A stretch of DNA of 64,000 bases from the NCBI RefSeq assembly GCF_963662255.1, contig NC_085074.1, positions 868,001-932,000 of the forward strand, written 5' to 3'. Within the stretch, counting starts at the first letter, position 1, and the number at the start of each line of letters is the position of its first letter. A model generated the notes under the pieces. It was not told the origin of the DNA, made no database searches, and worked only from the letters and a program-made list of their open reading frames with translations. This document shows positions 1-64,000 of the stretch, piece after piece. This DNA comes from Cinclus cinclus (Eukaryota > Chordata > Aves > Passeriformes > Cinclidae). Position numbers and translations under genes: made by a program.

Positions 1-144
1 ACCCTGATGTCCCAGTTGGATTACTGAACTCCTGTGTGATTCCTGGAGCTGCTGCTGTTGGAATAAGGAGCTGTCCTTAGTTCTTGGCCTGTCCCAGGAG
101 CACCTCCTGGGTACTGCATGCAAGTCCTGGACGTGCTGGAAACA

Positions 145-249
145 ATGGGGATTGGCAAGAACACCGCGGCCAAATCAGTGGAGGCAGGAGGCTCCACAGA
201 GGGCAAATATGAGGATGAGTCCAAACACCCCACCTTCTTCACCCTGCCT
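145..249 (+). CDS. SLC23A2: SLC23A2 coding exon 1 (residues 1-35)
   Basis: Encodes the cytosolic N-terminus from MGIGKNT to FFTLP and ends in phase 0 at donor CCT|gtgagt. The exon continues 5' as UTR; its acceptor is ambiguous, with candidate AGs near 80 and 97. Confidence 0.95.
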
Positions 250-3200
250 GTGAGTATTTTCAGCCCTGCAGTCAGGCTCAGTGTGAACCAGGGCTAATGT
301 TCCAGTTGTACACACCTTTCATTTCCATGAGCAGTCAGTGCCAAACCTCTGCTGCCCTGAACATTTGTGGATAAATACGGCTGGTCCTGCTGTGTGTGGT
401 TGTTCATGTTTTTGCAGCACCCCAGGCACTGCATGGTCAGAGCACTGAACTGTCCTCCTGCAGCAGGCACCACCCCTGGGCTGGAATCATGGAGTCACTG
501 AGATTGGAAAAGTCCTCCAGGATTGTCAAGTCCAACCTGTGACCAATCCCACCACATCCACTCAGTCATGTAGTGCCACATCTGCTCTGGTTGTGAACAG
601 CTCCGAGCATGGGGACACCACCACAGCCCTGGGCAGCAGTGCCAGTGCTTAACAGCTCTTTCAGTGAAGAAATATTTCCCAATGTCCACCCTGAGCCTGC
701 CCTGGCCCAGCCTGAGGCTGTTCTCTCCTCCTGTCCCTGTTCCCTGGGAGCAGAGCCTGACCCCCCTCGCTGCCCCTCCTGTCAGGGAGTCGTGCAGACC
801 CAGAAGGTCCCTCCTGATCCCTGTTTTTTTTCCAGGCTGAGCCCCTTTCCCAGCTCCATTCTCTTCCCTGGACACACTCCAACCCCTCAGGGTCTCTCTC
901 ATGAGGGGACAGATCTGGACACAGCCCTTGAGGGGCCTCAGCAGAGCCTCTTTGCCCAGCTGAGCTTGTGGCAAGCCTGTATTGACCACCTGAGCTGCTC
1001 AAATGAGAGTAGGAGGCAGCAGCAGGGAGACATCTGCTTGTCTCCTACTGTCATTTTCAGTTTAATCATGCTCTTGTACACGTTGCCTTTCAAGAACTCT
1101 TCCAGTTTGCTGCAGGTTCCCCCTGCCCCAGGCAGATGCTGCCCAGGTTTTTAGGGAGCTCTGTGTGATGTTTTTAGGGAGCTCTCAGTGATTTTTTTTA
1201 AGGAGCTCTCAGTGATGTTTTTAAGGAGCTCTCTGTGAAGTTTTTGGGGAGCTCCCTGTGATTTTTGTAGAGAGCTCTCTCTGATGTTCTTAGGGAGCTC
1301 TCTGATTTTTTAGGGAGCTCTCTATGTGATGTTTTAAGGAGCTCTTTGTGATGTCTGTCACATCCCTCTCTGTCCCTAGCCCTGCTGTTACAGAAATGAT
1401 GATTGCCATGCTCCTCATGTTTTCTGACAAAATGTCAAGAGGCAGATGTCAAGTACCAAGGGAGAAAACAGAGTGACATACAAGGTGTGATCACAGAAGA
1501 TATGTTTATTTTAAAAGACCTCATGTTTCTCTTTTTGTGACATTTTTAAGGTTGTGATAAACGGTGGAGCCACATCCAGTGGTGACCAGGACACAGAGGA
1601 CACAGAGCTGATGGCCATCTACACTACAGAGAATGGCATAGCAGAAAAGGTACGTGGGCCTTCCCTGCTAAATGGGAACTCATTCTTGCTCTCTCAGCTT
1701 GGGCTTTGCTCACAGCAGCCTCCCCTGTCTGTGAGGTTTCCTGTCTCAGAGCTGCTGACTTGCAGAGTCTCCTCACCCCAGGCAGTTCTGCCCTCATGAC
1801 TCCTGGTCACACACTTCGGTTGCAGCACTTGGGGCATGACTCAGGAAATGATGGAAGCAGTTAATGACCTTGGTTGTCATTTCCCCGGCTTTTTTCTCCA
1901 TTCTGTCATTCCCTGGGCCTGTTGAGTGATAATCCTGCAAGCTGAGATGGTGTGAATGTGAGCTTTTGTTTAAAGTAAGGATGAGGTTTATGGTAAATCT
2001 GAACTTCTAAAATGTTCAGTCAAATTATCTTGGTAGTAGAGTCTTGTCTCTGAAAAAGCCTCAACCTGACCAGCGTTTTTCAAAATGTCCTGATAGAAAC
2101 AAGAACAAAACTCCTGGTTCCAAGCAGGGGCATTGTGATGCTCCTTCCTTTGAGGCTGTAGTTTCTCTTGGGGCAAGGATGACACCAAGGGATGCAGTTA
2201 ATGTTTTCCAACTCAGACACCCAAATTCAATCCTGGATTTCAGATTTAAAACACCCCCTGAGCAGCAAGAGACCCATCAGTGTTGGGTTTCAGAGGAGGC
2301 TGGGGCTGGTGCACTCCCTGCTCATTCTGCCCAGGTGTCTCATTCACATCCCCACAGCCATCATCATCACACTCATATTTAATGGACAGGGTTTTGTTGA
2401 CCTGTGAAAGTCTTTGATGGCTGATTTTTGGAGCATGCTGGGGCTGGAGTGGAGAGGCACAATCTGATAAAAGCTTTGAGCAAAAGGTGTTTGGGTGGAA
2501 TTGTGCAATGAGATAAGCCATCTCTAGACATGAAAATGTTCCTGGTTTTACCAAATGTATGCTTTTCTCCCTCCCATTTGATACATGTGATCAGAACTGG
2601 GAATGATGGAGAATAAGTCACCTAAAAGAGACTCTGATCTTTTGAGTAACCAGATCTCCTTGACTTAAAGCCTTGCTGTGGCTCACAGTGTATGAACAGA
2701 GTGGGCAGGCCCTGGCACTGGGTGCCCAGGGAAGCTGTGGGTGCCCCTGGGTCCCTGGAAGTGCCCAAGGCCAGGCTGGACAGGGCTTGGAGCAACCTGG
2801 GACAGTGGAAGGCGTCCCTGCCCATGGTCCAACTAGGCCTTAAGATCTTGGCAACCCAGCCAGAGGAGGCCAGATTGGACATCAGGAGGAATTTTTCAAT
2901 GGAAAGGGTGGTCAGGGATTGGAAGGGACATCCCAGGGCAGTGATCGAGTCCCCATCCCCAGAGGTGTTCAGAAACTGAGTGGATGTGGCACTTGGAGAT
3001 GTGGTTTGGTTATGACTATGGTGGTGCTGCTGTGTTGGTGGTCAGACCTGATGATCTGAAAGGGCTTTTCCAACCTTAACCATTCCATGATTCAAATTCC
3101 TGATTTTTTTTCCCACAAGTTTTTGGGTTTGTTTTTTTTAGAGAATTGGGTCAGGAGAGAATTTGTTCCTTTTTCAGTCAGTGAAAAGCTGTCACTGGTG

Positions 3201-6200
3201 CTGCAGGAGGGGCTGGGCAGGAACAGTTCCCCTGCTGGCTCTGTGCAGGCCCTGGATCCTGGGGAGAGGATTGCTTAAAGTGCTTTAACGAGTTCTCTGA
3301 AATGAGAGTTTCTATATTTTTCTTTTCTGCTGCAACACCCTCGACCTTCCCACAGCACTGTGCTTACTTGCACTCCCTGAATGTGAATTATCCCAGTGGA
3401 TTTGTTTTCCCAACAGGAGGCTGAGGTGGGAGGGGAGTGCCAGGGGTCAGTTTGGCTCACTCAGCTCAGTGGCACCAAGTGGAGATGACCTCAGCATAAT
3501 CCGTGGATGTGTTGGGATTTTTGGAGAAGTAGAGACCGTTTGAGGCAGTCACGAGTCTGGCAGAGTTCCCAGGCTCTGTGTGAGGCAGCTTCACATGGGT
3601 TTGCTGTGTCTTGGGCTGGATTAGAGCAGAGCAGTTGTTGTGTAAGGTAGTTTTTTAGTTACTTGATCTGAAATTACAAAATCGAATACTTCCTTCTGCT
3701 TTTATTGTTGTGCTGGGAGCATTGTGGGTTTGTTCTCAGGAATTTCCAAACCAGAGGGTTGGATGGAAAGGATTCCATTCATTTGTGACATAGAAATGAC
3801 AGAGCTGGCCCTTGTTTTAGTGGTGAATCTGCAGGGGTGTTGATGTGTGAATGTCTCTGATCAGTTGTCCATTGGCTCCCTGGGACTGCTAGGGCACTGC
3901 GTGGCCATGCCTAAATTCCTGAGGGAAATTTAAATTCCTGAAGGAATTCTGCTTGACTGATAGAAATTGGCTGGGGATTAATTTGGGTATAATAATTAGC
4001 ATTTCTCCTGACTGCATAAAGGGGGGGAAGAAAAAAATTACAAATTCATTAGCTAAAAGTGGTTAACCAAGATGAAATTGGGTAAGAGCAAAGCAGGGAA
4101 GTAATTATCATAATGAGGATTTATTTTTGCCGGTGATTTTAGTCTCTGATGCAAGGACAGAGCTCTGCTGCTTTGGAAACAGCCAGGGTTGCCTTCATGG
4201 TTCCAATTCTTCCCTGTTTTCTCCTTTTTTTTGTTTGGTTTTGGGGTTTGGTGGGGTTTTTTAACAGTCTTGTCATGATGAATCCAGTTTTAAGTACGCT
4301 TTGGCTGCCAGATCAGTTCTGCCATCAATCAGCAATTATAAATAAAAAAGCAGGGAATGACTGTCAGAAGGGAACGTGTTGAGTACAAATTCAGGAGCTG
4401 GATGTGAAAGGCTTTGAAATTGTCACAGATCAGCATTGCTTGGGAGTGCAGAACCAGCCTTGGAGTGTCTGGGAGTTGCCTGACAGTTTAAATTCACTTT
4501 ATTCTGTGCAGCAATAACCTGCTGGTGTCCCTTGTTCCTCCAGAGCTCCCTGGCAGAGACCCTGGACAGCAGTGGCAGTTTGGATGCACAGAGGACTGAC
4601 ATGATTTACACCATTGAAGATGTTCCTCCCTGGTACCTCTGCATATTTCTGGGCTTGCAGGTACATGCCAGAACAGAGACATGTTTTTCTTCTGTAACTT
4701 TCAAAGCTTGTTGAGGATTTTCTGTCCAGTTCATTGTGTTTGTATGTATGAGTTTTATCCCTCTCCACTCTAACATAAGGTGCTCAGAGGTTTCTTCTGA
4801 AGCTGATCACACTCAGATCATTGTTCTGAGAATTATTTGAGTTTTCAGTTCATGCATTTGTGATACTCACTTTAAATATTTAGAGTTACAAGCTGCTGTT
4901 GATAAATGAGTGAGCAAAGGCTCAGTGTTGGCCTTCGCAAGGGACATGAGGCACCTCTGGAGTTAAAGATGGAGAGAGAATGGTTTAGACCTGAAATGTT
5001 GAATACTAAAGCTGCTGCTGCAGTTATTTCAGTTCTGAGAGCATCACCCTGCACCTGGCTTACCAGGGAGGCCCCTTGGAGCAGGAGCAGGGAGTGGGGC
5101 TGCAGTGGGCAGCTGGACCCTCTTCCAGCTTAGCCACTGCTTGTGGGCAGCTGAGCAGCTCCAGTTCCATCTCCTTCCCTTCTCCAGTGGTGATAACATC
5201 TGTCCCACAGGGATGCTGAGAATTTGGTAATCTCTGTAAAGGACCTTGAGATCTCCAAATAAACACATTCCAAAGCATCCTTATTTCTGCCTCTTCCTCA
5301 AGGACAGGCGGTTTTGTAGGAATTCTCTTTCTACTTGTGGGTGGAGTATGGTGAAAATTTGTTTATTTTGCTTTTGACTGCTTGGGTTGAGGAAGACTTG
5401 ACTGCCCAGCTGCTGGTCCTTAGGAGCTTTGTGTGTGCTCCAGGTTCATTTGTGAGCCAATGTGAATGGAGTTATTTCTGGGCTGGAGGCTGCTCTCAGC
5501 ACAGTTATCTGGATGCCTGCTCAGGAGAGCAGCTGTGGAGCTGTTTCAGTGCCCTGTGGAACCCACAGACATCACAGAAATCAGAGATCCCCACATGGGG
5601 ATCACGAGCAGCAGGCGAGCAGGAGCTCAGGGAAATACTGAAAGGAAAGCTCAGGGGAGTGGGAGGTTTGCTGGGGGTTCAGAAGCAGAAAGAAAAGCTG
5701 CTGATGCCCCAGAAAAGCTGGTGATGGATGGAATGGATTTGCTGCTGGGTGCTGGCTGCAGCTCTGACTCCCCCTGTGCCCCCAGCACTACCTGACGTGT
5801 TTCAGCGGGACCATCGCCGTGCCCTTCCTGCTGGCCGATGCCATGTGCGTGGGCTTTGACCAGTGGGCCACCAGCCAGCTCATCGGGACCATCTTCTTCT
5901 GCGTGGGCATCACCACCCTGCTGCAGACCACCTTCGGCTGCAGGTGAGACCTGGGCCTTGGGGCTGCCTGCTGGCACCAGGTTAAGGCTGGGCATCCTTT
6001 AGGATTTCCCAGCATCCAGGAGTGCGAGGGATTTCCAGAGAAACACAAAACTGTCAGCAGCAGATACAGGGCTGTAGCAAGGTACCTGAACAGTCTAGAC
6101 CATAATTTGTGTTAAGTGCACCAGCCAAACCATATTTAGCTGTTTTTCTACACTTAGTTTTAAACCATTGCTTATAACTGGATGAGTCATTTTAAGTGTT

Positions 6201-9200
6201 TTTCTGCAGTTTATCAAACTTTCTAGAACTCTTCAAGGCTACTGAAACATGAATTGTGCTAAATTGGGAGAGAAAAAGCTGAAAAACACAATACCAAGAT
6301 TAAAAAAGTCAAAATAAAGGTAGGCAGTAATGCTCTAAATTGCAACCAGTCATTTTATGTGCAAGGTGCATGAACAAGATAGAAGCACCAATCAAAAAAT
6401 GCATAATCATATAATTTTAAAATGTATAAGTAAAATTAAAAGTAAACAATAAATCGACTTCTGGATAATCACACTAGTTTAGTTTCCAAAAGTCCTTTGT
6501 TCCCACACAGGGCAGTTAAGGAAAGCTTTTGGAAAGCTTCTCCCAAAAAAAGGTGAATCTGAAATAACACAAGGCATCCCAAGGGTGAGAAAATACAGCA
6601 AGGGGAGGTGAGAAGGAGGAGGAGGGAAACCCAGCAGAAAAGGCAGAAGTGTTCCTGGAAGATGAACACCTTGGTAAAGAGAACGCTTTAAGACACTTTA
6701 CACCTTGGTAAAGAGAAGCTAACTGTGTATTTCTTTTAATTTCTTGAATGAAATTCTTAGCAGTATTTAGGTGGTTGTGATCAGTCCTACAGCAAATTGC
6801 ATTCTTGATCCTGTGAAGGGCTTAGCAAGTTCAAAAGCAGGGAAAAATGATGAGGGAAACTTATCACTCTGAATCGAGTCTCTGGTACCTCCCAATCCAT
6901 TAAATAATTTGGATTTATTTGTTAGCTGCTTTGAGTTACAGGTAGTGATCATTCCTGGAGTTGGGAACACACACAAAGGGATAGCCTTGTAGAAATCTGG
7001 TGTTGGCAAGAAGAGGATTTTGTTTTATTAAGATAAATCTTTAAAAACACTGTTCCACAGTGACCACTGCACAGATGTTTAACATGCTGATGTAAACTTT
7101 GGGAATAACTAACACCTGCAGAGTTATTTCTGCAGCTTCTTGAATAAACCCAGTCCAGAAGAAAAGTGCATGTTTAACCCTCAGCTGGTTACTGAGGTAA
7201 ACCTTGAATCATTCAGTTCAGTTTCAGAGCAATGTGAGCTGAAATCTTGCCTTTCACTAGAAAATTCTGAACACCCTCCACATTTTTAAAGATTTAGTTA
7301 AGAACCAGAATCTTCAGGTGGCAAAGGTGTCTCAGGAAGGTGCAACAGGCAAACCTGTGGTGGATGCTTTTCATCTAAAACATTTCCAGATATTCCAGGT
7401 TTTCCAGTGTACCCTTTGGTTGCTATTTGAGTTTGCTTTCATTCACTTGCTGGTCTTTTTCCTTTGGAAAAAAAAAAAAAATCTTCCCTGTATTTTTTTG
7501 TTTTACTGGACTTAGGAGCTCACTCCTCTGCCTTGGAAAGTTCACTGTGATGACAAAACAACAGAGTGAAAGCTGTTGAAAAAGCAAACTTTCTTTCCCC
7601 AATGTATTTTCTTTCAGTAAAGACTCCCCAGAGTTAATACTCTTATTTCCAGCCTGGTTGGCTCTTTGTGCTGCAACCATAAGCCCTCATGTACCTTGTC
7701 TGGAAGTTTCTCATATTTGGGTTTGGTTTTTTTCCCCTAACTAATCTTGGCTTTTTATCACTTACTATAGTGAGAGGGATTTGGGGCTCATTCGGAGAAA
7801 AGGGGTCCATAACCATGGTGCCATCATTTTGAAATTCTCTCTGTAATCTCACCCCGGCCCTCTACCCTGCTGGGATTTTTCTCTTTTCAGTGGCTTCCAC
7901 TTGCACTGTACTTACATTTTTATATCCCTAAAGGCCAAATTATGTTTGGGTCTTAAAATAACTTGTATTTAAGGAGGAAATTTCCACACTTGGATGTTTT
8001 ATAACTACTCCCCATGTGATGGGGGAATTTATGTAAGGCTGGGAATAGGATACAGCAGCACAGGCCTCTCAATGAGATTTGCAAGTATTCATTGGCAAGT
8101 CTATCAACTGCAAAGTATTTCAGCAAATAAAGGTTTCAAAAGGTCAAATTCCACAGTTTAAGGATCCTTAGAGATGGATTTAGCTCAATTACAGGGTGGA
8201 GTTGTGGTCAGTTTGGTACCCAGACCAGTTCTAGGAATTCCAGCTATTCACTGATTTATGTAGTGAGCCCCAGCTCTGGCAGCGGTTCATTAGTGAGTAA
8301 TTAGTGGCATTGAGACCATCAAATACAGCTTTAATCCGGGGTGGCAGCCCTGGTGCTGTGTCCCTCCCTGCACTGGCTCAGCTTTCTCACATCTGTGGGA
8401 CATGTGAACATAATGAGATATTTCCAGATGCCTTTGGCTGCAGAAAAACTCCTGTCTTCACAAGGGCTGGTTCCAAAATGGAGCAGCTTGATGATTTAGA
8501 CGTGAAATTTTGATGAGCTTTGGTACTTGAAGCTTTTGGTGCTTTAGCTGGCTAGCAATGAGTGGCAGCCTTAAAATCTGTAAGTCACATTCCAGACTGC
8601 AGCTGTGGCTTGAGAAAGATACAGATCTTGGTGACTGAGTAATGTGTTTAAAAAATTTAAAAATTATTTTCCTTTTTTATGCCTGGCTTAGGGGAAAAAA
8701 AACCACTATTTTGAGCCTGTTGGGAGCTCCCTCCGTTACCTGTGTCAGGTAAAAGTTAAGCAGGATGTGCTGAGATGTGGTTTTTCTATCTGGGTGCTGG
8801 TGTTTAATGGGATGCAGAACAACCCAAGCTGGCAGCAGTGACCTCAGCACTGGAGAATGTGTTTGCAGTGTGTGTTTACCAAACCTCTGAGGGGCTGTGT
8901 AGGTGGGATGGAGCAGTAGCAGCTTGTTCCAGGTATTGCAGACCTGCCATGAGCACCAGCTTTGCTTAATGAGCCTGGCAGAATGGGGTGACTCATTCCC
9001 TGACCCACCAGCTCTGACTTCCTGGAGATAAAGCTGGGATTTGTGCTTGAAGGAACTCCCAGTAGGAGTATGAAGTTAGAGTTTCTAATGAAGTTTTCAG
9101 CTTTTGGTGGGTTTGAGATGGCCCAAACTGCTCCAGCTCCTGCCTGTGAACTTCACAACTACCTTTAATAACATGCCTCTGGTCTGTTCTTTCTTGTGCT

Positions 9201-12200
9201 TAGTGTATACCACACTTTTTCCCTACACTTCTCCTTTAAGCATTTTCTGATCTTTCCCTGAACCTGAGCAGCTCTTTTTCTGCCGAGGTGTTTGCTCTGC
9301 CCTTGAGGTGGTGTGAAGTAGCCCCTGAGCAATTCCCTGTCACACCTCGGGATCTCCTGTTAAAGGGAATCTCATGGCAACGCATTCATGTCAGTATCTG
9401 TAGAATCATTCCAAGTGCATCTGGAATTAAGTAATGTTGGGAGATTTGTTACACAAGGTACGATGAGTTCAGTAAATTCGTACTTGATGCAGGTAGATCC
9501 CCTTCAGATCTTTAAATCTTTTCGGAAGTATAAATATCAATGCTAAGAATGTAATCTTGAAATTCTTGTGGTGTTTGTATTTATTGGTGGCAACCACTTG
9601 GAACATCTAATCTGCTCCCATCAACCCAGCATTATTGACACATGCACTTAAAAATGAGTGTACTCAAGAGTCATGCAGAGGGAAGGGATGGAGACTGCAG
9701 GCTGCACCTTCAGAGAGCTGGGATGGTGAAAGCTGCACGTTCAGCACTCTGTTCTCCCCCTCAGTGTCCGTCTGTCCCTGTGCTGCTGAGCCACAACCTG
9801 CCAGCAGTGCCTGGCCCCTGGAGTTACCTGGCTGATCACTTCAAAGACACATCGTGTCTTTGGCTTGTGAAGTCTGTGTAGTTCTCTGACTGGGTTTGGA
9901 TTTATTTTTTTTTTTGTGAGAAATTCTCCTGTTTCCCAGTTTTATAACTCAGTGAAGGGTGGCTTGAGTGCCCGCTGCAGTGACCCCACAGAATATCAGC
10001 ATCTCTCCTCTCCCTTTCTACCAGGTTACCCCTGTTCCAAGCCAGTGCTTTTGCATTCTTAGCACCTGCCAGAGCAATTCTCTCTCTGGAGAAGTGGAAG
10101 TGCAATAACACAGGTAATTGTTGTTTATCCTTGTTCAGGTTTGAGGTCACGTGGAGTGCAGCTGCCAGAGCTTCTGATGTAAAAACTGGGAGTCATGAGC
10201 AGGGAATATAGGAAGCCTCTCTTTTTACAGTGTTAAAATACTGTGCCACAGAGGAAGATTCCTGAAAATGTCCTTGTGCAGTTCTGCTTCTGGGGATTTT
10301 TTAAATATAAAAATGTTAACAAAAAAATGTAAACATGGTATAAAGTAGTTCTTGTTTCATTTACGTTCTGTAAATGTTCCTTCCCATAATGTTCCAAATA
10401 TTTGGAAATAGCAAGTCCAACTGAATTCCTTTGAAGTTGTGAATTAGGAGGGAGTTTGAGCAATGTACAGCATCACCTCCAGACCAAGATTTTCCCCTGT
10501 TTAAGTCATACCTGACAGGTTTTGACCAGATTTGGATGTTCTTTTTCACTCTTTCTCTGCTGATGTCATCATCCTGGAAGGTTTGAACTCCAGAGGGAAA
10601 AGATTCTGGTTGGGATGGGAGCATTTGCTTTAGATTGGACTGGAAGGTGGAAATTACTCTGGCAGTTTTTTGGGGGGTGCTTAATTCAGTACCAAGGCTG
10701 TGGGCAGTGGGAAGCAACAGCATGGGGAATCAGGCTGCTCACTCCTGACTGATGCTCTTCCCAGGGCTCCTTTGGACTCTCTAATAACTAAATTTCCATT
10801 ATTTATGTGTTTATACATCTGTTAACTCACATTCAAAATGTGATTAATGCCCAGCTTGTTGAAAGAAACTGTCTGATAACCCTGGATGGGTGGCAAAGCA
10901 ATTTTCCCCACGACTCCAGATTTTCAAAAAGAGTTTTGCTGTATCTTTCTCCTGAGCCCTTTCACCTTCCAAAACTGCCAGTTGGGGTTGTCCCCATGGA
11001 TCAGCTCATTCAGTGAGTGATCTCAGCTGAGGAATAGCAGGCACTGGAGTTCGTGATTCCTGGGATGCAGCTAAGGAATTCCCCATTGGAGGGTGGAGAG
11101 AATTCCTGACTGACATTTGTCTGGAAGTCAGGGCCTTTTCCTACTTTGGAGTAGAGGGTGAAGTGAGGGGCTAGCTCTTGGGGAAGGTGAGCCTGGTGTC
11201 ACTTCATTTGTAGCAGAACTTGCTCTCTGTGTTAATTTGGGCTCATTTGTCAGACACAGCGTGAGGAGGGATTTGTTTTGTGTGGAGTGGTGGCAGAGTG
11301 GCTGGGGAATGAATAAATCAGTAAATCCCATGATTTTTCTCCCTTTTGCAAGATGTAACAGTTACCAACGGAACAGCAGAGCTGCTGCACACGGAGCACA
11401 TCTGGTACCCCCGGATACGAGAGGTAATGTGGGAGTTGCCTTTAGCTGTCACTCTCTCCAGTTCCAGTTAAGTTTCTCACTTAATCATCTGTGTGTTCTT
11501 GTCTTTAAGTTGGTAATTTCTTGTTTCACTGCGATCTCCATTTGAATATATCCCTTTACTCATTTCATGGAAGTCTTCATCTTTTCCACCTATTCATTGC
11601 TGGACAGCAAATACCAGGAGTTAGTTACCACATTCCAAAAGACGTGCAGTGAAATGCTCAAGTGAGATGAAAACTTTTCTTGTAACTTTGATTTGTGCTC
11701 ACTGGCAGCAGTTCAGCTGCTGCCAGGCCTCTTGCCTGCTGTCCTCGTGCAGTGGGGCTGGCCCCTGGAAGGTGAATCTGCAGTTAGGAAATCTGGTTCA
11801 TTCCCAAGTGTCTTAAGTTGGAGACTCTTGTGATAAGAGAGACTTGTGAAATACCTGGAGCTCCTTCTCCTCTCACATCACTGCAGTGTGAAGTCATGGT
11901 GCCCTGCAGGGCAGGCTGAGGGCTGTGCCATGCCAGGGTGGCAGGTAGAGTAGTCCAAATGAAGGCGTGTGTCATGGAATTGATCTCCCATCCCGTTGCT
12001 TTGGGCTGCCAACTTTTTCTTAATTAAAAACAACCCCTCTCTCTTCCCCATGTTCAAACCATAGCTACATCCTGCCAAGAGCCCTGCAGCCAAGAGGGCT
12101 GACAGTCTCCTGAGACCACAACGCTGCTCTAATCCAGCTTCTAAGGAGCACTTGTGACCAATGCAGCACACACTCTGCCCCTAGGAGCTAGGAGCATCAC

Positions 12201-15200
12201 CTCGTGGCGCACCAACCCTTGCCGTTCGATCTGAGAGCTTAAAGGTTAGCCTGGACCCCAGGTCTCCTGTCTGACAGTGTGATGTGCTTTCCACACAGCT
12301 TCCAGACTGGCCCACTGGTCTGTTGTGTAACAGTTTTGTGGAGAAAACCATAAGTGTTATGCTTAAAGCAATAAGTCACTTAAACATAATGAGCTGTTTT
12401 ATGACAAAAAAAAAAAATTGCTGAGTTCTTCTGTGTCACTGAATTCTTTTAACTGAAGTTTGTAATCCAGAGCAGAAAAACAAACAGTTTGGCTTTGCCT
12501 GTCAGATGGCACTGAGCTGTCTCTCTGCCCTGTTGTGTGTTCAGATCCAAGGTGCCATCATCATGTCCTCGCTGATTGAGGTGGTGATCGGGCTGCTGGG
12601 GCTGCCCGGGGCTCTGCTGCGCTACATCGGCCCCCTGACCATCACCCCCACCGTGGCCCTCATCGGCCTCTCGGGCTTCCAGGCTGCAGGGGAGCGAGCT
12701 GGCAAGCACTGGGGCATCGCCATGCTGTGAGTACCCCTGGGGGTCCTGCTGGGGAGACACAGTTTTGGGGTGCCAGGGAAAAGCCAGAGGCAGCGTGCTG
12801 CCAGTGTGGAGAAACAGCATGAGCAGGAACGTGAATGAGTCTGGGTAAGGTCAGCTGGAAATGTGGGAATAAGGACAGCAGCAGTTCAGGGGAGTTGACT
12901 GAAGAAGCTTTTCACTGAGAAGAAATCCTTCCCTAGGAGGGTGAAGAGGCCCCAGAGCAGCTGTGATTGCCCCTGGATCCCTGGAAGTGCCCAAGGCCAG
13001 TTTGGGCAGGGCTTGGAGCAGCCTGGGATAGTGGAAGGTGTCCCTGCCCATGGCTCCTATGTGGAACTGGGTGGGCTTTAATGTTCCTTTGAACCCAAAC
13101 TGTTCCATGATAATGTGAACTCGAGGAGAGGGGAAAGGACAGTGGCCATAAATGAAATGTGCAGAGCAGAATTTTATAAAGCAGGAGTTGATCTGGGAGC
13201 CATTGGCCAGGTGGAGTTCAGTGCTGTAGAAAAGATGATTTAGCAAAACACTAGAGAGATAAAATACAGTGAACAATTTGTATTTCTGGGCTGGCATTGC
13301 CTGTTTGCTCTCCTGCAGCAGCAGATAAATACCACTGGTGGTGCTGGTTCCTCTGCCATTGGTACTGGTTTACTTACCTGTGCCCAAGAGAAATTCATTT
13401 GTGTGTGATGATAGGGGGCACAAGTATTGCCATAAGCACCACCAGTGGCTGAGCCATGAGCAGAGAGATTCTTGTCAAGGGCACATAAAGGCTTTGAGAG
13501 GGAATTTTAGGGAATGTGAGAGGGAATTTCAGGCAATGTGTGTGCCATCAGTTGTAGGGGCCAGGGAAATGAAAGAATGAAAAGGAGTAAGTGAAGCAAA
13601 TGAGACAAAGAGAAGACAAAAGCTCCCCGTGTGCGTAAGCAGCCAAATAGGGCTGGAAACCCCATTTTAGGGAGAAAAGAGGCTGAAGCAGTTGCTGTGT
13701 TCCATGTGCAGCACCCGACTGCTGGCTCTGGGAGCCGGAGGAATGCCTTGATGAGATCAGATTGTGATCTCACTAATCTGTTTGCACAGTGCTTTGAACA
13801 TGTAAAGTATTCTGTAAGTGCAGCTTATGATTAAAAGGGCTCTTTAGTTCTCTTTTATCTTGGATGTTGGCATCATGAGTATTTTGGTGATTCTATTATA
13901 TTAAGCAGCTGATCCAAAGGAACATTTTATTTGCCTGTAAAACAAATTCTGTGCAAGTTGGGACTAACGTTAAGTGAATCAAACATATCTTTGAATTGGA
14001 CATGGAAACATGTAATTAAAGTTGCCATTTTTGCAGATGGAAAAAAAAATCAATTCAGGAGCGGGATTCAAATGTTACCCAGTCAGTAAAATATTTCTGG
14101 CTTCTGCCATGCACAAATGTGCACTGGATTGTTGAAAACAACTCCACAGATGTGGTGAGGCACTCAAAAGTGACTCCAACAGTGAGAAGTGATCAAGGTC
14201 CTGGGTTCTCCCTGACACTGCAGAATCAGCTGTGGCGGAGCTGGGGGTGTCCACAGTGGACAGGATTCCCAATTTACACTTTCCTGCCTTGACTTGTTCC
14301 ATGGTTGCTTTATTCCATAAGATATTTAGCACTGTGCTTTGTAAAAAGGGGAATTATTCCTGTTTATCCAGATTTTCCTGGGGCATTCAAGGATTTGGTG
14401 CTGTTTCACAGCCCCTGTGCTCTGCATACAACAGAAAATGCATTGCAATAATAGAATATTGGATATTTTTGCAACTCTGTACTAAATAAAATTCAAAGCT
14501 CCTTTGTCCTCAGGGCTGGTGTGTGAGGGAGTGTAGCCCATCTTCCCATGTTGGATTTTGGGGGAGATTTTTGGATTTCCTACATGGAAATGGAGAGCCT
14601 TTTGCTTTTTTCCTGGAGTGCTGAGGGCTGTAAATGCCCCTCCTTGTTCCTGGAGACTGAGGCAAAGGAAAACTGGTTTGTGTCTGATGCAGGGTAGAAG
14701 AGGGAGAGAGGCTGAAAATCCTCTTTTTACTTTTCAAGTCAGCTGATAAAAACATAATCTCAGATTTCAGCAGAGCTTTGCTTCTTCAGACAGCTCCAGT
14801 CTTTGGGAGGCCCTTTCAGCGCAGAGCTGACTTGGCTCATTCAGAATTGAGCAATGTGCCCTGGCTTCTGATTTTTCAGTGGGGGCTTATTTTACCTGTA
14901 AAAAATAATTTTTAGTGTCTAGAGGAGCTTGGCAGTTTAACTCAAGGAGGGGGAATTCATAAGAATGAGACATCTAATACTGATGAACTGCCCTTGCAGC
15001 AAATCTTGGGGGTTTGGTTGCATTCTGCTTCATTTGCAGCTATTCAGTGAAAGATTCATAATGAAAAAAAATGGGATTCTGAAGAACAGAAAAATTTCCC
15101 GGACGGAAATGTTTCAAGTACTTTGGAGTTCCATGCAAATTTTTAAATGTAAAAATGACTGCATAAAAGCCTCCAGTTCTCCTTTTTCTTCTCAGTTGTT

Positions 15201-18200
15201 GGCAGGAAGTTTTGTGCTTTACTGAGCAACCCTGGATCACAGGTGGAAGAAAGAAGGGGGAGCACAGGAATTTTAACTGAAAACCTCCCTTCAGTCTGGG
15301 CCTGTTCCTGATTCATTTTATCATTTTATTATTTGTTTTACTTGCAGCTGCTGAGTTTTGCAGCACTTTAGAATTCAAATTGTATTTTGGCATTGGAGGA
15401 ATAATAATAATAATAATTTTGCTGCCTTGTCTTCTGCTTAAATAGAAAATCTGCATTTATCATCTGTGTCTGAAGGGTCTGAAGAGGTTTGTGCTGAGAA
15501 GAACTTATCATATATTGGTGCTAATGACATTTCTCTCTTGTCCCACCCTCCTCCTCCTTTTCTCCTCAGGACTATTTTCCTAGTACTGTTGTTTTCTCAA
15601 TATGCCAGAAATGTCAAATTTCCCTTGCCCATTTATAAATCCAAGAAAGGATGGACAGCATACAGGCTGCAGCTTTTCAAGATGTTCCCTGTAAGTCATT
15701 GAATTTGTTCTTCCTTAGGCAAAAACACCCATTTCTGTTTCTGGTGGGGAGGGGTTGATTTTTCTTAACAATAGAATACTCACAAAGGTGAGGCAAAAGC
15801 TTAAATGGATTTATTTGAAACCTAACAGCTTGTTGATCACAGGAAGTATTCTGATTTTATGGCCACTCTGGTGTCTGCCTCTGATGAAGAGCTGTTGCAG
15901 TGATGGAGAACCAGGAGGGGAGGGAAGGGCAGAGGGGAAGGGATGTTTGTGCACACACAGAGCCCAAACTGAGCCCTCAGAGCTGCTGATACCAGACCCT
16001 TACCATCTCCTTTTACCTAAACTCCCCTGCCCCTGGTGAAAGGCTGCTCTTTATTCCTCTGGTAAAACTGAGACTAATTCCCCAGTTTGTTCAAGTGCCC
16101 ATTTGGAGACTTAAGGATAGAAGGGGCTTGCTCTGATTGCCAGGATTTTGTACCAGCACCTTCCTGGGGGCAGGGGGAGCGCCCTACGGCTCTGTTGTGG
16201 GATTTGCTGCTCGCTCAGACTCACAGCTGTGCAGCACATCCCCAGTGGGCACTGAGAGTTCCTTTATCAGCTTCTCTGCTCCTTTCCCCCAGATCATCCT
16301 GGCCATCCTGGTGTCGTGGCTGCTGTGCTTCATCTTCACAGTGACAGACGTGTTCCCCCCAGACAGCTCCAAGTACGGGTTCTACGCTCGCACGGACGCG
16401 CGCCGGGGTGTGCTGCTGGTGGCCCCCTGGTTCAAGGTGCCCTACCCCTGTAAGTGTGCCTGCTCCCCAGGAGCCCAGCACTGTCCCTCCTAGTGTTCCA
16501 GAAGCTCTGCTGGCTCTCTCTCATTGGTGCATTCCATAACCCTAGGGTGGTGGATGATGCATCCCTGTGAACGTCCCACGCCAGGCTGGACAGGGCTTGG
16601 AGTGGCCTGGGACAGTAGGGCTTTCCCAACCTAAGCCATTGCACAGTTCTAACACAGCACTCTCATTACTTGCTGGGTGGGAATGATGGTTTTTCCTTGT
16701 TTTCCTCTTCAGTTGATACCTTAAGGTCTCACCCAAGGAAGGCTGAGGTTCTGGAACTGCAATTTGCAGGATTTATGTGGGTGACTCTTAGGATAACAAG
16801 TGATTGTATCTATAACGTGGAAATCCAAGGACTGGCTGGTTTATCTGTCCTTGGCAATCCTGTTAATGTTATATAATGCCAGGGACAGGTTTTTACAGCT
16901 CTGCTGACTCTCCTTGTGTAAAGAATCACTTTTGTGGGGAGTTTCTTCCAGCTCACTGCACTTCCCTGCCCCAAACACACCCATTCCTGAACGAGCACAA
17001 AGTGTTAACTGGGAGAAAAATGCCCTGACTTGCCAAGGCAGTGCTGGAACAGGCAAGTCAGAGAATGTCAGGCCCTGCTTATCAGAGGGCAATGAAATTA
17101 TTTACAGGAGAGCACCAAACACTTTACACAACTTTTTTGGATGCATTTTTATGTTAGCCACGCCTAAGTTTAAAGCTGGTAAAGGCTGGGTTTATGGCAT
17201 GAGATTGCACAACTGGTTCACCCTTCAGAAATTAACAGGGTAATTAGGGAATAATATTCTTTTAGAATAGAATTATAGGAATTATCAGTTATGCCACCAC
17301 ACTGATGAGGCACGTTCATCGTGGTTTTCCTTATGCTTTGGTTCTTAAAAGAAACCACTTCTAAAGCAGCAGATGAAGAATAGAAGCTTTTGGGAAAGAA
17401 GAGGCAGAAAACTTCCCCACCTTCACAAGCCCTTTCATATTTGTGCGGTTGATTCACTCTTGTGTGACTGAGGATCCCTTTGTTGCAGGAGGCTCATCTA
17501 TTTCAAAGAGATAAAAGCATCAAGGCAATTGCTGTGGAAAACCTGCCGGGCTTTTCTGCAGGCTTAAATTAATCTTATTTTCTCTACTACAAAAATTTGG
17601 AGCTGGGAGGTGTTTGTGCAGTGATCAGAGCTGATTGTTGCCATCCTCTTTGGTAGACTAAACTTGTGACCAAAGTGAGTTTTTGGAGCAATAATAATTA
17701 AGTGGCATTCACCTCACTGGCCAGAATTGTTTTCTCACATGCTGTAGCTCAAATTCCTGATTTCCCGAACAGGAGGAATTTTTCTTTAGTGGGGTTTTAT
17801 GGTTCTCTGGGATTTTTCCAAGTGTGATCAAAGCAGTTGGTTTGGCGGTTTTTCCTTTGCTCCTTTCATCTCCTTGAACTTGCCAGACTGTGTTAGAGTG
17901 AAGGGAGTTTGTTGTTTCCATCAAAGAAAAATAAACAGTGCCCAGGGCTGTGCTGGGCACTGGGAAGGCTCCACCTCAATCCCAGGGTCAGTTCTGGCCC
18001 CTCAGGACAAGGACATGGAGAGGCTGGAGCGTGTCCAGGGAAGGGAGCAGAGCTGGGGAAGGGGCTCAGCCTGGAGAAAAGGAGGCTCAGGGGGGACCTT
18101 CTGGCTCTGCACAACTCCCTAACAGGAGGGGAACAGCCGGGGGGCATTTAGGATCTTATCCCAGGAGCAGGGACAGGAGGAGAGGGAAAAGTTTCAGGCT

Positions 18201-21200
18201 GGGCCAGCGAAGGCTCAGCTTGGATATTGGGGAATATTTTTTCCCCAGAAGGGCTGCCAAGCCCTGGACCAGTGTTGGAGTCCTCATCCCTGGAGGAATT
18301 TAGCAGCGGTGTTGGAGGATGTGGCACCTGGGGACAGGGTCTGTGGTGGCCTGGGCAGTGCTGGGGGAACAGCTGGACTCAATGACCCTAAAAAGATCCT
18401 AAAACCCAAACCATTCCACAGTTCCATTCGATTTCTGTTTGTTTTGATACCCAGGCTGTTTCCTGGGGCAGGAGAGGTTTCAGTTTTCTTCTCTTCACAG
18501 TCCAGTGGGGGCTGCCAACCATCTCTGCCGCGGGGGTGATCGGGATGCTGAGTGCCGTCGTTGCCAGCATCATCGAGTCCATCGGGGATTACTACGCCTG
18601 TGCCAGGCTGTCCTGTGCTCCTCCTCCACCCATCCATGCCATCAACAGGTTTGTCCAAACCATAAATACGTCTAGTGGCTCAGGCTGTTCGAGTTTTTAC
18701 TTTCCCGCCCCCCCCCTTGGGATAAGACAGGTATGTGATCCGAGATGAACTCTTGCAGTTTGGTCAAAGGCAAGGGCCACGAGTCTAAAATCCAGGATGG
18801 AACTGGATTGTTTTGTTACAGATGGAGCATTTGGATCCCAGTCCTATTCCTGCTACAGTCTGTGGAAGTTAATAGCACAGTTTCCATAGGGATAGAACTC
18901 TAAAGTGGTTCTGGAATTGGGTTTGTCTAAAATCACCTGGAATGCAGTTTAGAAACAAAGAGCAGCTCTGAAGTTTTAATTGAATTTTTAATATAATTTA
19001 CTCAGTTTAAGAATGTGGGGATCTAAGACTCAGAAAACAGAACTCCAGTGTGTTTTCCAGGTGTGTTGGAGCTTGAAACATGAATTGTAATAATTCCATG
19101 ATGGGACAGATGCCCCTGTGGCATTCAGCCACGAAACACCCTCCCACTGAATCCATGCCCTCCAAATGATGCACTCCAAAATAATCACTGTACCAACTTG
19201 ACCCTTGTGTTCTGTTTGGGATTTACAGGGGGATTTTCATTGAGGGTCTCTCCTGTGTTCTGGACGGAGTGTTTGGGACAGGGAATGGATCCACCTCTTC
19301 CAGCCCCAACATTGGGGTCCTTGGCATCACAAAGGTGAAGTGCTTTGCTGTGAACCCTCAGGGGCTCGAACATTCCTTTTGTTCATAATCCTCTTCCAGG
19401 AGACTGTTGTGCTCCATTCCTGTGCAGACATACTTCCCAGATAATTCTGAGAGTACCTAACTGTCTGAGAAAAATGCGTTACTGTACATCAGGACCTCAA
19501 AAATCCTTTTAGCCAGACTAAAAGGCAGCTAGAATCTACATAAAGCAAATGCTCCATAAACTGTCTCTTGGAAAATCCAGGCAGCATTCCAGGGCTCTGG
19601 GGTGGTTTGAGTTGAGGCATAAACACTGTAAACTCTGTAGAAATTGGTGCTTTTTTGATATCTTGGCTCTGAAAGCATCAGTAGGAAGTGATGCCTTTTT
19701 AATGCCTCAAACACAGTAAAATGCAGCGTGAAGTGCTTGGGCTTTATCTGTGTCTGTACTAGGATGTTGCACTGGTACAGCAAGTGGGGCTGCAGTCAAG
19801 GCCATGTCAGAGCTAAATGTACCCTGAATGTTTGGTTTTAAGGCTTAGGGGGTTACGTATTTCTCCTGACGTTGCTCAACGAAATGTATGAGTGTTTAAG
19901 GAATTCTTTTGCTTATATGTGGGGCTGGATCTGTGCTTGGATGAGCTGGGAGGCCTTGGGCTGCAGAGATCTGCCTGATACTGTTAATTTAACTTTGGTA
20001 AGAAATTGCAGCAGCATTGTGTGATGTAGCATGAGTGGTTTATGTTGTAAATAACATAATTTGTTATTTTTTATTTATGATGCAATAACATATTTTTGGG
20101 TGTTTAAGGTGGGGACCATAAATCCTTTGTGCAGGGATAGAAGATGTCTGTAACTCATCCCCCTGGCCTGGTCCCCCATATAAATGATAGAAGTGTCCTC
20201 AGCCATTCCTTCTGCTGCACAAAGGGAGATTCTGCTGGGTTCAGGGTGCAATTCAACACTTAACAGCACCATCTGCTGTCTGTATGTGTCACCATCCAGC
20301 TGCTAATGGAAATCTCCTAGGAGTGGTTTTGGTCAGGAAAAAATCCTTAAAGAAAGGTTTATTCTGTTCTGCTCCCCTTCTATTGTTACTTCATGGGGCT
20401 TGAGATGAATTAACAGTACTTTTTTTTAATGAGCAGCCCGCAGAAATGAGTGTGCATTTCATGCTGGAGCAGTGGAAAGTTGGAGTGGCAGCTGTAGCAG
20501 GGAATGGAGCTGCCCAGAGTGGCACAGCTGGGTGCCTCTGCAACAGGCTTTGCTCTTGTTCCCCTGCCTGCACATTCATTCCCCAAAACCCAACAGTTTT
20601 GCAGCTTCAGATACACTTTTGGCACAGAGATGCTCTGCTGTTGATTTGGGAGGGGAAATCTTCAGTGCTGCCAGTCCCAGGGCATTCCCCTCCCTTGAAA
20701 TGGGTGTATAATTACTCTTAGAATTTAAGTGCAGCTGGATGGAGGTGCTGCAAGGTCTTTGAGCCAGTGTGTATTTTACTTAATGGGAGGAAGATCAATT
20801 AACTATGATTAGCTGGGGCTAAAGCAGCTCTTGACATAGTGGTGATGCTGAAATGGAGGCACCAGGTACCATTTGATGCACTCCAGAATAATCACTGTAA
20901 ATGTGTGTGCTGGGAGTAAATACAGAGCCTGAGCTAAATGCTGCCTGGGACATTTTCAGTAGCTTTCCAGAGGAGCTTAATTTGTTTGCATAAATAAATG
21001 TCACTATCATGAAGGTTTTCAAAGAATTTGCCTGTTTCTGGCAGGAAGAGAATTGAAGGGCAAGATCTCAGTGGCCTTGCAGAAATGAATATCTTTAAAG
21101 ATATTCATAGTATAACATATTCATACTATCTCTATAGATAGTAGGGAAAGGTGCCAGCTAAATTCGGTTGTAATTCCAGTTCATGGTGTAGCTTCTGTTT

Positions 21201-24200
21201 GCAGGGAAAGAAACTCACCTAGAGCTCAGCACTGAGCAATGTAGGGCAAGGAAGGACTTTGCCTCTCCTCAGGCCTGTTGGATCTGTTGTTTCTCATTTC
21301 ACTCATTTAGCTCAGTCACACATGATGAACAAATGAGCATTTCCTTTTTGAACACTGATGCTCTGTGCCTGGGGACTTGCAAAGGGCTTTTCTAGAAACC
21401 ATCTTAATGTAAAGGAGTTTTTATTGTCCCTGGGGCACCTCTTATGGCAGTAGAAGTGTGTTAAAATACCAGCTGCTCAGGTTTATCCACCACCCCTACA
21501 CCACAGAGAGCCACTGGCTGCTTGAATTTCGAATGCTTAAAATAAAACTGGGAAGGAAGTGCACGCTCTTGGTTTCAGTGTTAGCACAGCCCTGATTTGC
21601 ATTCAGCCCTGGTCTCTGAGGATGTCGCAAAAGCAGCTGCTAATCTAAGTGTAAAAATCCTGCACCTCCTTCCCATGACCTGGTGTCATTACAAACCACA
21701 CCTGGTAACTGTTCAATCTTTTCCCATGTCCAAGGGCAGCAACACACAGAATTTATTTTCTTTTTTCCATTTGCCGTCTCTCCTCGGCGTGGTTTGTCCC
21801 TTTTGGTTTCTCTCTCGTGGCTGGGTTGCACCACCTTTCCTGGTCATTGTGGCAATTCCAGATGGTTTTAGGGCTGGCCTGGGGCAGCTGAGCTTGACTG
21901 AGCCCTCCAGCACCAAAACAGAACGTGTGCAGGAACTGGGAAGGAGCTCAAATTAAAATTGACCAACAAAACAGAACACCAGGTGTGAGGCTGGGCTGAG
22001 TACAGACCTTACCCAGTGTCCTGTCCTGTTTTCCCTGCAGGTTGGGAGCCGCAGGGTGATCCAGTATGGAGCAGCCTTCATGCTGCTGCTGGGCATGGTG
22101 GGCAAGTTCAGCGCCCTGTTCGCCTCGCTGCCCGACCCCGTGCTGGGGGCTCTCTTCTGCACCCTCTTTGGTAAGGGGGCTTTGTGCTCCTCCTTGCTGA
22201 TTCTGAGCATTTTGCTGCCCTATTTTTTTGAAGAAAAAGACTTATCTGAAAGCTGGTTTTTTTGTGTTTAGGGATGATCACGGCCGTGGGTCTGTCAAAC
22301 CTCCAGTTCATCGATCTGAATTCTTCTCGGAATCTCTTTGTGCTCGGGTTTTCCATTTTCTTTGGGCTCGTCCTCCCAAGCTATCTCAAGCAGAACCCCC
22401 TGGTCACTGGTATGTCCTCCTGCTTCTTCACATCAACATTTGTGCCTTATGCTCACATGGACAATCTATCCAGGTGCAGAGTCATGCACTCAGTGAGAGG
22501 AAACCCAAATTGTGGAGAAAAAAACCCAAACTATGCAGACAGTGAAGGCTTTAGGTCCAGTCAAGCTCTATGTGTGTTCAGAGGAGAATTCATTGGGAGG
22601 TTGAGACCTGCAGGGAATATTCCAGTGGGACACAGCTGAGGCTTTCCTGCTTTCTCTGGGTGCCGTGTAGAGCAATGGGAGAAGGCACTTACCAACCAGG
22701 CTGAAAGAAAAACTGAAAGGGTGAATGGGAGCTGTAAATAATGTTAAAAGATCAAGGGGAAACACCCAAGCAGAGTTTGGAATGTGGGGAATTGTTTGGG
22801 GGTTGTAACTTTTTGTCACTCAGACTTGTTCTGAGTGTGAATTCCTTTGCAGACTGTTAATTAAATTGTAGCTTTGAGGAGTTCACTGGGAAGATTTTCT
22901 GTTTTAATGTTCCCCTCAGCAGTGGTTGTGCCAGGTGTGTGTCGCCAGAGATGGACTCAAAGGAATATTTCACTGCTTTTGGTTTGTTTGGGGCTTTTCT
23001 AACAAAATATTAACTGACTTTTCTTTCCACTATGCCTTCAGATCAGGATTTAAAGGCATATCTGTCCTGCTGTGAGTGGTTAGAAAAGTAGATCCTTCAA
23101 GCTTCATGTGGCTAATGCAGTGTTCTTTCGTAACTGGGGCTGTGAATTCTTGCCCCTTTGAAAAGTAAAGATTTATAAAAATAATTATTTCAGTCCCCAC
23201 AATTTCACAATCGGAACATTTATCTTTTCCATTTCACGATTTTCTGCTTAGCTCAGATTAGTTGTGTCTGCAGTAGGAACTAAAGTGGTGTTTCGTGACA
23301 TTTTTGTGAGCAACTGAGAGTTCCTGAGGTTGCATTTTGGGGAACAATGTTCCGTGGTGGTGCACTGGGGGGAGCTTCTTCTGCACCAACCCCACGTGGC
23401 TTCCAGAGCCCTTCTGGAGCAAATCCCTCACTGAACTTAGCAGCAATGATCCTGCTTGGCCTGGGTGTAAATCAGTAGGATGTGGATGATCAAAAGCCCA
23501 GACAGGTTTTCCCTGTTGCTGCAGGAATAGCAGGCATTGATCAGGTGTTGAACGTCCTGCTCACCACAGCCATGTTCGTCGGGGGCTGCGTCGCCTTCAT
23601 CTTGGATAATACCATCCCAGGTGAGCCCTGAGCTGTCCCTTCCATGCCTGCCAGCACCATTCCTTGGGGCAGGTCAGGAGCAGGACATCCCTGCTTTTGG
23701 GGCTGGCTGTTTCCACACCAGCAGCAGAGTCCTCACACCTGTCCTCCCTTCCCCTGAGAACACCTGGAATCTTTGCCAGGTTAAAGTTAAACACCTAAGA
23801 GAGCTGATAAAAACCAAACCACTATTCAGGAGACAGAGTAAAACTGGCTTTGAGAGCCAAACCTGCTTCCGTTCCATTTCCAAGAGGAAAAATTTGCCTT
23901 GACTTCCAGTTACAAAATAAATAATGTGTTTTTCCCTTTCTGAGGAGGATCTTCCCTTTTGAGGAAGATCTTTCCAGAGATTTGCTGAACTTGCACGCTG
24001 AGCCTTGATGTTTTCTTTCTTCTTTCAGGCTCTGGTTTAGGCCTGTGTGTTCATATAAAGATATCCATGGAGATATGTTATTCTCCTTTTATTTTGATTT
24101 CTAGGAAGCCCTGAAGAAAGGGGAATACGGAAATGGAAGAAAGGGGTTGGTAAAGGAAGCAAATCCCTGGATGGCATGGAAACATATGATCTGCCTTTTG

Positions 24201-24337
24201 GCATGAACTTCATTAAAAAATACAGATGTTTCAGCTTCCTGCCCATCAGCCCCACCTTCATGGGATACACATGGAAAGGCTTCAGAAAAAGCAGTAACTG
24301 CAGGAATTCAGACGAAGACTCAGAAGCTACAGTATAG
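145..24337 (+). CDS. SLC23A2: SLC23A2 (SVCT2), sodium-dependent ascorbate transporter; 15 coding exons
   Basis: Plasma-membrane sodium-coupled L-ascorbate transporter of the nucleobase-ascorbate (NAT/SLC23) family. Joined coding exons: 145-249, 1551-1649, 4544-4660, 5786-5943, 10025-10113, 11353-11423, 12545-12726, 15570-15690, 16293-16449, 18501-18648, 19229-19334, 22041-22170, 22272-22409, 23525-23620, 24105-24337. All have GT/AG junctions and compatible phases, giving 649 aa; the mammalian protein is about 650. The ATG at 145 has a strong context (A at -3, G at +4) and reads MGIGKNT, as in mammalian SVCT2. The NAT signature [10 protein letters not shown] is at residues 442-451. N-glycosylation sequons are at N187 (NNT) and N195 (NGT), in the expected extracellular loop. 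The long acidic/polar N-terminus and the TPEER-like C-terminal tail ([10 protein letters not shown] here) identify paralogue 2 rather than SLC23A1. No frameshift or missing exon is seen. 5'UTR exons and promoter lie upstream of the window. Confidence 0.98.
484..960 (-). mobile_element. CR1 LINE fragment, inverted
   Basis: The reverse complement reads as the avian CR1 3' region: the GGACAATCCTGGAGGAC-type end, a Gly/Arg-rich track and the sequence around 'agcctggaaaaaa'. It is 5'-truncated and lies in SLC23A2 intron 1 of the window. It explains the overlapping long frames on both strands here. Confidence 0.8.
1145..1365 (+). repeat. Degenerate minisatellite, GGGAGCTCTCTGTGATGTTTTTA-type unit (SLC23A2 intron)
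   Basis: About eight imperfect copies of a 22-30 bp unit built on TTTTTAGGGAGCTCTCxGTGATG. Unit length and the T-run vary. Each copy keeps the SacI-like core GAGCTC. Confidence 0.85.
1551..1649 (+). CDS. SLC23A2: SLC23A2 coding exon 2 (residues 36-68)
   Basis: Reads [10 protein letters not shown] to NGIAEK, the polar N-terminal region typical of SVCT2. Acceptor tttttaag|GTT, donor AAG|gtacgt, phase 0 at both ends. Confidence 0.97.
2690..3092 (+). mobile_element. CR1 LINE 3' fragment
   Basis: Forward CR1 tail with the usual blocks: 'ccctggaagtgcccaaggccaggctgg'-type segment, 'attggacatcaggaggaattttt', 'ggtggtcagggattggaa', and the end 'ccaaccttaaccattccatgattc'. Confidence 0.88.
4544..4660 (+). 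CDS. SLC23A2: SLC23A2 coding exon 3 (residues 69-107)
   Basis: Reads [10 protein letters not shown] to LCIFLGLQ and enters the first transmembrane region ([16 protein letters not shown]). Acceptor ctccag|AGC, donor CAG|gtacat, phase 0. Confidence 0.97.
5786..5943 (+). CDS. SLC23A2: SLC23A2 coding exon 4 (residues 108-160)
   Basis: Reads [10 protein letters not shown] to LLQTTFGC plus two bases of an Arg codon. It carries core membrane segments of the NAT fold. Acceptor cccag|CAC, donor CAG|gtgaga. Confidence 0.97.
5944..10024 (+). other. SLC23A2: SLC23A2 intron between coding exons 4 and 5
   Basis: 4.1 kb of AT-rich unique-looking intron. I see no gene, clear repeat array or RNA gene in it; small poly-A and poly-T runs only. 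Confidence 0.7.
10025..10113 (+). CDS. SLC23A2: SLC23A2 coding exon 5 (residues 160-190)
   Basis: Completes Arg160, then [10 protein letters not shown] to KWKCNNT. It contains the first NxT sequon (N187). Acceptor taccag|G, donor ACAG|gtaatt. A 4.1-kb intron precedes it. Confidence 0.97.
11353..11423 (+). CDS. SLC23A2: SLC23A2 coding exon 6 (residues 190-213)
   Basis: Reads (D)[12 protein letters not shown] to YPRIRE, with the second sequon at N195. Acceptor gcaag|AT, donor GAG|gtaatg. Confidence 0.96.
12545..12726 (+). CDS. SLC23A2: SLC23A2 coding exon 7 (residues 214-274)
   Basis: Reads [10 protein letters not shown] to HWGIAM plus CT. Two hydrophobic segments lie around [15 protein letters not shown] and [12 protein letters not shown]. 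The exon is GC-rich compared with its intron. Acceptor gttcag|ATC, donor CT|gtgagt. Confidence 0.97.
12895..13112 (+). mobile_element. CR1 LINE 3' fragment
   Basis: Forward CR1 tail after SLC23A2 exon 7, with the 'ctggaagtgcccaaggccag' block and the terminal 'aaactgttccatgataat'. Confidence 0.85.
15570..15690 (+). CDS. SLC23A2: SLC23A2 coding exon 8 (residues 274-314)
   Basis: Reads (L)[10 protein letters not shown] to LQLFKMFP, a membrane segment followed by the basic loop KSKKGW. Acceptor cctcag|G, donor CCT|gtaagt. Confidence 0.97.
16293..16449 (+). CDS. SLC23A2: SLC23A2 coding exon 9 (residues 315-367)
   Basis: Reads [10 protein letters not shown] to FKVPYP plus one base. Membrane helix, then the conserved [12 protein letters not shown] loop. 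Acceptor cccccag|ATC, donor CCCCT|gtaagt. Confidence 0.97.
16545..16655 (+). mobile_element. Short CR1 3' remnant
   Basis: Short forward remnant carrying 'gccaggctggacagggcttgg' and the terminal 'cccaacctaagccattgcac'. Diverged. Confidence 0.65.
17938..18424 (+). mobile_element. CR1 LINE 3' fragment, about 490 bp
   Basis: The most complete forward CR1 tail in the window. Blocks run from 'gtcagttctggcccctcagga' through the Leu/Gly-rich 3' ORF remnant to 'aaaacccaaaccattccaca', ending 75 bp before SLC23A2 exon 10. Confidence 0.9.
18501..18648 (+). CDS. SLC23A2: SLC23A2 coding exon 10 (residues 367-416)
   Basis: Reads (F)[10 protein letters not shown] to PPPPIHAIN plus AG. Contains the highly conserved [16 protein letters not shown] stretch that forms part of the substrate site in the NAT family. 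Acceptor cttcacag|TC, donor ACAG|gtttgt. Confidence 0.97.
19229..19334 (+). CDS. SLC23A2: SLC23A2 coding exon 11 (residues 416-451), NAT signature
   Basis: Reads (R)[10 protein letters not shown] to VLGITK. Holds the NAT family signature [10 protein letters not shown] at the exon end. Acceptor tttacag|G, donor AAG|gtgaag. Confidence 0.97.
19335..22040 (+). other. SLC23A2: SLC23A2 intron between coding exons 11 and 12
   Basis: 2.7 kb of intron without a recognisable gene. It holds the perfect palindrome at 21085-21108 and a neighbouring short hairpin. Confidence 0.7.
21085..21143. repeat. 24-bp perfect palindrome plus adjacent hairpin
   Basis: 21085-21108 is a perfect inverted repeat centred on TTTAAA, with arms ATGAATATCTTT / AAAGATATTCAT and no loop. 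It is followed at 21124-21143 by arms TACTATCT / AGATAGTA with a 4-base loop. AT-rich, inside an intron. Confidence 0.8.
22041..22170 (+). CDS. SLC23A2: SLC23A2 coding exon 12 (residues 452-495)
   Basis: Reads [10 protein letters not shown] to FCTLF plus G. Membrane segments around [13 protein letters not shown] and [11 protein letters not shown]. Acceptor ccctgcag|GTT, donor TTTG|gtaagg. Confidence 0.97.
22272..22409 (+). CDS. SLC23A2: SLC23A2 coding exon 13 (residues 495-541)
   Basis: Reads (G)[10 protein letters not shown] to KQNPLVT plus G. Only 101 bp of intron separates it from exon 12. Acceptor gtttag|GG, donor ACTG|gtatgt. Confidence 0.97.
23525..23620 (+). CDS. SLC23A2: SLC23A2 coding exon 14 (residues 541-573)
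   Basis: Reads (G)[10 protein letters not shown] to LDNTIP plus G, the last transmembrane helix. Acceptor gctgcag|GA, donor CCAG|gtgagc. Confidence 0.97.
24105..24337 (+). CDS. SLC23A2: SLC23A2 terminal coding exon 15 (residues 573-649)
   Basis: Cytosolic C-terminal tail from [10 protein letters not shown] to DEDSEATV, stop TAG at 24335-24337. Acceptor tttctag|GA. Confidence 0.97.
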
Positions 24338-27300
24338 CCTTAGCTGAAATTATATTATCTAGTTGTAGTCAAAGATGTATTTGCAGTTTCTTGCTGATTA
24401 AGAAGCATTAAAATATATGTTTTGTATATCTGCATTTAAATTCTGGAACCAGAGCTGAGACAGATTTAAAAAAAAAAAAAAGAAGAAAAAAAAAAAAAAG
24501 CTTTTCCTGCTGTGGGTGGTGGGAACCAGGTCTGGTGTCTCTGTGGTAAATCCTGCTGATTTTGGGAAGTTGTAGAGAGCTGTGCACTTAAGCCTGTTGG
24601 TTTGAAATGGGTTTAGGTGGAGGTGTGGAGGTGCTGCTGCAAACCTTTTGTTTTTATGGTGATTTTATTGAAGCCCTCAGTGTTGGTTATGCCGAGAAAA
24701 TGGAACTTTGGAGAAGGAGGTGGAGTGAAAAGAGAGAAAAGGAAGAATATTTCCTTCTGGTCATGTCAAATCCCATAGATGTCTGCCACAGTGATTTGCA
24801 CATTCCATATTCTCAGTGCCCTGGAAACTGGGCTCAGCTGATGCTGGCAAATCATGAGAGTTCAGTTCTGAATTATCTGTGATTTCAGTGGCACATCCAG
24901 TGCTCAGACAGGAAGCTTCTGGAATAATTTTGCCCTTGAAAACCGTGGCTGGCTTGGCTGGCTCAGTGCTGCAACTGCCACTTTATTTTATTCACAGCAT
25001 TTCTCATTTTTGAACATTTGCTTTCCCCACCTGGGGATTTCTTTCCAAGGCTGGAATGGGAAACCTGAACTCAGACAGGACCTGGAGGCAGTGTTTCAGT
25101 TCAGTGCTGTGTCCAGCAGGATGTTTTCTGTGCAGAAATGCTAATCAGCCCCAAGCAATTAACAGTTTTTTCCTGCAGGGAAAGCCACGTGCTCCGAATG
25201 GTGCCGGCACTCCTGGCATGGGTCTAAGCAGGGTTGGAGTTTTTTGCTGGTGCTGCACAAGGCTCTTTCTTCTCCTCTTGTGGGGCTTCTCCAGAGGCTG
25301 ATTCCTGCTGGGAAGGGGGTTTGGGACAGCAGAGACACTGCACCTGCCAGCCTCACCCACCCGATGCGTTCACGGGTATTGGGTCCAATCAGGGCACCAC
25401 TCAGATCTCGTTTTTTGTTCCTGGAATAGTCTCAGCTCTGCTGTTATGTGGGTGTTCATGCTCATCATGCATTCATGATTAACAATTTTATTCCTGTTTA
25501 ATGTTCTTACTATTGCAAGTTAGTTTTAGACTTCAGTGTGGCCCCAAAAGCATTTTCAGCTGTGGAGATCATCAGGGAAATGTTGTGTAATGTAATTTCA
25601 AGGCCAGTAATGCTCTACGGTGCTTGCGTTTTGTATTCCTGGAAAACCATAACAGTAGATCCTGTAACCCCCTGATATATTCAAGTTTGACTACTGGACA
25701 GGAGCACAGGAACTCTTGTTTTCTCTAAGTCTGCTCCCAGGGGAATTTGTTCTGGGTTATTGAAGCATGGATGGGTTGGGGTGGGGAGGGCAAGGACAGA
25801 GCTTGATGGATCAGTACTGAGTAGTGTAGAGTGGGAATGATTCCGTGGATATCGTTCTCAGCATGCCATGGCTGTTTCCAGAAACTGTTTTATCCCGCTT
25901 TTCCCATGTCCAAGCATGCCTTTGTTCCTGCTTCCTTCGGGGAACTTTCAGTAGTTTGCAGTCTTGGTGTCAGTTGGACTCGAGAGCTGGTTGGAAGAGT
26001 CACTGTGTAGTAGATGAGGTTGGTTTGCCTGTGAAACAAAAGTCATTTTTGCTAATTTTTCAGCCTTTCCTCTCCAGGTAGTGAGGTGTTGGACACAGTT
26101 AGGGTGTGGGGGCCTCTGCTCAGTGGCACAAAGCTTCCAAATTCCCCAGCTTTCTGTGCAACCAAAGATGTGTGACACGCGTGGGAGGGTTAAAAATAAC
26201 CTGTGCAAAAGGAAAACACAGGCCACAACGTGAGCAGTTGTGGTGATGTCAAATGCCAAAGTTGGTTATCCTGTAAAAGTGGAGAAAGGGAGGAAAAAGC
26301 TTTTAATTTCCAGCTAATTGAGGGAAATCCAGGTGAGTTCTCAGTGGAGATTCCCAAGAGGCTCTGTTCCAGGGCAGCAAATCCCAGGATAGTTCTCTCT
26401 CCTCCCTGGAGCAGAACACCCCTCCTTCCCCACAGCACTCCTCAAGCAAGTGCAGTCCAATTTCCTGTTGAATCAATTCTTTTTGTGATTTGTGCCCATT
26501 CTCCCTGGCCACCCCTGGCCCTGGGAAGCAGCTGAAATTAGGGTCACTTGTCACTTGAGATCCCAGTTGGTCAGTGGGACAAATCCCTGCCTTTTCCCAG
26601 GGTGAATGGTGAAAGGTGACCCCCAGACTTGGAAAGGACACCTGGAAGTGCAGGAAGGTCTGGGCTGAGGTGGCACAGGAGCTGTGGGAGCAGGAGCTCC
26701 CCTGTCCCTTCCTGGGGCTCCTGGAACCCTCCCAGGGGGAGGAGAGCAGTGCTTTTGTCCACAGGGGGAAATGCCTGAGTTCACCCTGGGTTTGTGCAGG
26801 TACAGGGGGGATTTTGGACCTTAAATCCTTCTTCCACCTTCCTGTTTCCTGTTCCCTTCTTTTCCTGGTCTCCATTTTTCCTGGTCCCTTCTGGGCACGT
26901 TCCCAAGTGGCTGCTGTGAAATTCCAAGGAGCTGTGTGCCCATGGTGGTAGAGGCTGAAGCTGCAGGTTTGGGAAGCATTAAACACGAGCTGTGTGCTGA
27001 GGATATCCAGGTGTAACCTGACTGCCAGTGTAATGCTGGATTTCCCTCTCTGTCCTTCCCTGCCTTTCCAACAGCCAAACTCCAACCACCCAGGGAAGGC
27101 AGCAGCTGAGAGGTGAATGAAGAGGCCATGAGAAGTTTCAACCAATTTTGAGAGGGAAGGGCAAATATTCATGGTAGAAATATCATTTTGTCATATCAGA
27201 GATGGTATCAGTGTATACAAAGTAACTTGGGATTTTTGTAATTGATATTATCTTGTATTTTTTTTAGGTTAAATTAAGGTTCTTGCTGACATGTTGAAAC

Positions 27301-28680
27301 ACATTTTCTAAAGCAAATACTTGCAAATTATGCCTATAGAAATTTAGGTTTCGTAGCTGACAGCTATGACTGATTAACGTTGTCATATTGGAGGGACTTT
27401 ACCACGTACCTCACTCAGAAAGCTCAACCTTTTCAACCCCAGATTTGCTTTTATTGCCTTTTAATACTGACTTGAAATATGACAACTTGGTTTGTACATG
27501 AATATTGCAGTATTTTATTTCCATATATTAAGAAAATAACATTTCCACTCAGGATAACGGCGGCACTTTTCCTGGGAGGGAGTGGTATGAGTGTCATGAC
27601 AATGTCATGTGATGGTAGAATTTCTTCATTGACGAATCTATAGTGGTTGTGTATACTTTATTTACGCATGTTTGTGTTCCTACCCAAAACTGGAGGGTTT
27701 TGTTGTTTCCTCCCTGCTGAGCCCTCAGGGCTCCCGGGGCAGAATTGGAGAAAAGCCCTCATTGGCCCCATGAGGAGCGCCAGTGAGTGTGACCATCCTT
27801 TACACCCTAAAAAGTGTGGAAATCCTGTCATTTTGGGTACAAACAGGACTCCAGGCACTCGTGGTGGCAGACCCCCGGTGTCTGCAGGTTTGGCTGAGCC
27901 CTTGGATGCCTCCACCCCACCTGAGCAGCCTGTGCTTGCCAGAATCGCTGTGTTTATGTGTGCAACGCCTGTGTGAGACCAGCACGACCTTCACCTTGCT
28001 TCTTTGTGGCCTTCTTCAACCAAAAGCAGCTTTTTTTTCCCCTTTTCCTTTCCTTTTTTGAAGTGGGGGCATTGGGGGGGTCACTCATTTTTTGCAGCGA
28101 AGTCCCACTTGGTGCAGTTTCCCTGTTTTTGGGGAGCCCTCAGGGCTGGGGCTGTGCCTGGGGGAGATCCCAGGGCTGGGTGAGAGTTGGGATCAGTGGT
28201 GGGGCCACCCCGAGCATTCCTGGCTGGAATTCCCGCTGGGCTGTGGCTGTGCAGAGACATCCAGGGTGGCCTCTACCCTTCCTGGGCAATCCTCGTGCTG
28301 CCAGTCCAAATAATTCCTGTATTTGTCTGTTTAGAACAACCTCTGGCGTAACAAACTATTGACTGTTCTTAGGCAGTGGGGATAAATTTTGTTTTCTCCA
28401 TGACTTTTCGTGACTGACTTTGGCTGTAAAACTTTTTTGTTCAACAGCAAAAGTTTACTGGGGGGGGGGGAGGGTGTTTGATTTTTTTTTTCTTGTTCCA
28501 AGATGTGTAATTCTTTTATGGAGTTTTTTTTTATTTTTTTTTTCTAACAGTGCTTCATTAAACAACTAAATATTTAAAAATGTAATATTTGGACCAGATG
28601 TTGTGAATAATAGTAGATAAAGCTATTTTATTCTGTATTTTTAAATCTGTTCAGTATAAATAAACACGGGCATAGATGCA
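24338..28680 (+). other. SLC23A2: SLC23A2 3' untranslated region
   Basis: About 4.3 kb of non-coding sequence follows the stop, with AT-rich and poly-T/poly-A runs (for example 24467-24499 and 28440-28560). A canonical AATAAA at 28659-28664 comes just before a CR1 fragment. The mammalian orthologue also has a multi-kilobase 3'UTR. An earlier weak ATTAAA near 24407 could give a short isoform. The end point is inferred, not observed. Confidence 0.7.
28659..28664 (+). promoter_or_regulatory. SLC23A2: Polyadenylation signal AATAAA, SLC23A2 distal
   Basis: AATAAA lies inside TATAAATAAAC at the end of an AT-rich 3'UTR, with an ATTAAA about 100 bp upstream. It is the last good signal before repeats and the RASSF2 promoter. 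Confidence 0.6.
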
Positions 28681-28717
28681 GTGTGGCATTGTGGTGTCAC
28701 AGTTCCTTTGGTGGAGA

Positions 28718-28925
28718 ATCATGGAATTAAGAGGATCCTGAAATGGTTTGTGTTGGAAGGGACCTTAAAGCTCATCCAGTGCTACCCCTTCCATGGACAG
28801 GGACACCTCCCACTGTCACAGGTGACTGTAACCTGGCCTTGGGCACTTCCAGGGATCCAGGGACAGCTGCTCTGGGAATTCCATCCCAGCCCCTCCCTAC
28901 ACTTACAGAGAAGAATTCCTCCCTA
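28718..28925 (-). mobile_element. CR1 LINE 3' fragment, inverted
   Basis: Begins 'gaatcatggaattaagaggatcc' and runs through 'ggttTgtgttggaagggacc' to 'gggaattccatcccagcccc', the reverse complement of a CR1 tail. Immediately follows the SLC23A2 poly(A) signal. Confidence 0.88.
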
Positions 28926-31379
28926 ATTGATTGATTTCTTACCAATTGATATTAATTTCAGAATCCAGGTGGTAAAAGCCAGAGTTTTTGTAGCAGGTGC
29001 TGCCCAAAACTGCAACACCCAAATGCCTCGCCAGCTCTCATCCCACTGCTCCCACCTTGCAGACACGTGGGATTCCTGGATTTATGGGGAGAGGCACAGC
29101 TGCCTGCCCCTTCCTGGGATTCCCTGCCTGTTTGTGAATCTTCCTGGGATTCCCTGCCTGTTCCTGTGATCCCTGCCCATTCCTGTGATTCCTGCCTGTC
29201 CCTGCTCTCACTGAAGCACCTCCAGGTCCCCAGTGTGTGGGTGAAGGAGCCGAGTGTCACCTGGGCTGGTCACCACCTCTGCTCATCCCCAGCCCTTCAA
29301 AGACCTTGTTTCTCTGCAGCAAATTCCAGGTTTAACCCCGGAGCACCAGCGGGTTGCCTGGGAGGGGTTGGGAGCCTGGCAACACCTGGCTGAGGATATC
29401 TAGCCCCCGTGGGAACTGCTCCTGGCTTTGGGGACATGGGGACACCCCAGCACCTCCCCGAACTTGGATGTGGCCCATGGTGGAGTGGGATGGGAACTAA
29501 AACAGCAAAAAAACACCCAAATCCACAGTGAGGGGCTGGGAGCAGAGCCAGAGGAGCAGCTGTGAGCAGGGACAGGGATTTCTGAGCACTCCACATTTGG
29601 GTCCATGATGAAAAACCTGATCCTAATCCTGGTTAATCCCCAGTGCTGCAGGGTCACAGCTCACTCAATAATTGTATTTTCTCCTCATGTGTTTCTCCTC
29701 TTGCCCAAATCAGCATCAATCCAAGGCAAGCAGATCTTGGGCAGGATCTCAAAATCTGGGGATTTTCAGAACGGCTGAAACACTCCCACACAGGGGAGGC
29801 AATTGTGTGAAGGAAACAAGGTCAGAGACGAGGAGAGGTCTTTCCAGAGCCACATCTCTCCCCATCTGCTTTCAGAGCTCCCTAACAGCTCCCAGATGCT
29901 CCCACACCAGCATGGATCCAAGTGTGGGATATTGCTCGGAATTTACTGGCAATCAGCTGCGTGGGCTTAAAGCTGAAACCATGAGAAGCTGCAAAAGTAG
30001 GAAAGAAAGGATTTTGGCTGCTTGGTTGTTCTGGGGGGAAATAATGGAATATTGGAGGATTTTGGAGCTGGTGCTTTATTCTGACCTGACTGAGGTCCTT
30101 GGCAGCAGTAAATCCATCCAAGTTTATGGTTTGAAAGGCATCTGCTGTGATCCCTGTGTGGTGTTTAGCACAGAAATGCTGACTCAGCCTGCAGAACAGG
30201 TGCTGTAACATCCTTTTTGCCTTTTCCTGGAGGGTTTTTCCCTGTGGATCTGTGCTCCTTCCACTGTGGAGGCAGCAGCAGCCTCACAGGGCAGGAATGG
30301 GTCAGGTTCCTTTTATTTGCTAAATAAATCCCCCCTATCCAGGCTCCAGCCTCCCTCCCACCGCCTGTGCTCTGATGGCAGTGAGCAGAACACAGCAAAA
30401 AACAGGATTTAACCACAGTTCCACAGCCAAGATCCCCCTGTGCACCCCAAACCCCAGATTTAATTTTATTTTTCTGTTTGCATCCACCCCACAAGCTGAG
30501 GGTCAGGGGAAGCTGTCCCTGTGTTTGAGGCCGAATCCTTGGGGTTTGGGGCTGGCTCCATTGTCCTCTCTTCCCACTACAAAGGGCCTCTCATCCCTGC
30601 CAGCCCTCGAGATGCTGCTGGAATATCAATCCTGACCTGGCCCCACTCACTTTTGCCGAGTCAGTGCTTCCCTGAGCCAGATGGCTCCTCCAGAACTTCT
30701 CATATTTTACATAGAAATCCAAGCAAATTGGGGGGAAAAGGCCCATTCCAGTCTGTGCCTGCAGAGATGCCTGTTTGGATGAAGGAGCTGCTGTGATTAT
30801 TTCTTTGTTTTGGTGTTGTTTTTTAAATTTTTTTCTTTCGTGTGGGCTGTTTCTAGGCAAATTCCTTAAAAAGAAAAAAAGCCCAGAGAAGCCACAAAGC
30901 GCTGGGAAAGGTCAGGAGCAGACAAAGGGGGAGGAACACAGCCCCTGCTTTTCTGGACTAGAGCTCCCCCCCAGACTCCCCCCAGACTCTCCCTAGGGCG
31001 TGGGACTGGACAGGCAAGATGGGATCCTGATCCGGGGAATGCTGAGCATCAGCTCCGAGGCAACTGTGACCTCCAGCTGCAGGTAACAGCAGCTACTGCT
31101 TCCAGATTTTATTTTCATTTATTTCATCCTCCATCCCCTTCTCGGGGTCGGTTTTGGATCCAGGTGAGATCCCAAGGCTAAGGTTGGGCCCCATCCCAAC
31201 AACAGAACAGCCAAGGATGCTGCCTGCATGGCTCCAGCACTGGATATCCCAGGATTTGGGGCTTTTTAAGGCAGAAACAACTGCTCCAGCCTGTGTGATG
31301 CAGCCCACAAAGCTCCTTCTGGGAATTCTGGACAAAGCTGGAACTGACTGTAAGAACATTTCTAGCCTGGCTGCGTGGG

Positions 31380-31760
31380 ATGGGATTCCTTTCGGATTCT
31401 GGTCTTGGCAACAGGGTTGGAGAATCCCTTGGGATTCCTGCTCCTGACATCGGGAATGGGGAATCTTTTGGGATCCTGGTTGCGACAGTGGGGATGGGGT
31501 GCCCTTTGGGGCCCTTTTCCTGGCACCAGGGATGGAGAATCCTTTCAGATCCTTGTCCTGACGTGCAAGCCGGGTGGAGCCACGATGTCCTTTGGGAACC
31601 CAGAACCTGCTCCAGGGTTGTTGTCGGAGCATCCTTCGGGATGTCCGGGCGGGGAAAACCCGCGTCTCTGAGCCGGCATCCTTTGGGCTTCCCAGCCCTG
31701 GCACCCGGAAAGGGATCCCGGAGCCGGGACGTCCTTCGGGATCCGGGTTCCGGGATGACC
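31380..31760 (+). repeat. Degenerate ~39-bp minisatellite upstream of RASSF2
   Basis: Successive imperfect units carry TCCTTTGGGAT-like ends and 'ctggcaccagggatggagaat'-like middles. Spacing is about 38-40 bp in the first part (for example 31395, 31433, 31472, 31511), drifting to about 45-50 bp near 31.65 kb. It abuts the RASSF2 CpG island. Confidence 0.7.
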
Positions 31761-31849
31761 CCGGCTGCGGGAGGGGGTGTCCCCAGCGCTGCCATCCCAG
31801 GCCCCGCCCGCGCCCCTCCCCCTCGCGTCCCGCCCCGCTCCGCCCAGGG

Positions 31850-31897
31850 GCGGCCCTACGGGGGCACCGGCTGCGAGCGGAGCGGCACCGGCACCGG
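31850..31897 (+). other. RASSF2: Candidate RASSF2 non-coding first exon (3' boundary)
   Basis: GC-rich sequence ending in a strong 5' splice site gtgagt after 31897. No in-frame ATG belongs to RASSF2 here. The transcription start is unknown, so the left edge is approximate. Confidence 0.5.
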
Positions 31898-34800
31898 GTG
31901 AGTGTGGGCGGGATGGGGCGTCCTCATCCCCATTCCCATCCCTCTGTCCATCCCCATCCCCGCATCCTGCGCGGGGAGCGGCCCTGGGGCTGAGCCCCCC
32001 TCGCAGCCACGGCCGCGTCGAGCGGAGGCGAAAACCGCCGGGAGCCGGGGGGACCCGGCCCCCACCCCCGGGTGTCAACTCGGCTCCCCCCGAGCGCCCT
32101 CGGCATCGCCCTCCGCGCTGGGCTGGAGCAGCCGCAGCGCCCGTGGATCCCGCCCCGGGCACGGCACCTTCTCGCCCCGTCGCGCCCGGGGCAGACCCGC
32201 CCGCTGCTGTCCCACCGCGAGCCCCTGGGGGCACCGACTCCTCCCGGGGGGCTTCACCCCGAGTGCGGCCAGTGGGTGCCCTCGCCTGTCCCCAAGGGAG
32301 CCGGCACCCCCGCGGCATCTCCGGCGGCTCCGCCACCGCTCAGCGCTCCCTCCTTCCCCTCTCCCCTTCCAGGACGGAGCAATCGGGCTGGAGAACAATA
32401 GTGACGCTGGAAAACAATGGAGCAGCCGCAGCTCCCCGCGTAGGGATGCGGGCCGGACGCGGGGCAGGAATCCCAGCCCAAGAGTAGCGGCCGGGCCGGA
32501 GGCACCGCCGGCAGCAGCGCGGCTGCTCCAGCGCAGGATCCGTGGGACGGGGTGAGCGCTCGGCCGCGGTGTCCGGTCCTGCCCCGACACCGCCGAGCGC
32601 AGCGGCCGCGGGAGGCTCCGTGGAGCCTTCGCGTGATGCTTTGCTACCGAGCGCGGCTCGATCGAAGCGCCCTCGGGCCGCTTAAAAGCCGCCCCGGGCT
32701 GCGGGGAAGCGGCGGCGCTGGAGCAGGAGCGAATGTCGCGGCCTCCGCGGGGAGCGGGATATTCCCACAATCCCTCGGCTGCGCCAAATCCGCGCTCCCG
32801 CCCCAGCGGGGGATGCTGCTGAGGTTCCCGAGTGCTGCGGAGAGGGATGGGACCGAGGCAGCAAAACGCCCCAAAACCGCAGATTTCTTTGCAGGAGCAG
32901 GAGAGAAAATCGCCGTCCTGCTGAAAACACGGCTCTGGGGGCTTCTGCCACTTTTCTCCTTGTTTTGTTGTGTTTGGAGCTGGGAGATGCACAGCTCGGC
33001 AGAAGCTGTGAGGGGCTGTGGATGCGGCAAGGCTTCCTCAGGCTGGGCTGCAGAGACGCGGGAAGGGGTTCTGGGAGGTTGTTTTTAGGGAGGCGAACAA
33101 ATCTGGGCTCCGTGGGGTCCGTCAGACCTGGGAGCAGCCGAGTGGAGGCAGAAAGGGCCGGAATCTTCCTGCCGCGGGCACGGGGCGTTGGTTTGAGTTG
33201 GAGCTGTGCTAAAAGCGCTTTGCAAAGCACCAGGAGAAGCTCGGGCTGGGCAGGGCACGGCGGAAACGCGTCAGCTCCGAGGGGAAACTGAGGCACGGGG
33301 TGCGGGGGAATGGACATGGCCCCAAATTGCCACAGCTGAGAAATAGAGCAACTTCCACTTTGCCAGCGCTTTGATTTGAGTGATTTCCAGCCTTTTCCCA
33401 GGTGATTTCAAGCCTTTTGACAAAGCCACGGCGGGATATTGGGGGTCGGCAGTGCCTGGGGAATCTCCAGGAGCCGCCTTTCCCCTCCACTCCCAGCCTG
33501 GTTCTCTCCAGACCCAAAAAAGGAAGAATTTGCCCCTTTCCTCAGCGCTAGGAAGGGGATGTGATGACGGAGTCGAAGGTGGCAGAGCCGGGGCATAAAC
33601 AGGAAACGACTCCTCGGCACGGGACTATGAACCTGCATTTTGGAGCTTCCCTTCCACCCCAAAACTGATCTTTTTTTATGGCTGCAGTTCATCCCCGTGT
33701 CCCCTTCGAGGGAATTGGGACTTTGTCTTCACCCCTTGGCATCACCAGGATGCTCTGGAGCAAAGCTCGGAGTGGTACTAAAGGCTCCACCCTTGGGTTG
33801 CTCTAGGAAAGTTTTTTTCACTGACTGGTATTTTTGCTGCTCTAGGAAGGTTTTTTTTCACTCTGGTGTTTTGGACACAATTTTCACATCTGCTGTGTCC
33901 TTTAATCCCCCGGAATGTCCCCAGAGCTTGTCATCTCTTGCCAGGGGACGCCCACGAGGGTGATGCTCATTCCTGCCATTCCTGCATCTCACAGCTGGGA
34001 ACTCCCAAATTTGGGGCCCCACACGCAGCTGCTGCCCCCAAAAACCCCAAGGGTTTATCCCAAACCCATGAGCCAGCTGTGAAATCCCCTCCTGATACTG
34101 TTTTTGATGGATAAACAGGATTATTGCCGTGTTTGTTCCCTGTGGGAGGATGGATGGAGGCAGGAGATGTGGCTGCTGGCTGCGGGAGGAGGGTTGGTGC
34201 TGGATTTTGTCGAATTTTGCCAATTTTTGCCCGGTTTTGCCAAAATACTCGTGCAGCTCCTCAGGAAACCCAAAGCTTTGTCAGCTCTTCTGCAATTTTT
34301 TGGTGCCGACTTTTTCTTCTGCTTTTTCTCCAGAGCCCTAGAGCTAGGCCAGGCCGATTTCCTGCCCTTCCCCTCCTGCTCCAGCTCCAGCACGGCCTCG
34401 TGTGGGGTTTCAAACCTGCCACAGAATATTTTTGCCGTTGCCAATCCATTTTTTTCTCGGGTATTTATCCCAGCATGCGGGATGGAACTCTGGGATTGCC
34501 ACTGTGCAGAGGCTTTAGGGTTTAGATTCATCCTCTGGCAGGTTTTACTACCTTTGCTTGGATTTTGGTGTGGAATTGGGTGTTTTTCTTTCAGGAAAAG
34601 GATTTTTTTTTTTTTTTTGTCCCAGGGGACTGGGAGGAAGCACATGGTGATGTGGGAGGTGGAAGAAAACAGCAGCTTGTGGAGAAAATGCTTTTTGCTC
34701 ATCCCAGTTTCTCCTCTAGAAGGGAAGGGAGGGAAAAGGCCCTGAAAAATTAAATCCTGTCTAGGATGTCAGCCAAGGAAAAGCACGACCCCATTTTGTC

Positions 34801-35579
34801 ATTCAAAACCATCCCAGTTCCACATTCCAAGGTCTCTTTGACACCCGAATTCCAAACTGTTCTGAATCCATGAGCATCCCAAGGGCTCCACACCAAACCC
34901 CATTTTAATTCCATTTCATATTGTCCAAAAATCCCACTTGAGACCTAAGACAGGGCGTGCCCCAAGGTGAGATTTTGGGGAATTCCAAGCATTTGCATGA
35001 CCCAAAAATCCAGCTGGGATCATTTTTAAAAAGCTGAAGAATCAGCCCAGTATCTCTGCCTGCTTGGAAAATTCATCCCTGGTGCCAGCGCGGGTTTGGG
35101 ATGGCCCAAGGACGCAGCAGGACCTGGACCCGCACGTTTGAAGTTTTGTAGGATGAAAAAAGAGGAAAATAATCAGAGAAAAGGAACATTTCCCATTTAC
35201 CCCCCTCCGTCCCGCAGCTCTGGCGTCCCTGGGACACCCGCGGATGCTCCAAATGCAAATTTAGCGTCAGGCTATCTCCGCGGGGATTAAATTTTCAGTG
35301 AGTTCGCGGCGCCTCCGCCCTTATCTCATCTCCCTCCTTCCCCGGAGCAGCCGCACCGAGCCCCGCCCGCACCTCCGGAGCCTTTTCCAGCGCCGGGGGG
35401 AGTTCATTTTTCATTTTTCACTTTTCATTTTTCTTTTTTTTTTTCTTCTGGCTTTTGTTTATTTTTATTTGGTGGGCGGGGGGGGGGGAGGAGGGAAAGG
35501 TGTTTCTATATTTCTTTTGATTTCCCCGTTCTCCGGGGCAGGGGGCGGCTCCCCTGAGCTGCCTCTGGTCCCTCGGCAG
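31898..35579 (+). other. RASSF2: RASSF2 5'UTR intron
   Basis: About 3.7 kb: the 3' part of the CpG island to about 32.8 kb, then unique intron sequence with T-rich runs. Open frames of up to 213 codons near 34.1-34.7 kb look like chance frames. A second GC-rich patch at 35300-35400 may be an alternative promoter. Confidence 0.6.
32373..32551 (+). other. RASSF2: Candidate second 5'UTR exon of RASSF2
   Basis: Polypyrimidine tract ctctccccttccag precedes 32373, and gtgagc begins at 32552. It could be an alternative or internal 5'UTR exon splicing to 35580. Splice motifs only. Confidence 0.4.
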
Positions 35580-35599
35580 CTCGGCTCCCATGCCCCGGG

Positions 35600-35655
35600 A
35601 TGGAGCTCGGCGGAGGGGACGCGGTGCCCTGCGGGAAGGACAAATTCATCTCCAG
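35600..35655 (+). CDS. RASSF2: RASSF2 coding exon 1 (residues 1-19)
   Basis: ATG at 35600, reading [18 protein letters not shown] plus AG. Exon acceptor is cggcag before 35580; donor is CCAG|gtaagg. Another ATG at 35590, ten bases upstream, is out of frame (MPRDGARR) and could be a uORF start. Confidence 0.95.
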
Positions 35656-38600
35656 GTAAGGAGCGGGAGCGCAGCCCGGGGGATTTTTTGGAATTCCAGG
35701 GGGATGGGGGATGTAGGATGTGTTATAGGATGGGTTATCTGTGATCTGGAATGGGTAATAGGGTGTGTAAGGTGTTATCTGTAACCTCAAATGTACAATA
35801 TATAGTAACAGCTAACAATATCTAACAATATGTAACAATATATAAAAATATCTAACAATATATCATGTGTAACATATGATGATATCTAACAATATCTAAC
35901 AGGGTAGAACAATATAGAACCATATAGAACATTATAAATATAATATATAAAATTATCTTATTGCTTATACAATTTTTTGAGCTAAATGTGTACTAATTTA
36001 TATATAAAATATATAATATATAGCATATAACAGTATATAACAATATATAATAATATAACCATATATAGTACATAACAGTATGTAAGATAATAAAAATATA
36101 ACATCATATTTTTATTATAAATAGCATTTATATAACAATATATATAAATATATAGCATTCTAAAAAGGCAATTTCCTTAACAAGAAAACACTTTTTGGTG
36201 GGATTTTGAAATTTTCCTTAGGATTGTGGCCAAATGCTCTAAAACCTCCCATAAAAATGGGCTTTGCTGAAAAAGTCTTGATTAATAATCGTTCTTCTAT
36301 TCTTTGGGGAAAAATGAGACGATTCCTAAGATTTAAGGGAGATTGAAAAGGAGATAAAGCAGAAATGTGAAATTTCCCCCTCTCCTACCCAAATCCCTGT
36401 GGTTTGAGCTGGCTTCATTTGTTTTGTTTTTATTTTCGTATCCATCTTTATTTCCACCTTTTAAAATTTATTTTTATCTTAATTTTTGCCCTTGATTTTC
36501 GCTTTATTTGTATTTTTATCATGAGTTTGCCCCTGGAGCAGGGCTCAGAGCTTTGACATGACCACCTCTCCTGGGATCACTCGTGACTCCAGCATGACCC
36601 CCAGAAAACTATTTATTTTTCAACCTTGTGACCAACTGCCCCGAACTCTGATGGGGTTTCTTGTTCCTTTTCCAAAGATTTGTGGGGGACACGGTCACAG
36701 GCAGTTTCTCCCCCTAAATGTGGGTGCAAAATGTTGGACCCCTAGCAAAAACCTTCAATAAGGGAGGTCTGGAAAGACCCAAATGTGCCTCAAATAAAGC
36801 AATTTTTGGGTCCTCAGCAGCACAGCAGGTTCCTCAGCCAGGGAAGCAATTCCTACTCTTCCCTGGATCCACCCTGAGCAGCTCAGGGGTCACTGGGTGG
36901 TGCCTGCAGCATCTCCCCCCTCACCCCAAACCCCATCTCAGCACCTTTTGTTCCGCTTTTACCCCCAGGAATGAGCTGCTCCTGCACCTGAAGACCTACA
37001 ACATCTACTACGAGGGGCAGAACCTGCAGCTTCGGCACCGGGAGGTGAGAAATGCCCTGGGCAGGGGGGAATTGAGGGAGTTGAGACAGAGAATCACAGA
37101 CTCATGGAATGGTTTGGGGGAGAAGGGACCTTCAATCAATCCTGTCCCACCTGTGCCATGGGCAGGGACATCTTCCACTGTCCATGGGTGCTCCAGCCTG
37201 GTCTTGGACACTTCCAGAGATCCAGGGCCAGCAACAGCTGCTCTGGGAATTCCATCCCAGCCCTTCACCCAAAATTCTTTCCCCATATCCCATCTAAACC
37301 CGCCCATGAAATCCTGGATTTGGGTTGGAAGGGACCAGCCAGTGCCACCATGGGCAGACACCTCCCACTGTCCCAGGCTGCTTCAAGTTCATCCAGCATG
37401 ACCTTGGGCACTGCCAGGGATCCCGGAGCAGCCACAGCTCCTCTGGTAATTCCATCCCAGCCCCTCCCCACCCTCCCAGCCAGGAATTCCTTCCCAAAAT
37501 CCCATCTAAACATGGAATGTTTTGGATTGGAGGGGATCTTAAGGATGATCGCATTCTGTGGGTGGATACTGACACCTCCCACTACCCCAGGGTGCCCCAA
37601 GCCCTGTCCTTGGGCTCTGTAAACTGGGATCACTGAATCTGCTGGATCCTCTCAGTGGGGATGGAATTGGTCCCTGATGTCCTTTCCTGTTTCCGTGTCC
37701 TGTGTTTTCCATGGTTTGTCAAAGTGAAGCCACACTTGCTGTCCCCATTCCTGATTTGCTTCAGCACAGCTCCCAGGAAGATCTGCCCCTTACCAGCCCC
37801 AGGAGCAAGAGAGAGCCCAAAAACCCAAACCACAGAAAGTCTGGGTTCGAAAAGAGCTCCCAGCCCCCAATCCCCAGTCCACATTCCCAGCTTTTCCCTG
37901 GACTGCTAATCCCTGTGTGTGTCGCAGGAGGAAGGGGAGCTGATCGTGGAGGGGCTGCTGAACATCTCGTGGGGGCTGCGCCGCCCCATCCGCCTGCAGA
38001 TGCAGGATGACAACCAACGCATCCGCCCACCTCCCTCCTCCTCCTCATGGCACTCGGGCTGCAACCTGGGTGCCCACGGGTGAGTGTGGGGCACAGGCAG
38101 CCCCAAAAATACACAGCCTCAAAAATACACAGCCCCAGAAACACCCTGAGACAGCCCCAAAAAACATTCAGCCCCCAAAACAGGTAGAAATCTCTAAAAA
38201 CACACAGAGAGCCCCAAGAATACACAGACAGCCTCAAAAATACACAGCCCCAGAAACACACTGAGACAGCCCGAAAACATACAGCCTTAAAAATACATAG
38301 ACAGCCCCAGAAATACACTGAGACAGCCCCAAAAGCATACAGCCTCAAAAATACATAGACAGCCCCAAGAACACACTATGACGGCCCCAGAAACACACTG
38401 AGATGGCCCCAGAAACATACAGCCTTAAAAATACATAGACAGCCTCAAAATCGCACTCAGACAGCCTCAAAAATCTACAGATAGCCTCAAAAATACACAG
38501 ACAGCCCCAAAAACACACAGGGACCCCCAAAATCACATACAGACAGCCCAAAACACATTCAGCCCCCAAAACAGGTAAGAAATCTCTAAAAACACACTGA

Positions 38601-41600
38601 GAGCCCCAAAAATACACAGCCCAAAGAACACACCAGGACCCCCAGAAATACACACAACCACAGAAACAGGCAGGCACTTGCCAAAACCACGGATGCACAC
38701 CTCCAAAACCACACAGGCATCCCCCAAAACACCCCCCAGCCTGACAGGGTTTGCTGGTTGCACCCCCAGCTGCCTCCTCCAGGATTTTTGTCCCAGCTGG
38801 AATCAGCAGCTGGGGGCAGGAAATGAGGGGCAGAGATTCCCTGGATTGTTGTTCTCTCTGCGGCCCCACACGGACAGGGACTCACAGACAGGGACACACG
38901 GACAGGGACACACGGACAGGACACCCAGCAGCCCTCTGTCTTCTCCAGGTCTGTGCTGAAGCCCAGCACACTGCCGGACATCCCGGTGACAGACGGAGAC
39001 ACCGCACCCAGCACGGAGAACCCTGGGAAAGGCGCAGGTGAGCCGGGCTCGGACACACCGGGATTGGTCCTGGTGCTCGGGAGCAGCTCCGGTTTTACCT
39101 GGGAAAACACAAACCGGGCTTTGTCCTTCACTCCAGACTCAGTTTTCCATCCTGCTCCAGCTCAGCTACTCCCAAAGCACCTTGGATTATTTTATTCAGT
39201 TTTTCCCCGGACCACCCAAAACTTGATTATCTTTTCCAACCCCAATGATTCTCTGATTCCCAAGGATTTTTTCTTGGGTAAGGGGCAGCACTGAGATGTG
39301 GAGGAGCTTGGAAAGGACCGAGAGGATGGAGGAGAGATCCCTCGTGGGATTGCAGGGAAAAGGAGGCAAAGGAGGATGTTGGAGCTTCCCCTTCCCTTTT
39401 CAGGAAGAATAATGAGAGTGTTGGGAAGCGTTACCATGGGGAAGTCACAGCTGCTGAGAAGCATTTGTCCCCAGGGTTTGTCCCCTCCTGGTTCCTCCTC
39501 TGCAAAGGGGGAAGAGCCTCCTTAACCCCTTGTTCTGAGGAGCGGAGCACAGGCTGTCCCACCAGGAATTCCTGCAGGAAAAACCTGCTGCATGCATTTT
39601 GCTCATTCAACTCTGGCAGCTGTTCTAGTTTTTTGGTATTTTTTTGGGGGGTAGAGAAGGATGAGATCATCCTTTTGAGAGGAGCTGAGCCAAACTTGGT
39701 GCAGGAGCCCCCATCTGTGATCCTCCAATTTTTCATTTTTCTTTTTGCTCTCCACACTCACAGCACTTCTCCCCCCTTCATTAAATCTTTCCCAGGCAAT
39801 GCCCACCCCATATCACCCCAGCATGATTCCTCTCAGATTTATGGCCTCAATCCTCTGCCAGCACATAAGAAAAAAAAGCCTTTTATTACATTTTCCCCTA
39901 AATTCCAGTAAAAATCAGTGCCCGGCCTGCGTGCACAGCTCTTTGGGAGTGCTTGGTTCCCGCATATGCAGCTGGAGTAGCTTCTGCCAGAGGTTTCTCC
40001 CTGCTGCAGACACACTTTGAATTAAAACACCCAGAGCTGGAGCCTGTGAGGTTCATTAAAAATGGATGAAGAGCTGGTTTATAATAATCTGGATCCAGGC
40101 CAGTTTTTATGCAGAGATCTGAGGCTCTGCCCTCACTTGCTTGCTCTCATTACAGGGAAGGAGAACAGAGAAAGTTAAATTATGGAAAAGAGAGGGAAGA
40201 TGCTCCAATTCCCAGGAGAAGGGGCTTTATCCAGGTGGCAGCAGGGATTTAGGCGGTTAATTCTGAATTAATGACCTTCCTTGGGAGCTGGGGGAGGATA
40301 AACCGGGAGCTGGGGGAGAATAAACAGGCTGCTGTGTCTTGGGAAGTTTGCAGGGGTGAGAAGTCTGTTCTTGGGGTGAGGATTTCTGCATCCAAGGGGG
40401 GACTCCCAGAGGCTGTTTCGCAGCAGGAAAATTCTGGAATCATGGAATCTCCTGAGTGGGAAGGGACCACAAGGATTCTTGACCCAGTAGACACCAACAA
40501 TCCCACCCTGCACTGGGAGTGTTGCCCAAAAACTCCTGGAGGAGACCCCTGAGTGGCTGTCATGATCTGTGCAGCCCTGGGAACACATTCTCCAAATGCT
40601 CCCCAGAGGAAAACAAGGGTGCTTCCCAGTGTCCCCAGTCCCCACACCCCGGGTCCCGTGGGTGTTTTGCAGCCCCCAGGCCGGCAGAGGAGGCCCCGCA
40701 GCTGATGCGGACCCGCAGCGACGTTGGCGTCCGGCCCCGCGGCAGCGTCCGCACGCCCGGCGAGCAGCGGCGGCTGCGCCGGCACCGCTTCTCCATCAAC
40801 GGCCACTTCTATAACCACAAGGTGAGCCCGTGGTGCCTTGGGTTGGCTTTGGTGTTTTTCGGACTCTCTGCTGTCTGGTGTGTAACTCTGAGACTTCATA
40901 TTGGGTGTGTACTGGTTTGAAAGCAAAACCAGTAAGAGACTCCAAGTCAGAGATACAATTTAATAGGAAAAACAGAGAAAAATTAAATACATGCAATAGT
41001 ACAAAAGAAAAGCACTGGCAGAATCCAAATACAACCTGACACTCTATTACTTAGAGTGATTGTAGCAGTCCAGATGAAGTGGTCTTGTTGAAGTAGTGAT
41101 CCTGTAGAAAGGTCTGGTAGCTCTTGTCCTCTGGAAACCAGTGGGTAAAGGCTGCCTTGGTGTTCCAAAGCTTAGTTTTTATCCAGGTAGGAAATGCTCG
41201 GCTCCTCCCCATGGGTGGAGCAGCTCCCAATGGGATGATGTAATTTGATCAGCCGTGCAGTGGGACTCAATGGCCCATTAACAGGAGATATCTCCTGGAG
41301 GGAGGATGGGTTGTGGAAGAGATAAACAACACTGCCCCAGCTGGTTTAACAGATGGTGATAGAACACACAGCCCTGCTCACATCCTGTGTTGCAACCAGG
41401 GCAAGGTGTTAGTAAGTTCTCTTCACAGAGTGGTTGAACAAAACAATTCCTTTCTAGCTAGAGAATCAAGGACAACTGGTACCCAAAAAGCAGAAACAAT
41501 GGCGAGGGAAAGGGGGCAAGCCAGGGGGCTGAGACTTCATAGCCTGAGGCTGTGGTTGGACAATTGACCCCAATGTGTAAATGAACCAAAACTTATAAAA

Positions 41601-44600
41601 GTATAAAACTCATGACAGGGATCCATCTTGGGTTGGACTTGGGAGCTGCTCCAGCACTACCAAGGTGCATCCTTTCAATAAATACCGATTATATTCCTTT
41701 AGCTCTGCCCAGTCTCTGTTCCAGCTCAGCCTCTCCCAGCACCAGACCCTTCCAGGATCCTCCTGGGATCTGGACAGGGCTCTCAGTGCTCTTTGTGCCC
41801 CACAGACCTCGGTATTCACGCCCGCCTACGGCTCCGTCACTAACGTGCGCATCAACAGCGCCATGACCACACCACAGGTGCTCAAACTGCTGCTCAACAA
41901 ATTCAAGGTGAGGGCTGGACCCTCCCCTCAGTGCTCCCAGGCTGCTCTGAATGCAGCTTGTGGTGTGCTTAAAATAAATAAATATACTTTATATATTGTA
42001 TGTATAAAACCTGATGTGATGTGATGTGATGTTATGTTATGTTATGTTATTTATTGAAATATTTATATAATATATATGTAATTTGCATCCAGATATTATA
42101 TATATTATTTTATACATATATAACATATTTGCATTATATATATAATATACATTTGGATTATATGTATATATCTGAATTTTTATTTGATGTGTAAATCTTT
42201 ATATAATATAGAAATGTTTACATTATGTAAAAAATCCTTATATTGCATGTATAAAATCTGCATTCACATTTTATAAAATATTTAACATAAAGTATATAAA
42301 ATTTTAATATACTTTTACTATAATTTTAATATATAATAATACACATAGTTTTTATTTTAGAAAAACTATATAAAAAATTTATCTATAAAATCTATACCCT
42401 ATATACATATAGCTTTGCATCTCTCTCCAGATCGAGAACTCTGCAGAGGAGTTTGCTCTGTATATGGTGCACACAAGTGGAGGTGAGTGCCCCAAATTAC
42501 CTCTGGATGTGAGCACCCCAAACCCCTGGGAGTGAACACCCCATACCCCTGGGTGTGAGCACCCCAAACCCCTGGGAGTGAGCACCCCAAACCCCTGGGT
42601 GTGAGCACCCCAAACCCCTGGGAGTGAACACCCCAAACCCCTGGGTGTGAGCACCCCAAACCCCTGGGAGTGAACACCCCATACCCCTGGGTGTGAGCAC
42701 CCCAAACCCCTGGGAGTGAACACCCCAAACCCCTGGGTGTGAGCACCCCAAACCCCTGGGAGTGAACACCCCAAACCCCTGGGTGTGAGCACCCCAAACC
42801 CCTGGGAGTGAACACCCCATACCCCTGGGTGTGAGCACCCCAAACCCCTGGGAGTGAGCACCCCAAACCCCTGGGTGTGAGCACCCCAAACCCCTGGGAG
42901 TGAACACCCCAAACCCCTGGGTGTGAGCACCCCAAACCCCTGGGAGTGAACACCCCAAACCCCTGGGTGTGAGCACCCCAAACCCCTGGGAGTGAACACC
43001 CCATACCCCTGGGTGTGAGCACCCCAAACCCCTGGGAGTGAACACCCCAAACCCCTGGGTGTGAGCACCCCAAACCCCTGGGAGTGAACACCCCAAACCC
43101 CTGGGTGTGAGCACCCCAAACCCCTGGGAGTGAACACCCCATACCCCTGGGTGTGAGCACCCCAAACCCCTGGGAGTGAGCACCCCAAACCCCTGGGTGT
43201 GAGCACCCCAAACCCCTGGGAGTGAACACCCCAAACCCCTGGGTGTGAGCACCCCAAACCCCTGGGAGTGAGCACCCCAAACCCCTGGGTGTGAGCACCC
43301 CAAACCCCTGGGAGTGAGCACCCCAAACCCCTGGGAGTGAACACCCCAAACCCCTGGGTGTGAGCACCCCAAACCCCTGGGAGTGAACACCCCAAACCCC
43401 TGGGTGTGAGCACCCCAAACCCCTGGGAGTGAACACCCCAAACCCCTGGGTGTGAGCACCCCAAACCCCTGGGAGTGAATACCCCAAACCCCTGGGTGTG
43501 AGCACCCCATACCCCTGGGTGTGAGCACCCCAAACCCCCATCCTGGAGTGCCCCAATCCCCGCGGCGCTGCTCCTCGTGCCCAGCCCGCGCTTCTGGCGT
43601 TGCAGAGAAGCAGAAGCTGCGCGGTAGCGACTTCCCCCTGCTCGCCCGCATCCTGCAGGGCCCCTGCGAGCAGGTGTCCAAGGTGTTCCTCATGGAGAAG
43701 GACCAGGTGGAAGAGGTCACCTACGACGTGAGTGTCACCCTCAGGTGGGCTTGGAAAAACCCGGGGGGTCACGGGATCGTGGAGTGGTTTGGGTTGGAGG
43801 GACCTTAAAGCCCGCCCAGTGCCACCCCTGACACCTCCTGCTGCCCCAGGCTGCTCCAAGCTCCAATGTCCAACCTGGTTTTGGGCACTTCAGGGATCCA
43901 GGAGCAGCTACATCTTTTCTGGGAATTCCATCCCAGCCCCCCTCCCCACCCTCCCGGGGAGGAATTTATCCCCGATGAGCAGATGCGTGCTGGAGCTGCA
44001 GGAGCTGCTGTGCTCCTGCGCCTCTCCGTGGAAAGTCCCGATCCTTCGGGAAACTCCTTGTTCGGTGTTCCAAGAGCAGCTTCCAGCTGCCAGGCGGAGC
44101 AGACGCCCCCAGCCCGGTTGTGCCATCCCGAATCTGATCACGGTAGAGCGCTTTCAGCGCGGAGAAATTGTTGTTTTTCCAGGAGGGCGGGAGCGGCTCC
44201 CTTGTGCCATCTGCCGGCTCGCCCAGGCCGGCTGTGCTCTGAAATCCCGGCTCAGAGCGAGCACTTTTGGAGTGAATTTGGGCTTAAGCAGCTCTGAGAC
44301 TCTGGGGACACTCAAGACAGGATGAGTTAAAGTGGATCTTTCCTCCAGTATTTATTCAGTGCTTGCTTGTTTGCACGAGCTGATGGTCATAAACATTTTA
44401 ATTTTTAGGGTTTGCTGTAATATTTTGGGATCCTTGGTAAAATTTAAGGAGAGGATGGGGTGGGGGGGGTCAATTCATCACGCTCTTCACCATTTCCTGC
44501 TGCTCCTCTCCCACCCAGGTCGCCCAGTACATCAAATTCGAGATGCCCATCCTCAGGAGCTTCATCCAGAAGCTGGAGGAGGAGGAGGATCGGGAAGTGA

Positions 44601-44850
44601 AGAAGCTGAAGCACAAGTACATGGGGTCTGGGGGGGCTGCTGGGAGGAAAGAACATTCCTGGGGGGGCTGCTTTGATCCCAAAAAATTCATTTGTGTGGC
44701 CCTGCACCCCCAATGCGGGGTTTGCATTATTTCAGGGTTTCCTTGGATGCTGAAAAATCTCTTTTTTCCTTGTGCTCCAGATACTCCATCATGCGGCTGA
44801 TGATCGAGCAGAGGCTGGAGGAGATTTCTGAGGGCCCAACGGCGATGTGA
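35600..44850 (+). CDS. RASSF2: RASSF2, Ras-association (RA) and SARAH domain protein; 10 coding exons
   Basis: Tumour-suppressor scaffold of the C-terminal RASSF class; the family binds K-Ras-GTP through RA and MST1/2 kinases through SARAH. Coding exons: 35600-35655, 36969-37044, 37928-38079, 38949-39037, 40673-40821, 41806-41907, 42431-42482, 43606-43727, 44519-44616, 44781-44850. All junctions are GT/AG and in frame, giving 321 aa (mammalian about 326). A basic nuclear-localisation-like stretch [10 protein letters not shown] is at 156-165. RA domain about 171-259. SARAH coiled coil about 267-314 ([17 protein letters not shown]). The start was chosen because [18 protein letters not shown] aligns with the vertebrate N-terminus; the upstream in-exon ATG at 35590 is in another frame. 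The acidic linker at about 95-125 (exon 4) is the least conserved part against what I recall of mammals. Introns are unusually repeat-laden. Confidence 0.98.
35760..36165. repeat. AT-rich ATCTAACAATAT-type repeat block
   Basis: Imperfect iterations of AACAATAT / ATATAACA with almost no G or C, in RASSF2 coding intron 1. The sequence returns to normal intron at about 36.17 kb. Confidence 0.85.
36969..37044 (+). CDS. RASSF2: RASSF2 coding exon 2 (residues 19-44)
   Basis: (R)[17 protein letters not shown] to LRHRE, strongly conserved. Acceptor cccccag|G, donor GAG|gtgaga. Confidence 0.97.
37088..37640 (-). mobile_element. Three consecutive inverted CR1 3' fragments
   Basis: Three CR1 tails in the same orientation follow one another at about 37088-37305, 37306-37510 and 37511-37640. 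Each starts with a 'tggttTgggttggaaggga'-like end and the first two run to 'gggaattccatcccagccc' or similar. They lie in RASSF2 intron 2. Confidence 0.8.
37928..38079 (+). CDS. RASSF2: RASSF2 coding exon 3 (residues 45-95)
   Basis: [20 protein letters not shown] to SGCNLGAH plus GG. Acceptor gtcgcag|GAG, donor CGG|gtgagt. Confidence 0.97.
38095..38720 (+). repeat. ACAGCCCCAAAAATACAC minisatellite (RASSF2 intron 3)
   Basis: More than 25 imperfect copies of an 18-22 bp unit of the form ACAGCCxCAxAAATACACxGAG fill most of the intron 3 start. The - strand therefore reads as a spurious Cys/Trp/Phe-rich open frame. Confidence 0.9.
38949..39037 (+). CDS. RASSF2: RASSF2 coding exon 4 (residues 95-125)
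   Basis: (G)[16 protein letters not shown] to NPGKGA plus G. Low-complexity acidic/polar linker, poorly conserved. Called from phase, splice sites and position. Acceptor ctccag|G, donor GCAG|gtgagc. Confidence 0.9.
40436..40610 (-). mobile_element. CR1-like 3' fragment, inverted
   Basis: Reads 'ggaatcatggaatctcctgag' then 'gggaagggaccacaaggat' and 'cacaatcccaccctgc'-like blocks, a diverged reverse CR1 tail just before RASSF2 exon 5. Confidence 0.65.
40673..40821 (+). CDS. RASSF2: RASSF2 coding exon 5 (residues 125-174), basic region
   Basis: (A)[18 protein letters not shown] to INGHFYNHK, including the Arg-rich stretch. GC-rich exon. Acceptor ttttgcag|CC, donor AAG|gtgagc. Confidence 0.97.
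40905..41440 (-). mobile_element. Avian ERV LTR-like segment, probably - strand
   Basis: Starts TGTGTACTGG; its reverse complement carries ATTAAA followed by a terminal block ending CCAGTACACA, as expected for an LTR R/U5. I recall this family as common in songbird genomes; class (ERVL-like) is not certain. No gag/pol/env reading frame is attached, so it is a solo LTR or fragment. Lies in RASSF2 intron 5. Confidence 0.55.
41500..41745 (+). mobile_element. Second LTR-like segment, + strand, ending before RASSF2 exon 6
   Basis: Has TATAAAA at 41594-41600 and AATAAA at 41677-41682, about 80 bp apart, followed by a pyrimidine-rich U5-like stretch: the layout of an LTR U3-R-U5. Coding sequence is absent. 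It ends within about 60 bp of the exon 6 acceptor. Confidence 0.55.
41806..41907 (+). CDS. RASSF2: RASSF2 coding exon 6 (residues 175-208), RA domain
   Basis: [10 protein letters not shown] to LLLNKFK, start of the ubiquitin-like RA fold. Acceptor ccccacag|ACC, donor AAG|gtgagg. An LTR element ends shortly upstream. Confidence 0.97.
42005..42420. repeat. AT-rich block with GATGT/TTATG pentanucleotide run
   Basis: Starts with TGATG and TTATG pentamers (about 42015-42051), then about 370 bp of nearly pure A/T up to the polypyrimidine tract of RASSF2 exon 7. Confidence 0.85.
42431..42482 (+). CDS. RASSF2: RASSF2 coding exon 7 (residues 209-225/226), RA domain
   Basis: [17 protein letters not shown] plus G. 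Very short exon, 52 bp, between an AT-rich block and a 1-kb minisatellite that starts at its donor (GGAG|gtgagt). Confidence 0.97.
42483..43538 (+). repeat. 23-bp minisatellite filling RASSF2 intron 7
   Basis: About 45 nearly identical copies of a 23-bp unit, two alternating types: GTGAGCACCCCAAACCCCTG+GGA and GTGAACACCCCAAACCCCTG+GGT. A CCCCATACCCC variant recurs at 42543, 42681, 42819, 43003 and 43141, spacing 138, 138, 184 and 138, i.e. a higher-order repeat of six units with one eight-unit step. The first, diverged unit is the exon 7 splice donor itself (gtgagtgcccc). 23x3 = 69 explains open frames on the - strand in all three phases. Confidence 0.97.
43606..43727 (+). CDS. RASSF2: RASSF2 coding exon 8 (residues 226-266), RA domain end
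   Basis: (E)[10 protein letters not shown] to VEEVTYD. Acceptor gttgcag|AG, donor GAC|gtgagt. Confidence 0.97.
43775..43975 (-). mobile_element. CR1 LINE 3' fragment, inverted
   Basis: 'gatcgtggagtggtttgggttggagggacc' to 'gggaattccatcccagcccc', a reverse CR1 tail in RASSF2 intron 8. Confidence 0.88.
44519..44616 (+). CDS. RASSF2: RASSF2 coding exon 9 (residues 267-299), SARAH
   Basis: [17 protein letters not shown] to EVKKLKH plus AA. Charged coiled-coil heptads. Donor AA|gtacat; reading on past it would give an in-frame extension, so the donor is set by continuity with exon 10. Confidence 0.95.
44781..44850 (+). CDS. RASSF2: RASSF2 terminal coding exon 10 (residues 299-321)
   Basis: (K)[15 protein letters not shown] to GPTAM, stop TGA at 44848-44850. 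Acceptor tgctccag|A. Confidence 0.97.
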
Positions 44851-45960
44851 GCGTCCATGGGATGTGCTGCACCAAATCCCAACCCCGAAATGCTCCTGGT
44901 GTCCATCTGGATGGCTCCAGCCCCGAGCCAAACCCCCTCCCACACCTTCATCCCCACAGAATCCTCAGGGGCTCTCAAGAGCTGGTGGCAGCTTCAGCCA
45001 AAACCTCAAATCCCTGGAAGTCACAGGGAGGGAAAAAAAAAAAAAAAAAAAAAAACAAAAAAACAAGAGGAGATCTGTGAGCAGCACAAAGGCAAGAAAA
45101 GGGCTCAGCAAGGGCTGCCAGCACTCCAGAGCTGGAATTTTGGGGGCTCAGTTTGGAAATGTCCAACGTGGCTCCCAGTGAGGGACCTGCTGCAAGAGAG
45201 AACAAAAAAATTCCTCTTTTTTATTTTTTTTTAGAGAAAAGCACATTCCTACTGCAATAATTCACAGAAGTTGGGAGGATTTTGTAAATCTGAAGGGTTG
45301 GCTGAGATTTTGGGGGGGGGCATTTAACCCTGACCTGCGGGCTCACAGGTGGATTTCCAGCACAGGAAAAAATCCCATTTTTTCCAGCACCTTCCCCTAA
45401 CCTGCATCTGGTTGCGCAGCTCCCTCCATCCCCCACTCTAATTTGCACTAATGTTTAGGGATTTTTAAGAAAACCACGATGTCAAACCTCTCTGGTAGCT
45501 GTAAATGCCAAATAGCACTCACAGGGATAGCTGAGGGCCTCGAGCATCTCGAGGGATGCTGATGGGAAAGGGGGGAAGGCAGGAGGAGGGGGAGGCAGAA
45601 ATAAAGAGGATTTTCTTTTCCAAATCTCATTTTCCAGCAGTGCCAGCAAATTGTCCTGGTGAAACCAGGACCAGACTGGCTCCATCACCACCAGCAGCTG
45701 GAAAAACCTCTTTCCTCCCAGGCTAAACCAGCAATATCCATTTTATACCTCGTTGTGAACTAAACCTCTGTCTTTCTCCCCCTCCTTTTGAGTTTTTGCA
45801 ATTCATCTTTGTAATTTTTTTAATGGTACCTTTTCCACCTTTAACTCATGTTCGGGAAAGTGTTGTACAGCGAGAGGAGCTTTTGATGTGTTTGAAGGAT
45901 GATTGTGGCACTGCTGCGTGGATTAACAAGGAAATAAAATATGTAGCAACTTAATGCGGA
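44851..45960 (+). other. RASSF2: RASSF2 3' untranslated region
   Basis: Non-coding sequence after the stop, with a 23-base A run near 45030-45055 and an AATAAA at 45933-45938. Another AATAAA-like signal near 45600 could give a shorter end. The endpoint is inferred. Confidence 0.6.
45933..45938 (+). promoter_or_regulatory. RASSF2: Polyadenylation signal AATAAA, RASSF2
   Basis: Canonical hexamer in GGAAATAAAATATG, about 1.1 kb past the stop. No better signal follows before the next CpG-rich block. Confidence 0.5.
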
Positions 45961-46439
45961 ATGAAACCCCCTGAGTCAGAGTCTGGCTTGTCCAAAATAA
46001 ATCACTTTGTGTGGATAGAAATGCCATGGAAATGAGTAAAAAATGAGATGAGGGGAAAGAGTAAAACCTGTCTGAATCCCAGTGGAGAAGTTTCCCAAGG
46101 AGAAATGCTCTCACCTTCTAGATTTGCAGAGTCACATCCAAATTTCTTGAGGATTTTTTGGGGAATATTGGGGTGACACACTTTGAACTCTTGTGGTCTT
46201 TAAGGACATCTGGAACAAATAACACCTCTGGGCTCCCTGGAGTGATCTGGTGACGCAGAGAAAATTAATTATACACACTCCAAATCCTGGAGTGTGTACA
46301 GGAGCCACGCAGGGAGGAATTACAGTTCTGATAAATATTGAAAATATACCCAGCCCGCAGGGATGATTTATCCCTAGACAACGGGAGGCCGGCAGGCTCC
46401 ATCCTCTGGGTATTTCTCTCCCCGAAGGTAAATCTCGAA

Positions 46440-46638
46440 TTGTTTTGGCCTGCTGGATGCTGAGCTGCTGCTTCCCGCGGGGTGTCCCGGCTGTCCCCGG
46501 AGCTCAGCCAGCCCACCGCGTTATCCCTCCCCGCGCAGGAGGGGCAGGACTTCCCGCTCATCCCACCGGGAAAAGTCCGGAGCGAGCCGAGCCCGGCGGG
46601 CACAGACGGGAAGAGCCAGCACCGGCCCCGGCGCACGG
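46440..46638 (+). other. Candidate promoter and non-coding exon 1 of the Shadoo-like gene
   Basis: CpG-rich block isolated in AT-neutral DNA, ending in a strong donor CACGG|gtaaggg at 46638/46639. Splicing to the acceptor ctccgcag before 48258 would give a 5'UTR intron of 1.6 kb, matching the intron position of PRNP and SPRN genes. There is no TATA box. Inferred from composition and splice motifs only; the start is unknown. Confidence 0.5.
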
Positions 46639-47431
46639 GTAAGGGCAGCACCCTTGGATCTGCGGGGTGAAAAGAGAAGGAATTGGGTGCAGAGAAAAGT
46701 GAAAATCAAAAGGGTTTGGCACACACCTGAGCTGGAGGTTAGGGTGGGGAGAGGACCTGCGGGATGCTCCAGCGCTGGGATTTTCCCTGGCTGGTGATCC
46801 CTAAGTTTGGGGGAAATAGAGAGGAGGGAAAATAGGAAGGGAAAAATCCTTGTGTCAGGATTTTTTGTGGGATTTGCCATCTGGTTTTGTGGTGTTTCCA
46901 GCCGTGGTGTAGCTGCCAACAGCTGGAAGGGGGCACTACTCTGTGCTTTCTTTGAAATAACTCAAATAACTGGAGGAATGGGGCAGGAAAACCAGGAAAA
47001 TTCAATTAATCAAGGCTGATTTTAATTTTTGAAGTGCTGGGTTTGGAAGACGGGGATGTCAGGCCTGGCACCTTCCAGTGGGGAGGGAATTGCTGACAAA
47101 GGGATGCCACGGCCGGGGCTGCCGGCCAGTGGGGCTCTGCTTTGTCAAAGGCCTTTTGTCAACACGGCCGCTGCTGTTTTGGGGATGATTTCGGGCCTGC
47201 GATGGCTCAGCAGCTTCAGCACAATGAGTCTGTCTGCTCAGCCAGGGGCTGCGGGGGGCGGGACGGGGCCACAGTCTCATCCCGGGGCTCCGGAGCTCCG
47301 CAGCGGGCTGCGGGGAATGGAGGGTTTGGGGGAATTCGGGGAGTTGGGAGGGATTTTTGCCCCACGGTGCCCACCCTCCCTGTTTGGCAAAAGTATGGGA
47401 TGAGGCAAAAATGCACAGTAATGCATTAAAT

Positions 47432-47520
47432 CACAGAATCGTGGAGTGGGGTGGGTTGGAAGGGGCATTAAAGATCATCCAGGCCAACCCCTCGACATGG
47501 GCAGGGACACTTTCCACTGG
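47432..47520 (-). mobile_element. CR1 3' end, inverted
   Basis: 'aatcacagaatcgtggagtg' plus 'gggttggaaggggcattaaag' and 'ccaacccctcgacatgggcag': the last about 90 bp of CR1, in the putative 5'UTR intron of the Shadoo-like gene. Confidence 0.85.
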
Positions 47521-47524
47521 AATG

Positions 47525-47870
47525 TATTAACTACATATCAATATAATATATAAAAATATGTATGAATGCATAAAAATATAATCAAATAATATAATACAGA
47601 TATAATAATATATAATACACACTATTACTATATATTAATGATCTCTATTAGAAATTATTGGTTATTGGTCACATATTGTTATATATAATATGTATCTAAT
47701 ATATACATACTTATATATATGTTATGTAATTCTATGTATATATAAATAAATCATAGAGATAATGTCTAGAGACAGAGATAATATATTGAGATAAACAGAG
47801 ACAATATAGAGATAAATAGAGATAATATCTTGAGATAATGTATATATAGAGATAGTACATTGATATAAAA
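47525..47870. repeat. AT-rich simple repeat block
   Basis: ATATAAT and GAGATAATA iterations, nearly free of C, between two CR1 pieces in the same intron. Confidence 0.85.
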
Positions 47871-47949
47871 GACACTGAGGTTAGCTTGGTGCTAAGAACA
47901 CCATGTTTGGTGGTTTGGGAAGATCCCTCCCTGCACGTGCCACTCACAG

Positions 47950-48140
47950 AATCAGCGACTCACACACTCAGAACCACAGACTCACAGAATCGCACTCAGA
48001 ACCACAGAATGAAGCAGGTGGAAAAAGACCTTTGAGGTCACCAAGTCCAACCTGTGACCCAACACCACCTCGTCAACCAAACCACGGAAGAGTTGCACTG
48101 GATCCTTGCGGGTCCCTCCCAACTCCGAGGTGACTCAGCG
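47950..48140 (-). mobile_element. CR1 3' fragment, inverted
   Basis: 'cagaatgaagcaggtggaaaaagacctttgaggtcaccaag' and 'tccaacctgtgacccaacacc' are typical of reverse CR1 tails. Repeated ACTCACAGAATC / AACCACAGA words precede it. Ends about 110 bp before the Shadoo-like coding exon. Confidence 0.75.
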
Positions 48141-48267
48141 AGGTGAGATGAATCAGTGAAACCCAAACAGCCGCACAAACCAAGAACTCCGTTAAAGGCG
48201 GGCGGGCGCTGCTCGGGCCCGGGATCGCCGCTCTCAGCGCCCCTCGTTGCTCCGCAGGTGGGGCAGG

Positions 48268-48705
48268 ATGCGGCCCCTGGACCACGCCTGGTGCTGGGCG
48301 GTGATGCTGCTGCTCGCCCTCCTCAGCGACGCTGCCGGCGGCCGCCGCGGGGCCGGCGGGAGGAGCCCGGGGGCCGGGGGGCTCCGCGGGGGCTTTCGCG
48401 CCGTGTCCCGCGGCGGGGGCGCCCCGGGCCGCGGCTCCAAGGTGGCCGGAGCCATCGCGGCCGGCGCCGCCGCGGGCTACGGGATGGGGCTGCTCGGTCG
48501 CCCGCGGCCGTCCCGCCTGGGTCACGGCATCCCGGCGGCGAGGCAGCCTCCATCCACGGGTGGGTTCCACACCGGGGGCTGGCCCGAGCTGGGGGGCAAG
48601 CGGGGACCCCCCAGCAGAGCCCCCGGGGAGCGGCGTTCTGGGCTCGGGCTCGCCCTGCTCCTGGCATCGGGCGCCTGCCTCGTCAGCCACGGGCTGCAGC
48701 GCTGA
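48268..48705 (+). CDS. Shadoo-like (SPRN/prion family) GPI-type protein, 145 aa
   Basis: Intronless coding frame with ATG at 48268, ten bases after acceptor tccgcag, stop TGA at 48703-48705. Order of parts: signal peptide about 1-23 (hydrophobic AVMLLLALL); Gly/Arg-rich basic region 25-57 with RG/GGR/RGG motifs; hydrophobic Ala/Gly core 58-76 (KVAGAIAAGAAAGYGMGLL), strikingly like the PrP core KHVAGAAAAG...GGYAMG; low-complexity Pro/Gly/Ser linker 78-123; C-terminal hydrophobic segment 125-139 suited to a GPI-anchor signal. This is the Shadoo plan, without the folded PrP/doppel domain. Unlike mammalian Shadoo it has no Asn at all, hence no N-glycosylation site, and its only cysteines are in the two cleaved signals. 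It lies between RASSF2 and PRNP and converges on PRNP. Avian SPRN proper is expected at another locus, so this may be the counterpart of fish Sho2 (SPRNB). Family call firm, orthology inferred. Confidence 0.85.
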   Translation: MRPLDHAWCWAVMLLLALLSDAAGGRRGAGGRSPGAGGLRGGFRAVSRGGGAPGRGSKVAGAIAAGAAAGYGMGLLGRPRPSRLGHGIPAARQPPSTGGFHTGGWPELGGKRGPPSRAPGERRSGLGLALLLASGACLVSHGLQR

Positions 48706-49043
48706 GGGGCGCACGGGGACCCCCGGCCGGCTGCGCCCGCCGGCGTTTCTGAGAAAAATGACTTCCTGGGGGATTGGATGTTGTTTGGGGATTGGGGAGA
48801 GGCTGGGCAGCCGGCCCGGGGCTCACCGGGAGCCGCATGGATCCTGCGAACCCCACCCGGGACAGCACCTGCGCGAGCAAAGCCAGCCCTGCAAGGACCT
48901 GTGGAGATCGGCATCCGCAGCCGTGCCGGAGCCTGGATTCCCGTTGCACGGCTTCACCAAAAACCGCTCCTTTCCCCCCAGAAGAGCGCTGGGACTCGCG
49001 GGGAGGGGGGTGTGGGGCTTAGAAACGGAGCCCTCCGCCTTGC

Positions 49044-49049
49044 AATAAA
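49044..49049 (+). promoter_or_regulatory. Polyadenylation signal AATAAA, Shadoo-like gene
   Basis: TTGCAATAAAGTTTGACC at 340 bp past the stop, followed within 30 bp by T-rich sequence. Confidence 0.7.
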
Positions 49050-50194
49050 GTTTGACCTTGAGACATCCTCGGATTTTAACCAAATCCATCTTTTTTTAGC
49101 ACCGGGAGCCACACAGGGAATGGGAATTTTCAAAGGAAGCTGTGTGGGACAAACCCTGCTTGGTCCCATCTCTCTGGCTTTGATATGATCTGTCCTAGTC
49201 CTTAATAACCCAATTTTCAGCATTTCTTGCCCAAAACACACACAGCTGTTGGACTGACCCTCTCTCAGGTGCTTTTTTTTTGTCAGAGAGGAGGCAAATC
49301 CTGCATGGAAGAGATGAAAAGGAGCAGTGAGGGATGTTTTGGTCTCCAGCAGCTGTGTTTCCTTCTCTAATCCCTGTCCTGGGGGGGTTAAACCTTCTCC
49401 AAATCCAGGTTTTAGCCGCAGCAGCACAACCATTGCTGTCAGAACATAAAATAAAGAGGTGGCAGGTGGAAAATTGTTCCAAAAAAAGCTTCTGGGCAGG
49501 TGTAATCTTATTAATTGAGTGCTCAGTGAGGGTTTTTTGAGGCTGGGTGTTTGTGAGTGGGTCATCTCTCCTGGGTTTTTGGGGATATGAATGCCCTTAT
49601 CATCTGCCCAGGAAGGGAGAGGGTTGGGCTTCACCTCTAGCGAGGGTTGAAAGGAGCCCCAGGCAACAGATATTTAATTTTGGGGGGCTCTTTTACAGTA
49701 TTATTTTAAAATATTACAAAAGTCATTTGGCTTTTAAGGGATTCAGCAACTTTTTGGAGCAGGGATGACCCCAAGGCCCGCGGCCTTGTCCATATCACCA
49801 GCATCCCTGGCTAAGGAGCAGCTTTTAGGCTGTACCAGCCCATCCACACCCACAATGCACCAAGGGGTTCTTATTTCATGGGTTCGTTTGAAAACACCAA
49901 ACCAACTCGGCAGAACCTCCGGCCACAGCTCAGATTTGCATTTTTCCACCATTTATTTTGCATCGAGACCCAGGTTAAGCTTCAGTGTCTGCATCCCTCA
50001 CAAGCATTCTCTGCACCTGGCCCTGATTTGAGCTCAGAAATGCTGCAGGAATGATCCCGCACTTCCTACATCACATTCCCGAATTTTTCTTGCCTTTCCC
50101 TTCCTGTCACTGAGCAATACACATGAATGCTTCTGACGTGGGAAAGATTTCTCACACACACATGGAGAGCCAGGGCAAGGGGAAATGTTTCCCA

Positions 50195-50430
50195 CTGTTG
50201 GAAGGCAGTGTTAGATGGGATTTTGGGAAGGAATTCCTGGTTGGGAGGGTGAGGTAGTGCTGGGATGGAATTCCCGAAAAAAGATGTGGCTTCTCCTGGA
50301 TCCCTGGAGGTGTCCAAGGCCGGGTTGGATTAACCTGGAGCACCCTGGGACAGTGGGAGGTGTCCCTGCTATGGCAGGGGTGGCACTGGATGGGATTTAA
50401 GGTCCCTCCAACCCAAAAGCTCCATTCTCC
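50195..50430 (+). mobile_element. CR1 LINE 3' fragment
   Basis: 'gttagatgggattttgggaaggaattcctgg' through 'gggacagtgggaggtgtccctg' to 'aaggtccctccaacccaaa', forward CR1 tail. Confidence 0.88.
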
Positions 50431-51019
50431 CGTCGGTTTCATTTCCAGTCCCAGCTGCAGGGGAAAACAGAACAAAACAAAGAAAAAAAAAAAGAAAAAA
50501 ACACCACCAAAAAGACCCCAAGGCTGACCTCGAGCATCCCCGAATGCCGAGATCTTTCGGAATGCTCTTTTCCAGGTGAGTGGTGGAGTCAGAACCAGAT
50601 ATTTCCCAGGTCCCAAACAGTGACTGAGCGAGCCGCACAAAGCTCAGCCGGGTTATGGAGCGGGTGTTTTGGGGATATTCAGCCTCGTAAAACCAGCCCC
50701 GGGAGCTGCAGCCGGGCTCGGACGGGAGATGGAGCTGTTGGCTCGGGATCCCGACAGCGGAGCCGCCGCAGGGATAAAATCAGCCCCGGCTGAGGTCCGG
50801 ACTCCTGCTTTACATCCCAAGCCTCTAAATCAGACTATTCCTCCTCCAGCTCTCTGCAAACTGGACAGCTGTGCACCAAAATTCCTCTTTTTGCAGCTTT
50901 TTCTAGGCAGGGAAAATGTATTCAGTTGGTCTGCCTGGATGGGGGGGTGGTGCTTATTTGTGGAGATAAAGAGCTGTGTGATGAGATATTTGGAGAAGAC
51001 TCTCAAAAAAACAGGTTTT

Positions 51020-51300
51020 ATTGTATTTACACTTTGGGAGGGGGAGTATTTATACTTTGGGGGAGGTAATTATACTTGGGGGGAGGTATTTACACTTTGG
51101 GGGGTATTTACACTTTGGGGGGTATTTACATTTTGGGGTGTATTTACATTTTGCGGTATCTTTACACTTTGCGGGTTATTTACACTTTTTGGGGAATTTA
51201 CACTTTGGAGTGTATTTAAACTTTGGGGGTGTACTTACACTTTATGGTGTATTTATCCTTTGGGGAGGGTATTTACACTTTGGGCTGTATTTATTACCAT
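51020..51300 (+). repeat. GGTATTTACACTTTGGGG minisatellite
   Basis: About 14 copies of an 18-23 bp unit, TATTTACACTTTGGGG with a variable G run. Located between the two prion-family genes. Confidence 0.92.
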
Positions 51301-52269
51301 CCCGGTAAATCAGAAACTCCTCTATGTGTGGCTCCTGTACACACTCCAGGATTTGGTGTGTTTAGATAATTAATTAATTTCTCTGCTTCACCAGATCACT
51401 CCAGGGAGCCCAGAGGGGTTATTTGATCCAGCTGTCCTTAAAGGACACAAGAGTTCAGAGCGTGTCACCCCTCTTGGGTTTTCCTGGAGCCTGGAAAGTT
51501 CTGACCCTCCCTGCCGAGCAAATGGCCCCAAAAATCACTCTCAACCCCAACAATGGGTAAAAAAACCTGGGGTGCCGTGTGTGCAGGGAGGAGGAAATGT
51601 TATTTTTGAGCTTGTCTGAGTGTTGCCAATGTGTTTCTCATGACTGGGAGGGAATTGAATATGGGGTTTTGGGGTTAAAAATGAGAAATTTATAGTCCTG
51701 CTGCTGCTGAGGTCAAACTCTCCCCAGGGGAGTTCACAGTGCAAGTGCTGGGAGCCTCTTCCTGGTAATACCCACGAGTTCATCTCAGAAAATAGAGGGA
51801 TTTTTTTTCTTTGTTCCTTTTCTTCCTCCTTTTGGATGGGGTGAAGCTTTTTCCTTCCTGCTTTTAGGGGAATTTGTCCTCCTACCGCGGGGCTGCAGCT
51901 TGTCAGAGCTGGGGCTGTTAGAGGAGGAGTCCTCTGTTGTGAAATGCAAATAAATGGAAATAAATCCCATTGAGGCTGATTTGCATCGAGCCTGGGCAGC
52001 AGCTCCGGGGGGATTCTGGCCCTGGGCCCCGCTCAGGTGAGACCCCCACCTGCAGGGCTGGGACCTCACCTGGGGCATCTGGAGCTGCTGGGGCCCCTCT
52101 GGAGCCAGCCTGGGAGAGCTGGGAACGTTCCCCCGAGGAAGGGAAGGATCCAGGGAGAGCTCAGAGCTCCCTGCAGGGCCTGGAGGAGCTCCAGGAGAGC
52201 TGGAGAGGGACTGGGGACAAGAGATGGAGGGACAGGACACAGGGAATGGCTTCCACTGGGAAAGGGGAG

Positions 52270-52480
52270 ATTTAAATGGGATTTGGGATGGAATGAGTGT
52301 GGGGAAGGGCTGTGATGAAATTCCCAGAGGAGCTGCAGCTGTACCTGGATCCCTGGAAGTGTTCCAGGCCAGGTTGGAACACCTGGGACAGTGGGAGGTG
52401 TCCCTGACCATAGCAGGGGGGGCAGTGGGTGGGAATAAGGTTTTTGCAACCCAAACTACTCCAAGATCCCATGATTAAGT
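52270..52480 (+). mobile_element. CR1 LINE 3' fragment
   Basis: Forward CR1 tail ('ctggatccctggaagtgttccaggccagg' to 'caacccaaactactccaag'), 70 bp beyond the predicted PRNP 3' end. Confidence 0.88.
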
Positions 52481-52529
52481 GCCCAGGATTCCATGATTAA
52501 GTAGAGCTTGGGATGGGCTTAACACCAGT

Positions 52530-54059
52530 GAAACAGCAAATGTCAAAACCCCTTTATTAGACAGAAACTGGAATGAGACAGAAATTAGAAAACACTTGGA
52601 CTGCAGCAATGCCATTGGTGGGAGCAGGGGAGGAGAAAAGGTTAACTGGGATTGTGGGGTTTGGGCCAAACTTGGTGCTGGAAGGGAACAAAGGCTCCCT
52701 CAGGCCGGGGAGGGGGGAAAATGTGGAAAAAGCTGCTTCTGTTCTGTTCAGCAGCCGTGGGGCCGGCCGGGGGCTGGCGCATGAAGGAGGCTGCCGGGCA
52801 CCTTGGCTTGATCTGTTTTAATTTGTACCAGACGTGGAACACTTAGAAAAGGCTCAGCATGGCAAATCCCGGGCATGCACCGTGACAGGGTTTACAAAAC
52901 ATCCGCTTATCACAAAGTATGGGGCACCTCAAAGCCCTGCTTTTCCGGTGGCTATCCTGAAAGGTTAATTTTCTCTCTATTTATATATATATATATATTT
53001 ATATATAATATATCTTCACTTAGCTTACACCAATGCAAAACAAGAAAAAAAAGAAGGAAAAATATCTAATTTAGGACAGTGTTATTCAATGCCTTGCAAA
53101 AGAAACCAAAAAAAATACACAAGAGATATTAAATCGAGCTCGGTTAGACAAGCACAGTGCCACAGTTGTTACAGCTCGTCCCCAGCCCAGCATTTCACTC
53201 GTTGCTTCCACAGGGAAAAGGAATTACTCAACAAATGTGACTTTTTTTTTAAGCATTTCCCTTCCCAGGCCCGTTTTTCCTGATGCTGTTTGCTGTACCG
53301 GCATGGTTTAGCAGATTTCAGTCTCTTGCGATGTGCTTGAACCCCCTGAGAATCCTTTCTGCTGCATTTTAATGTCCTTCAGGTCCAGGTGCTGAAGTAT
53401 GAACATTACTTGTCACCTAGAGCATCCAAAATAATTTTTTCTCAGGCTGCAACACAATTTTCAGGGTGTTTGGGGCATTCAGCAGCACTTTCTGCCTCTA
53501 AAGACTGACTGGTGCTTCAGCTTCGCTGTGACAAGGAGTAAAAAACTACTTTATTTTGGTGTGTTGCTGCAGGGGGGGTTTGCAGCATGCAGGGTGGCAG
53601 CTCCTCATCTACACAGGGAAGGGAATTAATTTTTTAGGATTAAACAGTTCAAATTGCAACTGGGCAGCTTGAAAACCCCATAGCTGCCCTTCTGAAATCC
53701 CTTGAGGTGCTGGGGTGCCCCGGGGAGGGAGAGAGGGTTGTGGGGGCTGAGGGATGAGATAAAACCCTGCCTGTTAGCAAAGAGGATTTTTGGAAACGCT
53801 CCTGCAGAGATGCGAAGGAGAGCTCCCCTCTGCCTGGTCCCTCTCGGGGTGGCCCCGAGGAGGAGGTGAAGGCCGCGGTTTTGGGCTCCAGTACCGTCCC
53901 GGGGACACGTTTGGGGCAGAAAAGGAAATTTTCATCCCGTCGCCTGAACCGGGTACTCCAGGGAGCGCCTCAGGCACTCCTCACCAAAACCAACCGCAAG
54001 CGAGAGCGGGGCAGGGACCCCTCGGGGACATGGTTGACACCTGGAAGCCGCGGGGCACT
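52530..54059 (-). other. PRNP: PRNP 3' untranslated region
   Basis: About 1.5 kb of moderately AT-rich sequence with no repeat apart from a TA run at 52982-53010. A long 3'UTR in the terminal exon is usual for PRNP. Boundary inferred from the poly(A) signal. Confidence 0.65.
52553..52558 (-). promoter_or_regulatory. PRNP: Polyadenylation signal AATAAA (- strand), PRNP
   Basis: TTTATT on the + strand gives AATAAA on the PRNP strand, 1.5 kb past the stop. It is followed by TGTTT/TGGTGTT sequence suitable as a downstream element. Confidence 0.65.
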
Positions 54060-54845
54060 CTAGTGCAGGGCGAAGAGGAGGAGGAGCAGCAGGGCGGCCA
54101 GCGAGGCGTCGGCGAGGTGCGGCCGCATGCCCGAGGCCAGGCGGTACTCCTGGTACTGCTGGATGCACATCTCACGGATCACCTTGGTCACCACGCGCGC
54201 CTCCAGCTCCGCCTCCGTCTGGTTGGCGGCCGTGCCGGCGTCCGAGGCGTTCTTCTTGGCGGCGGGGCCGATGTTGTGCTCGGTGACGGTGATGTTGAAG
54301 CAGTCGGCCACGAAAACGTCCTGCGGCACGGGGCCGCGCTGGTCACGGTAGTCGCGGTAGTAGACCTGGTTGGGATAGCGCGCGGCGTTCTCGTTCCACC
54401 AGCGGTACTCGTCAGGGCTGTCGAAGCGATAGTGCATCCCCGACATCACCCTGCCCATGGCGTAGCCCCCCAAGCCCCCCACCACGGCGCCTGCCGCCGC
54501 CGCCCCCGCCACGTGCTTGAAGCTGGGCTTGGGCTTGGGCGCCTTCCACGGCTTCTGGTGGTAACTTCCTCCGCTGGACGGGTTGTAGCCCTGTCCCCAG
54601 CCCGGGTAGCCGGGGTTGTGGGGGTATCCGGGATTGTGGGGGTAGCCGGGGTTGTGGGGGTAGCTTGGATTGTGGGGGTAGCCAGGGTTTTGGGGGTAGC
54701 CGGGCTGGCGGGGGTAGCTGGGCTGGCGGTGGCTCCCCGTGCCCCAGCCGGGTTTGCCTTTGCCCTTCTTGGCCGAGGCGAGGTCGGTGCAGACGCCGAG
54801 GAGCAGCAGCAGCAGCAGGCAGCGGGTGCCGAGGAGCCTGGCCAT
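54060..54845 (-). CDS. PRNP: PRNP, major prion protein (PrP), 261 aa
   Basis: GPI-anchored neuronal surface glycoprotein, wholly encoded in one exon. Start ATG is complement of 54843-54845, two bases after a CCCACAG acceptor; a longer in-frame upstream ATG (54894-54896) lies in the intron and is rejected. Parts: signal peptide 1-25; basic KKGKGKPGWG 26-35; Pro/Tyr hexapeptide repeats about 42-85 (PSYPRQ, PGYPQN, PGYPHN, PSYPHN, two PGYPHN, PGYPGWGQ), the avian substitute for mammalian octarepeats; hydrophobic core 110-131 (KHVAGAAAAG...GGYAMG); folded domain about 132-238 with the disulfide pair C182/C227; sequons N184 (NIT), N199 (NAS), N208 (NQT); GPI signal with a Leu-rich tail 249-260. 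It has fewer hexarepeats than I recall for chicken PrP, and the YYRDYRDQRGPVPQ loop seems a few residues longer. Intact, no frameshift. Confidence 0.98.
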   Translation of the reverse strand: MARLLGTRCLLLLLLLGVCTDLASAKKGKGKPGWGTGSHRQPSYPRQPGYPQNPGYPHNPSYPHNPGYPHNPGYPHNPGYPGWGQGYNPSSGGSYHQKPWKAPKPKPSFKHVAGAAAAGAVVGGLGGYAMGRVMSGMHYRFDSPDEYRWWNENAARYPNQVYYRDYRDQRGPVPQDVFVADCFNITVTEHNIGPAAKKNASDAGTAANQTEAELEARVVTKVIREMCIQQYQEYRLASGMRPHLADASLAALLLLLLFALH

Positions 54846-54984
54846 GGCTGTGGGGACAAGGACAGCGTCAGGGAACGGCCACACCCCTGGGATCAACCCT
54901 CCCTCACTTGTGGGTCACGGAAAACACGGCTGGGCCCCTTAAATCCAGCTGCAGAATGAACAGCACAGAACTAAATGTGTATTT

Positions 54985-55260
54985 ATCCTTCCTTCCATAA
55001 AAACCCTTTACTTCTAGATAAATGTAAAATATTTTATATCTATATATATGTGTGTGCATATATATGTGCGTATAATAGGCATAGCTATATATGTGTATCA
55101 AAGTATTTATATGTATGTATTATAGATGTATATATGTATTTTATTTGTAGTTATATATTTTAATATATATGTATTTATATAGATACATATAGAAATATAT
55201 TAAAAATTTATACATTTATTTAGTGTGTGTGTGTGTGTACTTATTTCTTTTAACATATGT
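54985..55260. repeat. AT-rich block with (GT)9
   Basis: TATATGTATGT-type iterations followed by a GT dinucleotide run at 55222-55238. Confidence 0.88.
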
Positions 55261-55969
55261 ATTTATACATATCTCCCAACAGGACCCCCACTGCTGGAAA
55301 AGGCAGATTTAAGTGGCGAAAGAAAAGCTTTTGGGAGAAAATGCTTCACCCGATTTTGAGGTAAAACTCCGCTTATCTTATCAAACCTGCCCCGGCCAGT
55401 CCGAGGGCAGCAATGAGATTCCTGCTGTGCCAGGATCGGCGCCATGAATGGATCCAGCCCGACCCCAAAGCTTTGGAGCGCTCGGTGCTGCCGGGAGGGC
55501 AACGCCCAGCCTGGCCCCGGGGGGTTTCTTTTCCCAAATTCAGCGCGTTTTACCCCAAATTCCTGTTAATGGGAGCTAGGCCTTAGCTGAAAACCGGAAT
55601 TTTTGGAATTCAGTGTTTGCCAACATCCATTGTCTCAGAACACGCACTGACTCAGCGTTTGCTGCTGACATTCCGGGCATCTCCCACACTAGCCGGGGGC
55701 TGGCAAGGCTGAAACCCCCGTGGCTACCGAGCCATTCCCGCCCCGGGTGCATAATCCGGCCGAGACAATCCACACCAGAGCGGCAAATCCTTGGGAAAAA
55801 CCCCGGGGAAACACCTCCCAAGCTGCAAAACTCCTCCGGATGCCTCCTCGCAATGCCAAGGGCACCGAATCGCTGCTCACCTGTGTTGAATGTGCGAGTG
55901 CAGCGATGGAAAAGGTTTTTTTCCATCTTGCCCATTTTGTTCCCCCAAAATCGCCCCTTGCCTGCTGGG

Positions 55970-56000
55970 GAGGTGGGGGGGGGGGGGCGGGGGGGGGTCG
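55970..56000 (+). repeat. Poly-G tract in PRNP intron
   Basis: Nearly uninterrupted G run of about 28 bases, GGAGGTG then G-rich with single C and T. The G-rich strand is the PRNP template strand. Length may be affected by sequencing error. Confidence 0.85.
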
Positions 56001-56784
56001 AGAGAAGCGCTGTCGGTGTGGGTGGGCGTTTCACAGAATCCCTGGATGCGCCTTCTGGCTCGTGTTACAGCTAGAAACAATTCCTAAATTTTCTTTTCAG
56101 CGATTTGTGGAGCAGCGTCCTACGGAGTCCCTCCAGGAATAACCTGAAGGCAGGCAGGAGATGCTGAGGTTTGCTGAGCTTTCCTGAGCAGCCCAAAAAG
56201 CCAAACAAGTCCTTGTTAAAACCACAATTTTTCCTGTTACCACCTAGACAGGGCTTTGTGGGCCACAAAAAGCAAATTTATCTCTTTGGGTTAATTAATT
56301 ATGCTTTTTTTCCCCTTCCCCTGCCAAAAAAAAATATTAAAATCTGGTTTTACGTCCAGAAATGTTTGAATTAAAGCCCTTCAAGCTCAGTGCTTTGGGT
56401 GGGATCGTTAGCAAGACCCTAAATAAAAATGCAGGGGAGATGCACAAGCCTGGTCCCTGGTGATGGGCAGGAATTCCAGGCTTGGCAATGCTTTTCATGG
56501 AAAAATCTGGGCGCAAGAAGGGGTTCGCTGCCTCCCTCACCCAGCAGCACCCACCCGCTGGGGGCTGGGATGAGATCAGGGTGGTTAAAAATAGCCAAAA
56601 GGCAGGAAAAAAAACCCAACCAGCTCCTTGGGTGCTCGGGAAAATTAAAAAATGGAGGAGGAAAATGCAGCAAACTGGCCATTTTTTAATTTAATTTTGG
56701 AGATATCACTCCCCGCTATGAGTTCTGATTGGGGGGGGGAGGGGGTTGGTTGTGCAAATCAGGCCCTGACTGAGAAGGGGTTCC

Positions 56785-56875
56785 GGCAAAGCATCACAGG
56801 ATGGTTTTATGGAACAAATCGCAGGGTTTGAGGCTGATTCAAGGATCTTGGAATGTTGCAGCGTCTGGCAACGCT
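56785..56875. repeat. Dispersed single copy of the 67-bp repeat in the PRNP intron
   Basis: 'ggtttgaggctgattcaagg', 'atcttggaatgttgcagcg' and 'atggttttatgg' match the unit of the 58.1-58.5 kb array in order and orientation, 1.3 kb away. Confidence 0.75.
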
Positions 56876-57827
56876 GACCTGCTCCTCTAATTGCTTTTAG
56901 AGCTCTGATAAACAGGGCACAGGCGCTAATTAGCGAGCGAGGAGCTTCGCCCCAAATAAATGAGTTCCCTGGCACAAACCCCTGAGGGGGGTCAGGAGCC
57001 TCTTCCTGGGATGCCGGGATTTTTCTCCTAGGAAAAAATCCCAGATTTCTCTCGGAGAAGAAAGAAAGATCTCTCCGCTCGGAAATGCTATTTATGGCCT
57101 GACCACGACATTAATATTAAATTATAGATCGAGTGAATTCACACTCGATCTGTATTTTCTTTATCCTTCCTCCCCCAAATTCGCCCAACCAGAGGATGCT
57201 GAAAATGAAGAATTAATTCAGGTGGATTGTGCCGGAGTTGACTTTTATCTGTGCTGGAAGAACTCTGCGCTCCCTCGGCGGAAAATGGAGGCTATGAGGA
57301 ACGATCGCAAGCAGCAATTATGTGCTCGGGGCTGGCAAGGAGGAGGTTCCGCTACGGAGGGGAAAAACCAACAGCCGGGTGCTAAAAGACCCCTGGAAAT
57401 AATCTTGGGAAGGGCCCCGGGGAAGTGGGAAGATGCTCGGGGGTGGGGGCGTCCCGACCCTCCTGGCGATACTGGGGTGTAAATTCCGGCCTGGAGCTCT
57501 GGGGAGTCCGAAATTAAATCGGATTTTCCCTGAAAATGTCACATCTGGCTTGAAAAATCTCGCCCTCGCCCCTTTCACCTCTCCAAACAATGAAGGAGCG
57601 GCTGAATAAAGGCAAAACCCTCGGAGAAGAAATTCCCCACCAGCGTTGAGTAAACGCTGAGTAAACAAGGAACGGAAAGCAGGGCTTTTAAGGAGCCGCT
57701 GGAAATGTCCATTTTTAGGCGGCTATGGCAGAGAAAGAGACAGTCCCGCATCGTGGTTCAAACCCCCCCTCGCCTCTCTGGATTTATTCCTCCCGGAACC
57801 CCCGCGTCCCTTTTCCCCGGCACTCAC

Positions 57828-57865
57828 CGGCGGAGAAGGCGCTGTCCGCTCGCTCCGAGGCGATT
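57828..57865 (-). other. PRNP: Candidate PRNP non-coding exon 1
   Basis: On the - strand the sequence reads ...CTCCGCCG|gtgagtgcc, a strong donor right after a CpG-rich leader. TATTTAT-like sequence lies about 25-30 bp upstream of the proposed start. The right edge is approximate. Confidence 0.6.
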
Positions 57866-58070
57866 CAGCCCCGCAGCTCGGGGCAGGAATAAATAACGAG
57901 AGGGAGGAGCCTCGCCTCGCTCAGCCCGGCCCAAATCCATCGTCCATCATCCGCTATCCATCATCCATCCCCTTCCCCGGGGAAAAGCGCAGCCAGCTCC
58001 CCGCAGCTCCCGGCTTCGCCCCAAATCATCCCCCTCCGGGCACGGGGAGCGGCGCTGGCAACCAAAGAAG
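57866..58070 (-). promoter_or_regulatory. PRNP: PRNP promoter, GC-rich with TATTTATT element
   Basis: A CpG-rich segment stands out from AT-rich flanks. On the - strand CGTTATTTATTCC (57887-57898) is a TATA-like element about 30 bp before the proposed exon 1 start, and GC boxes (CTCCTCCC/GGCGAGGC) lie just upstream. A 67-bp repeat array starts at about 58100 upstream. Confidence 0.6.
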
Positions 58071-58099
58071 CGCCTGGAAAACCGCGGCACTTTCACGGT

Positions 58100-58500
58100 T
58101 TTATTGAAGAATTGTCACGGTTTGAGGCTGATTGGAAAACCCTGGAATACTGCAGCAGTTGGATTTTATACTGAGGAAACACCAGGGCTTGAGGCTGATG
58201 TAAAAATCTTGGAAAACTGCAGCACCTGGATGGTTTGATTGAAGAATTATAAGGGTTTGAGGCTGATTGGAAAACCCTGGAATATTGCAGCAGTTGGATT
58301 TTATACTGAAGGAATATCAAGGCTTGGGGCTGCCTGGGGAAATTTTGGAAAATTGTAAAATCTTGGTGATTTATTGGAGAAATACTGAATGGAATGAGGA
58401 AGTTTGGGTCTGTTTTGTGAATCTTGGAAAATCACGGTGAATGGATTTTTTTTGTTTGAAGAAATACCAGAGTTTGGGGTGGGTTGGAAATCTGCTGGTC
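58100..58500. repeat. ~67-bp tandem repeat upstream of the PRNP promoter
   Basis: TTTGAGGCTGATTGGAAAAC-type word starts near 58122, 58189, 58256 and 58323 (spacing 67), with two more diverged copies to about 58.48 kb. Alternate copies are most alike (about 134-bp dimer), producing a repeated spurious peptide on the - strand. Confidence 0.9.
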
Positions 58501-58854
58501 GAGGCTCTTGGAGAGGGCAGGATGCTTTTAGCAGTTGCTGACTGCAGCTCCAAATCCATTATCCCGTGGAACAGAGCTGCTCCCAGGGCTGATGTAGAGG
58601 AAATAAAACCTTCAAACCTGTGGGAGAAAGGATAGATTCCTGTTTCAAACCTGTTTCCCTCCTCCCAGGGGAGCAGAACTCATTCCTGCAACCTTGCTTT
58701 ATGTAGGGGGATCCTGATCTTCGATGGGAGGAAATGCCACAGAAGAAAATTAAAAATCATGGGATGGCAAATTTGGGTTTTTCAAAGGGTTTGGATTCAC
58801 AGCTGGAATATAGAGACCTAAAAACCAGAATGGAGGAGTTTTCTAACTTTTAGG

Positions 58855-59010
58855 GGTTTCCAGAGCAGCTGTGGTGGCCCCTGGATGCCTAGAAGTGCCC
58901 AAGGCCAGGTTGGAGCACCCTGGGACACTGGGAGCTGTCCCTGCAATGGCAGGAGTAGCACTGGACAAGTTTTAAGGTCACTTCCAACCCAGATTCCAGG
59001 ATTTTACAAG
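58855..59010 (+). mobile_element. CR1 LINE 3' fragment
   Basis: 'cagagcagctgtggtggcccctggatgcc' to 'ttaaggtcacttccaacccag', forward CR1 tail. Confidence 0.88.
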
Positions 59011-60824
59011 TTTGACATGGCGAATACCCCCCTGAGGCTGCCCAAAACAGCTGGACCAGAAAGAACCATCCTAGACCACAGAGTGCATCAGGATGGAAAA
59101 GGGATTTTGCCCTGGTGCTTCACAGTCTTGTGATCCATCTGGCTGGGTTAGGTTAGAATAAATAAAAGTGGTTTCTGTCTGGCAGGGAAATGGGAAAACA
59201 TGGATATTAATCCGGGCAGGAGAAAATGGAATAGGTAGGATTGAGGCCTGTGGAAGCTCTGCCCTACAGGAGAAATTTATTCCATGTGTGGATGTGCAGA
59301 TGGCTCCTGATTGCCTGGCTTGGGTTAAATACTCATCCAAATCCCATGCCAGGGAAAGAAAGAAACCAAGAATGGGCGGGTTGGGACAAATCAATCCTGC
59401 ATAAATCTAAAAGTCAGGGGTTTACTGTAATAATTTATTCCAGAAGACTAACAACAACAGCAAATTATCTGAAAAGAACATTTACTGAAAACCGTGCTCA
59501 AGACAAAACTGAAGAATAAACAATTTTTCCCTCTGGAAACAGAATTTCTGTTTGCAGAAATAGAGACATTTTGTTAGATCCCAGCTACACATCAACCAGG
59601 AGCAGCCTATGGATTATTAATGAATTTTTAATTTATTGTGGAAGTCATCAGGGCTAAAACCTCCCCACCGGTGCATCCACGGCAGCTCTTTAATGGTTTT
59701 TTTTTTCACATCCTGGGGTAAAACTTGTCTCAGCTTCAAGCCAGGAGCTGCATCGATCTCCTCTGGAGGTTTGGAGGAAGTGGAAACAACACAGCAGGCT
59801 CTGTGCCAGCTCAGAAATCATTAATGGGATGAGTTTTTCTCATAATGGCTGGAAAACTCTGACTTTGGTTTAATGCTGAGCTGGAGAGGGAGGAAAGTTC
59901 ACCTCCTTCATCACCTCGTATCGATTTTAGGTTGTTTTTTATCATTTAATTCATCAAAAACGCTTTTATTCACCCAGCTCTAGCTTTGCAAAGGCAGGGA
60001 AGGCATCCAGGTGGTTTTTGGGGATGGATTTTGGGGTGTTATGGTGGGGTTTGAGGAAAGGGTGAAGTGCCCACCCTCACTCACTGGAGCCAGCAAAAAA
60101 CCTGAACTTGAGCTCAGATTCCACTAAGCTCATCCAGAAACCCCTTGAAACCCTCCAAAAGGAAAAATAATGGGGAGTAATTGTGTTCAGAGAGATAAGG
60201 AGATGTGTTTTGCAGACCTTGGCTAATCCCCTCATGGAATTCTCACAGTGGAATTGTCTCTTTGAAGCAAAAGTCCTGGATTTTTCTTGGGAATTTTCTC
60301 TGGATTGTCTCTGGATTTTTCTTATTTTTTTATTTTTTTTTCAATTATTTTTGTTTTGAAGATGACATTTGGCTGCTGCCTGGATGAGAGCAGAGAAAAT
60401 CCAACTTGGGGACAACCAGGTGTGGTGGCAAAATCCCTGGGGACACTTCCTGCCCTGATAGAAGGAAAAATGCCACTCCGGATTTTCCCATCTTGCTTTG
60501 TAATTTTAAAAATATGAGGATATTTTGCGTTTTTTTCATGGTGAGGCCTTTGTTGCTCACTTGGGTTGTGCTGCCCTGCAGAGAGCTCTCCTTCCAGAGG
60601 GAAAAAAAGTCATTTTTAGCCCATTTTTAGTGGCAGAAGGGCTTTTCCATGCTCTGCCTGGGAACCTTGACCTGCATCATCATTCTCTGTTCAGCTGCAG
60701 GATTTAATGGATGGGATTTCTCCTTTGCTCCTGAAATCTGGAGGTGTTCCTGTATGAAGAAATATAGAATAAAAGGACTGGAAAAAAAAAAAACAAACAA
60801 AAAAAAACCAAGATAAAATGTGTT

Positions 60825-60905
60825 CAGGGCCAGGTGGGATGGGGACAGTGGAAGCTGTGATGAGATTTAAGGTCCTCTCCACCCAAACCATCCCATGATT
60901 CTATA
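60825..60905 (+). mobile_element. Short CR1 3' end
   Basis: 'gatttaaggtcctctccacccaaaccatcccatgattctataac', the very end of CR1, preceded by an A/C-rich run. Confidence 0.75.
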
Positions 60906-61404
60906 ACTTATTTAAATTTTTTGCCTTTTCTGTGAGGGAAAACAGGCCAGGAGGAGGAAATGGGAGGAGCAGAGCATTAATTACGTGCTCTTCCAGGGAG
61001 TCACTATTATGTAGTTATGTAACCCAGGGTGGGGAGGAGGAAGAGGAGAAGTCCCAGCAAATCCCAGAGAAACGTGCCAGGAGAGGAAAACCACGCAGAG
61101 GAAAAACCACCCGGCCAAACTTTCCACCCAGCACCTCCCGCTGCTTCCAGAGGGGTTTTCTGTTTGGCTTTGCAGAGAAGCCAAGGAAAAAATAATTCAA
61201 TTTATGGCTCTGCAGCCAGGGTAGCCCCAGAGCTGGGGAGGAGTTGGTCCTTTCCTTGTGGATCTGCTTCCCTCCGTGATGTCACCTCAGAATTAATTCA
61301 ATATTTGTTTCTCTCCTGTGTGGAGAGTGGCCACTGGAATATGGAAACCTGGGGGCTGCACTCACCCTCCTGAGCTTTGCTCGTGGCAAGGCCTTAAAAA
61401 GGCT

Positions 61405-61760
61405 CTAAATGTTCATCCTTTAGGGTTAAAAATGTTCATCCTTTAGAGTTAAAATACCCATCCTTTTGGGTTAAAATATCCATCTTTTGGGGTTAAAATA
61501 TCCATCCTTGGGGGTTAAAATATCCATCCTTTAGGGTTAAAAATGTTCATCCTTTGGGGTTAAAAATATCCATCTTTTGGGGTTAAAAATGTTCACCTAT
61601 TGTGTTATAAATGTTTGTCCATGGGGTTATAGTTATTAAGCGGGTTAGAAATCTTTATCCATGGGGTTATAATTATCCGTGGGGTTGTAATTATCCATAG
61701 AGGTAGAACTCTTTATCCATGGGGTTAGAAATGCCCATCCCTGGGGTTAGAAAGGTGCCT
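61405..61760 (+). repeat. GGGTTAAAAATGTTCATCCTTT minisatellite
   Basis: About 14 imperfect copies of a 22-26 bp unit (TCCTTTGGGGTTAAAATATCCA-like), decaying towards the right into GGGGTTATAATTATCCATG forms. Confidence 0.92.
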
Positions 61761-61904
61761 GGAGCTGCTCCAATCTGCTCAAAGGTGATAACCCCACTGC
61801 TGAGCTCGCTGCTATTCCAGGCAGGCTCCTGTAAGCTCCTTACCCTCCCATCCAGGGATGCACCCAGGCCTGGGCAGATCCTCTGCGTGGAATAGTGTCA
61901 CACA

Positions 61905-62480
61905 AAAATAAATCTTACCAGAAAAACCCTCCAAAAACATAATTCAAACCTTACTATTCTAACTAAAAGAACCTATTAAATTCCCTTTTAAAATTATAAA
62001 AATAAAAAAAAATCAGTTTGCATGATCTTTTACAGATTATTACAATCTATTATTATTATTTTCTATGTTATATATTATCATACTACACTAATATATTGTA
62101 CTATGATAATATTAAGTAATTATAACATAATATTATTAAACATATAGCTCATATTATTATTATTTTATATTAATAATGATGTTATATTAATATATTGTCT
62201 ATTATTACAATATTACAATCTATTCTTAGTAAAAATGTACACCTACAAAAACAAAATTCTATCCCATAAACATCCATTAAAAATATATCTAAAAAAACTG
62301 TACTAAACTTATACACTCACTGTTACCAACCAATAAACTAAGTTTCAATAAATTACTAACCAATTAAATTCAAGCAAGTACCTTACAACAATCATATAAA
62401 TTATATAAATAGAAATTCAGCTATTCTACATAAAAACCAAAATATCCTATCCAACTTTATTACAACAATACAGCTCCCAA
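61905..62480 (-). repeat. G-depleted AT-rich block, possible old LTR/retroelement on - strand
   Basis: Nearly 600 bp in which the + strand is rich in A and C but almost lacks G. The reverse complement contains TTGTTGTAATAAAGTTGG, a good AATAAA, near its 3' end (about 62460). Central 62035-62225 is pure AT simple sequence. Such strand asymmetry suggests an inserted element. No family is recognised. Confidence 0.5.
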
Positions 62481-64000
62481 AAAATGCCTTTGGCCTCTCC
62501 CAGGCATCACCGGGGTGCTAGAAGGTAAAACATCTTTTATTTAAAAAAAAAAAAAAGCTGGTTTGGAAAAAGAAAATTAATTTTGGAACAAAAACTGGTC
62601 ATAAAAATGCTTTGAAGTGGGGGGGGAAATCGAGTTAGTGAGTTCAAGGCTGTGTGTAGATGAATTTCTGCTCCTTTTTTTTGCTGCTCGCTTCAGTTTG
62701 AGCTCAGCTCTGGAGTTAAAAATAACCTTGGGGGCAGCTGCTGCAGGACTCCAACAATTCCCTGCTGTGCCAGGGAAAAGCCTTCCCAGAAAGGGCTCCT
62801 TGTGCCCTTTGTGATGGATAAATCTCCTTTTTCTGCTCCAGGAGCGCGGATCCTCCCCGCAGCTTCAGGGAGCAAACCCGTTCCCAGAAATCCTGGAATT
62901 CCCATAAAGCCCCCTGGAATGCCATTACCCAGCGCTGGCTCCTTGGCAGGAAAAACTGAATTTCTTCAAATTTTTTGTCTCCTCGGAGCGGGGTTGTTCG
63001 CACATGACTCACCGGGAGGTTTTCCTTTCTTTTCCTTCCCTTCTCTCCCGGGTTATTTTGGACTCGTTATCCCCCTGGGAGGAACGTTCCGGGCTCAGAG
63101 CGCCCTGGGTGACATCAGGTGGCAGCGCTGAGGTCACCTCCTCAAAAATAACCCGGGACGGGCTCAGGCGCTGCCGTTCCCATTGCTTTGGAACCGATCC
63201 CAAAAATTTTTGGATTTTGGCATCCCGGATCCTGCTCTGGGAATCGCTCCGAGCCCGGGATGTGCCACGGAGACCTCAGAGCTTGCAGGGCCTTGTTGAA
63301 ATTCGGGCATTGAAATTTTGGGGGCAGGGAGAACCTTCTGGGCGCTTCTCGAGGGCAGGGAATTTTTTTTTTTTTTAAGGAGTGAGCTGGAGACAGCAGG
63401 ACCCTAGGCAGTGCAGATAATTATTTAATTTTTATTAAAAAGCAAAAGGAAAAAGTCAAGTGATAGACTGAAACAAGGTTGGAGGTGAAGAAATAATTTT
63501 AAAAGTAGAATTTTAAAATTAACTTTCAATTTTTTAAAAAATCATATTTTTCTTTGATGCAGATATTTTTGGTCCAGGTCTTCACCTTGTTTATTCACCT
63601 GTGAACTCAACAAGATTTTCCTTGCCCTGACCTTGTTTCTTGGGGAGGATGAGATGATTAAACCCATAATCCTCTTACCTGAGCTGGGGAGGAAATTTCC
63701 ACCTGCATTTTCCCCTTTCCCTCCAAGGGAAGTGTTCCAAGGACTTTATGGGCTTCCACCCTCTTTTTACTCTGAGTGCAAATGAGAATAAATGAAGGAA
63801 CCGGGCTTGGGAAATGTGGGTCAGGGGGAAATCTGGTTTTATCCTTTGGGATTTATAACATTTTGGAACAGTTTCCCATGGGATAAGCAGCCTCCCGTGC
63901 CTTTTGGGGCATCTTCCAAAATGGGATGAAAACCCCAGACCCCACAGGACTCTGCCCAAAGATTTGCTGACCCCTAAATCAGCTCTTTAAAGGCCCTTTA

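What the first reader, a model, noticed from the sequence alone, without database searches (positions are those of the whole stretch)
46440..49070. Shadoo-like prion-family gene between RASSF2 and PRNP in a bird
Seen: a 145-codon frame with signal peptide, RG-rich segment, prion-type Ala/Gly hydrophobic core (KVAGAIAAGAAAGYGMG) and GPI-type tail, flanked by a splice acceptor and a poly(A) signal. Known: tetrapod SPRN (Shadoo) lies at a different locus, near ECHS1/PAOX-type neighbours, while fish have a second Shadoo (Sho2/SPRNB) beside their PrP genes. Inferred: this is either the avian survivor of that second, PRNP-linked Shadoo or an independent duplicate. It is short, GC-rich and unlike PrP outside the core, so it may be missing or unnamed in automatic annotations.
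Basis: partly seen in the sequence, partly recalled or inferred. Interest (0 to 1): 0.87.

Follow-up and report, generated by a model that had tools for sequence, protein, structure and literature searches.

The report
Second Shadoo gene beside bird PRNP
Birds, and at least one sea turtle, carry a small, conserved relative of the prion-family gene Shadoo, and in this bird it lies right next to the prion gene, where an earlier survey found none in land vertebrates.

Summary
Window 48268-48705 (+) encodes 145 aa: signal peptide, RG-rich stretch, prion-type Ala/Gly core, hydrophobic tail. Anatomy fits a two-exon gene (donor 46639, acceptor 48257, AATAAA 49044), tail to tail with PRNP, 5 kb away, on the RASSF2 side. 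It is not chance: 23 protein clusters look like the same gene, from 9 named birds (passerines to Rhea), one sea turtle and 13 unnamed sources. The core is at least 92% identical in the 14 other bird-type rows measured; 2 of the 23 (a crow model and a truncated frame) lack it. Pfam's Shadoo model misses it, but a profile comparison links it to SPRN (96.9%; 0 of 100 fully segment-shuffled controls reach that score). It is distinct from true SPRN. NCBI already predicts it in birds as 'shadow of prion protein-like', 'spidroin-1-like' or 'uncharacterized'. A 2007 survey reported no PRNP-linked Shadoo (SPRNB) in tetrapods; my paper searches listed none. Orthology with fish Sho2 or PrP-like is plausible but untested. 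PRNP linkage is seen only in this window. Function is inferred.

The parts
46048..46638 (+). 5' leader exon (left end uncertain)
   Evidence: tblastn of the NCBI crow model P0019 matches 46048-46158 (E 8e-11) and 46386-46646 (E 7e-18); zebra finch model P0018 matches 46088-46621 (E 5.5e-9). Splicing 46638 to 48258 in silico gives GWGRMRPLD, as in P0019
46639..46644 (+). splice donor GTAAGG
   Evidence: sequence; the crow junction reading agrees
47202..47255 (+). possible alternative first exon
   Evidence: N-terminus of the Calypte anna model P0015 matches here at 67% over 18 aa, E 0.024; weak
48250..48257 (+). splice acceptor CTCCGCAG
   Evidence: sequence; crow P0019 and hummingbird P0015 models both read GWGRM across it, while the window's unspliced DNA reads RRWGRM
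48268..48705 (+). coding sequence, 145 aa, Shadoo-like protein
48268..48339 (+). signal peptide, residues 1-24
   Evidence: KD15 peak 1.97; predicted helix 3-24
48340..48435 (+). RG-rich flexible stretch, residues 25-56
   Evidence: block pLDDT 44-57; identity mean 0.81, minimum 0.50 in 14 bird-type rows
48436..48507 (+). prion-type hydrophobic core, residues 57-80
   Evidence: identity mean 0.99, minimum 0.92 in 14 other bird-type rows, 0.67-0.71 in 3 reptile-type rows; short helix 57-68 at low confidence, pLDDT about 50
48634..48702 (+). C-terminal hydrophobic tail, residues 123-145 (GPI signal or membrane tail)
   Evidence: KD15 peak 2.19; predicted helix 124-144; no GPI predictor run
49044..49049 (+). 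AATAAA poly(A) signal
54060..54845 (-). PRNP coding sequence (neighbour, tail to tail)
   Evidence: PF00377 E 2.9e-34, 118 bits
40705..44847 (+). RASSF2 C-terminal exons (neighbour)
   Evidence: SARAH domain PF16517 E 1.2e-10; RA domain part E 0.0012, 19.8 bits, below its cut-off of 21 (4 of the 6 slices scanned gave no family); other exons by eye and recalled motifs
22289..22348 (+). SLC23A2-type exon (neighbour)
   Evidence: recalled motifs GLSNLQ, SRNLF and NLFVLG in one frame; not confirmed by a family search

Best explanation
This is a real, selectively kept prion-family gene: a second Shadoo-type paralogue, present in birds and at least one turtle, which in this bird lies on the 3' side of PRNP, between PRNP and RASSF2. 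It most likely works as Shadoo does. The signal peptide sends it to the ER, the C-terminal hydrophobic segment tethers it to the outer cell surface (probably by GPI), and the mature chain stays unfolded. The near-invariant Ala/Gly core is the working part: it contacts the membrane or pairs with the cores of PrP, SPRN-Shadoo or itself, and so tunes PrP-type surface signalling and membrane conductance. Shown here: the frame and its signals, its neighbours in this window, its conservation, its profile kinship to SPRN, its distinctness from SPRN, and a model without a folded domain. Inferred: secretion, tethering, interaction, physiological role, and PRNP linkage in other species.
For: Anatomy; PRNP and RASSF2 neighbours; 23 protein clusters of the gene; core mean identity 0.99 in the 14 bird-type rows of A4, against 0.62-0.81 in the other four segments; profile link to SPRN 96.9%, E 1.3e-10, 70 columns, 0 of 100 controls with all segments shuffled reach the score; split from two SPRN-type proteins 100/98; only three helices predicted, at signal, core and tail, mean pLDDT 57.6. 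For true Shadoo, ionic currents in cultured cells depend on its arginine motif and hydrophobic domain and fall when PrP is co-expressed (PMC5098206, abstract).
Against: PF14999 gives no hit for the window protein or the 10 relatives scanned. The signal peptide carries much of the profile score: with only it left in order 2 of 100 shuffles still reach the score, and with the core alone shuffled the probability stays at a median of 94.5% (0 of 100 reach the score). The RG stretch adds nothing (74 of 100 reach the score with it shuffled). The SPRN profile has two rows, one of them (P0025) below PF14999's cut-off. The arginine motif that Shadoo currents need is only partly present (R40, R44, R48). 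Birds lack Shadoo's N-glycosylation sequon. Two of 23 relatives lack the core: the crow model P0019 (the crow-like P0002 has it, so a model or assembly fault is likely but unproven) and the 77-aa P0021. Taken singly against the window, the reptile-type copies match weakly (tblastn E 1.9e-4, 0.004 and 2.3); their membership rests on profiles. No species was shown to hold both this gene and SPRN. No RNA, protein or dN/dS data. No locus DNA of another species was seen.
Confidence: 0.78

Rival explanations
1. It is the tetrapod orthologue of the fish gene beside PrP (PrP-like/PrP3, or Sho2/SPRNB): an ancestral PRNP-linked Shadoo kept in sauropsids and lost in mammals.
For: It lies on the 3' side of PRNP, towards RASSF2. 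[quoted passage not shown] The gene is in both birds and a turtle.
Against: No fish, frog or mammal copy was named in three protein searches; these need shared 5-residue words, and the last two scored only the 8000 candidates sharing most words. Zebrafish PrP3 has histidine-bearing repeats after its hydrophobic region (PMC11711791 section 7); this protein has none. SPRNB lies between calsenilin and PrP1 (PMC1781936 passage).
Confidence: 0.5
2. It is a sauropsid-only duplicate of SPRN, inserted beside PRNP after the split from mammals, with no link to the fish genes.
For: Profile kinship to SPRN; only birds and a turtle among the 10 named sources.
Against: It has a leader intron, shared with the crow model, which argues against a retrocopy; landing by chance next to PRNP is unlikely. 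The branch to SPRN is very long (2.16 + 0.72 changes per column), which fits age, though fast change after a duplication would look the same.
Confidence: 0.3
3. It is the ordinary avian SPRN gene, moved to this locus.
For: NCBI names the Rhea copy plainly 'shadow of prion protein'. No one species was shown here to have both genes.
Against: Another bird, Gavia stellata, has a protein that does match PF14999 (59.8 bits) and falls on the other side of a 100/98 split; chicken SPRN is on chromosome 6 by the enoyl-CoA hydratase gene (PMC1781936).
Confidence: 0.04
4. It is a chance GC-rich open frame or a decaying pseudogene.
For: 80% GC in the frame, where long frames are common; a 249-codon frame overlaps on the other strand; 2 of 23 relatives lack the core.
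Against: In one search, 16 of 23 relatives align from the first codons to within 6 bases of the last codon (one of them, P0019, without the core), and 6 more over most of the frame. The core is nearly invariant while linker and tail vary.
Confidence: 0.03

Closest known systems
Shadoo (SPRN, Pfam PF14999)
   Same: Signal peptide, RG-rich stretch, Ala/Gly hydrophobic core, similar length, coding region in one exon after a leader exon, no folded domain predicted here.
   Different: Not matched by PF14999; core continues as GYGMGLLGR; no KGG start; arginine spacing irregular; no N-glycosylation sequon in bird-type copies (reptile-type copies have NWS); beside PRNP, not beside the SPRN neighbours.
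Fish PrP-like (PrP3, PrP-rel-2)
   Same: Adjacent to PrP; grouped with Shadoos; short, with a hydrophobic core (PMC1781936, PMC11711791).
   Different: PrP3 has histidine-bearing repeats after the core; none here. Sequences not compared.
Fish Sho2 (SPRNB)
   Same: A Shadoo-type gene next to a PrP gene.
   Different: Lies between calsenilin and PrP1 in fish (PMC1781936); sequences not compared.
PrP (PRNP) and Doppel (PRND)
   Same: Signal peptide resembles the window's PrP (hhalign 17.5%, 31 columns of the signal region); PrP also has a hydrophobic core; Doppel is downstream of PRNP in mammals.
   Different: No globular Prion domain PF00377; no PrP-type repeats.

Membership tests
Prion protein family, Shadoo branch (broad sense) | signal peptide + RG-rich stretch + Ala/Gly hydrophobic core + hydrophobic C-terminus, no globular domain | tested here: met
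   no PF00377
Prion protein family, Shadoo branch (broad sense) | sequence homology to known SPRN beyond composition | tested here: met
   hhalign 96.9%, E 1.3e-10; reached by 0 of 100 controls with all segments shuffled, 0 of 100 with signal only, 0 of 100 with core only, 0 of 100 with all but the core, 2 of 100 with all but the signal, 74 of 100 with RG only
SPRN proper | match to Pfam PF14999 | tested here: not met
   no hit at E <= 10 for the window and 10 of 23 relatives scanned; Gavia SPRN gives 59.8 bits
SPRN proper | conserved NXT glycosylation motif after the core | tested here: not met
   no sequon in the window or the 20 other bird-type rows; NWS in the 3 reptile-type rows; NRT in the two SPRN-type rows; feature from PMC4324250 passages
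SPRN proper | RGG box starting KGG with regularly spaced arginines | tested here: not met
   window reads GGRRGAGGRS; only R40, R44 and R48 are at tetrad spacing (sequence; definition from PMC2735946 passages)
SPRN proper | locus beside its usual neighbours (GTP-binding protein, PAOX; enoyl-CoA hydratase in chicken) | tested here: not met
   lies between RASSF2 and PRNP
Fish PrP-like (PrP3) | adjacent to a PrP gene, on the RASSF2 side | tested here: met
   window order; adjacency in fish from PMC1781936 section 10; the RASSF2 side in fish is recalled
Fish PrP-like (PrP3) | His-bearing repeats after the core | tested here: not met
   no such repeat in residues 81-122 (sequence); feature from PMC11711791 section 7
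Fish Sho2/SPRNB or PrP-like | groups with fish genes in a tree | not tested
Doppel (PRND) | Prion/Doppel alpha-helical domain PF00377 | tested here: not met
   no family at E <= 10; model shows no globular domain
GPI-anchored surface protein | cleaved C-terminal GPI signal | tested here: inconclusive
   hydrophobic tail present but ends in polar residues; no predictor or experiment

The most novel reading that the evidence does not exclude
The gene is the tetrapod survivor of the ancestral PRNP-linked Shadoo (the 'SPRNB2' of Premzl's model). A Shadoo next to the prion gene then predates the fish-tetrapod split, birds and turtles still have three prion-family genes where two are counted for birds, and mammals have Doppel at that spot instead.
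Probability: 0.5. Interest if true: 0.75.

Novelty: new member of a known kind. Interest (0 to 1): 0.62.

Why it matters
The physiological role of PrP is still argued over, and work on redundancy counts PrP, Doppel and Shadoo. A further Shadoo-type protein, encoded 5 kb from PRNP in a bird and perhaps co-regulated with it, would add a player that bird and reptile studies may have missed. If its fish orthology holds, it contradicts the published inference that PRNP-linked Shadoo genes arose only in fish (PMC1781936), and it gives a direct test of the model in which PRNP's N-terminal half came from such a neighbour gene (as reviewed in PMC5382174, passages). Practically, the automatic names 'spidroin-1-like' (Prinia) and 'translation initiation factor IF-2-like' (Corvus) are wrong, and the Rhea record named 'shadow of prion protein' is this gene, which could mislead comparative SPRN studies.

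Tried and rejected
Chance GC-rich frame: rejected on conservation. SPRN moved here: disfavoured. Doppel or a PrP fragment: rejected, no PF00377. A PRNT relation was considered because PRNT lies in opposite orientation beside PRND; the passages read put its frame at 42% identity to Doppel's (PMC3427297), so I dropped it without a sequence comparison. Solved-structure search of the window protein gave three weak hits (E 0.41-0.75). Related-locus scans confirmed nothing: viral contigs, 120 pattern matches, none confirmed; prokaryote contigs, 349, none confirmed. Rfam scan of the window: 0 matches. The bacterial promoter scan is not meaningful here. No fold search was run, because mean pLDDT was 57.6. 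In the tree the three reptile-type rows fell inside the birds on a long branch with weak support (82/82); a tree holding the 19 bird-type rows together is not rejected (p-AU 0.36). dN/dS was not possible: no DNA of relatives was available. Rows dropped: P0019 (core missing) and P0021 (77 aa) are not in the tree, A4 or A6 (A1 was made before they were found); A4, on which the segment identities rest, also lacks P0005, P0007, P0008 and P0018, which have the core by eye; A6, used for the fold, also lacks P0005, P0015, P0018 and P0023.
Full report
What is there. Its left flank carries a splice acceptor (48250-48257), and 1.6 kb upstream an exon ends in GCGCACGG|GTAAGG (46638/46639). An AATAAA lies at 49044. 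Splicing the two exons in silico reads ...HGWGRMRPLD; the NCBI crow model (P0019) reads ...QGWGRMRPLD and the hummingbird model (P0015) ...EGWGRMRPLD, whereas the window's unspliced DNA reads RRWGRM. The crow and zebra finch models also match the window upstream, within 46048-46646 (best E 7e-18 and 5.5e-9). So two gene models use the same acceptor, and the crow model the same donor within the limits of a protein comparison; the hummingbird model starts from another upstream piece (47202-47255, E 0.024), and the zebra finch junction was not resolved. The upstream frames differ between species and the crow's upstream start is out of frame in the window, so the start at the signal peptide is the likely one (inference).

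Surroundings. PRNP is on the minus strand at 54060-54845 (PF00377, 118 bits). RASSF2 runs on the + strand and ends near 44847 (SARAH domain PF16517, E 1.2e-10; RA fragment 19.8 bits, just under its cut-off; the other 4 of 6 slices gave no family). An SLC23A2-type exon lies near 22.3 kb (motifs recalled). The order is SLC23A2, RASSF2, this gene, PRNP. The gene points the same way as RASSF2 and is tail to tail with PRNP, about 5 kb from PRNP's stop codon. On the 3' side of PRNP, mammals have prnd, rassf2 and slc23a2 (PMC3203146 passage), and fish have PrP-like adjacent to PrP2 (PMC1781936 section 10); that PrP-like lies on the RASSF2 side is my recall. I saw no recognisable KCNIP or PROM2 gene at 55-64 kb (eye and recalled motifs only).

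Not chance. Three searches of a 5.8-billion-protein set gave 17, 22 and 22 rows; the last two scored only the 8000 candidates sharing most words. Of the 25 distinct proteins, I take 23 to be this gene and 2 to be SPRN-type (P0022, P0025). The bird-only profile found reptile-type P0020 at E 1.5e-26; P0023 (turtle) and P0024 came from a profile that already held P0020 (E 1.9e-39 and 1.5e-33), and singly against the window the three match weakly (P0020 E 0.004, P0023 1.9e-4, P0024 2.3). NCBI's names: 'shadow of prion protein(-like)' in 4, 'spidroin-1-like' in 1, 'translation initiation factor IF-2-like' in 1, 'uncharacterized' in 3, 'unnamed protein product' in the turtle. No chicken, duck or quail record was named; with a word-based search and 90% clusters that is not evidence of loss. 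Identity to the window by segment in the 14 other bird-type rows of A4: signal 0.75, RG stretch 0.81, core 0.99 (minimum 0.92), linker 0.73, tail 0.62; in three reptile-type rows the core keeps 0.67-0.71 and the linker 0.24-0.31. A4 leaves out 6 of 20 bird-type clusters, among them P0019 and P0021, which lack the core. The pattern is that of a constrained core; dN/dS could not be computed.

What it is. Pfam's Shadoo model does not find it: no hit at E <= 10 for the window or the 10 relatives scanned of 23, while the SPRN of Gavia stellata scores 59.8 bits. Profile comparison of the gene's alignment with two SPRN-type proteins gives 96.9% and E 1.3e-10 over signal peptide to core. Column shuffles inside segments of the SPRN pair, 100 each, reaching the observed score: all segments 0; signal only 0; core only 0; all but core 0; all but signal 2; RG only 74. 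So signal peptide and core both contribute, the signal most, and the RG stretch is composition. Probabilities stay high in some controls (median 83.6% with the signal shuffled, 94.5% with the core shuffled), so the score, not the probability, separates them. Against the window's PrP the profile aligns only the signal peptide, at 17.5%. P0025 is itself under PF14999's cut-off (17.9 against 27), so the SPRN profile is thin.

Separate gene. In a 24-row tree (P0019 and P0021 left out) the SPRN pair and the 22 copies part with 100/98 support. The window, the four named passerines in the tree and two unnamed rows form a 7-row group at 100/99, as expected of vertical descent. The three reptile-type rows fall inside birds with weak support; holding all 19 bird-type rows together costs 1.5 log units and is not rejected (p-AU 0.36). 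The tree is unrooted and has one named bird SPRN, so it cannot date the duplication by itself. The dating rests on shared presence: birds including Rhea and a turtle hold copies closer to each other than to bird SPRN, so the gene most likely predates the bird-turtle split. No single species was shown to hold both genes.

How it probably works. AlphaFold gives mean pLDDT 57.6 and three helices only: signal 3-24, core 57-68 (low confidence), tail 124-144. That is Shadoo's plan: secreted, tethered at the C-terminus, unfolded, with a membrane-active or dimerising core. For Shadoo, currents need its arginine motif and its own hydrophobic domain and are damped by PrP (PMC5098206 abstract). Here the core is the conserved part and the arginine motif is only partial, so I commit to the core as the working element, tuning PrP-type surface activity; this step is inferred. 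The reptile-type copies have a glycosylation sequon NWS where bird-type copies read SWP, GWP or the like, so birds appear to have lost the glycan. The GPI claim is open: a hydrophobic tail is present in 23 of the 24 rows of the gene including the window (the truncated P0021 lacks it) but ends in polar residues in the window.

Known or new. Premzl and Gamulin (PMC1781936; [quoted passage not shown] A review (PMC5382174, passages) repeats that SPRNB2 descendants are found in fish and thought deleted or unrecognisable in the mammalian lineage. Ten library searches listed no paper that I recognised as dealing with this gene; four of them showed only the top of longer lists (15 of 3,867; 20 of 41; 6 of 8,083; 6 of 10). 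The library lacks most subscription papers. I did not look up Premzl 2004 and Harrison 2010 (known from citations) or Rivera-Milla 2006 (recalled), so I do not claim the gene is unpublished. Bird SPRN papers (quail PMC11394228 and duck PMC11171214, passages) deal with the other gene, from primers based on chicken BN000836.

Verdict. A real, old, Shadoo-type paralogue of birds and a turtle, beside PRNP in this window, present in databases under wrong or vague names. The fish orthology is the interesting open step.

Noticed in passing
42499-43538: 46-bp minisatellite, 22.6 copies at 97% match, inside a RASSF2 intron; it creates frames of over 400 codons on the minus strand.
   Followed up: no
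47202-47255: Stretch matching the N-terminus of the hummingbird gene model (E 0.024), perhaps an alternative first exon.
   Followed up: partly
46457: An upstream ATG in the leader exon is in frame with the coding exon after splicing, so a longer N-terminus is possible on paper.
   Followed up: partly
P0019 (Corvus kubaryi): Gene model lacks the hydrophobic core, replaced by unrelated residues; perhaps a false intron or assembly fault, since the crow-like P0002 has the core.
   Followed up: no
P0020, P0023, P0024: Reptile-type copies carry an N-glycosylation sequon NWS that none of the bird-type copies has.
   Followed up: partly
38092-38619: Diverged CA-rich tandem repeats (AT skew 0.49 in 38001-39000) upstream of the RASSF2 exons found.
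   Followed up: no
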